Virus record (IMG/VR): IMGVR_UViG_3300031999_000071
Location: 1 to 41,159 of that record
Direction: 5' to 3' (one strand)
Source of the DNA: a virus
DNA: 41,159 bases
Translations under genes and position numbers: made by a program
In this document: piece after piece, positions 1 to 41,159 of the stretch
Numbering within the stretch: position 1 is the stretch's first letter
Layout: each line of letters opens with the position of its first letter
Notes under the pieces: generated by a model
Database searches by the model: none
Seen by the model: only the letters and a program-made list of their open reading frames with translations
What the model was told of the DNA's origin: nothing

Positions 1-1
1 C

Positions 2-370
2 CGCGACTATCCGGCCTTCGTCTTCGACAGCACAAGCATGGGCACCGTGCGCCACGAGTTCGGCCACCTCGTCAGCTACGACGCCAGCGTCTGGAGGTCG
101 GGGAAGGCGTGGACGTTCCGCGACTGGTCGGCGCTGACGCACTACAACCAAGAGACCAAGAAGCTCATCGAGGGCTGGAGCGGGAACGGGCCTTTGGGGC
201 CGCCGCCGGGCCTCAGTATCTACGGCCAGACCAATCCCAAGGAGTTCATGGCCGAGGTCTGGAGTGCGCTCTGCCGGGGGGATAGAGTGAGCAAGGACTG
301 CATGGACCTCTACCGCGCACTGCACATGCCCGTGCCCGGCCCCGGCTACGTCGTGGAGCATCCTTACTGA
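2..370 (+). CDS. C-terminal part of a head morphogenesis protein: HExxH metallopeptidase-like domain (5' partial)
   Basis: The reading frame is open from base 2 and lacks its start. It holds a zinc-peptidase motif HEFGH near the left edge and a second acidic motif, NPKEFMAEVW, about 70 residues later, the arrangement expected of a gluzincin-like domain (two His from HExxH, Glu from the downstream motif). Such domains occur at the C-terminus of some phage Mu F-like minor head proteins. The Mu F-like N-terminus is the gene cut at the right end of the window (40513 onward) and the two fragments are in compatible phase. A role in capsid maturation or as an ejected effector is inference. The stop overlaps the next start (TGATG). 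Confidence 0.6.
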   Translation, partial: RDYPAFVFDSTSMGTVRHEFGHLVSYDASVWRSGKAWTFRDWSALTHYNQETKKLIEGWSGNGPLGPPPGLSIYGQTNPKEFMAEVWSALCRGDRVSKDCMDLYRALHMPVPGPGYVVEHPY

Positions 371-606
371 TGACGACCATCGCGCCCATCTGCTTCGCCT
401 GCAAGCACTTCGAGGAGCGCCCGCGCCAAGGTGAGGGCAACCGCTGGTACTACACCTGCGCCGCCTTCCCTGAGGGCATCGCTGAGGAGGTGCTGCTCGG
501 CGTGAACCTCCACACCAAGCCCATCGCGGGCGACCACGGCCTCCAGTACGAGGCCAAGGCCACGCTGCCGCCAGAAGTGCAGCAGGCCCCGCCCGCCGTA
601 GGTTAG
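370..606 (+). CDS. Small cysteine-containing head-region protein
   Basis: This 78-residue protein starts in an ATGA overlap with the metallopeptidase gene. It has a CFACKHF pair, a later single Cys, and a GIAEEVLLG...H...GDHG segment. Similar short CxxC...FP.GI proteins commonly sit just after the minor head protein in siphophage head operons. Its function is not known to me. The cysteines could bind a metal. The stop codon TAG is itself the first three bases of the 54-bp intergenic motif that follows. Confidence 0.65.
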   Translation: MTTIAPICFACKHFEERPRQGEGNRWYYTCAAFPEGIAEEVLLGVNLHTKPIAGDHGLQYEAKATLPPEVQQAPPAVG

Positions 607-657
607 ACCGGGGACGCCCGCGCACCTCGGCATACGCCCTGCAAACGCCGCTGGCGG
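604..657 (+). promoter_or_regulatory. 54-bp intergenic motif, copy A
   Basis: First of four aligned copies. It starts with TAGACC, has GCATACGCC at 630 and GCAAACGCC at 641 (11 bases apart), and ends in CTGGCGG. The spacing from TAGACC to the second repeat is 37 bases, as in the copies at 26468 and 36975. It lies between the head-morphogenesis and scaffold/capsid units, about 30 bases upstream of a -10-like element. Phased 11-bp repeats suggest a protein-binding site. Confidence 0.6.
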
Positions 658-686
658 CCCTTGTCTTCGACTGCCGAAACGCGGAG

Positions 687-695
687 TGCTATGCT
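687..695 (+). promoter_or_regulatory. Putative extended -10 promoter for the scaffold/capsid unit
   Basis: TGCTATGCT reads as an extended -10 element (TGN plus TATGCT) 44 bases before the scaffold start. No good -35 box is seen at the normal distance; TTCGAC at 666-671 is the nearest weak candidate. It lies just downstream of motif copy A, which could regulate it. Confidence 0.4.
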
Positions 696-738
696 CTAGC
701 GGCCAAGGGCGAGACGCCCGGCCTAAAGGAGGGGGAAC

Positions 739-1296
739 ATGCCAGAGCCCGAAGGGAACGCCGAGACTCCGCCGCAGGCTGGCGCAGGTGAGGCGGCCCC
801 GCCGCAGGACGACTACACCCCACCGCCGAAGACACCGGACGAGTTCGCCGAGTGGCTCAAGGCGCGGCCCATCGAGGAGCGCGCCGTCTACGACAGCTAC
901 ACCCGTTCGCTGCAGGAGTCAGTGTCTCGTGAGCGCGAGTCGAACAAGACCCTGTCGCGGGAACTCAAGGCTATCGCCGCTCGCGGAGACGGAGCGACGA
1001 AAGAAGAGCTGGACGCCCTCAGCGAGAAGCTGACGGTCGCCGACCGCCGCATCGACTTCTACCGGCTGGCCCTCCGAGAAGGAGTGCCGAACGTCGACCT
1101 AGCTTGGTTGGCGGCCCGCGAAGTGGGTGCCTTTGACAAGCACGGCGCACCGGACTTCTCGATGCTGAAGGCGCAATACCCCGAGCTGTTCCCCAAGCGC
1201 CGCGCAGCCGCGCAGGCGGGGGCTGGCTCGAACGGCGATGCTCCACTGTCGTCAGACATGAACGCCTTCATCCGAAGGAGCGCGGGGCGCGGCTGA
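739..1296 (+). CDS. Capsid scaffolding protein
   Basis: This 185-residue protein directly precedes the major capsid gene. It has a Pro/Ala-rich acidic N-terminus, a charged helical middle (about residues 60-110) predicted to form a coiled coil, and a C-terminus DMNAFIRRSAGRG that resembles the basic tail of siphophage scaffolds binding the capsid protein. Scaffolds guide procapsid assembly and are then removed. The start has a strong AGGAGGGGG ribosome site. No protease motif is seen in it. The metallopeptidase-like head protein encoded nearby is a possible, unproven processing enzyme. Confidence 0.75.
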   Translation: MPEPEGNAETPPQAGAGEAAPPQDDYTPPPKTPDEFAEWLKARPIEERAVYDSYTRSLQESVSRERESNKTLSRELKAIAARGDGATKEELDALSEKLTVADRRIDFYRLALREGVPNVDLAWLAAREVGAFDKHGAPDFSMLKAQYPELFPKRRAAAQAGAGSNGDAPLSSDMNAFIRRSAGRG

Positions 1297-1319
1297 CCCT
1301 CTGAGGAGGACACCGCCCC

Positions 1320-2282
1320 ATGACCGACTACAACCACATCATCGACCGCGCCGAAACGGGCGCTCTCATGCCCGAAGAGGTGGCTCGCGACATCATCAAG
1401 AACGTGCCCACCGAGGGCTCGGTGGCCCTCAAGCTGGCGCGCCGCCTGCCGAACATGAGCCGCGCGCAGCAGAGGATGCCGGTCCTCTCCACCCTGCCCA
1501 TCGCCTACTTCGTCAACGAGGCCCCGCAGGCCGACGGCAGCGCCGTCAAGAAGACCACCGAGATGGCGTGGGCCAACAAGTACCTCGACGTCGCCGAAGT
1601 GGCGGTCGTCGTGCCCATCCCCGAGAACGTCCTCGACGATGCCGACTACGACATCTGGGGCGAGATTCGCCCCTCCATCGAGGATGCCATGGGCAAGGTC
1701 ATCGACGACGCCATCCTCTACGGCCACAACGCCCCGACGGTCTGGCCGACGAACATCTGCACCGCCGCTGCCTCGGCTGGCAACGCGGTCGCGCTGGGCA
1801 CCGGCAACGACCTCTACGACGACCTCCTCGGTGAGGGCGGCGTCGTGAGCTGCATCGAGGCCGACGGCTACTTCCTCACGGGGGGCATCGCTGCCATGAG
1901 CATGCGCTCCAAGTTCCGTGGCTGCCGTGGTGAGGACGGCCAGCCCATCTTCACCTCGACCCCGCAGGAGAAGACGCGCTACCAGTTCGACGGTGCCCCG
2001 GTGGAGTTTCCGCGCTCGGGAGTCTTCGACGCGACCCACGCCCTGCTCATCGCGGGGGACTTCAACCAGATGGTCTACTCCATCCGGCAGGACATCACCT
2101 ACAAGATGCTGACCGAGGCGGTCATCACGGACCAGAACAAGGCCATCATCTACAACCTCCCGCAGGAGGACATGGTCGCCATGCGCGTGACGATGCGCCT
2201 CGCGTGGCAGGTGCCGAACCCCATCAACTACCTCCAGCCCACCGAGGGCTCGCGCTACCCGTTCGCGCTGCTCACCCCGTAA
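1320..2282 (+). CDS. Major capsid protein (HK97 fold)
   Basis: This 320-residue protein has the sequence character of HK97-fold major capsid proteins. An N-terminal segment (MPEEVARDIIKNVPTEGSVA) is followed by a region RMPVLSTLPIAYFVNE that resembles the E-loop/spine start, then an A-domain with GGIAAMSMRSKFRG, and a C-terminal VAMRVTMRLAWQVPNP strand. There is no long N-terminal delta domain, which fits a separate scaffold gene upstream. It has an AGGAGG site before ATG and sits at the expected place between scaffold and downstream head proteins. Confidence 0.88.
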   Translation: MTDYNHIIDRAETGALMPEEVARDIIKNVPTEGSVALKLARRLPNMSRAQQRMPVLSTLPIAYFVNEAPQADGSAVKKTTEMAWANKYLDVAEVAVVVPIPENVLDDADYDIWGEIRPSIEDAMGKVIDDAILYGHNAPTVWPTNICTAAASAGNAVALGTGNDLYDDLLGEGGVVSCIEADGYFLTGGIAAMSMRSKFRGCRGEDGQPIFTSTPQEKTRYQFDGAPVEFPRSGVFDATHALLIAGDFNQMVYSIRQDITYKMLTEAVITDQNKAIIYNLPQEDMVAMRVTMRLAWQVPNPINYLQPTEGSRYPFALLTP

Positions 2283-2336
2283 CAGCGGGGGGAGGATTCC
2301 CACCACGCGGCCTGAGCGCCGCAGGGAGGCAGACGC

Positions 2337-3173
2337 ATGAGCTTCTATCCGCACAACCCGGACTACAACCCGCCCGTCCAGCCCTCGGGCGGGGGCCACG
2401 CCGTGACCGGTGGCAAGGTCGCCGACTTGCTGAAGTACGAGGTCGCGCCGCTGAACACCAGCACCGTCAACCTGCACGCCGCCGTGCTCCTCGACGCCAC
2501 CTACGCGAAGACGGCGGGGACGAGCGTCGTGCTGGAGACGGCCAGCGCCAGCGACGTGCTCCTCACGGTCACGGTGGGCACGACCATCGCCATCGGTGAC
2601 ATCCTCAAGGACGCCGCCAAGGCCGAGTGGGTCAAGGTGACGGCCATCGCCGCCGCGCCGGTCTACACGGTGGAGCGCGGCTACCGGGGCACCGCCCTCG
2701 CCACCCACGCCGCAGGCGCGACGTGGAACAGCGTCGGCAAGACCGTCGCCGTCACCCTGCTCGCCGCCGAGCTGGCGGCCTGCCCGCAACTGGTGGAGAT
2801 AAAGGGCGTCGGCGCGACCCTCACGGGCGACGTGACGGTCTACGGCACCAACATCCGCCATGAGGCCATCTCCGACACCATCGCCCTCAACGCCGCTGCC
2901 GCCGTGCCCAGCGTCAAGGCGTTCCGCTCCATCGCCACCTACGACGTGCCCTGTCAGGTGGCGGGGAGCGACTCGGTGAGCCTCGGCACGGTCAAGACGG
3001 TGGGCCTCCCGTGGTACGTCAAGAACAGCGCCCACGTGCTGCTCGGCCAGCTCGACGGCTCCAGCGACGCGGGCAGCGTCACCTACGACGACAACGAAAT
3101 CGAGAAGTGCGTCTACGCCGTGGCGGGTACGCCCGACGGCTCCAAGAAGCTCACCCTGTTCATCGCTCACTGA
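2337..3173 (+). CDS. Structural protein, first of a tandem paralogous pair
   Basis: This 278-residue protein follows the capsid gene and is clearly paralogous to the next one: both share YEVAPLN, a YAKTA segment, the VERGYRGT / VQRGYRGT motif, a VYGTNI motif and a matching C-terminal block ending near AGTPDGSKKLTLF. The N-terminal 25 residues are Pro/Gly-rich and absent from the second copy. It looks rich in beta strands. A capsid decoration or head-surface protein is likely from position, but I do not recognise a named family. The start follows a GGGAGG site. Confidence 0.65.
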   Translation: MSFYPHNPDYNPPVQPSGGGHAVTGGKVADLLKYEVAPLNTSTVNLHAAVLLDATYAKTAGTSVVLETASASDVLLTVTVGTTIAIGDILKDAAKAEWVKVTAIAAAPVYTVERGYRGTALATHAAGATWNSVGKTVAVTLLAAELAACPQLVEIKGVGATLTGDVTVYGTNIRHEAISDTIALNAAAAVPSVKAFRSIATYDVPCQVAGSDSVSLGTVKTVGLPWYVKNSAHVLLGQLDGSSDAGSVTYDDNEIEKCVYAVAGTPDGSKKLTLFIAH

Positions 3174-3183
3174 GAGGAGTGCC

Positions 3184-3966
3184 ATGGCCATCGCGGGCCT
3201 CAAGCCGTGCGGCTTGCAGAAGTACGAGGTCGCCCCGCTGAACGCGACTTCGGTAGGACTCCACGCGGCCATCACCTTGGTCGTGACCTACGCGAAGACA
3301 GCGTTCAGTGCGACCTTCCTTTCGACCGCACTAGCCACCGACAACAACCTGCGCTTCACGGCGGGGGGCGGGGTCGCCGTGGGCGACATCCTTCAGGATG
3401 CGGCCTCCGACGAGCTGGTCAAGGTGACCTCCATCACGGGCTCGCCGACCTACGCCGTGCAGAGGGGCTATCGCGGCACGTCCCGCGACACGCACCTCGC
3501 GGGCGCGGTGTGGAACCTCGTGGGGCAGACCGTCGCCCTGTCTCTGCTGGCCTCCAACCTGCTCGCCTGCCCGCAGCCGGTGTCCATCAAGGGCACCAAG
3601 GCGGGCGGCTCGCTGACCGGCAACGTCAGGGTCTACGGCACCAACATCAACGGCCTCGCCATCGACGACACGATAGCCCTCAGCGACGATGCCGTGGTGA
3701 ACTCTGCCAAGGCCTTCAAGACGGCGACGAGCTGTGACGTGCCCTGCGCCGTCACGGCCGCCGACACCGTCTCGCTGGGCGTCAGCAAGGCCCACGGCCT
3801 GCCGGTCAAGGTCGCCACGCTGGCGCGCATGGTCATCCACGAGTTCGACGGCTCGACCGACGCCGGGGCGGTGACCTACAACACCGACATCGCCAAGTGC
3901 CTCTACACCCCTGCGGGCACGCCCAACGGCACGAAGCTCTCGACGCTCTACTTCGTGAGCATCTGA
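3184..3966 (+). CDS. Structural protein, second of a tandem paralogous pair
   Basis: This 260-residue paralogue of the preceding gene lies 10 bases downstream of it. Shared landmarks are QKYEVAPLNATSVGLHAAI, VGDILQDAASDELVKV, VQRGYRGTSRDTH and CLYTPAGTPNGTKL. The level of divergence suggests an old duplication kept for two roles, such as two decoration proteins or a heteromeric one. A GC-rich hairpin follows its stop codon. Function is inferred from position only. Confidence 0.65.
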   Translation: MAIAGLKPCGLQKYEVAPLNATSVGLHAAITLVVTYAKTAFSATFLSTALATDNNLRFTAGGGVAVGDILQDAASDELVKVTSITGSPTYAVQRGYRGTSRDTHLAGAVWNLVGQTVALSLLASNLLACPQPVSIKGTKAGGSLTGNVRVYGTNINGLAIDDTIALSDDAVVNSAKAFKTATSCDVPCAVTAADTVSLGVSKAHGLPVKVATLARMVIHEFDGSTDAGAVTYNTDIAKCLYTPAGTPNGTKLSTLYFVSI

Positions 3967-3973
3967 CATAGGC

Positions 3974-3999
3974 GGGGGCGGGGCTCCGGCCCTGCCCCC
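3974..3999 (+). terminator. Intercistronic GC hairpin (possible partial terminator or mRNA stabiliser)
   Basis: An 11-bp stem (GGGGGCGGGGC with GCCCTGCCCCC, one G-U pair) closes a TCCG tetraloop. It lies 8 bases after the stop of the second paralogue and before the ribosome site of the next gene. There is no T-run, so a classical intrinsic terminator is unlikely. It may protect the upstream structural mRNA or reduce read-through. Confidence 0.5.
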
Positions 4000-4017
4000 G
4001 AGTGAAGGAGTGAAGAC

Positions 4018-4428
4018 ATGGCTTCAGGACTCTTCGACACCGGCAGGGCGTCGTTCCTCAAGGGCGACCTGCACTGGTACACCTCGACCGCCGAGGACTT
4101 CCGCTGCGCGCTCATCGACAGCGGCGCGGTCATGCCGAACCTCGCCACGCACGACTTCTACGACGACCTCTCGGCAGCGGTCATCGGCACGCCGGTCGGC
4201 TTCACAAGCTCGTCCCTGACGGGCGTCGCGGGCGTAGCCGACGGCGAGGATATCGTCTTCACCAGCGTGACGGGGACGCACGTCGAGGGCGTCATCATCT
4301 ACAAGTGGACGGGCACCGCAGGGACGAGCAACCTCGTCTGCTGGGTCGAGTTCACGGCGGTGACGCCGAACGGCGGCAACATCACCATCCAGTGGCAGGC
4401 CACCACGCCGTTCATCTTCAAGCTCTAG
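4018..4428 (+). CDS. Conserved phage head-region protein
   Basis: This 136-residue protein resembles a widespread siphophage family found between capsid and neck genes. The N-terminus MASGLFDTGRASFLKGDLHW is followed by a FRCALIDS segment, a GVADGEDIVFTSVTG segment, then YKWTGT...SNLVCWVEF and a terminal TIQWQATTPFIFKL. Members are structural or predicted to be, with no known enzyme activity. The start ATG has GAAGGAG about 8 bases upstream. Confidence 0.65.
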   Translation: MASGLFDTGRASFLKGDLHWYTSTAEDFRCALIDSGAVMPNLATHDFYDDLSAAVIGTPVGFTSSSLTGVAGVADGEDIVFTSVTGTHVEGVIIYKWTGTAGTSNLVCWVEFTAVTPNGGNITIQWQATTPFIFKL

Positions 4429-4466
4429 GCGTTGCGAGGACGGTGAGGCGAAAGACTGGGTGACCG

Positions 4467-7400
4467 ATGGCGGTCACCTTCAGAGGTGCCTATAACAGCG
4501 GGGGCGCAGCCAACCCCACGACCGCGCTCGACCTGTCGCTTTCGGGATGCAACGCGGCGGCGGGCGACCTCGCCATCATCGTCATCTACTCCCGTGCCTC
4601 CGCGAAGACGTGGGCGGTCGCCGCCAAGGGCGGCGGCACCGCGCCCGCAGCCATCAGCGGGCAGGACGTGAACAACGTGACCTACGGCCGCCTCGCCGTC
4701 TACCAAGCCACGCTCTCGGCCCAAGACATCACCAACGGCCATATCGGCACGACCGGCACGTTTGGCAGCATCACGAACGGCACCACGGGCTTCATCGTCG
4801 CCGTCTTCCGTGGTCACAACAGCGTGCGCGGCGGCACCACCCCGGCGACGGGCACGGGCGACCCCAACCCGCCGAACTACTCCTCGACCTCGGGCGACTG
4901 CCTCATCGCCGTCGGCGGCGGCATGGACCAGAACGACGGCATCACCGCCTCGGCGAACTTCACCCTCAACGCGAGCGCGGCATGGTCGTCCTCCTCGGGC
5001 ACCGATGCTTGGTCGGCGCTCGAATACGACCTCGACGGGGGCACCGGCAGCGGGGTCGACCCGGCGGTCATGGCGACCTCGACCGACTCGGCGTGGTACA
5101 CGACCGTCATCGGTATCAGTGGGGACGTGCCGCAGACAGCCACGCCCACCGGCATCGCTAGCGCGCAGGCCGTCGGCACGCCGGTAGTCAAGAAGCAGCA
5201 TCAGGAGGCCGCGCCCACGGGTATCGCCAGCGCCGAGGCGGTCGGCGCGGTCACGCTCGACCTCGCCAACACCATCACCCCGAACGGCTGGGCGCAGCTC
5301 TACCCCGGCGGCGATGCCGTCATCACGTGGGGCCACTGTGACACCGACGACGACGCCTCGGTGCTGGGGGCGGTCGGTGGCGGCCTCATGTACCTCTCTT
5401 TCGACGGCGGCGCGACTTGGGACACCTACGGCGTCGGCCCCGATACGGTCAAGAACCGCTGCGCAGTCGCCATCGACGCCGACGGCTCGGTCATCATCCA
5501 GACGGAGAACGGCGTGGCCTCTACGCTGTCCACCAACAGCGGCTCCAGTTGGGCGGCGACCGGCCCTTCCATCAGCTACCCCTACCACGCCTCTGTCGAC
5601 GATGACGGCTCGGTGCTGTGGGTCGTCAACTACGGCTACCGCTGCCACCTGTCCGTCAACGGCGGCACCGATTGGACGGAGCCGCGCCCCAACGGCGACG
5701 TGGACGTGTCGTGGCAAGACCAAGCCTGCGACAGCGACGGCTCCGTGCTCATCGCGGCGGGCGACTTCGACCCCAACCGCGGCATCTATGTCTCGGTGAA
5801 CAGCGGGGCTGGCTGGACGCGCTACCGGCCCGGCATCTCCACAGTGGGCTACTACTCGGTCGCCTGCGACGGCACGGGCGCGGTGATTCTCGCCTGCGAG
5901 GCGGCTCTCCCCGGCAAGTGCTGGTTGTCCACGGACACGGGGGCTACGTGGGTGGAGGCCAAGCCCGCCGGGGAAACGACCAAGAACTGGAGGCGCGTCG
6001 CCGTCAGCAAGGACGGCAGCACGCTCATCGCCGTGGTCAGCAGCGGGCGCGTCTACCTGTCCCTCAACCGAGGGGGGACGTGGACCGAGCAGCAGCCCGC
6101 AGGCGACAGCAACCAGTCGTGGGACGGCGCGGCCATCAGCGCCGACGGCAAGTTCGCCCTCGTGCACCACAACCGCCTCTACGCCTACGGCTACCACCGC
6201 TTCGTCCACTATCCGCTCGGCATCCAGAGCGCGGAGGCGATGGGCTCCGCGACCGCGACGCGCGCAGAGATAGAGCATCGGACGCTGACGCCAGCGGGCA
6301 TCGCCTCAGCGGAAGCCATCGGCACGGCGGCCCCCAAGTACAACCAGATACCCGCGCCCAGCGGCATCGCCAGCGCCGAGGCCGTGGGAGCCGCCACCGC
6401 GACCAAGACCTCGAACATCATCATCACGACCGCAAGCTGGGCTGAGATTCGCCCAGACGCGGGCGACTACGACCGTTACTGGCGCGCCCTCGGGGCGAGC
6501 GCCGACGGCAAATACTTCATCGCCGGAAACTGGTCGACGACCGGCGTCAACAACAGCGGGCGCATCTATCGCTCGACCGACTACGGCGCGACGTGGGCCG
6601 AGATAGACGCCCCCATCGTCGACTACGACGGCTGGGACGCGGCGGCTAGCGACAGCGACGGCTCACACCAACTCATCGGTGTCGGCTGGAACGACGTCGG
6701 TTACCTCGACCGCACGACGAACGGCGGCTCAAGCTGGGCTTCGGTCACGCCTTACGCGGGCTCCTACCCGAACTGGGTCGGCGCGGCCATCAGCGCCGAC
6801 GGTGCGGTCATGCTCGTCGGTGGTGGAGTGGAGGGCGACAATAGCGGTCGCCTCTACCGCTCGACGAACTCGGGCACGGACTGGAGTGAGCTGCAACCCG
6901 CCGGGGCCATCAACCGCATCTGGCGCGCCCTCTCGATGAGCAGCGACGGCGAGGTCATGCTGGCGGGGGCCAACAATGGTCGCCTTTGGCTCTCGACCAA
7001 TGGCGGTGACAACTGGACTGAGGCCACCGCCTACAACTCGTTCGAGGACCCGTGGTACTGCTCCTCCATGAGCGCCGACGGCGCGGTCATGCTCGCGGGC
7101 CGCAGCCAGCGCCTCTACCACTCCATCGACGGCGGCGCGAACTGGCACGACGAGCAGCCCGACGGCGACAACAACCGCCACTGGCATTCCTGCTGGGTCA
7201 GCCCCGACGGCACGAAGATGATGGCCGCCGAGGTCTCCAGTGGGGGCTCGAATACGGGGCGGCTCTGGTACCACAACGGCACCTCGTGGGCCCAGATGTA
7301 CCCGGCGGGCGACGTGGCGAAGTCGTGGGCGCTCGTCGTAGGGTCTAGCACTGGGGCCACCATCGCTGCCGTCGGCTATCAGGCCACCGGCCGCCTCTAC

Positions 7401-9440
7401 CGCTCCACCTGCAACGGGCAAGACGTACAGACAGTCCTTCCCACGGGCGTCGCTTCGGGGCAGGAGGTCGGCACAGTCACCATCGTGCGCGCCTACTCTT
7501 ACCCGGCGGGCATCCCCAGTGCCGAGGCCATCGGCACGCCGACCATCCTCAAGGGCAACGTCAGCCGTGCGCCCACCGGCATCGACTCGGCAGAGGCTAT
7601 CGGCGTCGCCACTCGCCTGCCCAAGAACACCGCCCTGCCGACGGGCATCGCCTCGGCCGAAGCCGTGGGCAGCGTCACCGTCCTCAAGGGCAACGTCGAC
7701 CGCGCCCCAAGCGGCATCGCCTCGGCTGAAGCTGTCGGCACCGCGACGACCTTGAAGGGCACCGTCACCCGCACGCCGACGGGCGTGGCGAGCGCGGAGG
7801 CCGTGGGCACCGCGACCCGCGTCCCGGCCAACGCTTTCGGGGCCGCAGGCATCGCGAGCGCGGAGGCTATCGGGACTGTGACGGCGCTCAAGGGCAACGT
7901 CACGCGCACCTGCACCGGCATCGCTTCGGTGGAGGCCATCGGCTCCTGCACGGTCACCCTCCGCAACCTCGTCAGTAACGCCGGGGGCATCGCCAGCGAA
8001 GAGGCCATCGGCACGGCCAAGTGGCACCTTGTCAGGCTGGCCTCTGGCATCGCCTCTGCGGAGGCCGTCGGAGCTGCGACCCGTAGCGCCGCAATCAGCC
8101 GCTCGCCCAGTGGTATACCCACCTCTGAGGCCGTCGGGGCAGCAACGGCCGCAGCGACCGCGCAGCGCGCCCCTACGGGTGTCGCCAGTGGCGAGAGTGT
8201 CGGCACCGCGACCCGCCTCGCGACGAACGCCTGCGCCCCCGCAGGCATCGCCAGCGCCGAGGCCGAGGGCGCGGTCACGGTCCTCAAGGGCGGGGTCAGC
8301 CGCACCTGCACAGGTATCGCTTCCGAGGAGGCCTTCGGCTCGGTCACGGTCACGCGCGGCACCACGGTCTACAACGCGGGCGGCATCCCTTCGGAAGAGG
8401 CTGTCGGTGCGCCAAAGGTCAACCGCACGGTGCTGATGGTGGGCCTCGCCAGCGCCGAGGCGATGGGCGTCGCGGCCCGCCTCGCCACGTTCTCGCGCTC
8501 CGTCTCCGGCGTGCCCTCGGCAGAGGCTGTGGGCGGGGCCTCAGCGGTCCATAGCGACGCTGCTAGGGCTCCTGCCGGTGTGGAGTCCGCCGAGGCCTTT
8601 GGGAGCGTACAACGCCTCTGCGCGATTACGCGCTCCGCGACGGGTATCGCCTCCGCCGAGAGCTGCGGCGCAGCCACGCGCGCGCCCGGCCCCGTGAGCC
8701 GCACCTGCACCGGCATCGACAGCGGCGAGCAAGTCGGCAGCGCCACCACCGAGCAGGCTGGTGGGGACGCCCAGACCCGCGCGCTGAGCGGCATCGGAAG
8801 TGGGGAGGCGGTCGGCACCGCGACGACCGCGCAGGGCGGCGTCACGCGCTCGCCCGCAGGCGTCAGCTCTGCCGAGGCCATCGGCACGCCGACTCGCCTC
8901 CCCACCAACAGACCGGCCGTGGTCGGTATCGCCTCGGGCGAGTTCATCGGCGAGGTCACGGTCCTGAAGGCGCGAAAGGTGACGCCCACGGGCATCGCCT
9001 CGGGCGAGCAGGTCGGCAGCCCCGCGCGGCTGCCCGGCCCCGTCTCTGTGACTCTCAACGGGATACCGTCAGCCGAGGCCCCCGGCTCGGTATCGCTCGC
9101 CCTCAAGTACACGGCGACGCCGCTGGGCATCGCCTCGCTGGAGGCCTTCGGCACGCCCGACCGCTTCGTCGGCGGCGTCACCCGCATCGTCCTCGGCATC
9201 CCCTCTGCGGAAGCCATCGGCACCGTGTGGGCGGGCTCCGACTTGCAGCTCGTCTACCCCACCGGCATCGCCTCGGCCTTCCAAGTGGGCCATGCGTGGG
9301 TGCTCATCGAGAGTGACACCGAGGTCGCCCCCGGCGGCAGACCGTGGCGGCCTAGCAAGATACGCCGAACCCGGCTATCGTCAAAGGGCCACGGGGAGAA
9401 GATGACCAAGCGTAACGACACCGGGAGGTCAAGGACATGA
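4467..9440 (+). CDS. Giant beta-propeller/repeat protein (putative head fibre or adhesin)
   Basis: This 1657-residue protein has three kinds of region. Residues 1-220 look like a beta-sandwich lectin-like domain. Two sets of BNR/Asp-box motifs follow: about residues 310-535 (SFDGGATW, STNSGSSW, SVNGGTDW, SVNSGAGW, STDTGATW, SLNRGGTW) and about 700-890 (STDYGATW, TTNGGSSW, STNSGTDW, STNGGDNW, SIDGGANW), consistent with two beta-propellers. The third is a repeat PTGIASAEAVG plus a spacer, with 2 copies before the first propeller, 3 between the propellers and 28 in residues about 990-1610. Asp-box propellers often bind or cleave glycans, but I cannot identify sialidase catalytic residues. Its place between head and neck genes, rather than with tail fibres, is unusual. 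The basic C-terminus ends in an ATGA overlap with the next gene. Confidence 0.7.
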   Translation: MAVTFRGAYNSGGAANPTTALDLSLSGCNAAAGDLAIIVIYSRASAKTWAVAAKGGGTAPAAISGQDVNNVTYGRLAVYQATLSAQDITNGHIGTTGTFGSITNGTTGFIVAVFRGHNSVRGGTTPATGTGDPNPPNYSSTSGDCLIAVGGGMDQNDGITASANFTLNASAAWSSSSGTDAWSALEYDLDGGTGSGVDPAVMATSTDSAWYTTVIGISGDVPQTATPTGIASAQAVGTPVVKKQHQEAAPTGIASAEAVGAVTLDLANTITPNGWAQLYPGGDAVITWGHCDTDDDASVLGAVGGGLMYLSFDGGATWDTYGVGPDTVKNRCAVAIDADGSVIIQTENGVASTLSTNSGSSWAATGPSISYPYHASVDDDGSVLWVVNYGYRCHLSVNGGTDWTEPRPNGDVDVSWQDQACDSDGSVLIAAGDFDPNRGIYVSVNSGAGWTRYRPGISTVGYYSVACDGTGAVILACEAALPGKCWLSTDTGATWVEAKPAGETTKNWRRVAVSKDGSTLIAVVSSGRVYLSLNRGGTWTEQQPAGDSNQSWDGAAISADGKFALVHHNRLYAYGYHRFVHYPLGIQSAEAMGSATATRAEIEHRTLTPAGIASAEAIGTAAPKYNQIPAPSGIASAEAVGAATATKTSNIIITTASWAEIRPDAGDYDRYWRALGASADGKYFIAGNWSTTGVNNSGRIYRSTDYGATWAEIDAPIVDYDGWDAAASDSDGSHQLIGVGWNDVGYLDRTTNGGSSWASVTPYAGSYPNWVGAAISADGAVMLVGGGVEGDNSGRLYRSTNSGTDWSELQPAGAINRIWRALSMSSDGEVMLAGANNGRLWLSTNGGDNWTEATAYNSFEDPWYCSSMSADGAVMLAGRSQRLYHSIDGGANWHDEQPDGDNNRHWHSCWVSPDGTKMMAAEVSSGGSNTGRLWYHNGTSWAQMYPAGDVAKSWALVVGSSTGATIAAVGYQATGRLYRSTCNGQDVQTVLPTGVASGQEVGTVTIVRAYSYPAGIPSAEAIGTPTILKGNVSRAPTGIDSAEAIGVATRLPKNTALPTGIASAEAVGSVTVLKGNVDRAPSGIASAEAVGTATTLKGTVTRTPTGVASAEAVGTATRVPANAFGAAGIASAEAIGTVTALKGNVTRTCTGIASVEAIGSCTVTLRNLVSNAGGIASEEAIGTAKWHLVRLASGIASAEAVGAATRSAAISRSPSGIPTSEAVGAATAAATAQRAPTGVASGESVGTATRLATNACAPAGIASAEAEGAVTVLKGGVSRTCTGIASEEAFGSVTVTRGTTVYNAGGIPSEEAVGAPKVNRTVLMVGLASAEAMGVAARLATFSRSVSGVPSAEAVGGASAVHSDAARAPAGVESAEAFGSVQRLCAITRSATGIASAESCGAATRAPGPVSRTCTGIDSGEQVGSATTEQAGGDAQTRALSGIGSGEAVGTATTAQGGVTRSPAGVSSAEAIGTPTRLPTNRPAVVGIASGEFIGEVTVLKARKVTPTGIASGEQVGSPARLPGPVSVTLNGIPSAEAPGSVSLALKYTATPLGIASLEAFGTPDRFVGGVTRIVLGIPSAEAIGTVWAGSDLQLVYPTGIASAFQVGHAWVLIESDTEVAPGGRPWRPSKIRRTRLSSKGHGEKMTKRNDTGRSRT
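7440..9290 (+). repeat. In-frame protein repeat array (28 copies of a GIASAEAVG-type unit)
   Basis: A roughly 66-base, 22-residue coding period carries the core (P/C)TG(I/V)(A/P)SAEA(V/I)G followed by a variable stretch such as TVLKGNVSRA. Twenty-eight cores can be counted from residue about 990 to 1610 of the giant protein. Synonymous codons differ freely between copies, so this is an old array kept by protein-level selection rather than a fresh DNA expansion. It is not a CRISPR array. Confidence 0.8.
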
Positions 9441-9739
9441 GCTTGCTCCGCGCCAGCGCCGCCAGTACGGACTTCGTCGAGGTCGAGGTCGCATCGAGCG
9501 AGAACCCCGTGGCGCAGCCGGTGTCTTTCGCCTTCCCGGTGCGCCACACTGACATCGACGCGGCGACGTGGACAGAAGGGTCATGGTACACGGACGCCAA
9601 CGGCATCTTCTGGGCGCGCTGCCTCGTCGGCCCTGAGGGCATGGTGACGCTCGAACGGGGCCTCTACCTGATGTACGTCAAGTGGGAGATGGGCAGCCTC
9701 AAACCCGCGAGCTGCGCCGGGACACTGGAGGTGTACTGA
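9437..9739 (+). CDS. Small protein of unknown function, neck region
   Basis: This 100-residue protein starts in an ATGA overlap with the giant protein gene and ends in a TGATG overlap with the adaptor gene, so it is translationally coupled on both sides. It contains FAFPVRHTDIDAATWTEG and GMVTLERGLYLMYVKW segments that look like a small beta-barrel. A structural or assembly role is inferred from position; I do not recognise the family. Confidence 0.55.
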   Translation: MSLLRASAASTDFVEVEVASSENPVAQPVSFAFPVRHTDIDAATWTEGSWYTDANGIFWARCLVGPEGMVTLERGLYLMYVKWEMGSLKPASCAGTLEVY

Positions 9740-10173
9740 TGACCGCCACCGAGCTACGCCTGCTCCGCGACATGGTCGCCGAGCCGACACTGGAGAAGTG
9801 GGACGACGACCGCCTCAACGCCCTCGCCGCCTCCTACCCGCTGGCCGACGGCACGGGTACGGACCTCTTCCGCACCGCCGCTGCCGTGTGGGACACCAAG
9901 GCCGCCTTCGAGGCCACCAGCTACAACTTCAGCCAAGGGACGGCGGGCAACGCCACCTACAACCGCAGCCAGCTCTTCACGCAGGCCCGCGCGCTGGCCC
10001 GCCACTTCCGCAGGCTGGCCCCGATTCATTCCACCGAGCTTGTCATCGACCGCGAGGACGAGCAGGCGCTCAAGAGCAAGTGGGGCGGCTACCCCGCGCT
10101 GCTCATCGACCCCGACCCCACGCACGGCGGCGTCTACGCGGGCGAGTTCATCGAGGAGGAGGGCGACTTCTGA
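9739..10173 (+). CDS. Head-tail adaptor protein (gp6/Ad1-like)
   Basis: The 144-residue protein starts at the ATG overlapping the previous stop. A longer upstream in-frame extension overlaps the preceding gene and is rejected. It is mostly helical, with LRDMVAEPTLEKWDDDRLNALA, then TDLFRTAAAVWDTKAAFEAT and a QLFTQARALARHF helix, the usual pattern of adaptor proteins that dock on the portal. It is the first of a neck series: adaptor, closure, completion, terminator. Confidence 0.65.
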   Translation: MTATELRLLRDMVAEPTLEKWDDDRLNALAASYPLADGTGTDLFRTAAAVWDTKAAFEATSYNFSQGTAGNATYNRSQLFTQARALARHFRRLAPIHSTELVIDREDEQALKSKWGGYPALLIDPDPTHGGVYAGEFIEEEGDF

Positions 10174-10562
10174 TGTCGACCTTCCCGCAGCCCGGTGAGC
10201 TGGAGCAGATGGCGACCACCGTCGTGCCGCCGCTCTCCGACCGCTGCGTCATCCTCAGCTACGGGGAGACGTTCGACGTAGACGGCGCGCCCCTCACGGT
10301 GTGGAGTGAGGGCGACGAGATACCGTGCACGTGGGAGCAGACGACCACCAACAAGGAGGAGTACCGCGCCGAGTACACGACCGCCGTCAACCAGTGGACG
10401 GTGACCTTCTCCTCCGAGTACGCGGTGACGCGCCGCGACATGGTGAAGCTCACCGCGCGCATGGGCGTCGTCCTCCCGGTGCCGCTCGTCGGCTCCGTCT
10501 TCGGCGACCCCGTACCGGCGGTCGGCGTGTGGACCGTGACGGTCCGCGAGGTGCACCAGTGA
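10173..10562 (+). CDS. Head closure protein (SPP1 gp16-like)
   Basis: This 129-residue protein starts at the ATG overlapping the adaptor's stop (TGATG). It is predicted to be beta-rich, with SYGETFDVDGAPLTVW and a C-terminal VGVWTVTVREVHQ strand, similar to stopper/head-closure proteins of siphophages. It sits in the expected second slot of the neck operon. The stop overlaps the GTG of the next gene. Confidence 0.55.
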   Translation: MSTFPQPGELEQMATTVVPPLSDRCVILSYGETFDVDGAPLTVWSEGDEIPCTWEQTTTNKEEYRAEYTTAVNQWTVTFSSEYAVTRRDMVKLTARMGVVLPVPLVGSVFGDPVPAVGVWTVTVREVHQ

Positions 10563-11008
10563 GCCACGTCGACATCATCGGCGCGGAGCGCATCAAAGCC
10601 ATGATGGGCGCGATGGCCATGGAGATGGAGGGCAGCCGCGCCGACGCGGCCCTCGCCGCCTGCCACGTCTTCGAGCGTTACGCCAAGTACTACGCGACCG
10701 GCCACGGGGGCGGCCCGCACGTCCAGACGGGCAACCTCCTCAACTCCATCCAGAGCCGGAAGACGGCTTCTGATGAGGCGCAGGTCGCGCCCTCCATGGA
10801 CTACGCTGCCTACGTCGAGTACGGCACCAGCCGCTCTGCCCAGTATCCCTACATGCGCCCGGCGTGGGAGGACGGCAAGAAGGAGGCCGAGAAGGTGCTC
10901 ACCGAGCGTCTGGGGCGCGTCATCTCCTTGAGTGGCAAGACCGGCGGCCGTATGGGCATCGTCGGCGGCTCGACGGGGGCCTACAACGCGCCGCTGCCGG
11001 AGGACTGA
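10559..11008 (+). CDS. Neck/tail completion protein (HK97 gp10-like)
   Basis: The 149-residue protein starts at GTG in a GTGA overlap. It carries the family hallmarks: an N-terminal helix, TGNLLNSIQSRK (the TGxLxxSI-type motif), then YAAYVEYGTS and PYMRPAWEDGKKEAEKVL. These HK97 gp10-like proteins join completed heads to tails. The tail terminator gene follows after 1 base. Confidence 0.8.
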   Translation: MSHVDIIGAERIKAMMGAMAMEMEGSRADAALAACHVFERYAKYYATGHGGGPHVQTGNLLNSIQSRKTASDEAQVAPSMDYAAYVEYGTSRSAQYPYMRPAWEDGKKEAEKVLTERLGRVISLSGKTGGRMGIVGGSTGAYNAPLPED

Positions 11009-11009
11009 G

Positions 11010-11399
11010 ATGCCGACCCCGAGCGAAGAGCTGTACGACAACCTCTACCAGAACGGTTCCAGCGCGCTGGCGCTGGCGGTGGCGGGCCGCATCTACCCGG
11101 TGCGCGTCAGTGAGCTGGAGACGCGCCTGCCCTGCGTCGTCTTCCGCCGCGTCTTCTCCAGCCCTGAGGGCGACTCACACTCGGGCTGGAGCGGGATGCT
11201 GCGCTGCCGCTGGTCGTTCGACTGCTGGGCCTTGACGCACTACGAAGCCGAAGCCCTCGCCGACACCCTGCGCCTCGCGCTGGCCGCCGCCCCGCTGGCC
11301 GCCCAGCAGGTGACCGTCCACGACGCGGACGCGGGGGCGGACCAGAGCCTTTGGCGAGTCATCGTCGAGGCGTACACTTGGCGCGACGAGGAGGCTTGA
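11010..11399 (+). CDS. Tail terminator protein
   Basis: This 129-residue protein lies between the gp10-like and major tail protein genes, the usual slot of tail terminators (gpU / DUF3168-like). It has an N-terminal helix ELYDNLYQNGSSALALAVAG, a LPCVVFRRVFSSPEG strand, a FDCWALTHYEAEALADTLR segment and a C-terminal WRVIVEAYTW strand, matching the alpha/beta terminator fold. The ATG at 11010 is chosen because it follows the previous stop by one base. Confidence 0.7.
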   Translation: MPTPSEELYDNLYQNGSSALALAVAGRIYPVRVSELETRLPCVVFRRVFSSPEGDSHSGWSGMLRCRWSFDCWALTHYEAEALADTLRLALAAAPLAAQQVTVHDADAGADQSLWRVIVEAYTWRDEEA

Positions 11400-11445
11400 T
11401 GAGAGAGAGTGCGGCCCTGTACGACCGAGTACCTGAGGAGGAGAG

Positions 11446-11862
11446 ATGACCATCGCCACCAAGAGCCACGGCACCCTGCTTGCCATCGACGGCTTCGGCA
11501 CCATCGCCGAGGTCGGCGACATCAAGGGGCCGGAACTGTCCCGCGACGACATCGACGCGACCACGCACGACAGCCCCGCCGACTACGAGGAGACCATCGC
11601 CGGTCTGAAGAAGAGCGGCAACGTGACCTTCAAGATTAACTGGAATCCAAGCGACCCCACGCACGCGGGCACGGGCTCCTTGTGGGACTTGTACGACACC
11701 TCGGACGTGGCCAGCCCGTTCACCATCACGACCCCGCGCGGCGACGTCATCGCCTTCAACGCCAACGTCAGCGCCATCGGTCCTGACTTCCCGGTGAACG
11801 GGCTCGTCAGCGCCGACATCACCCTCAAGGTCACGGGACAGGTCATCGTCACGCCTGCCTGA
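11446..11862 (+). CDS. Major tail protein
   Basis: The 138-residue protein has the pattern of tail tube proteins: KSHGTLLAIDGFGTIAEVGD, then ITHDSPADYEE-like loop residues (TTHDSPADYEE), a GNVTFKINWNPSDPTH strand pair and a C-terminal VSADITLKVTGQVIV strand. It polymerises into the tail tube. AGGAGGAGAG precedes the ATG, and a hairpin follows its stop, as expected for an abundant structural product. Confidence 0.8.
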   Translation: MTIATKSHGTLLAIDGFGTIAEVGDIKGPELSRDDIDATTHDSPADYEETIAGLKKSGNVTFKINWNPSDPTHAGTGSLWDLYDTSDVASPFTITTPRGDVIAFNANVSAIGPDFPVNGLVSADITLKVTGQVIVTPA

Positions 11863-11873
11863 GACTGGCAACC

Positions 11874-11890
11874 GGGGGCGAGACGCCCCC
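11874..11890 (+). terminator. Hairpin after the major tail protein gene
   Basis: A perfect 7-bp stem, GGGGGCG / CGCCCCC, closes an AGA loop just after the major tail gene and before the tail chaperone ribosome site. It lacks a T-run. It could raise major tail protein output relative to the downstream genes by partial termination or by protecting the 3' end. Confidence 0.5.
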
Positions 11891-11906
11891 AGAAGGAGTG
11901 GTCGAG

Positions 11907-12317
11907 ATGACCGACAAGAAGGAGACCGCCCCGGTCGTGCTGCTGCGCGACGCCATCCTGAGCGCCGTGGACTTGCCGCTCGTCGAGGTGGAGGTGCCGG
12001 AGTGGGGCGGCATCGTCTACGTGAAGCCGATGACGGCCGGAGCGCGAGATGCGTTCGAGGCCTCCGTCGCCGACAGTGAGGGCAACGTCGACAGGCGCAA
12101 CTTCCGCGCCAAGCTCGTCGTGCGCTGCATGGTCGACCCCGAGACGGGCCACCGCCTCTTCAAGGACACCGACGCGCTGGCGCTGGCCGACAAGAACGCG
12201 CTCCCGGTGAGCCGCGTCTTCGACGCTGCCGCCAAGGCTAGCGGGCTCTCGCCTGATGACGTGGAGGCGATGGAGGGAAACTCCGACGGCCGGGACGGCG
12301 CTTCCAGTTCCGACTAG
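11907..12317 (+). CDS. Tail assembly chaperone, short form (G)
   Basis: The 136-residue protein has a gpG-like central region (VYVKPMTAGARDAFEAS, FRAKLVVRCMVDPETGHRLF). The ATG at 11907 is preferred over an upstream GTG because AAGGAG lies 8 bases before it. A GGGAAAC heptamer in the correct phase near its 3' end lets part of the ribosomes shift -1 and make the longer GT form. G and GT wrap the tape measure protein during tail assembly and are absent from the finished tail. Confidence 0.8.
   Translation: MTDKKETAPVVLLRDAILSAVDLPLVEVEVPEWGGIVYVKPMTAGARDAFEASVADSEGNVDRRNFRAKLVVRCMVDPETGHRLFKDTDALALADKNALPVSRVFDAAAKASGLSPDDVEAMEGNSDGRDGASSSD
12275..12281 (+). other. Programmed -1 frameshift slippery site
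   Basis: GGGAAAC is read in the G frame as G GGA AAC, the canonical X XXY YYZ arrangement. A -1 shift enters the T frame, which is open to 12598. The product after the shift reads ...GRRFQFRLALALGWSVAEL, matching the usual start of T domains. Confidence 0.85.
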
Positions 12318-12598
12318 CCCTCGCCTTGGGCTGGTCGGTCGCCGAACTCGGCCGCAGGATGACGAGCAGGGAGCAGAGCGAGTGGCAGGTGTACGAGGAG
12401 CTGGAGCCCTTCGGGGAGCGCCGCGAGGACTACCGCGCGGCCTCTATCTGCCTGACCATCGCGAACGCCAATGGAGCCAAGAACGCCAAGCTGGAGGACT
12501 TCCTGCTGACGCGCCCCGAGAAGAGCGGCCCGCCCGACGTGTTCGAGCTGGCCCGCGCGCTCGGGGCAAAGGTGGTGAACCGTGGCGAGTCTGAGTGA
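12281..12598 (+). CDS. T domain of tail assembly chaperone GT, made by -1 frameshift
   Basis: This segment lies in the -1 frame relative to G. It contains LALALGWSVAELGRRM, SEWQVYEELEPFGERRED and YRAASICLTIANANG, the usual T-domain landmarks. No good independent start with a ribosome site is present: ATG at 12358 falls inside the conserved region. Expression as a GT fusion of about 230 residues beginning at 11907 is therefore the better model. It overlaps the tape measure start by 17 bases. Confidence 0.8.
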   Translation, partial: LRRPGRRFQFRLALALGWSVAELGRRMTSREQSEWQVYEELEPFGERREDYRAASICLTIANANGAKNAKLEDFLLTRPEKSGPPDVFELARALGAKVVNRGESE

Positions 12599-14981
12599 GA
12601 TGGTCATCGTCGTGCGTGCTTCGACCCGTGACTTCACGGCGGGCATGATGAGGACGCGCGCCGAGATAGCCAAGACGCAGACGACCGCCCAGCGCCTCAA
12701 CGCCCTCGGTGGGGCCTCGGTCGCCGCAGGCAAGAAGCTCACCAAGGGACTCACCCTGCCGGTCGTCGCGCTGGGGGCCGCCTCCGTGGTCATGGCCTCG
12801 CGCTTCGAGGACGACATGACGCTCATCGAGACGCAGGCCGGGGGCACGCGCAAGGACGTCGAGGAGCTGTCCAAGTCGATTCTCTCGATGACGCACGAGA
12901 TGGGCGTCCAGCACGGCCCCGAGGAGCTGGCGAAGGGCCTCTACCACCTCAAGTCGGTGGGCATGGACAACATTCAGGCGATGGACGCGCTGCGCGCTGC
13001 GGAGCAGCTCGCCTCCGTGGGCCACGCCGACCTTGAGACTTCGGCGAACGCTGTCGCGGGGGCGTGGAAGAGTGGCGTCAAGGGGGCCGAGGACTTCACC
13101 ACCGCTGCCGCTGCCGTCAACGCCATCGTCGGCGCGGGCAACATGAGGATGGAGGAGCTGGTCGCGGCCATGGGCACCGGCGTGCTCGTCAACGCGCAGC
13201 AGGCCGGGGCCTCCTTCCAAGACGTGGGCGCGGCCCTCGCTGTGATGACCAGCCGGGGCATCCCGGCGGTGCGCGCCGCGACCTCCATCAAGATGGCCTT
13301 CGCCGGTATCACCAACCCCTCGGGCACCGCCACCAAGGCGTTCAAGAGCGTCGGCCTCGGCCAGCTCGACCTTGCGAAGGCGATGCAGAAGGGCGGCCTC
13401 CCGGCTGCCATCGACCTCCTCGACAAGAAGCTCAAGGGCATGGGCAAGGTGGAGAAGACGCAAGTCCTCGGCCAGATGTTCGGGGCCAAGAGCAGTCAGG
13501 CCATCCTCACGCTCATCGGCAACATGGACGACTACCGCCGCGTGCAGGAGCAGGTGGTCGCCGGTTCCACCGACGAGAAGTTCAACGAGGCGGTGAAGGC
13601 GCAGGCCAAGGACGCGGGCGCGCAGTGGGCGCACCTCAAGACCACGCTGTCGGGGACACTGGTGGAGTTCGGCACCATCCTCCTGCCGATGGTGCTCAAG
13701 GTCGCCGACGCCTTCGGCAAGTTCGCCAAGTGGCTCGGCGGCCTCAGTAGCGAGGGCAAGAAGACGGTCGTCATCGTGGCCCTCATCGCGGCGTCCATCG
13801 GCCCGCTGCTCATCGTCACCGGCAAGATGGCGCAGGGCGTCGGCGCGCTCATCAACATGTATCGCTACTTCCGTCCCGCCGCCGCTGCCGCAGCGACCGC
13901 CCAGAAGGGCCTCTCCGCCTCGTTCCTCGCCAGCCCCGTGTTCTGGGTCGTTATCGCCATCGTGGCTCTGGTCGCCATCTTCATCATCCTCTGGAAGCGT
14001 TGCAAGTGGTTCCGCGACTTCTGGAAGGGGCTCTGGGAGGGCATCAAGAAGGTCGCCGCGACCGTGTGGACGGCCATCAAGCCCTCCCTCGACAAGATAT
14101 GGCAGGCCATCAAGGCGGCGTGGGCGAAGGTGTGGGCGGCCTGCCAGTGGCTGTGGCCGCGCATCAAGCCCTACATCGTCCTCTACCTGCGCTCCTTGTG
14201 GACGGCCCTCAAGTTCTACTGGCACCTCTTCGCCACCATCGTCAGGGTCGGCTGGCACGTCATCGTGGCGGTGACCCGGTTCCTCTGGCCGCTGGTCGTG
14301 CGCTACGTGCGCAACGCCATCTTCGCCATCCGCGTCGTGGTCGGCATCATCAAGGTCGTGGTCGCTATCGTGCGCGCCGTCTGGCACGCGGTCGCTGCCG
14401 TGACGCGGGCCGTGTGGAAGGTCATCGCCTTCGTCGTCAAGCAAGCCGTGGGCCGGGTCGTGACCGCCGTTCACATCGTGCAGAAGGTCGTCGCCGTCGT
14501 GCGCAAGGCGTGGCACATGGTGCGTAGCGTGACGAGCACCATCTGGAACGGGCTCAAGAAAGTCATCGGTGCGGTCATCGAGTGGATATGGGGCAAGCTG
14601 ACCGGCATCTTCGGCAAGCTCAAAGGTGTCTACGAGAAGGTCAAGGGCTGGCTCGGCGGCGGCGACGACGTACAGCGCGTCGGCAAGGGCGCATCGCGCC
14701 GCCTGCCGCGCCGCGCCGGGGGCGGCTGGATACCAGCGACCACCGGGGGGCAGGCGTTCCTCGGTGGAGAAGGCGGCGAGGGCGAGTGGGTCGTGCCCGC
14801 GAGCAAGGCCAAGGGCTTCGCGCAGGCGCTCGGCGGCGGGGGCGGGAACACCGCGAACGTCACCATCAACATCGCCAACGTCAACGGCACCGACCGGCAG
14901 GCTGCCCGCAAGCTCGCGGAGATGGTCAAACAGGAGCTGATGGGCGGCGTCCTCCGACACATGGTGGGTCACAATGCCTAA
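12582..14981 (+). CDS. Tape measure protein (TP901-type)
   Basis: The 799-residue protein starts at GTG inside the T domain. Residues 1-330 match the TP901-type tape measure core (ASRFEDDMTLIETQAGG, HEMGVQHGPEELAKGLYHLKS, TSRGIPAVRAATSIKMAF, GQMFGAKSSQAILTLIGN). Hydrophobic segments lie near residues 395-430 and 445-470, and Trp-rich amphipathic helices fill about 470-680. At roughly 1.5 angstrom per residue it predicts a tail near 120 nm. It sets tail length and probably helps DNA pass the envelope. No lytic domain is seen. Confidence 0.88.
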   Translation: MASLSEMVIVVRASTRDFTAGMMRTRAEIAKTQTTAQRLNALGGASVAAGKKLTKGLTLPVVALGAASVVMASRFEDDMTLIETQAGGTRKDVEELSKSILSMTHEMGVQHGPEELAKGLYHLKSVGMDNIQAMDALRAAEQLASVGHADLETSANAVAGAWKSGVKGAEDFTTAAAAVNAIVGAGNMRMEELVAAMGTGVLVNAQQAGASFQDVGAALAVMTSRGIPAVRAATSIKMAFAGITNPSGTATKAFKSVGLGQLDLAKAMQKGGLPAAIDLLDKKLKGMGKVEKTQVLGQMFGAKSSQAILTLIGNMDDYRRVQEQVVAGSTDEKFNEAVKAQAKDAGAQWAHLKTTLSGTLVEFGTILLPMVLKVADAFGKFAKWLGGLSSEGKKTVVIVALIAASIGPLLIVTGKMAQGVGALINMYRYFRPAAAAAATAQKGLSASFLASPVFWVVIAIVALVAIFIILWKRCKWFRDFWKGLWEGIKKVAATVWTAIKPSLDKIWQAIKAAWAKVWAACQWLWPRIKPYIVLYLRSLWTALKFYWHLFATIVRVGWHVIVAVTRFLWPLVVRYVRNAIFAIRVVVGIIKVVVAIVRAVWHAVAAVTRAVWKVIAFVVKQAVGRVVTAVHIVQKVVAVVRKAWHMVRSVTSTIWNGLKKVIGAVIEWIWGKLTGIFGKLKGVYEKVKGWLGGGDDVQRVGKGASRRLPRRAGGGWIPATTGGQAFLGGEGGEGEWVVPASKAKGFAQALGGGGGNTANVTINIANVNGTDRQAARKLAEMVKQELMGGVLRHMVGHNA

Positions 14982-15330
14982 CCTCTGCACGCTCGGCGGC
15001 TCTGCCTTCCACTCGACGAGCATCGAGGTGGGGCCGCTGCCGCGCACCATCGGTGTCTCGTCGAACTGCCTCTCCGACGAGCCGGTGCAGACGGTCGACT
15101 TCATCAGCGGCTACCAGCAGGTAACCATCGGGGGCATGTTCAAGCCGCCGAACGCGGAGGCTGAGTGGGCGGCGCTCAAGGCTGAGGTCGCTAACGACGA
15201 GAACGCCTTGACCGTCCCCGGCGCGAGCTTCCGCGTCTTCAAGAACGAGGGCTTCGGCGTGAACTGGGAGTTGCACTCGTCGGTGAGCGGCATCATCTAC
15301 TACAGCGTCACCCTCAACTGCCTGCCCTAA
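14974..15330 (+). CDS. Small tail protein, unknown
   Basis: This 118-residue protein overlaps the end of the tape measure gene by 8 bases. Segments such as SIEVGPLPRTIGVSSNCLS, VTIGGMFKPPNAEAEWAALK and NWELHSSVSGIIYYSVTLNC suggest a compact beta-rich fold. By position it could be a distal tail or tail-tube-cap protein, but it is much shorter than typical Dit proteins. Family not recognised. Confidence 0.55.
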   Translation: MPNLCTLGGSAFHSTSIEVGPLPRTIGVSSNCLSDEPVQTVDFISGYQQVTIGGMFKPPNAEAEWAALKAEVANDENALTVPGASFRVFKNEGFGVNWELHSSVSGIIYYSVTLNCLP

Positions 15331-15339
15331 GGAGGCCCC

Positions 15340-15738
15340 ATGCCCGCGACCGCATACACCGCCAACCTCATCGCCAAGGCGCTGAAGAACGGCACCGCGT
15401 ACCAAGGCCCCGCCGAGGTCTTCCTCGCGCTGGTCACGACCACGCCGACCAAGACCGTCGCGGGCACCGAGGTGACGCTCGGAGCGTATGCGCGGGTCTC
15501 TTTCGACCAGACTACCGACTGGACAGACGACGGCGCGGGCAAGCTGGAGAACACCGCCGACGTGGAGTACGTCGAGGCCACCGCCGACTACGACGACGAC
15601 GTGCTGGCCGTGGAGGCGTACACCTTGGTGACCGGCGGCACCCGGCTGTGGTTCATCATCCTCGAAAGTCCCTCTGCTATCGTCGCCGGGCAAGTGCCGA
15701 AGTTCTACGCGGGCGATTTAGTGCTACAGGTGGTCTGA
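15340..15738 (+). CDS. Tail-tip/fibre-associated protein
   Basis: The 132-residue protein begins AYTANLIAKALKNGTAY and continues EVFLALVTTTPTKTVAGTEV, LGAYARVSF and TGGTRLWFIILES. This pattern is shared by a common phage tail-fibre-associated family with the features ALxTxxPt and GtEvxxxxYaR. A GGAGG site precedes the ATG. Its 3' end overlaps the open frame of the next tail gene, which has no ordinary start codon there. Confidence 0.6.
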   Translation: MPATAYTANLIAKALKNGTAYQGPAEVFLALVTTTPTKTVAGTEVTLGAYARVSFDQTTDWTDDGAGKLENTADVEYVEATADYDDDVLAVEAYTLVTGGTRLWFIILESPSAIVAGQVPKFYAGDLVLQVV

Positions 15739-15739
15739 C

Positions 15740-17044
15740 ATCGACCAGACGGCCTACCCCACCGGCATCGCCTCAGCGGAGGCCGTAGGTTCTCCGCTCA
15801 TCGCGGGCGCTCTCGTCGCACGCGGGGCGCTGCACATCGACGGCCTGCCTGTCGGCAACTTCGTCCCTAACCCTTGCGCCCTATTCGACGCCGCGCGGTG
15901 GGAGAAGTCCACGCCGGTCGCCCGCGTCACCTCGTCCCCCGTGACCATCCCCGCCCCCGGTGCGACGGCCTTCCATCTCGCGCCGGTCGCGGACGGCTGC
16001 TACCTCTGGAACGACACCGTCGAGTTGCCCGACACCGTGTTCGCCGAGGACTGGCTGACCGTGCAGTTCGAGATGTACGTCGAGGGCGCGCTGGACGCCG
16101 GGTGCGCCGTGCTGGCTGAACTCAACTGGTACGAGGTCGGTGAGGAGGCCCCGTTCTACTACGACGACCTCGTGAACGCGGCCTGCTGGTATCCCTCGCC
16201 GCCGCGCCCCGACCTCAAAGACACATGGCTGCCGCTCGACGGCTTCGCCCGTATCACGGCGCACGTCCAAGTGCCGCCCTCTGCGCTCGGCATCACGTGG
16301 GGCTACAGCCTCTTTCTCGCGGTCACCGACCCGACGTGGGGCACGGGGGCCGACGCCGCAGAGATGTGGCTGACCAACATCGCCGTCAACCTCGGCCCTG
16401 AGGCGGGCAAGGTCGCGCCCTTCGCCTACGGTCGGGCGACCCTCTCGGGACCGCCAGCCGAGTTCGTCGGCCTCGTCGCCGGGGGCGCGCTGGGCATCGA
16501 CGCCGAGGTGGAGGCGTGGCTGTCGCACGCGGCGCGGGGCCGGGACAGTCTGCAAGCCTTCGGAGCCATCCACACGGGCAGCTACGCCTATCTCGGCATC
16601 GCTGGGGTCGCCGCGCCCGCCCACCCAGACATCACGCCGCCGACCGTCGCCGTCCCCGACATTCGCTCCCTGCGCGTGCGCGCCGGAGGCTACCCGCTGC
16701 GCCGCGCCGAAATCAGCGACCTGACCATCGACCTTGATGTGGAGGGCGGACCGAAGGCGGCGACGTTGACGGTCGCCAGCGACATGCGCCGCGCCCCGGC
16801 GCTGCTCACGACGCTGGTCGTCGTCTACAAGGGCCGAACCTTGTTCCGTGGGCGGCTGGAGGCGGTCTCGGGCACCGTTGACTCGGCCAGCGGCTACACC
16901 CTCATATACGCTGGCCCGCTCGTTCGGATGCGCGACCACAAGGCGTTCCGCAAGGTCTACGTGGACAGCGACCTCCAGAGTTGGCAGACCGACCAAGGCC
17001 CGCGCTCCAGCCCTGACACCTTCGAAGTGATGAGCAAGGCGTGA
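15740..17044 (+). CDS. Minor tail protein, first segment (start codon unclear; probably part of a split gene)
   Basis: The frame is open from 15722 and plainly coding: it reads DIDQTAYPTGIASAEAVGSP, then FVPNPCALFDAARWEKS, typical of minor tail proteins. No ATG, GTG or TTG occurs before GTG at 15941, which would remove this N-terminus. An ATC at 15740 sits 7 bases after AGGTGG and is the best-placed start. The segment continues with a base-plate-like region (LVVVYKGRTLFRGRLEAVS, YAGPLVRMRDHKAFRKVYVD) and stops at 17044, where the following frame continues the expected protein. I treat it as the N-terminal part of one tail protein of about 1010 residues in homologous systems, or as the first of three cistrons. 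Confidence 0.6.
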   Translation: MDQTAYPTGIASAEAVGSPLIAGALVARGALHIDGLPVGNFVPNPCALFDAARWEKSTPVARVTSSPVTIPAPGATAFHLAPVADGCYLWNDTVELPDTVFAEDWLTVQFEMYVEGALDAGCAVLAELNWYEVGEEAPFYYDDLVNAACWYPSPPRPDLKDTWLPLDGFARITAHVQVPPSALGITWGYSLFLAVTDPTWGTGADAAEMWLTNIAVNLGPEAGKVAPFAYGRATLSGPPAEFVGLVAGGALGIDAEVEAWLSHAARGRDSLQAFGAIHTGSYAYLGIAGVAAPAHPDITPPTVAVPDIRSLRVRAGGYPLRRAEISDLTIDLDVEGGPKAATLTVASDMRRAPALLTTLVVVYKGRTLFRGRLEAVSGTVDSASGYTLIYAGPLVRMRDHKAFRKVYVDSDLQSWQTDQGPRSSPDTFEVMSKA

Positions 17045-17646
17045 GCGTCGACCTCACCGTACCCGGCGGCACGGGAACCCGGCCCGGCTTCACGGTCGAG
17101 AAGACGAACGACGCCATCCTCATCTATTGCGGCGCTCTTCAGGACGGGGACTCCATGTTCGGCATCACCAACGACGAGGGCGGGCTCAGTATCAGCGCCT
17201 ACCCCGTGCCCCGCAGGGCGACGGCGGTCGTGCGCGCCACCGCACACCTCGACCAAGCGCGCTCCGACTGGCGCATGATAAGCACCCTGCGCGGCCCCAT
17301 CACCCTTGAGCAACTGGAGGACGGAGAGGTCGTGCGAACGGTCTGCACCATGCTCGACTTCGTGTGGCGCTTCTCGGGCTCGTTCCCGTACCCGCTCTAC
17401 GACTTCCCCTACAACGTGCCCTCCTCCGGCTCCGGCTTCATGACCGAGGGGTATCCCGGCTTCGGAGAACTGCTGCCGGGCGACTACCGCATGACGGTCT
17501 TCTGGTACTACTACACGCTCCACCTGTACGAGTCGCACAACGCCCTGCAGACCTTCAACTTCACCATCGAGCCCGACGCCGCCGACTACTCCTTCGTCTT
17601 CCAGAAGCACGACGCGCCCGACGCGCCCGAGTGGGGAGAGTGGTGA
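17041..17646 (+). CDS. Minor tail protein, second segment
   Basis: This segment starts at GTG in a GTGA overlap and runs 201 residues. It is a beta-rich lectin-like stretch (VRATAHLDQARSDWRMIST, FVWRFSGSFPYPLYDFPY, FWYYYTLHLYESHNALQTF). Upstream, this frame reads DEQGVSVDLTVPGG and would join smoothly to TFEV of the preceding frame if one G were restored near 17028. A one-base deletion, real or from assembly, is therefore as likely as two separate genes. No slippery heptamer is seen there. It ends in an in-frame TGA. Confidence 0.55.
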   Translation: MSVDLTVPGGTGTRPGFTVEKTNDAILIYCGALQDGDSMFGITNDEGGLSISAYPVPRRATAVVRATAHLDQARSDWRMISTLRGPITLEQLEDGEVVRTVCTMLDFVWRFSGSFPYPLYDFPYNVPSSGSGFMTEGYPGFGELLPGDYRMTVFWYYYTLHLYESHNALQTFNFTIEPDAADYSFVFQKHDAPDAPEWGEW

Positions 17647-17649
17647 GCC

Positions 17650-18801
17650 GTGGCTGACGGTTACCAGAACGCACGAACCTACTGGGAGATGTACGAGGGC
17701 GTCATCGCTGACGGGCTCACGCAGCGCGTCCGCGCCCTCGACGTGACCATGCAGGTCGGCGGGCACCGGGCACAGGCCTACCCCTACTTTCAGGTCAGCA
17801 TCTACGGCCGCGAGAACGTCAACCGCCCCAACCTCGTGACCATCTTCCGCGAGAACATCGACAACACCGCCTCGTGGCGCACGGTGAAGGTGCGCGAGAG
17901 CATCGACCACCCCGACGTGCGCTGCATCGTCCTGCGCGTGGAGGCCAAGGAGGAGGGCTACGACCCGCCCGAGGTCTCGACCTACGAGCGCAACTACAAC
18001 GACCAGTACGAGACCGCCGACCTGCCCCCGTGGGGCGTCCGCATCACCGAGGTCGCTGTCTACGGCTCGGCCCTGAAGCGCAACCTGCGCGCCGACCTCA
18101 TCATCGCCGACATCCTCAGTGGTGACGGCTTCACCTACGCAGGCCCGGCGGCGACGTGGAGTCCCGACCAGCTTGCCTTCAGTGACCTACCCAAAGACAG
18201 GTGGGAGGCACTCGACGAGATGAACGGCATGCTCGGCTGGAACTACGCCTGCTGGGACGGCGAGGAGGTCGAGTACGCGCTGCCGCGCAGCGGGGCGGTC
18301 ATCCCGCTCTCGACCGCAGACCCGCGCACGACGTGGAACATTGATAAGAATCTCGACGAGACCTTCAACGAGGTGCGCGTGCAGTTCACTACCCGGCGGG
18401 GGAAGAAGCGCGAAATCGTCGAGCACGCCGACAGTTCGCCCCTCGGCATCGTGCGCGCCGACACCTTGCAGGCTCCTGACTCCATCATGTCGGCCACGAG
18501 TGCTTCGCGCTTCGGGCGGCGCTACCTCGCTGCGCACTCCAAGCTCCAGACCTACGGCACGGTCAGCATCACCGGCTACGACGCCGCGCGCGACGGCATC
18601 GACCCCTTGCTCGTCCGGCCCGGCGATGTACTCGCCATCACTGGCCCGGCGCGGGGCCTCAACGGGCGGCAGGAGGTCACCCGCGTCACCCTACGGCCCC
18701 TCGACTGGACCGCCGAGGTGCAGTTCGGGGCCAACTCCAAACGCTTCGACACGTGGCTGGCCCGCCTCGCCGTCGGGGCCAAGGCCATCAAGCGCCGATG
18801 A
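17650..18801 (+). CDS. Minor tail protein, third segment (tail-tip C-terminal part)
   Basis: The 383-residue segment is in the same frame as the preceding one and separated from it only by TGA and one codon. It starts at GTG 17650 with GGGGAGAG about 10 bases upstream. It includes FQVSIYGRENVNRPN, a strand-rich middle, LRADLIIADILSGDGFTYAG, and a tail-hub-like C-terminus (VSITGYDAARDGIDPLLVRPGDVLAITG, here named by its ends VSITGYD and LAITG). Such features are usually the C-terminal half of one large minor tail protein. The next gene overlaps in ATGA. Confidence 0.6.
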   Translation: MADGYQNARTYWEMYEGVIADGLTQRVRALDVTMQVGGHRAQAYPYFQVSIYGRENVNRPNLVTIFRENIDNTASWRTVKVRESIDHPDVRCIVLRVEAKEEGYDPPEVSTYERNYNDQYETADLPPWGVRITEVAVYGSALKRNLRADLIIADILSGDGFTYAGPAATWSPDQLAFSDLPKDRWEALDEMNGMLGWNYACWDGEEVEYALPRSGAVIPLSTADPRTTWNIDKNLDETFNEVRVQFTTRRGKKREIVEHADSSPLGIVRADTLQAPDSIMSATSASRFGRRYLAAHSKLQTYGTVSITGYDAARDGIDPLLVRPGDVLAITGPARGLNGRQEVTRVTLRPLDWTAEVQFGANSKRFDTWLARLAVGAKAIKRR

Positions 18802-19160
18802 CCGACGAAGCGCCCAAGCGCCGCAATCCCTTTCCGGCCTTCTCTGACACCGAGTACGAGCTGTTCATGGCGACCATCCGCCACGAGGCCCGCACCGGGG
18901 CCGAGCTTGCCATCACGGCCCACCTCGGGGGCTTCTGCCAAGACCACCGCGAGCGCACCGAGGCGCTGGAGGCGGTCGTCTTCGGGCGCAGCGAGCGCGG
19001 CATCGTCGGGCTCGACAACCGCACCGCGCAGATGGAGCGCGTCGTCACCGAGTGGGAGGACGAGCGCACGTGGTTCAAGCGCATGCTCTACGGGGCGTTG
19101 TCGGTGGCCGTCGTCGGCCTCCTCATCACAATCGTCGAGTTCTGGTTCATCCGGCAGTAG
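18798..19160 (+). CDS. Putative lysis membrane protein (XhlA/holin-like)
   Basis: The 120-residue protein starts at the ATG overlapping the tail gene stop. A longer upstream in-frame extension is rejected. It has a soluble helical region with LDNRTAQMERVVTEWEDER (coiled-coil-like) and one C-terminal membrane segment MLYGALSVAVVGLLITIVEF followed by WFIRQ. This layout and its place directly before the endolysin match XhlA-type haemolysin/holin accessory proteins. Whether it forms the lethal lesion alone is unknown. Confidence 0.6.
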   Translation: MTDEAPKRRNPFPAFSDTEYELFMATIRHEARTGAELAITAHLGGFCQDHRERTEALEAVVFGRSERGIVGLDNRTAQMERVVTEWEDERTWFKRMLYGALSVAVVGLLITIVEFWFIRQ

Positions 19161-19168
19161 GGGGCACC

Positions 19169-19717
19169 ATGAGCTTCACCATCAGACGCGACTACCACGC
19201 CGTGCATCACTCGGGTCTGCGGCCCCTGAGTGCCATCGACTTCATCGTCCTGCACGACATGGAGGTGACCGCCTACGACACCGCTGCCGAGGCGGTGGGG
19301 CGCTACTTCGAGATGCTGGCCTCGGGCGGCTCCACGCACTACGGCGTCGACAACGACTCCATCCAGCAGTACCTCGCCCTCGGCGTCATCTGCTGGGGCG
19401 CGCCGGGGGCAAACACCAACGGCGTCCACATCGAGCAGATGGGCAAGGCGAGCTGGAGCCGCGACCAGTGGATGGCGAAGGCCAAGCCGACCCTTGAGCG
19501 TACCGCGTGGCTGATGGCGCGCGTCCACAAGCGCCTCGCGCGGGCGGGCCTCAGCCTGCCCCTCGCCGTGCTCACCGACGCCGAGGTGCGCGGCCACCAC
19601 CACGGCGTCACCACCCACCGCCAGCTTACGCGCGTCCTCGGCGGCAGCCACACCGACCCCGGCACCGGCTACCCCTTGGAGTGGGTCGTCCATCTGGCGC
19701 GCCATTACGCGGCCTGA
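19169..19717 (+). CDS. Endolysin: N-acetylmuramoyl-L-alanine amidase (Amidase_2/PGRP fold)
   Basis: This 182-residue enzyme should cut the amide bond between MurNAc and L-Ala in peptidoglycan at lysis. It carries the zinc-amidase landmarks IDFIVLHDME (first His ligand), STHYGVDNDSIQQYLA, GANTNGVHIEQMG and the C-terminal GVTTHRQLTRVLGGSHTDPG with His residues and the SHTDPG loop. It is a bare catalytic domain without a signal peptide or cell-wall-binding repeats, so it depends on a holin. The ATG at 19169 is chosen after GGGGGC; an upstream in-frame extension overlaps the membrane protein. Confidence 0.88.
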   Translation: MSFTIRRDYHAVHHSGLRPLSAIDFIVLHDMEVTAYDTAAEAVGRYFEMLASGGSTHYGVDNDSIQQYLALGVICWGAPGANTNGVHIEQMGKASWSRDQWMAKAKPTLERTAWLMARVHKRLARAGLSLPLAVLTDAEVRGHHHGVTTHRQLTRVLGGSHTDPGTGYPLEWVVHLARHYAA

Positions 19718-19735
19718 GGGGCCTCCGCGAGTGAG

Positions 19736-19789
19736 TAGACCGGGAAGGGCTTCCGCACGCCGTAGCGGGCCAGCAGGAGCCGCTGGCGG
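19736..19789 (+). promoter_or_regulatory. 54-bp intergenic motif, copy B (most diverged)
   Basis: It begins with TAGACC and ends in CTGGCGG at the same distance as copy A. The repeat positions are GTAGCGGGC (19762) and GCAGGAGCC (19773), also 11 bases apart but diverged. A small GCCAGC / GCTGGC hairpin lies within it. It separates the lysis genes from the early block. Confidence 0.45.
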
Positions 19790-19844
19790 GCCTTCCTGAG
19801 GGGGCACCCGCGCTACCCTTGTGAGCGGCATCCTGAGAGCTGCC

Positions 19845-19878
19845 TAGCGGTGTGGAAGATGGCCGAAGGAGGTATAAT
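19845..19878 (+). promoter_or_regulatory. Putative early promoter/leader
   Basis: Two candidate -10 elements are present: TAGCGG at 19845, followed by TGTGG like other early promoters here, and a perfect TATAAT at 19873. No clear -35 is seen for either. The CCCCGCAGCGGG stretch after it resembles the hairpins of the leaders at 20767 and 23759, which favours TAGCGG as the real -10 with TATAAT in the leader. Confidence 0.35.
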
Positions 19879-19925
19879 CCCCGCAGCGGGCCGCCCGGTC
19901 CGCACAGAGTGAAGGAGGAACCACG

Positions 19926-20222
19926 ATGCCGCGCGAACCTAACCTCATGGCCAAGACCCGCAAGGTCAACGACCCCTACGCCATCTGGGTGCGCCCCGGC
20001 TGGGAGTGGCGGGTCTTGAAGCACTACCAGACGCCCCAGAAGGAGGCCGACAACCTCGCCTACGCGCGCTGCTTCTGCGCCGTGAAGGGGCCGGGCACCT
20101 TCGACTCCTACGACATGGGCGACACCTACATCCGCGACTACGAGGCGGTGGCCTACCCGCTGACCGCCGAGGAGATGGTGGACTGGCTGGCCGACCCCAA
20201 GAACCACTGGCGGGAGTACTGA
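19926..20222 (+). CDS. Hypothetical early protein
   Basis: This 98-residue soluble protein is rich in aromatic residues (IWVRPGWEWRVLKHYQTPQK, YARCFCAVKG, PKNHWREY). It looks like a small alpha/beta fold with no recognisable catalytic motif. The GAAGGAGGAACCACG ribosome site is shared almost exactly with other early genes. It is the first gene of the early block. No function assigned. Confidence 0.6.
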   Translation: MPREPNLMAKTRKVNDPYAIWVRPGWEWRVLKHYQTPQKEADNLAYARCFCAVKGPGTFDSYDMGDTYIRDYEAVAYPLTAEEMVDWLADPKNHWREY

Positions 20223-20287
20223 CGATGCTGGACGAATCTCGACATCCGTGTCATGCTCAGGCGGAACCGCCGACAGGAGGTGGCCCC

Positions 20288-20584
20288 GTGAACGCCCTTC
20301 TCTGCCGCGCCATGTACGACATGGCGACCCTCGAACATCACCTGCACGGCCGCGCGTGGATTGCCATGCAGGACAACTTCCTCGACGACGAGCGCGCCTA
20401 CTGTGCTGCCGCCGTCTGCGTCAAGCGGCTGGCCTTCGCCCTCGCGGACGCACGCGACGAGGGGCAGGAGGAGCTGGTCATGCGCGACTTCCACGAGCTG
20501 GCCCAGCGCCTCGCGGCCGACCTCCGCGAGCCCGGCCTGCTGGACATCTACAACCGCCTTGCGATGGTGCCGCAGGCGGGCTAG
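20288..20584 (+). CDS. Hypothetical early protein, helical
   Basis: This 98-residue, mostly helical protein (MYDMATLEHHLHGRAWIAMQ, CVKRLAFALADARDEGQEE, HELAQRLAADLREPG) has no family I recognise. The GTG at 20288 is chosen because AGGAGG lies exactly 7 bases upstream. An ATG at 20225 in the same frame lacks a site and would add a low-complexity N-terminus. A 236-base gap with a promoter follows. Confidence 0.6.
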   Translation: MNALLCRAMYDMATLEHHLHGRAWIAMQDNFLDDERAYCAAAVCVKRLAFALADARDEGQEELVMRDFHELAQRLAADLREPGLLDIYNRLAMVPQAG

Positions 20585-20721
20585 TCTTTCGAGCCGTCGG
20601 CGCTGGTCGGGTGGTTCCTCCCGGCGCTGGCACGAGGCCGTCCCTGTCTGGCTGGCGGGGGCGGCCTCACCACCTCTGCATCCTAGAACACCGCCGATTG
20701 TTGAGAACATGTTAAGGTGAG

Positions 20722-20749
20722 TTGAACGCGGTGGAAATAGGTTTAGAGT
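20722..20749 (+). promoter_or_regulatory. Early promoter P1, upstream of the amidoligase gene
   Basis: TTGAAC, a 16-base spacer and TAGAGT form a sigma-70-type promoter in one of the few AT-rich stretches of the window. The sequence after the -10 (GGTTTAGAGTGGTGG) closely matches the promoter at 23713. The 130 bases between the previous stop and this site show nothing else I can name, apart from a repeated CGGCGCTGG. Confidence 0.65.
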
Positions 20750-20766
20750 GGTGGGGAGAAGTGGAA

Positions 20767-20785
20767 TAACCCCGGTACGGGGTTA
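20767..20785 (+). promoter_or_regulatory. 5'-leader hairpin of P1
   Basis: A perfect 8-bp stem, TAACCCCG / CGGGGTTA, closes a GTA loop about 11 bases after the expected transcription start. It is followed by ACCCGCCCAGCCAGCC and an AAGGAGGAACCAC ribosome site. The same order occurs at 23759, so it is a repeated design, probably for mRNA protection. Confidence 0.55.
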
Positions 20786-20820
20786 ACCCGCCCAGCCAGC
20801 CAGCTCCAAGGAGGAACCAC

Positions 20821-21864
20821 ATGCCGCAGACAGCCACCGAGAATCAGCGCCGGGTTCAGTGCTCGCGCTGCCACACCTTCAAGCCGCTCTCCGAGTTCTA
20901 CCGCAACTCCGAGACGGCCACGGGATTCTCGCCCTTCTGCAAGGTCTGCGACCTCGCCGCCCAGCGCCTCCTCGGCGTCAAGGTGAGCGAGACGCGCACG
21001 TTCGGCGTGGAGATAGAGTGCTACTGCCGCAGGAGCCGCGAAGACGTCGCCCGCGCCCTCAGGGCCGCAGGCCTCAACGCCTCCGCCAACCCCTACAGCC
21101 ACACCGACAAGGACTACTGGGAGGTCACCACCGACGCCTCCGTGCCCAGTCACTACGACAACAACAGCTACGAGGCCCGCGACTACTGGCACGGCATGGA
21201 GATTGTCAGCCCCTGCGGCTCCGCCGCCCTCAAGGGCAAGCGTGGACTCCGCGAGCTGCGCAAGGTGACGCGCGTCCTCGCCCGCCTCGGCGTCAAGGTC
21301 GACAAGCGCTGCGGCCTCCACACCCACCAGTACGCCCGCGACCTCGACCTCGTCGCCTTCAAGAACCTCGCCAAGCTGTACGTCAAGCACGAGGCCGCCT
21401 TCGACTCCATCGTCCCCGCGTCCCGCAGGGGCGAGCGCGCCGCTAACGGCCCCTGCGGAGTGATGGCGCACGGCCTCATGGAAGCCTCCTACTTCGTCGC
21501 CCGCGACTACATCTACTCGACCGACTCGTACGAGCCGATGACGAAGGCGACCGTCTTCGCGCACATCGACAGCGCCTACGACGTGGACGGTATCGCCCGC
21601 CTCTGGACGGACCGCTACCTGAAGCTCAACCTCCGCTCCTTCGCCGTCCACGGGACGGTGGAGTTTCGCCACTTCGGCGGCACCGTCGACTTCGAGAAGA
21701 TGGTCTACTGGGTCGCCCTCACGCAGTCGCTCGTCGAGCAGGCCGCGACCATGACCATCGGCACGCGCGGCGCAGTCAGCCTCGCCGCCGTCTTCACCGC
21801 CGCCCACACGCAGCCGACCGTGCGCAGGTTCTTCGAGGCCCGCGCCGCCCGGCTCGCCGCCTGA
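20821..21864 (+). CDS. Amidoligase (Amidoligase_2, COOH-NH2 ligase superfamily) with N-terminal zinc ribbon
   Basis: Residues about 13-45 form a zinc ribbon (CSRCHTFKPLSEF ... CKVCD). The rest matches the glutamine-synthetase/GshA-like amidoligase fold: FGVEIEC (GxExE metal/ATP site), HGMEIVSPCG, RCGLHTHQY, then RYLKLNLRSF and HGTVEFRHFGGT with the terminal helices. Family members use ATP to join a carboxylate to an amine, often adding amino acids to peptides or proteins. The cyclotransferase-like gene two positions downstream could reverse or edit such bonds. The substrate is unknown. It is the first gene behind promoter P1. Confidence 0.8.
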   Translation: MPQTATENQRRVQCSRCHTFKPLSEFYRNSETATGFSPFCKVCDLAAQRLLGVKVSETRTFGVEIECYCRRSREDVARALRAAGLNASANPYSHTDKDYWEVTTDASVPSHYDNNSYEARDYWHGMEIVSPCGSAALKGKRGLRELRKVTRVLARLGVKVDKRCGLHTHQYARDLDLVAFKNLAKLYVKHEAAFDSIVPASRRGERAANGPCGVMAHGLMEASYFVARDYIYSTDSYEPMTKATVFAHIDSAYDVDGIARLWTDRYLKLNLRSFAVHGTVEFRHFGGTVDFEKMVYWVALTQSLVEQAATMTIGTRGAVSLAAVFTAAHTQPTVRRFFEARAARLAA

Positions 21865-21874
21865 AGGAGAGAGC

Positions 21875-22126
21875 ATGACCGTCCGCATTCGCACCCTCGA
21901 CCCGAGGCCACAAGAGTTCGTCGTCGACACGCCTGAGCAGGCGGTCGGCTACCTGTGGAAGATGGCCTTCGTCCGCGAGGCCGACCCCGGCGAGTACATG
22001 GTCGAGGTGGCCCGCAGGGTCGCCATCTACAACCGCCACGTCGTGCGCACGGACTCGGCCGCGAACTTCCTCACGGACCTCGCCGCAGCCGGGTTCATCA
22101 CCGTCGACTTCGAGGAGCCACAATGA
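21875..22126 (+). CDS. Small protein between amidoligase and cyclotransferase genes
   Basis: This 83-residue acidic protein (FVVDTPEQAVGYLWKMAF, EYMVEVARRVAIYNRHVV, FLTDLAAAGFITVDFEEPQ) lies 10 bases after the amidoligase gene and overlaps the next start in ATGA. It ends in the acidic tail DFEEPQ. Its tight coupling makes it a candidate partner or substrate of the amidoligase. This is inference from context; no family is recognised. Confidence 0.6.
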   Translation: MTVRIRTLDPRPQEFVVDTPEQAVGYLWKMAFVREADPGEYMVEVARRVAIYNRHVVRTDSAANFLTDLAAAGFITVDFEEPQ

Positions 22127-22836
22127 GCAAGAAACACCGCAAGCATGGCAAGGCCGCCCAGCCCGCGCCCGCCCCCCAGAAGCCGTGGGTCAGCCCTGAG
22201 GTCAAGTACGCCAAGCACCCGCGCTACTACGTGGGCTACGGCTCCAACCACAACGTCATCCAGATGCAGGCGCGCTGCACGAGCGCCATGCCGGTGTGCG
22301 CGGGCATGATGCCCGGCACGCGGCTGGTCTTCAGCTCCGTCCTCACGGTGGAGAAGGTCGAGGGCGAGCAGACCCCGGTGACCATCTGGCACGTCGAGGC
22401 CCGCGACATCGCCGCCCTCGACCGCTACGAGGGCTACCCGCGCCTCTACAGCAAGCGCTACAGCCACGTGACCGTGGACGGCCTCCGCGTCCCGGCCTTC
22501 TACTACGTCCTCAACCCGCCCTACGAGGAGGAGCCGCCCGTCGACTACTACTACGAGACCTGCGCCGAGGGCTACCGCGACTGGGGCCTCGACCTCGCCT
22601 ACCTCGACGCCGCCCGCGACCGCGCGCAGCTCGCCGAGGAGGCGCGCGGGGAGCGCGCGCACGTGTGCGCCTTCTGCTCCGAGCGCCTGCCCCAGAAGGA
22701 GATGGAGCGCCTCAGCCGCAACGAGTGGCTGTGCAACGACTGCGCCGCCTACATGTACGGCCAGCACTACTACGCCAAGGACATGAGCCGCAGGCGCGCC
22801 GCGCCGGTGGCCGACAACAAGGAGGGACCACGATGA
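22123..22836 (+). CDS. Gamma-glutamylcyclotransferase-like (AIG2/GGCT fold) protein with C-terminal zinc ribbon
   Basis: After a Lys/Pro-rich N-terminus, residues about 34-145 show the GGCT signature: RYYVGYGSNHNVIQMQARC (the YGSN substrate loop), a LVFSSVLTVEK strand and DIAALDRYEGYPRLYSKRY with the family's acidic residue in RYEGYP. Such enzymes cleave gamma-glutamyl amides with release of 5-oxoproline. The C-terminus has a ribbon (CAFCSERLP ... CNDCAAYMYG). The start ATG at 22123 overlaps the previous stop. Pairing with an amidoligase suggests synthesis and removal of a gamma-glutamyl-type tag; activity is unproven. Confidence 0.72.
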   Translation: MSKKHRKHGKAAQPAPAPQKPWVSPEVKYAKHPRYYVGYGSNHNVIQMQARCTSAMPVCAGMMPGTRLVFSSVLTVEKVEGEQTPVTIWHVEARDIAALDRYEGYPRLYSKRYSHVTVDGLRVPAFYYVLNPPYEEEPPVDYYYETCAEGYRDWGLDLAYLDAARDRAQLAEEARGERAHVCAFCSERLPQKEMERLSRNEWLCNDCAAYMYGQHYYAKDMSRRRAAPVADNKEGPR

Positions 22837-23705
22837 CTGACAACCCACTCATCCCCGTCGCTGACGGGCCATGCGCCGAGTGCGGCGCTTTCGAGTACCA
22901 CCGCCCGACCTGCAGCGTCTTCCCGCTGCGCTCGTCCATCCACGTGCGCGTCCCCGAGGAGGAGGAGTCCGACCGCGCCCCGTGGGGCTTCCTCGTCATC
23001 AAGGACGGCCAGCAGGTGAACGTGCCGGTCGAGCACCGGCAGGCCGCCGAGTACATCCGCGACAACCTCGCCAAGGGCGGCTTCATCGTCGTCCTCGACG
23101 AGCCCTACATCCCGCCGAGGAGCGCGTTCACCTGCGGCGGCTGCGCCGTGAGCTTCCCGCTGGCCGCGCTCGAGCTGACCGACCGCGCGGGCGACGAGTG
23201 GTGCAAGCCCTGCGCCGACAAGATGGCGGCCGAGGTCACGCCCGACGCCGACGACGCCGACTTCATGTTCTACGTCGACACCGACCTCTGCCCGCGCTGC
23301 GGGGAGCAGGCCATCAGCCGCATGCGCGACGACGAGCTGCCCTACCAGTGTGACGCCTGTGGGCTGCGTTTCGGCCCTCGGCCCGCCCATCCCGCCAACG
23401 GAGTGCTCGCCGCCGCGCAGCGCGCCTCTGCGGCCCCTGAGGCCGTCCTCGGCGTGGGGCCGGTGGATTCCAACCACTGCCGGTGGTGCGGTGCCGAGCT
23501 GACGTTCGAGGACGACGGGGACGCGGAGAACGGCCCGCACCTCTTCGCCTACTGCGACAACGACGACTGCCCCGGCGACCCCGCCGACCCGCAGCCGCCC
23601 GAGGGCTGGCACGACTACGACCCCGCCGAGGACGCCGACTCCGAGCTGGTGGCGAGCCCGCCTGAGGAGCCGATGACGGTGACGCCGACGCACGGCCAGT
23701 CGTGA
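22833..23705 (+). CDS. Multi-zinc-ribbon protein
   Basis: The 290-residue protein starts at the ATG overlapping the previous stop. It has at least four Cys-pair modules: CAEC with a later Cys, CGGC with CKPC, CPRC with CDAC, and CRWC with CDNDDC. The C-terminus is acidic and Pro-rich. Multiple ribbons suggest protein or nucleic-acid binding. It is coupled to the cyclotransferase gene and ends the P1 unit. No named family. Confidence 0.65.
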   Translation: MTDNPLIPVADGPCAECGAFEYHRPTCSVFPLRSSIHVRVPEEEESDRAPWGFLVIKDGQQVNVPVEHRQAAEYIRDNLAKGGFIVVLDEPYIPPRSAFTCGGCAVSFPLAALELTDRAGDEWCKPCADKMAAEVTPDADDADFMFYVDTDLCPRCGEQAISRMRDDELPYQCDACGLRFGPRPAHPANGVLAAAQRASAAPEAVLGVGPVDSNHCRWCGAELTFEDDGDAENGPHLFAYCDNDDCPGDPADPQPPEGWHDYDPAEDADSELVASPPEEPMTVTPTHGQS

Positions 23706-23712
23706 TTCGGGC

Positions 23713-23741
23713 TTGACACGCTGTAGAGCCAGGTTTAGAGT
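23713..23741 (+). promoter_or_regulatory. Early promoter P2 (consensus -35, 17-base spacer)
   Basis: TTGACA, a 17-base spacer and TAGAGT give the best sigma-70-type promoter in the window. Bases around the -10 (AGGTTTAGAGT) match P1. It lies in the 112-base gap after the multi-zinc-ribbon gene. Confidence 0.8.
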
Positions 23742-23758
23742 TGTGGAAAGTGTGGAAG

Positions 23759-23775
23759 GAACCGCACAGCGGTTC
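23759..23775 (+). promoter_or_regulatory. 5'-leader hairpin of P2
   Basis: GAACCGC / GCGGTTC forms a 7-bp stem with an ACA loop near the expected mRNA start. It is followed by AACCCGCAGCCAGCC, which matches the P1 leader. The stems differ in sequence but keep pairing, which supports a structural role. Confidence 0.55.
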
Positions 23776-23817
23776 AACCCGCAGCCAGCCAACAAGACCG
23801 CACGAGGAGGAACCACC

Positions 23818-24402
23818 ATGAAGGCTACATACACCATCACCTTCGCAGACGGCACCACCGAGAAGTTCGAGCGCACGACCCGCATCTTCCCGACGATGGA
23901 GAACCCCACCGACCGCACCTCCGCCATCCTCACCCGGCTCGCCTGCGACGGCGTGCAAATCGACAAGGTCGAGGAGTCCTTCAGCCGCACCGAGGCCGGG
24001 CGCACGCACACCGGCCACACCATCCTCTTCAAGAGCGACGCCCAGAAGGAGCGCGAGGAGGCCGAGTCGATGCGCCAGAGCATCCACTTCAACCACCAGT
24101 ACGCGACCAGCCGCTACCTCGACCAGCTGAAGGAGGCCGCGCAGGAGCTGCGCCGCGCCGCCGACGAGATGGAGCGCATGCACCTCATCCTCCAGACCGC
24201 CGTCATCCTCCCCGACAGCCCGCGTGAGCCCTACGGCGACGTCGGCCTCCTGCCGAGCACCGTCAGCCCCATCCGCTTCGCGACGCAGGCCGTCGAGCTG
24301 GTCACGCGCGTCCCCAACAACACCCGCGTCCACTACCTCGTGCAGTACGCCGCCGAGCTGGCGGACTCCGCCAAGGCCGACGAGAAGTACCTCGCCTGCT
24401 GA
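23818..24402 (+). CDS. Hypothetical early protein with helical core
   Basis: The 194-residue protein is first behind P2 with a GAGGAGGAACCACC ribosome site. A short beta N-terminus (TYTITFADGTTEKFE) is followed by a long charged helix (AQKEREEAESMRQSI to AQELRRAADEMERMH), likely a coiled coil, and a helical C-terminus. I do not recognise a family. An upstream in-frame extension overlapping the promoter is rejected. Confidence 0.6.
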   Translation: MKATYTITFADGTTEKFERTTRIFPTMENPTDRTSAILTRLACDGVQIDKVEESFSRTEAGRTHTGHTILFKSDAQKEREEAESMRQSIHFNHQYATSRYLDQLKEAAQELRRAADEMERMHLILQTAVILPDSPREPYGDVGLLPSTVSPIRFATQAVELVTRVPNNTRVHYLVQYAAELADSAKADEKYLAC

Positions 24403-24420
24403 GCCTCCCCAAATACGAAC

Positions 24421-24448
24421 CCTAGGGCCGCCGGTGAGCGGCCTTAGG
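24421..24448 (+). terminator. Strong hairpin in the gap after the P2 first gene
   Basis: An 11-bp stem (CCTAGGGCCGC with GCGGCCTTAGG, one G-U pair) closes a CGGTGA loop. There is no T-run. It probably terminates partly or separates the first P2 gene from those that follow. Confidence 0.5.
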
Positions 24449-24478
24449 ACGTGACAGACGAGCGAAGGAGGAACCACC

Positions 24479-24862
24479 ATGAACGGTCTCTACCACACAC
24501 TGTATCTGGAGGAGGCGTGCGTCGAGGCGACGCGCCGCGCCGAGCAGAACGGCCAGCCCTACTGGGTCGAGCACGTCCGCACCGAGTATGTCGTCACGCC
24601 GCGCCAGCCCAAGGTCTTCGAGTTCTCCAGCGAGCTGGAGGAGGGCTGCCAGCACGAGGCCGACCAGCTCATCAAGGAGCTGGGCCTCGTCGCACAGTTC
24701 ACGCACAAGATTCGCAGCCGCCAGCTCGGCCTCGCCGAGGCCCGCGACGACCTCTACCGGGGGCTCGTCGAGGAGCTGGACTGCGACGACAAGTTCGCGT
24801 GGGTCGTCGTGGACAAGGTCACCAAGCTCTCAGGGGCCGAGGGCTTCTGCTACGACTGGTGA
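24479..24862 (+). CDS. Hypothetical early protein
   Basis: The 127-residue acidic helical protein (YLEEACVEATRRAEQNGQP, EEGCQHEADQLIKELGLVAQ, EARDDLYRGLVEELDCDDKF) has the shared GAAGGAGGAACCACC ribosome site. No catalytic motif is recognised. The stop is followed after 9 bases by the next ATG. Confidence 0.6.
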   Translation: MNGLYHTLYLEEACVEATRRAEQNGQPYWVEHVRTEYVVTPRQPKVFEFSSELEEGCQHEADQLIKELGLVAQFTHKIRSRQLGLAEARDDLYRGLVEELDCDDKFAWVVVDKVTKLSGAEGFCYDW

Positions 24863-24871
24863 GGAGGAGTG

Positions 24872-26146
24872 ATGACGGCTACTGAGACAACTGAACTCTT
24901 CTTCGACTGGCGTTCGCAGGACGTCCCCGCGTGGGCCGTCCCGGTGCTGGAGCGCAAGGTCGCTGCCGTGAACCGCCGCGCCGAGCGCGCTGGCATCGCG
25001 GGCCGCTACACCGTCGCGGTCGAGCCCTACGAGGAGGCCTACAAGGACGACGCGGGCCTCCCGCACGTGCGTCACATGGCGCACACGACCGTCCTCGGTG
25101 ACCTCCTCAAGGTGGAGGGCTTCACCTTCGCCGCCACCATCGACTGGTCGCTCGGCCAGCCCCTCCTGCGCCGCAACCCCGACCTCCCTGAGGCCATGGT
25201 CATCACCGCCCCGGCGAGCAAGCGCTGCGACCACTGCGGGACCGCCCGCAGCCGCATCGACACCTACCTCGTCATCGACGAGACGAGCGGCCAGCTCACG
25301 CAGGTGGGCAGGAACTGCCTCGCCGCCTACTGCGGCCTCCAGCCCGGCTGGGTCAGCCTCGCCACCGACGAGTCCATGCGCTACGACGCGGAGGGCTGGG
25401 GCGGGGGCCGCGAGTACTTCACGGTCACCGTCCAAGACGCCCTCGCCATCGCCCTCGCCATCGTCGAGTACGACGGCTCCTACAAGCCCGCCGCCTTCGA
25501 GAACGACGCGACCAAGGGCAAGTGGTGGCTGGTCATGGGCGAGACCATCTACAACCGCCATGAGCCCGACCCGGTGCAGAAGGCGTACCGCGAGTACGTC
25601 AAGGAGCACCTCGACGAGCATCAGCCCGCCGCCTGTGAGCTGGTGGAGTGGATGCGCGCCCTCGACGCCGACTCCGACAACGACTTCCTCTACAACCTCC
25701 ACACCATCGGCATGGTGACGAGCATCGGCAGCCGCCACGTGGGCCTCTGCCTCGCCGCCATCCCCGCGCACGACAAGGAGGTCATCCGCAGGCAGGAGGC
25801 CAGTGAGCGCGGCCCGGTGCCGACCGGCAGCGCCATCACCATCGAGGGCGTCATCGAGAAGCTCTGGGAGCGCGAGGACGAGTGGGGCATCCAGTGGAAG
25901 CTGTGGCTGCGCCTCGACAACGGCAGCCGCGTCTACTCGACCGCCCCGCAGGCCCTGCTTGACCTGCTTCGCACGGACACCACGAGCATGACCGGCCGCG
26001 TCATCGGCTGGCAGCAGGAGAACGCCGAGGGCAAGCGCATCGCCCTCACCGCCAACGTCGAGGCCGCCCACGACGACCCCACCACCGGGTTCGCCAAGCG
26101 GCCGCGCAAGCCCGTCATCATCGACACGGAGGAGGTGGCGTCGTGA
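24872..26146 (+). CDS. Conserved phage protein with central zinc knuckle, possible nucleic-acid binding
   Basis: This 424-residue protein has a central KRCDHCGTARSRIDTYLV knuckle followed by LTQVGRNCLAAYCG, so two Cys pairs are likely joined in one site. A helical region follows, then a C-terminal stretch that looks like an OB fold (ITIEGVIEKLWERED, WKLWLRLDNGSRVY, GRVIGWQQENAEGKRIALT). Similar RCDHCG...VG..C proteins occur in phages and plasmids, without known function to me. ATG 24872 is preferred to the adjoining GTG because of spacing from GAGGAGG. Confidence 0.65.
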   Translation: MTATETTELFFDWRSQDVPAWAVPVLERKVAAVNRRAERAGIAGRYTVAVEPYEEAYKDDAGLPHVRHMAHTTVLGDLLKVEGFTFAATIDWSLGQPLLRRNPDLPEAMVITAPASKRCDHCGTARSRIDTYLVIDETSGQLTQVGRNCLAAYCGLQPGWVSLATDESMRYDAEGWGGGREYFTVTVQDALAIALAIVEYDGSYKPAAFENDATKGKWWLVMGETIYNRHEPDPVQKAYREYVKEHLDEHQPAACELVEWMRALDADSDNDFLYNLHTIGMVTSIGSRHVGLCLAAIPAHDKEVIRRQEASERGPVPTGSAITIEGVIEKLWEREDEWGIQWKLWLRLDNGSRVYSTAPQALLDLLRTDTTSMTGRVIGWQQENAEGKRIALTANVEAAHDDPTTGFAKRPRKPVIIDTEEVAS

Positions 26147-26334
26147 CTAGCGAAGACGCCCAGAAGCTGGAGACCGGCGACCGCGTGACCTACGCTGCCG
26201 GGACGCCTGACGAGATAGGCGGTACGGTCCTCGGCCGCAGCGGCTACTTCGCCGAGGTCGTCACCATCATGTTCGACGACCAGAAGCCGGGGGCGGTCCA
26301 CGTCCGCGACATGCGCAACTACGACCGCAGGTGA
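26143..26334 (+). CDS. Small SH3-like beta protein
   Basis: The 63-residue protein starts at GTG in a GTGA overlap. The pattern LETGDRVTYAAG, IGGTVLGRSG and VVTIMFDDQKPGAVHV resembles small SH3/KOW-like barrels. Function unknown. It is translationally coupled to the zinc-knuckle protein. Confidence 0.6.
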   Translation: MTSEDAQKLETGDRVTYAAGTPDEIGGTVLGRSGYFAEVVTIMFDDQKPGAVHVRDMRNYDRR

Positions 26335-26338
26335 CGCC

Positions 26339-26470
26339 GTGCCCGACTACTTCCAGACCGTGGGCTTCCAGCGCGACTTCGCCAAGCTGATGCAGGTGCT
26401 CGACCGCCTCGCTGCCGCCCTCGAACGTATCGCCGCGCAGAGCGAGAAGGAGCCGCCCGCCAGTGAGTAG
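26339..26470 (+). CDS. Very small helical protein
   Basis: A 43-residue frame starts at GTG 5 bases after the preceding stop and encodes a helix (FAKLMQVLDRLAAALERIAA) with a short acidic tail. It fills what would otherwise be a gap, and its TAG stop is the first three bases of the motif copy at 26468. The ribosome site is weak, so expression may depend on coupling. Confidence 0.5.
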   Translation: MPDYFQTVGFQRDFAKLMQVLDRLAAALERIAAQSEKEPPASE

Positions 26471-26521
26471 ACCACCGCAACCCGAACGCCTCGGCAAACG
26501 GCCTGCAAACGCCGTTTGCCG
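26468..26521 (+). promoter_or_regulatory. 54-bp intergenic motif, copy C, with perfect 11-bp inverted repeat
   Basis: It has TAGACC, then GCAAACGGC at 26494 and GCAAACGCC at 26505, with the same spacing as copies A and D. In this copy the arms CGGCAAACGGC (26492) and GCCGTTTGCCG (26511) are perfectly complementary around an 8-base loop. It could therefore also act as an RNA hairpin or terminator. The next ribosome site follows at once. Confidence 0.65.
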
Positions 26522-26535
26522 GGGAAGGAGGAGCC

Positions 26536-26766
26536 ATGCCTACCGAGACCAAGAGCTGCCCGCGCTGCGGAGCGCCCTACACGCCCTACGGGGCCGAGTA
26601 CATCCCGGCGGTGTCGCCGCCGTTCCCGGCCCTGTCGCGCCGCGACAACAAGACCTACGTCTGTAGCGGCTGCGGCACCGTCGAGGCCCTTGAGGACTTC
26701 GGCGCTCTGCCGCCCTTCCAAGGCCCGGTCTACTGGGACAAGGAGGAGCCATGCGAGACAAGCTGA
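26536..26766 (+). CDS. Small zinc-ribbon protein
   Basis: The 76-residue protein has CPRCGAPYTPYG and CSGCGTVEALEDFG pairs, a classic four-Cys ribbon. GAAGGAGGAGCC precedes ATG. It overlaps the next gene by 16 bases. Function unknown; probably nucleic-acid or protein binding. Confidence 0.65.
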   Translation: MPTETKSCPRCGAPYTPYGAEYIPAVSPPFPALSRRDNKTYVCSGCGTVEALEDFGALPPFQGPVYWDKEEPCETS

Positions 26767-27011
26767 CCAAGGAGGAGCGCGTCATCGAGCTGCTCTACGA
26801 CGGGCGCTGGCACAGTGGCCGCGAGCTGGCCCTCAAGGTGTCGCACCGCTTCGGCGGCTACCTCTTCACGCTCAAGAAGCAGGGCTTCGTCTGGGAGAAG
26901 CGCCGCGACCCCGCCGCCCCCAAGGGCGAGTCGTGGTGGCAGTACCGCCTCGTCCACATCCCCGGCTTCGGGAGCGACCCGCACGGGCAGACGCACATGG
27001 AGGTGGAGTGA
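26751..27011 (+). CDS. Small winged-helix-like DNA-binding protein
   Basis: This 86-residue protein reads like a compact winged helix: KEERVIELLYDGRWHSGREL, then a recognition-helix-like ALKVSHRFGGYLFTLKKQG and a wing with WWQYRLVHI. It lies just downstream of motif copy C, so it is one candidate for a factor that binds the 54-bp motif. That link is speculative. The stop overlaps the next ATG. Confidence 0.6.
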   Translation: MRDKLTKEERVIELLYDGRWHSGRELALKVSHRFGGYLFTLKKQGFVWEKRRDPAAPKGESWWQYRLVHIPGFGSDPHGQTHMEVE

Positions 27012-27256
27012 TGGACGCCCTCAACCTCGCCCGCTACGGGCTGTGGAAGATGCTCTCCATGGAGGACAAGCGCGCCTACCGCAAGTGGGCCGACGAGCAG
27101 TACGACGCCGACCGCGAGCAGCCCGTCAAGCAGGTCTGGCACCCGGTCGTGCGGCAGGAGTGGGGCCGCCTCATCGAGGCGCAGGCCCGCGCCGAGCTGG
27201 AGCTGATGCAGATGCGCGCCGACGCCGCCGACGCGCCCGAGGAGGAGGGGCCATGA
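27011..27256 (+). CDS. Hypothetical small helical protein
   Basis: The 81-residue charged protein (ARYGLWKMLSMEDKRAYRKW, WGRLIEAQARAELELMQMRA) is likely all helical with an acidic C-terminus DAPEEEGP. It starts in an ATG overlap with the previous stop and overlaps the next gene in ATGA. No function recognised. Confidence 0.6.
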   Translation: MDALNLARYGLWKMLSMEDKRAYRKWADEQYDADREQPVKQVWHPVVRQEWGRLIEAQARAELELMQMRADAADAPEEEGP

Positions 27257-27615
27257 CGACCTACGAGACACGCGGCATGGGCGAGGGCGAGCCGGGCCTA
27301 CAGGCCCTCTTCGCCGAGCTTGTACAGGCCCTCTTCGCCGAGCTTGAGCCCGGCAGGGACACCGGCCCGAACGCGGGGCTGGCCATCGAGTTCGAGAGCG
27401 GCGTCAAGCTCTCCCTCGTCTGGGGCTGGGGCACCTACTCCGCCCCTGACACGGTGGAGGTGGCGGTCGTCGGCAAGGACGGCGAGTGGCTGACGCCCGA
27501 CGTGGCCCGCGCCGCCTTCGAGGAGGACATCGGGGATGTCGTGGACGGCTACTGCGACGCGGAGCGCGTCCATGCCTACTTCCTCACGGCGCAGGCGTGG
27601 AAGGAGGGGGCGTGA
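27253..27615 (+). CDS. Hypothetical protein with an internal 8-residue duplication
   Basis: The 120-residue protein starts in an ATGA overlap. Near residue 15 it has a perfect duplication giving QALFAEL twice. The remainder looks alpha/beta (LAIEFESGVKLSLVWGWG, TVEVAVVGKDGEWL). Function unknown. The following gene starts in a GTGA overlap. Confidence 0.58.
   Translation: MTTYETRGMGEGEPGLQALFAELVQALFAELEPGRDTGPNAGLAIEFESGVKLSLVWGWGTYSAPDTVEVAVVGKDGEWLTPDVARAAFEEDIGDVVDGYCDAERVHAYFLTAQAWKEGA
27299..27346 (+). repeat. Exact 24-bp tandem duplication
   Basis: The unit runs from 27299 to 27322 and is repeated without a base change at 27323-27346. Both copies are in frame and add eight residues. 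The lack of any difference points to a recent slippage event. Confidence 0.85.
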
Positions 27616-27836
27616 CGGACTACAACGGCTGGACGAACTGGGCGACGTGGAACGTGTACGTCTGGCTCACCAACGACGAGGCCGTGTACCGCGCCGCCCA
27701 CGAGGCCGCCCACGAAGACAACGTGCCCAAGCTCACGGCCCTCGCCCTGCACTGGACGCGGGCCGTGAGTGGTGACGGCGTGAATCTGCGCGAGGTCGAC
27801 TGGCCCGAGATAGTCGCCGGGCTGAAGGAGGAGTGA
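27612..27836 (+). CDS. DUF7249-like phage protein
   Basis: The 74-residue protein begins TDYNGWTNWATWNVYVWLTN, the signature of a small phage family (NGWxNxxTWNvxLWlxND). Members are common in accessory regions of phages. No biochemical role is known to me. It starts at GTG in a GTGA overlap behind AAGGAGGGGG and its stop overlaps the next ATG (TGATG). Confidence 0.7.
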   Translation: MTDYNGWTNWATWNVYVWLTNDEAVYRAAHEAAHEDNVPKLTALALHWTRAVSGDGVNLREVDWPEIVAGLKEE

Positions 27837-28069
27837 TGACACCGGGACTCGACGGACTCGACGAGTGGATTACCGGCCACTACGGCGAGGACCAGTTCAG
27901 GGACGCGGTCTTCTGCACCGACTGCATGCACTACAACGGCGGCATGTGCTTCAACGAGAAGTCGCCCTACCACAAGCGCCTGATGGAGGAGGAGGAGACC
28001 TGCGACGAGGCCGAGGTCTACGACCCGCGCGACGACGAGCCGCAGGACCTCGACGAGCGCCGGGGATAG
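27836..28069 (+). CDS. Small cysteine-containing acidic protein
   Basis: The 77-residue protein has CTDCMHYNGGMCF and a later Cys in EEETCDEAEVY, a possible zinc site, then a strongly acidic C-terminus. ATG 27836 is preferred to GTG 27833 by spacing to GGAGGAG. The upstream part of the next promoter overlaps its 3' end. Confidence 0.6.
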   Translation: MTPGLDGLDEWITGHYGEDQFRDAVFCTDCMHYNGGMCFNEKSPYHKRLMEEEETCDEAEVYDPRDDEPQDLDERRG

Positions 28070-28077
28070 TGTAGGAT
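28050..28077 (+). promoter_or_regulatory. Putative promoter P3 for the recombination block
   Basis: TCGACG, a 16-base spacer and TAGGAT form a moderate sigma-70-type promoter. The -10 and following bases, TAGGATGGTGG, match the style of P1 (TAGAGTGGTGG) and P2 (TAGAGTTGTGG). It lies 38 bases before the next start. Confidence 0.5.
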
Positions 28078-28114
28078 GGTGGAAACACGTCCAGACCAGT
28101 CAAGGAGGGCATCC

Positions 28115-28822
28115 ATGACAGAAGTGACGAACAGCACCGACGAGACCCGCCACATCGACGTCATCAGGGCCGACGCCTACGCCTTGGTCGTCGAGGCGGA
28201 GCCGCTGGCCGAGGTGACTGAGGACAACCTGCACGACGCCAGCGAGGTGCTGGCCCGCTGCGCGGCCGTCCTCAAGTCCGCCGAGCGCCTGCGGGTCGCC
28301 ATGACCAAGCCGCTGCTCGACCACAAGAAGTACCTCGACACCATCTTCAAGGAGTCGGTGGCTCCGGTCCAAGAGCTGTCCGACCGCCTGCGCGCCGCCA
28401 TCACGCGCTACAACACCGAGCGCGAGCGCGTGCGTGAGGAGCAGGAACGCCTCGCCCGCGCCGTGCTGGCCCAGCGCCAGCGCGAGCACGAGGCCGACCG
28501 CGCCAAGCTCGCCGAGGCCGCAGGCGTGCCCCTCGATGCGCTGCCGGTGGAAGACCTCAGCCGCCTCCGCGCCCCGGCGCTCGAGACCGAGGTCGTCACC
28601 GCCTCGGGCTCCGTCACGGCGCGCCCCGTCGTCAAGGTGCACATCGCCAACTCCAACCTCGTGCCGCGCCCGTGGTGCGTGCCCGACGAGAAGGCCATCA
28701 CGGCGTTCGTCAGGGCCGCCGTCAAGGACGAGGGCATCGAGGCGGCGCGCCGCACGGTGGCTGACATCTTCGCGGCGGGCGTCACGTTCGAGGTGGAGAT
28801 GGTGACCGTCGTCAACACCTGA
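28115..28822 (+). CDS. Coiled-coil protein of the Erf recombination region
   Basis: The 235-residue protein has a long charged coiled coil (about residues 35-145, including TRYNTERERVREEQERLARA) and a C-terminal alpha/beta domain (VVKVHIANSNLVPRPW, EKAITAFVRAAVKDEGIEAA, ADIFAAGVTFEVEM). Proteins of this build often lie upstream of phage single-strand annealing proteins, perhaps as partners. The ATG has an AAGGAGGGCATCC ribosome site shared with two later genes. Confidence 0.65.
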   Translation: MTEVTNSTDETRHIDVIRADAYALVVEAEPLAEVTEDNLHDASEVLARCAAVLKSAERLRVAMTKPLLDHKKYLDTIFKESVAPVQELSDRLRAAITRYNTERERVREEQERLARAVLAQRQREHEADRAKLAEAAGVPLDALPVEDLSRLRAPALETEVVTASGSVTARPVVKVHIANSNLVPRPWCVPDEKAITAFVRAAVKDEGIEAARRTVADIFAAGVTFEVEMVTVVNT

Positions 28823-28832
28823 AGGAGGAGAG

Positions 28833-29045
28833 ATGCCAGTAGCGACCACGACTTCATGGCAGGGCACCGGGCAGGCCCGCTACACGCTGCGGCAGGCGGC
28901 TGAGATAGCCCACTGCTGCTACGAGACGGTGTGGCGGGCGGTGAAGCGCGGCGACCTCACGGCCACGCGGCGCGGCCAGCATGGGCGTTACCTCGTGGCC
29001 GAGTCCGACCTCATGGCGTGGGCTTTCCCAAAGGCCCGGCCATGA
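28833..29045 (+). CDS. Small helix-turn-helix protein (excisionase/MerR-like)
   Basis: The 70-residue protein carries YTLRQAAEIAHCCYETVWRA, VKRGDLTATRRGQHGRYLVA and ESDLMAWAF, the pattern of HTH_17/excisionase-type winged helices. No integrase accompanies it here, so it may be a regulator rather than an excisionase. A TACAAT element overlaps the bases just after its stop. Confidence 0.7.
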   Translation: MPVATTTSWQGTGQARYTLRQAAEIAHCCYETVWRAVKRGDLTATRRGQHGRYLVAESDLMAWAFPKARP

Positions 29046-29049
29046 CTGC

Positions 29050-29055
29050 TACAAT
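29050..29055 (+). promoter_or_regulatory. Putative -10 element for the small membrane protein unit
   Basis: TACAAT lies 5 bases after the HTH gene. The best -35 candidate, TTCCCA at 29025, has a long 19-base spacer. The predicted leader of about 90 bases is strongly structured. Confidence 0.4.
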
Positions 29056-29090
29056 GAGCGCGCCGTCGGCTTGGCGGCTGGATGCCCTCG

Positions 29091-29133
29091 GGGGGCGGCG
29101 CGCGGGACTCGGCCGGGTCTGCGCGCTGCCCCC
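29091..29133 (+). promoter_or_regulatory. Long leader hairpin before a small membrane protein gene
   Basis: A 13-bp stem (GGGGGCGGCGCGC with GCGCGCTGCCCCC, one G-U pair) closes a 17-base loop. It ends 9 bases before the AAGGAGG site of the next gene. It is not followed by a T-run. It could be an attenuator or could control access to the ribosome site. Confidence 0.5.
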
Positions 29134-29154
29134 TGACCAATCAAGGAGGACGCC

Positions 29155-29367
29155 GTGACGAAGACCGTCGCCCAAGTGCGCACCATCCTGCTCGTCTTCG
29201 CAGCCACCATCTTGGGGCTGCTCATCACGGGCGGAGTGGACCTCCTATCGCTCAACGGCTGGAGCGACTGGCGGCCTTACGTGACCGCCGGTATCGCAGC
29301 CGTGTCCGTCTACGTCTACAAGTTCCTGAGCCCGTTCGACAGCGCCTACGGCGTGGGCTCCGAGTAA
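29155..29367 (+). CDS. Small membrane protein, two predicted helices
   Basis: The 70-residue protein has a first hydrophobic segment (RTILLVFAATILGLLITGGV) and a second (YVTAGIAAVSVYVYKFL), with a short polar tail. It resembles a small holin-like or superinfection-type membrane protein, but its location far from the lysis cassette argues against assigning lysis. GTG start with AAGGAGG upstream. Confidence 0.6.
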   Translation: MTKTVAQVRTILLVFAATILGLLITGGVDLLSLNGWSDWRPYVTAGIAAVSVYVYKFLSPFDSAYGVGSE

Positions 29368-29387
29368 GCCACCGAAGGAGGGCATCC

Positions 29388-29582
29388 ATGCACGACTGGC
29401 AGCTCGACGAGGAGCTGAGCCAACAGCTCTGGCGGGCGCGGCGCGAGGCCGAACGGTCTGCACGTCGCGCCCGCAAGGCGCGCCGCAAGCAACGCATCTT
29501 CAGCGTCGCGGTCTTCGCCGTCTGCTGCTTCGCGGCGTTCTACCTGCTCGTCCATGTGGGAGCGGCCCTGCTGCTCCACTAG
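29388..29582 (+). CDS. Small single-pass membrane protein
   Basis: The 64-residue protein has a basic N-terminal half (RRARKARRKQR) followed by a C-terminal membrane helix (IFSVAVFAVCCFAAFYLLVH). A positive-inside rule predicts a cytoplasmic N-terminus. It uses the GAAGGAGGGCATCC ribosome site. Function unknown. The long frame that overlaps it upstream is not its true start. Confidence 0.6.
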   Translation: MHDWQLDEELSQQLWRARREAERSARRARKARRKQRIFSVAVFAVCCFAAFYLLVHVGAALLLH

Positions 29583-29610
29583 AACACCACCAACCGTCAG
29601 GAGGGCATCC

Positions 29611-30507
29611 ATGACACCCCAAGCCAAGACGCGGCCCGCAGCCGACCCCATCACCGTCGGCGAGCACGACGCCTCGCTCAACATCGAGCAGCGCCTGCTC
29701 AACGTGATGGCCGCGCTGAGCTACGTCCAGAAGACCGGCGTCACCGCCAAGGAGGCGGGGGGCTACTCGTTCGTCACCCACGACGCCGTGACCGCTGCCG
29801 TGCGCCCCTTGCTGGTCAAGAACGGCGTCCTCTGCCTGCCGACCATCGTCCAGCACGAGCGCGAGGGCAACCAGACGACGCTGCTCGTCGACCTCGCCTT
29901 CATCAACACCGACAACCCCGAGGACCGCGCCGTCGTGCGCTCGGTCGGGTACGGCATCGACAAGCAGGACAAGGGGCCGGGCAAGGCGATGAGCTACGCC
30001 GTCAAGTACGGCCTCCTCAAGGCGTTCTCACTGGAGACCGGCGACGACGTGGAGATGAGCGGCCTCGACCGCGACGAGCCCTACCGCAGCCCCGCGCCCG
30101 CAGGGGCTGCCAGCGCCGCGCCCCACCACACGCCGGGCCGCCCGGCGCTGGCCAAGTTCTGGTCGGTGGCGCGCGGCCAGAAGGTGCCCGAGGAGGTCAT
30201 CCGCCTGTGGTTCAAGCGCAACCTCGGGCTGGAGTCGACCAAGGACGCCGACGACGGCCAACTGACAGAGGCGACCTTCTGGGCGCAAGCCTTCGTGGGC
30301 CGCGCCAAGAAGCTCGGCGACGCCACCATGGTCATGGGCTTCAGCGCCCAGCAGACTGCGGAGGAGGCCTCGCGCCAGTTCGACGGCGTGACCGCCCTCG
30401 GCGAACTCACCCTGAAGGAGTGGGACGCGCTCATCGCGTGGGCTGAGACCAACGCCAACGCCACGCTCGACCAAGAGGTCGCCGCTGACGACGACCTGCC
30501 GTTCTGA
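29611..30507 (+). CDS. erf: Erf-family single-strand annealing protein
   Basis: The 298-residue recombinase anneals complementary single strands during phage recombination or replication. The Erf core is about residues 20-150: NIEQRLLNVMAALSYVQKTG, YSFVTHDAVTAAVRPLLVKN and the hallmark GPGKAMSYAVKYGLLKAF followed by LETGDDVE. A linker and helical C-terminal region end in DDDLPF, which closely resembles the acidic tip of bacterial SSB proteins. No partner exonuclease of the lambda Exo type is seen, but a PD-(D/E)XK-like gene lies 1.4 kb downstream. ATG with the GGAGGGCATCC site. Confidence 0.88.
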   Translation: MTPQAKTRPAADPITVGEHDASLNIEQRLLNVMAALSYVQKTGVTAKEAGGYSFVTHDAVTAAVRPLLVKNGVLCLPTIVQHEREGNQTTLLVDLAFINTDNPEDRAVVRSVGYGIDKQDKGPGKAMSYAVKYGLLKAFSLETGDDVEMSGLDRDEPYRSPAPAGAASAAPHHTPGRPALAKFWSVARGQKVPEEVIRLWFKRNLGLESTKDADDGQLTEATFWAQAFVGRAKKLGDATMVMGFSAQQTAEEASRQFDGVTALGELTLKEWDALIAWAETNANATLDQEVAADDDLPF

Positions 30508-30517
30508 AGGAGGAGCC

Positions 30518-31048
30518 ATGTACGAAGTGAAGCTGGACGCGCCCTCCGGGGCGCTCATCGTCGGGCTCACGCCTGACGCCGCCGAGGCGGTCAAGCAGGC
30601 GGTCCTGCGGGCCCTGCTCGCGCAGGCCCGCGCTGAGGCGCAGACCGCCTCCGCCGGTGAGGAGGCCGGAAAGACCGCCCCGAAGCCGTCACGGCCCCGT
30701 AGCGCCGCGCTGACGGCCTATGGCGGGAGTAACGTCAACCCCGACTCGCCGATGCAGAGGGACATCCGCGCCGCCCTCTCCACCAGCCTCACCTTGCGCT
30801 CCGAGCTGCAGACGGTGGTGCAGGTGACCACGCTGCTCGGCAAGTTCAACGAGGCCTCCGTGCAGGTGGCCCTCGGCAGCCTCTACCGCGAGGGCAAGAT
30901 GGTGCGCGAGCGCGTCGGCAGGGCGTGGGGCTACAAGTGGGCCGCGAGCCCGGTCGCGGCTATCCCGCAGGTGAAGCTCGACAGTAACGGCTTCCGCGTC
31001 ACGCTCGCTGCCGGTGAAGGCATCGTCAAGGGGGCCGTGGAGGAGTAA
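30518..31048 (+). CDS. Hypothetical protein with winged-helix-like domain
   Basis: The 176-residue protein has an N-terminal helix, a Ser/Pro-rich linker (residues about 45-65) and a region MQRDIRAALSTSLTLRSELQ to ASVQVALGSLYREGKMVRER followed by AWGYKWA, which fits a winged helix with its wing. A DNA-binding role is likely but no family is recognised. It starts 10 bases after erf behind GAAGGAGGAGCC. Confidence 0.6.
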   Translation: MYEVKLDAPSGALIVGLTPDAAEAVKQAVLRALLAQARAEAQTASAGEEAGKTAPKPSRPRSAALTAYGGSNVNPDSPMQRDIRAALSTSLTLRSELQTVVQVTTLLGKFNEASVQVALGSLYREGKMVRERVGRAWGYKWAASPVAAIPQVKLDSNGFRVTLAAGEGIVKGAVEE

Positions 31049-31058
31049 GCTCCATGGC

Positions 31059-31151
31059 ATGTTCTGGGCGGGATTCATCGTCGGGTTCGTCGGGGCGTTC
31101 GTCTTCTCGGCGCTCGTCGTGTTCCTCTTCCTCCTTGAGTCGCGCCAGTGA
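31059..31151 (+). CDS. Thirty-residue single-pass membrane peptide
   Basis: The frame encodes a Phe/Val-rich hydrophobic peptide (FIVGFVGAFVFSALVVFLF) that ends ESRQ and overlaps the next gene in GTGA. A long alternative frame starting at 31054 crosses three better-supported genes and is rejected. The ribosome site GGAGGAG is rather far, so confidence is moderate. Confidence 0.5.
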   Translation: MFWAGFIVGFVGAFVFSALVVFLFLLESRQ

Positions 31152-31465
31152 ACAGCAAGCGCAGACAACGCGAGGCGGCGCACCGACGCGCCACCGCGCT
31201 CGCGGGCGGGTCGCCCTGCCTTTCGTGTGGGCGGCCCGCCCCCTCGTTACCGGCCCACTACCCGCGCCACCGCGGCATGGGCGGCGGCCACGCAGGCTGG
31301 GACTTCGAGGAGTGGCTCCCGCTCTGCTTCAACTGCCACGAGGCCCTCGACGGGCGCAACGGCCTCTCCGAAGAGGCATCCCTGACGAGCGAGCATGTGC
31401 GCTACGTCTGTGGCCTGCGCGCCCCGTTCTGGTGGGCCAGCCAGCGACTGAAGGAGGGGCCATGA
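31148..31465 (+). CDS. HNH-fold nuclease-like protein
   Basis: The 105-residue protein carries CLSCGRPAPSLPAHYPRHRG, then MGGGHAGWDFEEWLPLCFNC and HEALDGRNG, which is the ββα-metal HNH arrangement with a zinc-binding CxxC...CxxC frame. Small proteins of this type are common in phage recombination regions. Whether the active-site residues are complete cannot be judged. GTG start overlaps the previous stop. Confidence 0.68.
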   Translation: MNSKRRQREAAHRRATALAGGSPCLSCGRPAPSLPAHYPRHRGMGGGHAGWDFEEWLPLCFNCHEALDGRNGLSEEASLTSEHVRYVCGLRAPFWWASQRLKEGP

Positions 31466-31689
31466 CAGAACCGCACGTCCACTGCGGCCAGTGCTTCCGA
31501 GAGATGGAGTGGAAGGGCGGCCTCTACGAGACGGGGGAGCAACTGGTCTTCGCGCACGGCTCCTCCGGCCCTGAAGTGCATCCCCGCCGCGTACCGCTCT
31601 GCGCCGAGTGCTTGGGGCGCATCAAAGCGCGCGAGCTGGGCATCGAGATACCGACCATCAGGTCGGTCAAGAACAACGGCAAGGAGTAG
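31462..31689 (+). CDS. Small zinc-ribbon protein
   Basis: The 75-residue protein has CGQCFREMEWKGG and LCAECLGRIKARELG, a simple ribbon with a basic C-terminus (SVKNNGKE). It starts in an ATGA overlap behind AAGGAGGGGCC. Function unknown. Confidence 0.62.
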   Translation: MTEPHVHCGQCFREMEWKGGLYETGEQLVFAHGSSGPEVHPRRVPLCAECLGRIKARELGIEIPTIRSVKNNGKE

Positions 31690-31691
31690 CC

Positions 31692-31925
31692 ATGCACAAA
31701 GTCCTCTACGGCGACGGCACGCACAGCGTCGAGGTCGACGACGAGACCCGCATCGTCACCATCACCGACGAGGCCACCGACGGCATCGTGGAGATGAGCG
31801 AGCGCGCCTTCGGCGAGGTGGTCATCGGCTGGACGCGCTGGCGCGAGCGTCTCGCCGAGGGCATCCCTGAGCAGGTTGCACAGCCGAGCGGCATCGACTC
31901 CGAGGAGGAGGCGGGCAACGTCTGA
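31692..31925 (+). CDS. Hypothetical small protein
   Basis: The 77-residue protein (VLYGDGTHSVEVDDETRIVT, EMSERAFGEVVIGWTRWRER) looks like a beta hairpin followed by a helix and an acidic tail. It starts 2 bases after the zinc-ribbon gene. Its 3' end, rich in GAGGAGGAG, may provide the ribosome site for the next gene. Confidence 0.55.
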   Translation: MHKVLYGDGTHSVEVDDETRIVTITDEATDGIVEMSERAFGEVVIGWTRWRERLAEGIPEQVAQPSGIDSEEEAGNV

Positions 31926-31959
31926 GGGGGCCGCCACGCCTGAGCAGGTGCGCCGCCTC

Positions 31960-32304
31960 ATGCGCCGCGCCAAGCGCAAGGAGCTGGAGGACATCTTCGC
32001 CGCGCAAGTCCTCAGCTACGGCCTCCCTGAGCCGCTCCGTGAGGCCCGCTTCCACCCGCTGCGCAAGTGGCAGTTCGACTTTGCGTGGCCTGAGCGTGGG
32101 CTGGCCGTGGAGGTGGAGGGCGGCCACTGGGTCAGGGGCCGTCACGTGCGTCCGCAGGGCTTCGCGCGGGACACCGAGAAGTACAACGCGGCGGTGGCCC
32201 TCGGCTGGCGCGTCTTGCGCTTCACCGGGGATGCGGTGAGGAACGGCACCGCCATCGTCGCCACCTGTGAAGTCATGGGCGACCTGCCCAAGCGGACGGC
32301 GTAG
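31960..32304 (+). CDS. PD-(D/E)XK-like phage nuclease (start uncertain)
   Basis: The core reads RKWQFDFAWPERGLAVEVEG, then GWRVLRFTGDAVRNG, matching a phage family that includes VSR/DUF559-like endonuclease folds with Asp and Glu metal ligands (the D of FDFA and the E of EVEG). It may resolve recombination intermediates or act on foreign DNA. ATG 31960 is a conservative start. The frame is open upstream: TTG 31876 and GTG 31948 are options, and the best ribosome site (GAGGAGGAG) points to 31918, where the codon is ACG. Confidence 0.65.
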   Translation: MRRAKRKELEDIFAAQVLSYGLPEPLREARFHPLRKWQFDFAWPERGLAVEVEGGHWVRGRHVRPQGFARDTEKYNAAVALGWRVLRFTGDAVRNGTAIVATCEVMGDLPKRTA

Positions 32305-32356
32305 GATAGGCCCGCAGACAGGCCAACGGCGGGCTGAGCAAGGCCCAACCCGCCGT
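32302..32356 (+). promoter_or_regulatory. Putative promoter -10 and leader hairpin for the replication gene
   Basis: TAGGAT at 32302-32307 repeats the -10 used at 28072, but no good -35 is visible. In the 91-base gap that follows, ACGGCGGG (32326) and CCCGCCGT (32349) form a perfect 8-bp stem with a 15-base loop. It may regulate the initiator gene. Confidence 0.4.
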
Positions 32357-32395
32357 CCCTGTACCCTCGCCAGAGTACGGAAGGAGTCTACCACG

Positions 32396-33316
32396 ATGGG
32401 GGCATCCACAGACTGGCAGAAGATTGACCCCGACCTGCGCAGCCACCCCGCGTTCGCCCACCTCACGGCCCTGCTGGGCCTCTCCGCCATGGAGACGCAC
32501 GGCCTCCTCGCGGGCCTCTGGGCGATGGCCTACCGGCAGGCCGAGGACGGTGACCTCTCGCGCTTCAAGCCGGGGGCCGTCGCTGCCGCCGTCGGCTACG
32601 CAGGCAACGCCCGCGAGATGCTGGCTGCGCTGACCGAGGCGGGCTTCCTCGATGACGGTGACGGCAAGCTCGTCATCCACGACTGGGAGGACTGGGGCGG
32701 GGCGCTCTTCGCCTACCGTGAACGCGACCGCGAGTACCAGCGCGTCCGTTACCACCTGAACAAGCGAAAGTCTCATTCGAGAACCGACGAGTCTCGGCGG
32801 ACCTCGGCCGAGAATCCGAGAATCTCGGTCGTTCTCGGTGATAGAGAGAGAGAGAGTAAGAGCCCTTTAACCCCAGAGCGCGAAGACGCGCTCGGGGCTG
32901 TGGAAACTGTGGATAACTCCTTCGAGGACTTCTGGCGTCACTACCCGAACAAGCAGGGCAAAGTGCCTGCCCAGCGCACGTGGAAACACCTCAAGCTCGC
33001 CGACCGCACCGCTGCCATCGGCATCGCCATGGCCATGACGCAGGCGGTCGAGCGCGGCTACCGTGACCGCGCGGTGTGCCCCCACGGCAGCACCTTCCTC
33101 AACCAACGCCGCTGGGAGGAGTGGGAGGACGGGCCGCCCCCGGGCTACGGGCCCGTCGGCCGCGAAGGGCCCGTAGCGCCGACCACCGAAGAGGCGCGGC
33201 CCACGTGCTTCGTGTGCAAGGGCACGATGAGCGCAGACGATGTGCTGGACGGGGTGTACACGACAGGCGGTTGGCGACACGAGCGCTGCCCCGAGGGGGG
33301 GAACGACCATGACTGA
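32396..33316 (+). CDS. Replication initiator / replisome organiser
   Basis: The 306-residue protein has an N-terminal domain like phage replisome organisers (DWQKIDPDLRSHPAF, AYRQAEDGDLSRF, AALTEAGFLDDGDGKLVIHD), a basic linker, and a C-terminal module NSFEDFWRHYPNKQGKVPAQ followed by RTWKHLKL, found in helicase-loading phage proteins. The tail CFVCKG ... HERC may bind zinc. It would bind the origin and recruit the host helicase, which fits the lack of phage helicase and polymerase. Its coding DNA carries the likely origin. Confidence 0.72.
   Translation: MGASTDWQKIDPDLRSHPAFAHLTALLGLSAMETHGLLAGLWAMAYRQAEDGDLSRFKPGAVAAAVGYAGNAREMLAALTEAGFLDDGDGKLVIHDWEDWGGALFAYRERDREYQRVRYHLNKRKSHSRTDESRRTSAENPRISVVLGDRERESKSPLTPEREDALGAVETVDNSFEDFWRHYPNKQGKVPAQRTWKHLKLADRTAAIGIAMAMTQAVERGYRDRAVCPHGSTFLNQRRWEEWEDGPPPGYGPVGREGPVAPTTEEARPTCFVCKGTMSADDVLDGVYTTGGWRHERCPEGGNDHD
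32792..32916 (+). other. Putative replication origin inside the initiator gene
   Basis: TCTCGG or its complement occurs repeatedly: direct copies at 32792, 32823 and 32833, inverted CCGAGAA at 32808 and 32816, and the palindromes CTCGGCCGAG (32804) and CCGAGA-A-TCTCGG (32816). A purine tract (GAGAGAGAGAGAG) and CTTTAA follow, then TGTGGAAAC (32899) and TGTGGATAA (32908), the latter a perfect DnaA box on the minus strand. Origins inside initiator genes are known from lambda-like phages. Confidence 0.6.
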
Positions 33317-33887
33317 GCTACCACCGCTCCATGACCAGTCCGACTACGAGAGGCTGTTCAACGAGTGCAAGAAGCGGCGCGTGAGGGACAAGGCCCGCAT
33401 CGCCGAGCTGGAGGCCGAACTCAAGAGGTGCGAGCAACTGCGCGACGAGTATCACAGGCTGGCGGGAGAACGGCCAGACACCGCCCGCATCGCCGCACTG
33501 GAGGCCGTTCTCAAGCAGACCACCGGGCAGCGTGAGTACGCGGCTACCCAGCGCGCCGACAAGGCCGAGGCCCACGCCTCCGACTGCAAGCGCCTCGTGA
33601 CCGCCTGCGAGAACGACCTCGACGCGGAGCGCATGAAGCGGCGGGAGGTGGAGGCCGAGTTGAAATCAGCCAAGCACCTCAACGCGAAGTGGATGGACGA
33701 ACGCACGACGGCGCTGATGGACAAGGAGAAGGCCGAGGCCGCGCTGGCAGAGCGGGACCGGATGCTGATGACCCTGTTCATGGAGGAGCGAGACGAACAA
33801 GTTGACCGTGGGCAGGACTTCTTCATGCCATCGGACATATGGCTTGCCGACCTCAAGGCCCGCGCCTGCGCGCAGGCCGCGCCATGA
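33309..33887 (+). CDS. Coiled-coil protein
   Basis: The 192-residue protein is almost entirely charged helix (KARIAELEAELKRCEQLRDE, ARIAALEAVLKQTTG, RREVEAELKSAKHLN, EKAEAALAERDRM), with a short C-terminal tail. It overlaps the initiator stop by 8 bases. A scaffold or bridging role is possible; no named family. Confidence 0.62.
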   Translation: MTELPPLHDQSDYERLFNECKKRRVRDKARIAELEAELKRCEQLRDEYHRLAGERPDTARIAALEAVLKQTTGQREYAATQRADKAEAHASDCKRLVTACENDLDAERMKRREVEAELKSAKHLNAKWMDERTTALMDKEKAEAALAERDRMLMTLFMEERDEQVDRGQDFFMPSDIWLADLKARACAQAAP

Positions 33888-34129
33888 GCCTCCGCGACTT
33901 CCTTGCCGCCAAGCTGGAGGAGGGGGGCTACGACGGCCTCGCGGGCGAGGGCTGCGGCTGTGAGAACGACGACCTCGCGCCCTGCGGTGAGGACTGCCTC
34001 TCTTGCTCCCCCGGCCACCGCGTGGCTTGCACCGCCGAGATGCAGGACGACGCGCCTTGCGGCTGCTACGAAGAGTGCACCTCGCCGGGCGTCGGCGAGT
34101 GGTGCATGCAGCCGGGGCAGCGGCCGTGA
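33884..34129 (+). CDS. Cysteine-rich small protein
   Basis: The 81-residue protein holds about eleven Cys residues in CGCENDD, CGEDCLSCSPGH, CTAEM, CGCYEEC and CMQPGQ contexts. It is likely a zinc protein. It starts in an ATGA overlap and ends in a GTGA overlap. Confidence 0.6.
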   Translation: MSLRDFLAAKLEEGGYDGLAGEGCGCENDDLAPCGEDCLSCSPGHRVACTAEMQDDAPCGCYEECTSPGVGEWCMQPGQRP

Positions 34130-34365
34130 ACGAGCCCTTGCCTATCGGTGACTTCACCGCCAACTACGACGCCAACCCGATGGTGCGCAGGCACGGGCGC
34201 GGCCCCGAGGGCGCGCGCTGCAAGACGTGCCGCCACATCGTGCCGACCAGCTACCGCACGAACCGCACCTACTGGAAGTGCGAGTGGCGCGGCATGAGCC
34301 ACGGGCAGGGCACCGACCACCGGCTCAAGTGGAACGCCTGCCGACTCTACGAGGAGGAACCATGA
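34126..34365 (+). CDS. Small zinc-finger protein
   Basis: The 79-residue protein has RCKTCRHIV, KCEWRG and NACRLYEEEP. The CxxC...C...C pattern with WxxCRLY resembles small phage zinc proteins found beside ParB/methylase-type genes. GTG start, overlapping on both sides. Function unknown. Confidence 0.62.
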   Translation: MNEPLPIGDFTANYDANPMVRRHGRGPEGARCKTCRHIVPTSYRTNRTYWKCEWRGMSHGQGTDHRLKWNACRLYEEEP

Positions 34366-34604
34366 CTGAGACCAAGCGCATGACGCCGACCCAGCTCGTC
34401 GCCGAGTGGAAGAGCCTCGCCGCGCAGGAGAAGGTGCGCGCCGACGAGAACGCCGAGCTGCTGTTCTACGCCATCGAGGCGAAGGAGGACGCCGAGGCGT
34501 GGGTCGTGACGCTGCGCGCCGACCTCGACCGCGCGCACTACGACCTCACGAGCGGCGGCTTGCGCGCCCGCTGGCACCGTCTGCTTGGGAGGGGCAGCCC
34601 ATGA
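34362..34604 (+). CDS. Hypothetical helical protein
   Basis: The 80-residue protein (PTQLVAEWKSLAAQEKVRAD, ENAELLFYAIEAKEDAEAW, RARWHRLLGRGSP) is helical with a basic C-terminus. It overlaps both neighbours in ATGA. Function unknown. Confidence 0.58.
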   Translation: MTETKRMTPTQLVAEWKSLAAQEKVRADENAELLFYAIEAKEDAEAWVVTLRADLDRAHYDLTSGGLRARWHRLLGRGSP

Positions 34605-34801
34605 GGGAGCATGACCTCGTGACTTACAGCGAGCGCCACCACGAGTGGCTGGTGAGCGTGGGCAAGTGGCCCAAGCACCTCCCCCGCAGGGCCTTGCGCG
34701 GCACCGTCACCGGCCTCCTCGACGACGGCGTGGTGCGCGTCCTTTGGGAGGACGGTGCGCTGCTCCATCACTTCTCTGACAACCTCGCCGTGCTACCATG
34801 A
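34601..34801 (+). CDS. Small SH3-like protein
   Basis: The 66-residue protein (HDLVTYSERHHEWLVSVGKW, GTVTGLLDDGVVRVLWEDG) suggests a small beta barrel. It is coupled in ATGA to the previous gene and ends 17 bases before the ParB/DpdA-like gene start. Confidence 0.57.
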   Translation: MREHDLVTYSERHHEWLVSVGKWPKHLPRRALRGTVTGLLDDGVVRVLWEDGALLHHFSDNLAVLP

Positions 34802-34818
34802 CGCCAGAAGGAGGCGAG

Positions 34819-36162
34819 ATGCCGAAGGCGCGAGACGCGCTCAAAGTGGAGTGGTGGGCCACCGACCGACCGATACCTTACGCCGCGAACGCCCGCGTGC
34901 TCTCGGACGTGGCGGTGGGCAAGGTGGCGGCCTCCATCAAGGAGTACGGCTGGCGGCAGCCCATCGTCGTCGACGAGGAGGGCGTCATCCTCGCCGGTCA
35001 CACGCGCTTGCAGGCCGCCCAGAAGCTGCGGCTCGCCGAGGTGCCGGTGCACGTCGCTGCCGGGCTCACGAAGGCGCAGGCTAAGGCTTTCCGCCTCATG
35101 GACAACCGCTCCGCGCAGGAGGCCACGTGGGACGTGCCCCTCCTGCAGACTGAGTTCGAGGCGCTGCGCGAGCTGGGCATCGACCTCGCCCTCACGGGTT
35201 TCGACAACGCCGACTTCGAGCGCTTCGACATCGAGGGGGCCATCCTCCAAGGAGATGTCGAGCTAGGGGGGGCGGGCAAGCCTGAGCGCCGCGCCCTGCC
35301 GCTGGACGTCATCTTCACCATGGACTCCATCGTCTACTACCACCTCGCCGCTGCCAGTGGCGTGCTCATCGGTATCCAGTCCAAGCCCGGCTGGCTGCCG
35401 GAGGGACACCGCGCCGTCAAGAAGCCGGACTGGATGACCATCTCCTTCATCGACAACGACTTCAAGGACTACGACCACGGCAGGCACAAGGAGATTGTCA
35501 GCATCTACCGCCCCAAGTACTGCACGGTGCGCGACTACCTGAGCCCGCTCCAGTGCGAGGACGCGGGCATCGCCTACTACGACCTCGACAGGATTCTCGG
35601 CTGGGCGGAGGAGCTACAGCCCTACGTCGAGCACGTCATCGTCATCCCCAAGGTGGACGTGGTGAAGGAGGTTCCCGAGGAGTACGTGCTGGGCTACTCC
35701 GTGCCCTCCTCCTACGGCCAGACGCCGCTGCCGCCGAGCGCCTTCGTGGGCCGCCGCGTGCATCTCCTCGGGGGGAGCTGGAGGAGCCAGCTGCGCTACC
35801 TCACCTACCTCGGCGACGACGTTGTCGCGCTCGACTTCAACCACGCCGCCAACATCGCCCAGTGGGGCCAGTTCACGACCAGAGGAGGCAAATCGAGGAG
35901 CCTGCGCGACATCGGTGTCGACGTACAGTCCCTGTCCTTCGACCACGCCGCGAAGATAGCCGAGGAGGGGCTTTTCTACGTGCGCGGCGGGGCTGAGGCC
36001 TCGCTCGAGGAGGCGCACGTCGACGTCGCCAACGTCATCCCCTCCGCCATCACCCTGAGCCTCGGCGCGATACTCGCCGACCTCCGCGAACTGTTCGGTC
36101 AGGAACCACCCTCGACCGTGCCCACGTCCCCGTACTCCCTCACAGGAGGAGTGACATCGTGA
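34819..36162 (+). CDS. dpdA: ParB-like / DpdA-like fusion, predicted 7-deazaguanine DNA transglycosylase
   Basis: The 447-residue protein has an N-terminal ParB-like domain (about 8-125; VLSDVAVGKVAASIKEYGWR, VILAGHTRLQAAQKL, MDNRSA) and a C-terminal TIM-barrel-like part (about 150-440) resembling phage DpdA proteins related to tRNA-guanine transglycosylase. Landmarks are KPDWMTISFIDNDF, YRPKYCTVRDYLSPLQCEDA, VIVIPKVDV, LGYSVPSSYGQTPLP and GRRVHLLGGSWRSQLRYL. DpdA swaps guanine in DNA for a 7-deazaguanine base. A TGT-type CxC zinc cluster is not seen. Residues 339-406 hold a 34-residue tandem repeat. ATG 34819 is chosen for AAGGAGG 5 bases upstream; ATG 34798 is the alternative. The transporter gene downstream overlaps by GTGA. 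Confidence 0.72.
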   Translation: MPKARDALKVEWWATDRPIPYAANARVLSDVAVGKVAASIKEYGWRQPIVVDEEGVILAGHTRLQAAQKLRLAEVPVHVAAGLTKAQAKAFRLMDNRSAQEATWDVPLLQTEFEALRELGIDLALTGFDNADFERFDIEGAILQGDVELGGAGKPERRALPLDVIFTMDSIVYYHLAAASGVLIGIQSKPGWLPEGHRAVKKPDWMTISFIDNDFKDYDHGRHKEIVSIYRPKYCTVRDYLSPLQCEDAGIAYYDLDRILGWAEELQPYVEHVIVIPKVDVVKEVPEEYVLGYSVPSSYGQTPLPPSAFVGRRVHLLGGSWRSQLRYLTYLGDDVVALDFNHAANIAQWGQFTTRGGKSRSLRDIGVDVQSLSFDHAAKIAEEGLFYVRGGAEASLEEAHVDVANVIPSAITLSLGAILADLRELFGQEPPSTVPTSPYSLTGGVTS

Positions 36163-36935
36163 GCCCGACCAAGACAGACCTCACCCACGGCACGACGCTC
36201 TACTCGGACAAGCTCCAGCTGCGCACCGACTGGCGCTACCTGACGCTCATCACCGCCGCCTTCGTGGCCGTGCTGATGCTGAGCAACACCCTCGCCGTCA
36301 AAGTCCTCCAGCTCGGCCCCTTCCTCATGGACGGGGGGACGGTGCTGTTCCCCATCTCCTACATCTTCGGTGACGTGCTCACTGAGGTCTACGGCTTCCG
36401 CCTCTCGCGGCGCGTCATCTGGACGGGCTTCGCGGCCATCGCCTTCATGGCCTTCGCCTACTGGCTGGTGGGCGTCCTCCCCGCCTCTTCCGAGTGGGGC
36501 ATGGACTCCTCCTACGCCGCCATCCTCGGGCAGGTGCCGCGTATCGTGCTGGCCTCCCTCTGCGGCTTCTTCTGCGGTGAGTTCGTGAACAGCACGCTGC
36601 TCTCGCGCATGAAGGTCTGGACGCAGGGCAAGGCCCTGTGGAGCCGCACCATCAGCTCCACCGTGGTCGGTGAGTTCGTGGACTCGTTCGTCTTCGTGTT
36701 CATCGCCTTCAGCGGCGTGCTGCCGCGCCGCGACGTGCTCATCATGGCCTTCTCCAACTGGGGCTTCAAGACGCTCTACGAGGTGCTCTTCACGCCCGTG
36801 ACCTACTGGGTCGTGAACACCCTCAAGCGTAAGGAGCGCGTCAACATGTTCGACACCGACGTGACCTACACCCCGTTCCGCCTCAACCTCGATGGCGTGA
36901 AGGAGCACAACGCCGCCGAGGACGGTCAGTTCTAG
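36159..36935 (+). CDS. yhhQ: YhhQ-family queuosine-precursor transporter
   Basis: This 258-residue integral membrane protein has about six or seven hydrophobic segments and the family signature: YLTLITAAFVAVLMLSNTLA, then TVLFPISYIFGDVLTEVYG (the FPxxYxxxDxxxExYG motif), later FCGEFVNSTLLSRMK, SRTISSTVVGEFVDSFVFVF and NWGFKTLYEVLFTPVTYWVV. YhhQ-type (VUT/QPTR) proteins import preQ0/preQ1-type bases. GTG start overlaps the DpdA-like stop (GTGA) with AGGAGGA 8 bases upstream, so the two are co-translated. No precursor synthesis genes are in the window. Confidence 0.88.
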   Translation: MSPTKTDLTHGTTLYSDKLQLRTDWRYLTLITAAFVAVLMLSNTLAVKVLQLGPFLMDGGTVLFPISYIFGDVLTEVYGFRLSRRVIWTGFAAIAFMAFAYWLVGVLPASSEWGMDSSYAAILGQVPRIVLASLCGFFCGEFVNSTLLSRMKVWTQGKALWSRTISSTVVGEFVDSFVFVFIAFSGVLPRRDVLIMAFSNWGFKTLYEVLFTPVTYWVVNTLKRKERVNMFDTDVTYTPFRLNLDGVKEHNAAEDGQF

Positions 36936-36974
36936 CATGGCCGCGCTGGCAAGGGACGGGGGGATGCCGGGGGA

Positions 36975-37028
36975 TAGACCGCTTCTTCCCGTCCCGGCCA
37001 GCAAACGCCCTGCAAACGCCTCTGGCGT
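36975..37028 (+). promoter_or_regulatory. 54-bp intergenic motif, copy D, upstream of the terminase
   Basis: It has TAGACC, then GCAAACGCC at 37001 and again at 37012 (perfect 11-bp-spaced direct repeats), and CTGGCG at 37022. It ends 9 bases before the small terminase start. Position next to terS leaves a packaging-site role open, but the copies elsewhere favour transcriptional control. Confidence 0.65.
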
Positions 37029-37036
37029 GGTAGTTC

Positions 37037-37522
37037 ATGGCCGGTGGTAGACCGACCAAGCTCGACGCCGAGCGTCAGGAGCGTATCGTCCTCCTCCTGC
37101 GCCAAGGCAACTACGTCGAGACGGCCGCCGCGCTGGCCGGTATCGACAAGACCACGCTCTACGACTGGCTGAGGCGCGGCATGAGGGCGCGCGACCTCGC
37201 CGCTGCCGACAAGGAGGTGGAGGAGCGCGAGCTGCCCTACGCCGAGTTCTCCCACGCCATTGAAAGGGCGCTGGCCGAGGGCGAAGCCTTCCACCTCTCC
37301 ATCATCGCCAAGGCCGCTTCCGAGGGCGTCTGGCAGGCATCTGCTTGGACGCTCGAACGTCGCTATCCAGACAGGTACGGTCGCCGTGAACGCATCGAGC
37401 ACGCAGGCTCCATCGACACCGGCCCAGAGTTCGCCCAATCCGCACGCGAACGCCTCACTCGCATCCTTGACGGCATCGCTGCCCGAGGAGAGACGCCAGA
37501 GCTTCCTAGCGGGACTGAGTGA
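37037..37522 (+). CDS. terS: Terminase small subunit
   Basis: The 161-residue protein opens with AGGRPTKLDAERQERIVLLL and an HTH (ETAAALAGIDKTTLYDWLRR), followed by helices for oligomerisation and AAKAASEGVWQASAWTLERR with YPDRYGRRE, typical of TerS. It recognises phage DNA for packaging. It lacks a strong ribosome site and lies directly after motif copy D. TerL overlaps its 3' end. Confidence 0.82.
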   Translation: MAGGRPTKLDAERQERIVLLLRQGNYVETAAALAGIDKTTLYDWLRRGMRARDLAAADKEVEERELPYAEFSHAIERALAEGEAFHLSIIAKAASEGVWQASAWTLERRYPDRYGRRERIEHAGSIDTGPEFAQSARERLTRILDGIAARGETPELPSGTE

Positions 37523-38765
37523 GGCCGAGGCCGAGGCCCTCTGCTACGACTGGCGCTACTGGGCGCGGCCTGACCAGCTTCAACCGGAGGGGGACTGGTC
37601 GTTCTGGCTGCTGATGGCGGGCCGGGGGGCGGGCAAGACGCGCGCCGGGGCGGAGTGGGTTCAAGGTGAGGTGAGGAGTGGCCGCCGGGGACGCCTCGGG
37701 CTGGTGGGCGCGACCGCTGCCGACGTGCGCGACGTGATGGTGGAGGGCGACTCCGGCCTGCTCGCCATCGCCGACCCTGAGTTCAGGCCGCGCTACCAGT
37801 CCTCCGTGCGCCGCCTCACGTGGCCCAACGGTGCCGTCGCCACTACCTACTCGGCCGACGAGCCCGAGCGCCTGCGCGGCCCGCAGCATGACGGCATCTG
37901 GGCCGATGAGGTGGGGACGTGGCGCTACCCCGCCGCATGGGACAACATGCTCTTCGGCCTGCGCGTGGGCGCAGACCCGCGCGCCGTGGTGACCACCACG
38001 CCGAGGCCGACCAAGCTCGTCCGCGCCATCCTCAACAACCCGCACACCGTGGTCACCCGCGCCACCACCTACGACAACCTCGCCTTCCTCGCGCCCTCCT
38101 TCTTCGAGCAGATAGTGCGCCCCTACGAGGGCACCCGCCTCGGCCGCCAAGAGCTGCAAGGTGAGCTGCTGGAAGACGTCGAGGGGGCCTTGTGGAGGAG
38201 AGATGACATCGACGAGCTGCGCGTCAGCTCCGCCCCTGACCTGCAGAGCGTCGTGGTCGCCATCGACCCGGCGGTGACGAGTGGTGAGGGCTCCGACGAG
38301 ACGGGCATCATCGTCGCCGGTTCCGACGACCGCGACCCGACGCACGGCTACGTGCTCGCCGACCTCTCGGGGCGCTACCGCCCTGAGGAGTGGAGCCGCA
38401 TCGCCATCGAGGCCTACCGCAAGTACCACGCCGACAGAATCATCGGCGAGGCCAACAACGGCGGCGACCTCATCGAGTCCGTGCTGCGCACCATCGACCC
38501 CAACATCTCCTACCGCAAGGTGCACGCCAGCCGGGGCAAGTTCGTGCGCGCCGAGCCGGTGAGTACGCTCTACGAGAAGCGCCGCGTCCATCACGTCGGC
38601 GTGTTCCCGCGCCTTGAGGACCAGATGGCGAACTTCACCGCTGACATCGACCGTAAGACCATGGGCAGCCCCGACAGAGTCGACGCCCTCGTCTGGGCCT
38701 TCCACTCCATGATGGTGGGCCGCAGGGGCTTCACCAAGCCACCTGCCACAAGCCGCAAGGCGTAG
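37467..38765 (+). CDS. terL: Terminase large subunit
   Basis: The ATPase/nuclease that packages DNA. The ATPase has Walker A AGRGAGKTRAGAEW and Walker B GIWADEV, followed by VVTTTPRPTKL. The nuclease domain has VVVAIDPAVTSGEGSDETG, YHADRIIGEANNGGDLIES and the C-terminal SPDRVDALVWAF. TTG 37467 gives the usual short leader before WRYWARPDQ; GTG 37386 is an alternative. About 432 residues, within the normal range. A promoter for the portal gene overlaps its 3' end. Confidence 0.9.
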   Translation: MTASLPEERRQSFLAGLSEAEAEALCYDWRYWARPDQLQPEGDWSFWLLMAGRGAGKTRAGAEWVQGEVRSGRRGRLGLVGATAADVRDVMVEGDSGLLAIADPEFRPRYQSSVRRLTWPNGAVATTYSADEPERLRGPQHDGIWADEVGTWRYPAAWDNMLFGLRVGADPRAVVTTTPRPTKLVRAILNNPHTVVTRATTYDNLAFLAPSFFEQIVRPYEGTRLGRQELQGELLEDVEGALWRRDDIDELRVSSAPDLQSVVVAIDPAVTSGEGSDETGIIVAGSDDRDPTHGYVLADLSGRYRPEEWSRIAIEAYRKYHADRIIGEANNGGDLIESVLRTIDPNISYRKVHASRGKFVRAEPVSTLYEKRRVHHVGVFPRLEDQMANFTADIDRKTMGSPDRVDALVWAFHSMMVGRRGFTKPPATSRKA

Positions 38766-38771
38766 TACACT
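38743..38771 (+). promoter_or_regulatory. Putative promoter for portal and head genes
   Basis: CTGCCA, a 17-base spacer and TACACT form a moderate sigma-70-type promoter overlapping the terL stop. The portal GTG follows about 25 bases after the -10. Confidence 0.5.
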
Positions 38772-38795
38772 GGCCCCATCGACTGAGGAGGGACA

Positions 38796-40220
38796 GTGGC
38801 AGCCCAGAAGACGGACATCGAGCGGGCCTACGACCACCTCGCCGACAAGCGGCCCCGCTACGACCTCCTCTACCAGTACTACGAGGGCAACCAGCCGCTC
38901 GTCTACTCCACCGAGCACCTCTCCGACCTGTTTCGGAAGATAGAGGCGCGCTGGGTGCAGAACTGGTGCGGAGTCGTGGTCGACGCGGCGCTGGAGCGCC
39001 TCACGTTCAAGGGCTTCGAGGTCGACGAAACCGCCGGGGGGACGAAGGCCGCAGGCGACAAGCTGGTGGAGCTGGGCGCGGCCACCGACGTGGAGATAGA
39101 GGCCTACGACGCCCACAAGGACGCGCTCATCTGCGGCGAGGGCTTCCTGCTGGCGTGGCCCGACGAGGAGGGCGGCTTCGACATCTACGCGAACGACCCG
39201 CGCCTCGTGCACGCCTTCTACGAGCCTGAGCGCCCCAAGGAGATGCAGTTCGCCGCGAAGTGGTGGCTGCACCATGGCGCGACCTTCCTCAACCTCTACT
39301 ACGCCGACCGCATCGAGCACTACATCGGCCCCAAGAACCCGCGCTCCGGCCGCTCCTTCGTGCCCTTGGAGGGCAGCCAGACCGACGACGACGGCAACAC
39401 CGTCGAGGCGGTGCCGGTGGAGGACAACCCCTACGAGCGCATCCCGGTCTTCCACCTGCGCACTTCGCGGAGGGGGCCGGGCGGTGAGCTGCGCCGCATC
39501 CTCTCCGCGCAGGACGCCGTCAACAAGCTCCTCGCCGACATGATGGTGGCCTCCGAGTTCGGCTCCTTCCCGCAGCGCTTCGTCATCAGCGAGCAGGACA
39601 CCAGCCAGCTCAAGATTGCGCCCGGCCAGCTGTGGCACTTCCTGCCCGCCGACGAAGGCGTCCAGCCGACCTCTGCCGGGAGCTTCCCCTCCGTGGACGT
39701 GAGCCAGTACCTCGGGGCCATGGACAAGCTGGCAGCGAGCATCGCCATCGTCAGCCGCACGCCCAAGCACTACTTCTTCGGGCAGGCGGGCGACCCCTCG
39801 GGCGAGGCCCTCATCGCCATGGAGGCACCGCTGGTCAAGAAGTGCGAGCACTACGGCGAGCTGTTCGGTCAGGTCTACCGCGAGCTGGGCGTCTTCATGC
39901 TCAAGTGCGTGGGCCTCACGGTGGAGCCGGGAGCCGTGTCTGCCGTGTGGGACAGCATGCAGACGCAGCAGCCCATCAGCACCACCACGGCCCTCCTCAA
40001 CTACGTCCGCGCCACGATGCCGCTGACGACCGCCCTGCGTGAGCTTGGCTGGGGGCCTGACGAGCTGGCCCAGCTTGAGGACGACAAGGCCGCCGAGCCG
40101 AAGCCGCCGAACCTCACCGAGGCGCTGGCGGGCTTCAACCGTGGCGTGCCGGGTGCCTACCCGCCTGCGGGCAGCCCTCCCGCGCCGCCCGGCACGCCCG
40201 CCCCCGAGACGCCGAGGTGA
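38796..40220 (+). CDS. Portal protein (SPP1 gp6-like)
   Basis: The 474-residue protein matches siphophage portals: YDLLYQYYEGNQPLVYST, WVQNWCGVVVDAALERLTFK, CGEGFLLAWPDEEGGFD, NPYERIPVFHLRTS, SAQDAVNKLLADMMVASEFG, PKHYFFGQAGDPSGEALIAM, and a Pro-rich C-terminus. It forms the dodecameric vertex. GTG start behind GAGGAGGG. Next gene follows after 3 bases. Confidence 0.9.
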   Translation: MAAQKTDIERAYDHLADKRPRYDLLYQYYEGNQPLVYSTEHLSDLFRKIEARWVQNWCGVVVDAALERLTFKGFEVDETAGGTKAAGDKLVELGAATDVEIEAYDAHKDALICGEGFLLAWPDEEGGFDIYANDPRLVHAFYEPERPKEMQFAAKWWLHHGATFLNLYYADRIEHYIGPKNPRSGRSFVPLEGSQTDDDGNTVEAVPVEDNPYERIPVFHLRTSRRGPGGELRRILSAQDAVNKLLADMMVASEFGSFPQRFVISEQDTSQLKIAPGQLWHFLPADEGVQPTSAGSFPSVDVSQYLGAMDKLAASIAIVSRTPKHYFFGQAGDPSGEALIAMEAPLVKKCEHYGELFGQVYRELGVFMLKCVGLTVEPGAVSAVWDSMQTQQPISTTTALLNYVRATMPLTTALRELGWGPDELAQLEDDKAAEPKPPNLTEALAGFNRGVPGAYPPAGSPPAPPGTPAPETPR

Positions 40221-40223
40221 CCG

Positions 40224-40415
40224 ATGCCGCTGCAAGCCTGCTACACCAGTGACGGCCAGCCGGGCTTCCGGTGGGGCCAGAGTGGCAAGTGCTACCCCTA
40301 CACCAAGGGCGACTCCGCGAGCATGGCGGCCGCCAAGCGCAAGGCCATGCAGCAAGCCGTGGCCATGAGCTACGCGCAGAAGCGTGCCGGGGGGACGCCG
40401 GAGGTGCCGGTCTGA
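40224..40415 (+). CDS. Small conserved head-region protein
   Basis: The 63-residue protein (MPLQACYTSDGQPGFRWGQS, GKCYPYTKGD, AAKRKAMQQAVAMSY) is a recognisable small phage protein between portal and minor head genes, with two Cys. Function unknown. Its stop overlaps the next ATG (TGATG). Confidence 0.65.
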   Translation: MPLQACYTSDGQPGFRWGQSGKCYPYTKGDSASMAAAKRKAMQQAVAMSYAQKRAGGTPEVPV

Positions 40416-40513
40416 TGCTGGGCGTGACGGGCCTCACCGTCGTCTTCGCCGTGGTCACCCTCGTCGTGAGCGTCTGCATCTTCATCCTCATGGCGCTCTA
40501 CTGGGACGACTGA
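40415..40513 (+). CDS. Thirty-two-residue membrane peptide in the head operon
   Basis: MLGVTGLTVVFAVVTLVVSV starts a single hydrophobic helix ending ALYWDD. It overlaps both neighbours in ATGA, which supports translation. A membrane peptide between portal and minor head genes is unusual. Function unknown. Confidence 0.58.
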   Translation: MLGVTGLTVVFAVVTLVVSVCIFILMALYWDD

Positions 40514-41159
40514 TGGCGACGCCTGAGGTGGTCACGCAGGCGGTGCAGTGGCGCGAGCGTGTGCAGACCCGCGAACTCTTCGCCTCCCGCGCCATGGCCG
40601 ACCGCTACCTGCACATGACGCAGACCATGATGGCCGACTTCGAGGCGCTCGCCGAGCAGGTGACCCGCATGGCGGCCGCAGGTGAGGAGGTGGCCCTCGG
40701 CAAGCTCTACCAGCTTGAGCGCTACCAGCGCATGGCCATCAAGATGGACGCCGAGCTACAGGACTTCCGTGCCTACGCCGAGGGCATCATCCGTGAGGAG
40801 CAGAGGTATCTCCTCACCGCCGGGGCGCAGGCCGCCAAGGACGAGCTGCGGGCAGCAGGAGGGGGCGCGCCGGGAGCGTGGACTGAGCTGGGCGGTACCA
40901 CCGCCGCCATCGAGGGCTTCCCTACCGCCGCCATCGAGCAGATGGTCGGCCAGACCAGCGGCGGCCCGCTACAGGAACTCCTCATCAAGGCGACCGACAG
41001 CGACGCCGCCAGCCGCGACATCGGCCGCCTCCTCTCGTCGAGCGTCGGCCTCGGCCACAACGCCGAGGTCATCGCCGCCCAGATGGCGGCCCAGTTCGGC
41101 CTGCCCCTCGCCCGAGCCCTGTGCATCGCCCGCACCGAGACCAACAGCGCCTACCGCGC
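40513..41159 (+). CDS. Mu F-like minor head protein, N-terminal part (3' partial)
   Basis: The 215 residues shown include the helical N-terminal region (MADRYLHMTQTMMADFEALA, YQLERYQRMAIKMDAELQDF) and the Mu F landmark LARALCIARTETNSAYR. The gene runs off the window. Usually a Cys-rich C-terminal region follows ARTExxxAYR. The frame at the edge is compatible with the metallopeptidase fragment at base 2, but the expected connecting region is missing. Confidence 0.75.
   Translation, partial: MATPEVVTQAVQWRERVQTRELFASRAMADRYLHMTQTMMADFEALAEQVTRMAAAGEEVALGKLYQLERYQRMAIKMDAELQDFRAYAEGIIREEQRYLLTAGAQAAKDELRAAGGGAPGAWTELGGTTAAIEGFPTAAIEQMVGQTSGGPLQELLIKATDSDAASRDIGRLLSSSVGLGHNAEVIAAQMAAQFGLPLARALCIARTETNSAYR

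Follow-up and report, generated by a model that had tools for sequence, protein, structure and literature searches.

A putative replication origin in the linker-coding DNA of a phage initiator gene and repeat-dense linkers in its initiator family

An origin of replication inside the gene of its own initiator is already a known layout. In lambda and the Stx phages, where this is established, the origin lies in the middle of the initiator gene O and consists of iterons followed by an unwinding region (PMC7466680, PMC5043065). Equally established is oriL of phage SPP1, which is located within gene 38 (PMC6316719), and for ORF20 of 80alpha an intragenic origin has been proposed (PMC5499656). Plasmids of the pSK41 type, which belong to the RepA_N group, carry their Rep boxes centrally in the rep gene, where they are bound by the N-terminal domain (PMC5703833). 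The phage described here probably adds a further member to this layout, and its initiator family shows linker features of its own, namely ACCNN arrays and iteron classes that may track a basic helix.

The initiator gene and its surroundings

The DNA considered here, referred to as the window, is a complete virus record from IMG/VR (41,159 bases, 68% GC). It belongs to a tailed phage, the terminase genes of which lie at 37037–38765. No match to the window came from a near-DNA search of 50,697 phage records or from the plasmid collection. Scanning IMG/VR with one protein at a time (the initiator, the terminase and the ParB-DUF6610 protein) revealed no relatives.

The protein of 306 amino acids encoded at 32396–33316 matches the profile phrog_9474 ("replication initiation protein") over residues 6–244 (E = 2.9e-40) and phrog_270 over residues 115–245 (E = 3.4e-11). 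Weaker matches are to other replication-initiation and primosomal PHROGs, and neither Pfam (E ≤ 0.1) nor NCBIfam has a match to the protein. It begins with a conserved N-terminal part that extends to the motif IHDW (residues 94–97), followed by a basic stretch, an unconserved linker and a C-terminal part with the motif FW..YPNK.GK...GSTFLNQRRWE.W. The putative origin lies in the DNA that codes for the linker. The C-terminal coding part contains an inverted repeat of its own, which is GC-rich (33144–33177; 15-nt arms, 93% complementary, 4 nt apart).

Upstream of the initiator gene there is an Erf recombinase gene (29554–30507), with HNH-like and DUF559 genes in between. Three annotated relatives, Lagaffe, Shimadzu and Harrison, likewise have an Erf gene upstream. 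Several relatives have a DnaC-like gene immediately downstream of the initiator gene, whereas scanning 20 proteins of the window brought no helicase loader to light. Downstream in the window follow a ParB N-terminal domain fused to DUF6610 (34798–36162; DUF6610 Pfam E = 4e-36) and, just before the terminase genes, a Vut_1/YhhQ-like transporter (36159–36935; E = 1e-51), the substrate of which is perhaps a queuosine precursor. The frame at 40384–41157 is open at the right end of the record, and at the left end there is a small ORF (38–370) with an HEFGH metalloprotease-like motif; the two may be parts of a single head-protein gene that is split at the ends of the record, and if so, this would agree with circular permutation of the genome. 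The intergenic region 20660–20820, which immediately precedes an amidoligase-like gene, contains the record's GC minimum (0.40 at 20696–20745) and an inverted repeat (AACCCCG-GTA-CGGGGTT), and is probably regulatory. The segment 20669–20800 was considered as second origin and rejected, as it has no iterons and looks like an intergenic regulatory region.

Signals in the linker-coding DNA

The DNA from 32777 to about 32916, in the linker-coding part of the initiator gene, is very probably the replication origin of the phage, and the best reading of its kind is an intragenic origin with the layout of lambda O and SPP1 gp38. The features concerned are the following (+ and − denote the strand).

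32396–33316, +, replication initiator gene, 306 amino acids, with matches to phrog_9474 and phrog_270
32777–32807, +, iteron unit 1, TCGAGAACCGACGAGTCTCGGCGGACCTCGG, identical to the following 31 bases at 21 of 31 positions
32808–32838, +, iteron unit 2, CCGAGAATCCGAGAATCTCGGTCGTTCTCGG, including the 13-bp palindrome CCGAGA-A-TCTCGG at 32816–32828
32803–32812, no strand, 10-bp palindrome CTCGGCCGAG across the junction of the iteron units, as read from the sequence
32840–32872, +, putative unwinding element, purine tract GATAGAGAGAGAGAGAGTAAGAG and then CCTTTAACC
32871–32897, +, hairpin with a stem of 4 + 7 bp, one bulged A and the loop AAGA
32899–32907, −, DnaA-box-like site GTTTCCACA with two mismatches to TTATCCACA, possibly by chance
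32908–32916, −, exact E. coli-type DnaA box TTATCCACA, single copy in the record

TCTCGG or its complement CCGAGA occurs at 32792, 32808, 32816, 32823 and 32833, which amounts to 5 copies within 47 bases (32792–32838), out of 36 copies in the whole 41-kb record. A sequence-only reading made before this analysis had named five or more such elements in about 125 coding bases together with two palindromes, and all of these are present. The elements thus stand as named, but the array begins earlier, at 32777, and is better read as two tandem units of 31 bp, the similarity of which is the strongest in the record among periods of 20–60 that are not multiples of 3 and the third strongest overall. An equal density of the hexamer elsewhere in the genome, which that reading regarded as speaking against an origin, is not found. 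In 100 dinucleotide-preserving shuffles the densest cluster has 3 copies per 125 bases. It should be noted that the hexamer was picked after inspection, and hence two less biased tests were added. When the linker peptide is recoded synonymously with the phage's own codon use, at least 5 copies of TCTCGG/CCGAGA arise in 3 of 100,000 trials, and any hexamer at all occurs at least 5 times in 18 of 20,000 recodings. With one mismatch allowed, CCGAGAA/TTCTCGG has 6 sites per 70 bp here and 3 at the next best place of the record. The five hexamer copies begin at codon positions 1, 2, 1, 2 and 3, and thus occur in all three reading frames and in both orientations. Since copies in different frames and orientations encode different residues (SR, AEN, PR, ISV and VLG, respectively), the repetition is one of DNA and not of protein.

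To the right of the iterons lies a region of low stability, as in lambda O and SPP1 gp38: the stretch 32821–32870 has the second lowest GC of all 50-base stretches of the record (0.46 versus 0.68 overall). The GA-purine tract and the CTTTAA described in the earlier reading are both found, the former as a run of 14 bases at 32843–32856 and the latter at 32865, within CCTTTAACC (32864–32872). CTTTAA is the record's single copy, and TTAAAG does not occur in the record. The adjoining hairpin, which had been overlooked, has a stability of −14.7 kcal/mol as DNA (z = −4.25), and none of 200 shuffles is equally stable. Beyond it, TGTGGAAAC-TGTGGATAA in tandem at 32899 and 32908 form the predicted pair of DnaA-box-like sites; the second is perfect, as stated, while the upstream site differs from TTATCCACA at two positions. 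TGTGGATAA/TTATCCACA is present nowhere else in the record and arose in 81 of 100,000 synonymous recodings of the linker peptide. Compared by eye with a DnaA-trio, the GA tract has a period of 2 rather than 3, and the hairpin is situated between the GA tract and the boxes. Cumulative GC skew, which had been suggested as a check, has no inflection at the array. This says little because the genes identified are all on one strand.

Codon use in the same segment is atypical. The 51 codons at 32762 have a codon score of −1.29, which is the worst among the annotated genes scored (mean −0.31, sd 0.16), the next distinct low being −0.99. The TTA codon within 32840–32872 is one of only 3 among 925 Leu codons. 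Codon preference thus appears to be given up in the linker for a DNA signal.

Linkers of the initiator family

The closest relative, L010, was recovered from IMG/VR by an alignment-based scan, and a scan with the window and L010 gave back L010 alone. Its initiator is 60% identical over the alignment, with very similar N-terminal parts and surroundings of the C-terminal motif; its linker is shorter and cannot be aligned with that of the window. The L010 linker is the stretch of lowest GC in its 6.9-kb locus, both over 50 and over 100 bases, and the minimum of the codon score falls within it (−1.41 versus a mean of −0.35, sd 0.20). Repeats above the threshold of the finder are not found in its iteron part; short palindromes and near-repeats are seen by eye alone (TGACGTCA; ACTCGTG-TCAG-CACGAGT; GACATCA twice), and they have no obvious sequence in common with the iterons of the window. 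After these repeats the order is that of the window, namely AGTAAGAG, CCTTTAACC and then a hairpin in the same place (8-bp stem, 4-base loop), and the codons CCT TTA ACC are identical in both, even though TTA is so rare in the phage of the window. An origin acting in cis would be expected to show a conserved layout together with turnover of the iterons, and the pattern of the two loci fits this. The comparison also shows a coding region the sequence of which appears to be dictated by an underlying DNA signal.

Alignment-based scans yielded 80 viral and 53 genomic loci. With the annotated phages included, 105 loci have an IHDW-type anchor, of which 75 are non-redundant, the window among them. 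As the search patterns sat in the N-terminal domain, the loci were selected independently of their linker DNA. Over these 75 loci repeat density peaks about 150 bp past IHDW, where the mean z reaches +3.7; within 200 bp it has dropped again, and at a distance from the peak it is close to 0. In 73% of the loci the linker ranks in the top 5% of its locus for repeats. Linker repeats exceed the synonymous null (p < 0.01) in 51 of 75 loci, as against 1 of 75 for an N-terminal-domain control of equal length, and off-frame or opposite-strand copies alone suffice in 43. Enriched in linkers are the lags 5, 10, 11, 15, 20, 22 and 25, most of which are not multiples of 3. Palindromic iterons recur, with half-sites such as GCGTGAC, GCGTTAC, GGATGTCC and CACGTGC.

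In 33 of 75 linkers the iterons are followed by an array of at least 4 ACCNN pentamers, which elsewhere in these loci is found once. The arrays have 4–11 units and are strand-biased (e.g., L005, L019, L023, L026, L029, L048, L052, L128). The window and L010 have none, and in the place of the array there is the GA/CCTTTAACC tract. (ACCNN)6 does not serve as unique marker of the family: among 120 matches listed, 15 lie downstream of family motifs by an automatic motif test. Of 41 few-copy (ACCNN)6 arrays in long frames among the IMG/VR matches listed, about 26 belong, as judged by eye, to initiator-like proteins, including types outside the phrog_9474 family; the other arrays are unrelated repeats. 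A GC minimum was likewise rejected as family-wide marker of the origin (median percentile 0.48), low GC marking the window and L010 only. Searches of the open-access literature turned up no survey of phrog_9474-family linkers and nothing on the pentamer array, which is weak evidence of novelty because subscription journals lie outside this coverage.

The C-terminal half of the initiator appears to be exchangeable among family members. A DnaB_2 (DnaD-type) C-terminal domain is found in 21 of 55 aligned members (best E = 3.7e-14) and is missing from the window protein, and the family profile matches the DnaD-domain structure 2zc2 with E = 2e-5. The Pfam model of replication protein O matches neither the window protein nor any of the 55 aligned members; PF09681 (Phage_rep_org_N, SPP1 gp38) does not match the window protein and matches 2 of the 55 relatives weakly (best E = 4e-4).

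The class of the iteron seems to track the basic stretch that comes after IHDW (residues ~108–130 of the initiator, window 32717–32785, and the equivalent in L010–L138). For example, RMR is found in 4 of 4 phages with CACGTGC and in 0 of 15 phages with GCGTGAC. By per-column mutual information, columns 14–32 after IHDW have the top mean z (2.7) among segments with a defined mean, with the proviso that single N-terminal columns score higher, that 31 of 75 sequences are classed and that phylogeny is uncontrolled. This is a lead with thin statistics. A broader generalization is conceivable, though less likely than not: many initiators of the broad winged-helix/DnaD-like class, from phages of distant hosts, would have a two-part intragenic origin in which palindromic iterons, with a half-site class that goes with the short basic helix after IHDW, are followed by an ACCNN array. 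The pairs would be ERKR[KR]SR with GCGTGAC, R.RV..[YW]R-like with GCGTTAC and RMR with CACGTGC, and the strand-biased array of period 5 would be a single-strand loading element with a role comparable to that of the DnaA-trio. If this holds, the origin sequence could be predicted from the protein, and the window, in which REYQRVRYHLNKRK is paired with CCGAGAA, would be an outlier in the code.

Alternative readings, proposed mechanism and known systems

It is scarcely credible any longer that the repeats only reflect a charged protein linker of low complexity and have no role at the level of DNA. The linker is indeed unconserved and rich in Ser, Arg and Glu, and some relatives contain peptide repeats (e.g., PNLTIPNQT), but the unlike residues encoded by the hexamers in three frames, their rarity among recodings and, in the relatives, the off-frame and opposite-strand repeats and the enrichment of lags 5 and 11 largely refute it. 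Highly improbable is also that the palindromes are another kind of binding site, be it an autoregulatory operator or a centromere recognised by the ParB-domain protein (34798–36162). Such a protein is encoded about 2 kb downstream, and in L010, too, there is a downstream gene (ORF 5717–6334) that is ParB-like as judged by its sequence. Lagaffe, Shimadzu, Harrison and psageK9, however, have repeat-bearing linkers and no ParB gene nearby, the ParB domain of the window is fused to DUF6610 and is not a typical partition protein, and the gene that harbours the repeats is that of the initiator, where they adjoin a melting tract and a hairpin.

The role of host DnaA has to be weighed separately. The exact TTATCCACA, with a box-like site in tandem, directly adjoins the putative melting region, and the linker of L070 also has two such sites (TGTGGACAA and TGTGGATAA). 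Nevertheless, an origin strictly dependent on host DnaA via the tandem boxes at 32899–32916 is unlikely: a DnaA box is found in only 2 of 75 linkers (the window and L070) and is absent from the 6.9 kb of L010, box density is not clearly raised in linkers (0.083 per kb versus 0.050 per kb elsewhere in the loci), and the probability that an exact box turns up by chance anywhere in the record is about 0.05 (back-of-envelope), a neighbour with 2 mismatches being weak evidence. The participation of host DnaA suggested in the sequence-only reading thus lacks conservation, and DnaA boxes are rejected as family-wide feature. Binding of host DnaA as an optional extra of this particular phage is conceivable, if somewhat doubtful. 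Assistance by DnaA is possible in this phage; the design common to the family does not include it.

The preferred reading is thus an origin acting in cis inside the initiator gene, as the earlier reading had proposed. It is well supported by the identity of the initiator, the repeats at DNA level, which are found in the window and family-wide as in the layout of lambda O and SPP1 gp38, the atypical codons, the anatomy of L010 and the family-wide repeat peak. Against it count the lack of an inflection in GC skew, the failure to recognise a helicase loader among the 20 proteins scanned, the missing ACCNN array and, in L010, an iteron part that has no repeats above the threshold of the finder. 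The course of initiation proposed here is an inference as regards binding, melting, helicase loading and direction. The N-terminal half of the initiator and the basic stretch after IHDW would bind the CCGAGAA/TTCTCGG half-sites, probably as dimers, and on the two 31-bp iterons the bound initiator would build a wrapped complex, the stress of which would open the purine/TTAA tract on its right. The hairpin and the C-terminal domain might then help to bring in the host helicase, whether or not a loader takes part. The linker peptide would perhaps be little more than a tether, its sequence being set by the DNA signals. This reading places a likely origin in a phage without a close sequenced relative other than L010, and it offers a simple test elsewhere, namely a rare-codon, repeat-dense linker in an initiator gene. 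The family-wide pattern would allow origin calls in many uncultured phages and makes the iteron-recognition code testable.

Among the known systems, pSK41 resembles the window in that a central peptide is encoded by the ori; it differs in being a plasmid with an initiator of another protein family, the window having no RepA_N match. SPP1 gene 38 and 80alpha ORF20 share with the window that the gene of the origin-binding protein carries both the repeats and the unwinding element. SPP1, however, has its own loader and DnaB-type helicase (gp39, gp40) and a second origin, whereas the window yielded no loader among the 20 proteins scanned and no second array. Like oriLambda, the putative origin of the window is placed centrally in the initiator gene and has dyad-symmetric iterons with an easily melted region after them, and like lambda O the initiator would have an N-terminal DNA-binding and a C-terminal helicase-recruiting part. 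Lambda has four inverted repeats of 19 bp and the window two units of 31 bp with different sequences, the melting region is a 40-bp A+T tract in lambda and a GA tract with TTTAA in the window, and the window differs further in the exact DnaA box beside it. The window initiator is not placed in the O or gp38 protein families because it has no match to their Pfam models. Known systems also include the phrog_9474 phages (Faecalibacterium phage Lagaffe, phage nd4, Paenibacillus phage Harrison and L010–L142). Many of them have iterons of the GCGTGAC/GCGTTAC type and an ACCNN array, neither of which is present in the window, but they share with it a homologous N-terminal part, an Erf gene upstream (in Harrison also HNH) and repeats in the linker DNA at the same place.

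Follow-up and report, generated by a model that had tools for sequence, protein, structure and literature searches.

The enzymes known to place 7-deazaguanines in phage DNA include DpdA1 (phages 9g, CAjan, Dp-1 and TA17A) and DpdA2 (phage nt-1). A ParB-like gene is found immediately upstream of dpdA in Mycobacterium phage TA17A and Gordonia phage Sour, and a transporter gene has this position in Dp-1 (annotated QueT) and MS1 (Vut_1). In phages with DpdA1 or DpdA2 the transporter comes with the synthesis genes, not in their place. Bacterial Dpd systems also pair the two types of protein, as DpdA is assisted by the ParB-like DpdB (PMC12839542). In the haloarchaeal tailed virus HVTV-1, dPreQ1 accounts for about 30% of G in the DNA (PMC6884629, 2019); the authors found no DpdA and considered that the virus might rely on an enzyme of its host or on a transferase that had escaped detection (PMC6884629). 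It was also proposed in 2019 that phages take up 7-deazaguanine precursors, at a time when YhhQ was uncorrelated with any phage group.

The window analysed here, 41,159 nucleotides in length, is a single linear virus record of metagenomic origin (IMGVR_UViG_3300031999_000071). It encodes terminase, portal, major head, tape measure, Erf-like annealing and replication-initiation proteins. No near-identical phage is present in the phage collection searched, no host was recognised, and a search for a terminal overlap at the contig ends found none. Neither tRNAs nor RNA families, preQ1 riboswitches included, were detected in the 41,159 bases. At positions 20821–21861 there is a match to phage amidoligases (phrog_2443, E 2.3e-30), together with a stretch that resembles endonuclease VII/HNH families.

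Upstream of the TerS, TerL and portal genes are two adjoining genes, termed here gene 1 and gene 2 (Table 1). The GTGA overlap described in the first-pass annotation of this DNA is present, and gene 2 is probably translationally coupled to gene 1 through it, judging from the arrangement of the reading frames. We consider it probable that gene 1 encodes a DNA-guanine transglycosylase of the HVTV-1 type, fused to a ParB-like domain and supplied with a base imported via gene 2, and that the DNA would then be likely to resist restriction.

Table 1. Positions of the features of the gene 1/gene 2 locus in the window.
Feature	Position	Strand	Basis or remark
Shine-Dalgarno-like AAGGAGG for gene 1	34808..34814	+	5 bases before ATG; direct sequence read
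Gene 1, ParB-like + DUF6610 TGT-fold fusion, 447 aa, ATG start; predicted DNA-guanine transglycosylase	34819..36162	+	
ParB-like N-terminal domain, aa ~10-135	34846..35223	+	phrog_620, E 5.8e-42
DUF6610 (PF20314) predicted TGT-like (beta-alpha)8 barrel, aa ~162-430	35302..36108	+	Profile match and AlphaFold domain model
D212 codon, end of strand 3, corresponding to E. coli TGT D89 by strand order	35452..35454	+	
D239 codon, end of strand 4, corresponding to E. coli TGT D143 by strand order	35533..35535	+	
D339 codon, end of strand 8, corresponding to the TGT nucleophile, E. coli D264, by strand order	35833..35835	+	
Tandem duplication of ~36 residues, aa 337-372 / 371-406, just after strand 8	35827..36036	+	Local alignment
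Shine-Dalgarno-like AGGAGGAG for gene 2, within the 3' end of gene 1	36144..36151	+	Direct sequence read
GTGA overlap of gene 1 and gene 2	36159..36162	+	
Gene 2, YhhQ/QPTR-family queuosine-precursor transporter, 258 aa, GTG start	36159..36935	+	TIGR00697, PF02592

The C-terminal part of the gene 1 protein belongs to DUF6610 (PF20314), with 125 bits against a gathering cut-off of 27 (E 3.9e-36, residues 178–363). This domain was aligned with IMG/VR relatives, and AlphaFold was run on the whole protein and on the domain alone. The domain-only model (pLDDT 85.3, pTM 0.83) displays eight strands in barrel order. When it is compared with the PDB, the best 50 matches listed are all tRNA-guanine transglycosylases (TGTs), with E values from 4.7e-6 to 1.3e-4 and probabilities of 0.99–1.00, and TGTs also make up nearly all best matches of the full-length model. 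It should be pointed out that TM-scores to TGT are modest (query-normalised, at most 0.53). In a viral structure library, the best matches of the domain are a ParB/sulfiredoxin phage protein, HCTV-1 gp64 and phage queuine tRNA-ribosyltransferases; the model of nt-1 DpdA2 is matched lower in the list, at E 7e-5.

Conserved residues are found where a TGT would have its active site. Position 212 is an aspartate in 68 of the 69 aligned rows, the remaining row having a gap, and D239, D339 and N341 are invariant (69/69 each). D212, D239, the motif VHLLGG on strand 7 and D339 follow one another in the order of D89, D143, YLMGVG and D264 of E. coli TGT, a mapping of the aspartates that is based on strand order and motifs. 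On the AlphaFold models, the C-terminal domain of gene 1 is thus a TGT-type (beta-alpha)8 barrel. A failure to match the TGT fold had been named beforehand as grounds for abandoning the transglycosylase reading, and the comparison of the AlphaFold model with the PDB gives that match. The phage DpdA landmarks claimed for this part of the protein stand with respect to fold and active site, but not with respect to sequence family, which is DUF6610 instead.

Gene 1 also has an internal tandem duplication, for which the local alignment score is 80 compared with a mean of 17.8 (sd 3.6, maximum 33) in shuffled sequences. The duplicated stretch (35827–36036) follows the strand of the predicted nucleophile, falls in a low-confidence region of the model and is absent from the aligned relatives.

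The link between DUF6610 and TGTs is invisible to sequence profiles alone. An HMM search of the C-terminus against DpdA and TGT families, suggested in the first-pass annotation, gave no match to DpdA1 or to PF01702. The DpdA1 profile has no match in the window, with gp3 of Mycobacterium phage Knocker found at E 1e-38 as the positive control; phrog_887, the family of CAjan DpdA, is not among the 25 matches listed for gene 1; and PF01702 (TGT) does not match gene 1 at E 1. PF01702 is uninformative as a test for the barrel, because Knocker gp3 and nt-1 DpdA2 are missed by it as well. Profile-profile comparison of DUF6610 with DpdA1 and DpdA2 shows nothing significant. The best hhalign value is that for DpdA2 of nt-1, a probability of 8.8%, where VHLLG is aligned on VHMLG and the strand-8 aspartates are aligned; the known DpdA1–DpdA2 pair itself reaches just 19%. 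Assignment of the C-terminus to the 9g/CAjan type of DpdA1 was rejected for want of a DpdA1 profile or phrog_887 match, and at the level of sequence family it appears not to be of the nt-1 type of DpdA2 either, but to belong with the DUF6610 proteins of HVTV-1-like archaeal viruses. What gene 1 shares with DpdA1 and DpdA2 is the TGT-like barrel, the order of the active site and a neighbourhood of 7-deazaguanine genes; it differs in having no significant sequence-profile match to them, and in that their ParB is a separate gene.

Given a fold shared with tRNA-guanine transglycosylases, gene 1 might instead act on tRNA and, together with the transporter, increase host tRNA queuosine during infection, leaving the phage DNA unmodified. 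Proteins of the QPTR family normally supply tRNA modification (PMC11130926). We regard a tRNA role as very unlikely. The gene 1 protein has only two cysteines, so the CxCxxC motif with which tRNA TGTs bind zinc is missing. It has no PF01702 match, although known phage DpdAs lack one too. In addition, it carries a ParB-like domain of a kind that is elsewhere in phages fused to DNA methyltransferases, and in the related virus HVTV-1 it is the DNA that is modified (PMC6884629).

The evidence for the N-terminal domain, which agrees with the ParB-like assignment made earlier, comes from its similarity to ParB-like phage proteins (phrog_620, E 5.8e-42, residues 10–135). ParB_N scores 24.1 bits, slightly below the Pfam cut-off of 26.3, and when solved structures are searched by sequence, ParB proteins are the only matches for gene 1; gene 2 has none. 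Fusions of phage ParB-like domains to DNA methyltransferases are frequent. Perhaps the ParB-like domain of gene 1 holds DNA or chooses sites on it.

Two further arrangements of these domains were observed in IMG/VR. L119, the contig there whose terminase was the nearest found, has a ParB-like protein at 2521–3249, upstream of the terminase genes, with a short cysteine-rich tail and without DUF6610; this suggests that C-terminal modules are exchanged behind a ParB-like head. Another locus (L022) contains two DUF6610 genes (380–1096 and 5809–7617), one of which is fused to an apparent DNA methyltransferase, with YhhQ directly upstream.

Relatives of gene 1 in viruses with 7-deazaguanine gene clusters point to its function. 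HVTV-1 gp69 matches PF20314 with 192 bits and adjoins FolE, with QueC, QueD, QueE and QueF in the same cluster. HCTV-1 gp64 is also a DUF6610 protein within a FolE/QueC/QueD/QueE/QueF cluster, and has YhhQ nearby. These proteins of haloarchaeal tailed viruses (phrog_23010) have the same conserved residues as gene 1, but they have no ParB domain and are accompanied by a full synthesis cluster with QueF. The DpdA1 profile finds no match in HVTV-1, HCTV-1 or the Que-positive contigs G002 and G008, with Knocker as the positive control. Because HVTV-1 has dPreQ1 in its DNA, a Que cluster and no DpdA1, gp69 is the natural candidate for its inserting enzyme, and we propose it as the one missed in the 2019 study; a later paper may already name it. 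Cui et al. (2023, Nucleic Acids Res) reportedly gave the name DpdA4 to a subfamily ‘specific to archaeal viruses’, and this is presumably the HVTV-1 gp69/HCTV-1 gp64 protein. If so, the window extends the occurrence of this domain to contigs of bacteriophage type, where it is fused to ParB. A literature search on DUF6610, DpdA4 and ParB-DpdA-YhhQ, which did not reach the 2023 paper, returned no relevant publication.

Mycobacterium phage Knocker encodes a ParB-DUF6610 fusion, gp1, with the same layout as gene 1. It differs from the window in having FolE, QueC, QueD, QueE, a QueF-like gene and an extra DpdA1 (gp3), and in having no YhhQ. The two TGT-fold proteins, gp1 and gp3, are encoded on either side of the QueF-like gene (L001, 1–2547). 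The presence of both in one phage is what would be expected if DUF6610 were an accessory domain, either non-catalytic or a DpdB-like helper of another transglycosylase from host or phage. The assistance given to DpdA by ParB-like DpdB in bacterial Dpd systems (PMC12839542) also fits this possibility, as does the separate ParB gene that adjoins DpdA1 in mycobacteriophages. However, the three active-site aspartates are all conserved, and HVTV-1, HCTV-1, G002 and G008 are without a DpdA1 by profile that such a helper might serve; an accessory function therefore appears improbable. Bacterial Dpd systems resemble gene 1 in combining a TGT-like enzyme (DpdA) with a ParB-like protein (the ATPase DpdB) (PMC12839542), but gene 1 is a single fused phage protein, and no DpdC or restriction genes were seen. 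The DUF6610 model also matches the control genomes of Corynebacterium glutamicum, Bacillus subtilis and Haloferax volcanii, above the cut-off in one of them, and these are possibly prophage or cellular copies.

Gene 2 was claimed to be a YhhQ protein, and the profile searches bear this out: it scores 100.4 bits with TIGR00697, ‘queuosine precursor transporter’ (curated cut-off 50.95), and matches Vut_1 (PF02592) at E 1.1e-51. It has in common with the QPTR/YhhQ transporters (COG1738) the TIGR00697 match, and its closest relatives are bacterial; it differs from them in being encoded by a phage and coupled to a predicted DNA-modifying enzyme. Such YhhQ-like (P0002-like) genes are rare in phages, with nine found in 50,697 phage records. 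The protein shares 48.7% identity with a queuosine precursor transporter of Sphingomonas and 46.6% with a transporter of Thermomicrobium, whereas its full-length identity to those YhhQs of other DUF6610 phages that align well does not exceed about 30%. In the tree it groups with the bacterial transporters and not with the other phage YhhQs (support 98/97), although a single clade of the window and other phage transporters is not rejected by the AU test (p 0.298). The grouping and the identities together suggest that YhhQ was acquired independently.

No QueC, QueD or FolE was found on the contig in the Pfam search, and no QueE or QueF with local profiles, so the lack of FolE, QueD, QueE and QueC reported in the first-pass annotation is confirmed; as the record is one linear contig, this holds for the contig and not for a proven complete genome. 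As QueF was not found in the window, an imported base would go into the DNA with no QueF step in between. Scans of IMG/VR with gene 1 or gene 2 as a single protein gave nothing, but two alignment-based scans produced about 80 distinct loci with DUF6610, which were picked by this domain and not by YhhQ. Local profiles place YhhQ within 5–6 kb at 24 of the loci, one of them being the window. In all 24 it is on the same strand as the enzyme, and in 16 it overlaps the enzyme gene or is within about 110 bases of it.

In the window's clade, counted contig-wide, 19 of 41 contigs have YhhQ, 13 have QueD, none has both and nine have neither, several of the nine being short fragments. Fisher's test for YhhQ versus QueD gives P = 3e-5, a value that overstates the exclusion because the labels are clustered on the DUF6610 tree, with about four switches (4–5 in bootstraps) compared with 9.6 expected if shuffled. 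The window's nearest neighbour on this tree, L008, has a complete Que set (support 90/93). The proposal of precursor import made from the window thus receives comparative support, as relatives have either synthesis genes or YhhQ beside the enzyme.

It can also be asked whether gene 1 modifies DNA with preQ0 or preQ1 made by the host, the transporter being a passenger, either for queuosine salvage by the host or for transport of some other vitamin-like compound. Host supply has been proposed for DpdA-only phages (PMC6884629), and the substrates of Vut_1/QPTR proteins are difficult to tell from sequence (PMC11130926). Furthermore, HCTV-1 and Streptococcus phage MS1 have YhhQ alongside a full synthesis set, and HCTV-1, which is outside the window's clade, has both YhhQ and QueD. 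On the other hand, YhhQ adjoins the enzyme on the same strand and often overlaps it at many loci, and in the window's clade it replaces QueD and does not accompany it. A passenger role is unlikely, although among the alternatives considered here it has the most in its favour.

Four loci (L039, at 5662–7461, L043, L059 and L060) have YhhQ with QueC and QueF (QueF-II) but no QueD. This half pathway suggests import of an intermediate earlier than preQ0, e.g. CDG. Among 35 distant contigs with unfused DUF6610, YhhQ is found in five and QueD in one, and most have neither. Unfused phage proteins form a large clade (L062–L103) whose contigs are mostly without QueD and YhhQ; the distant unfused proteins may draw on precursor from the host or have some other function. 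With respect to hosts, a first scan of bacterial genomes for relatives found nothing, and a second found two short contigs from Chloroflexota MAGs, one with ParB-DUF6610 and YhhQ. A Chloroflexota host assignment was not adopted, since two short MAG contigs are too weak as evidence.

Catalysis, DNA as the substrate, the imported base and its identity, the role of the ParB-like domain and protection are what we infer for the gene pair. The fused ParB-like domain would hold or scan the DNA, and the TGT-like barrel would excise guanine from phage DNA via a covalent intermediate at D339 and insert a 7-deazaguanine, preQ0 or preQ1, in its place. Gene 2, translated in coupled fashion, would supply the infected cell with imported free base and replace the missing FolE-QueD-QueE-QueC route, and the modified phage DNA would probably resist restriction enzymes. 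On the best reading, modification of phage DNA by 7-deazaguanines is the part that was known already, and the ParB-fused transglycosylase of the HVTV-1 type with an import-only supply is the part that is new. The import idea is directly testable, because YhhQ beside the transglycosylase replaces the synthesis genes in the window's clade.

DUF6610, a domain of unknown function, is now tied by structural modelling to the TGT fold, and the ParB-TGT fusion would combine in a single protein what the DpdA/DpdB or DpdA/ParB pairs divide between two. Chances seem even that there is here a lineage of phages with a ParB-fused transglycosylase which has more than once swapped synthesis for an imported micronutrient, and in which protection of the genome depends on scavenging. 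If true, the defence of a virus against DNA-cutting systems would hinge on a scavenged nutrient.
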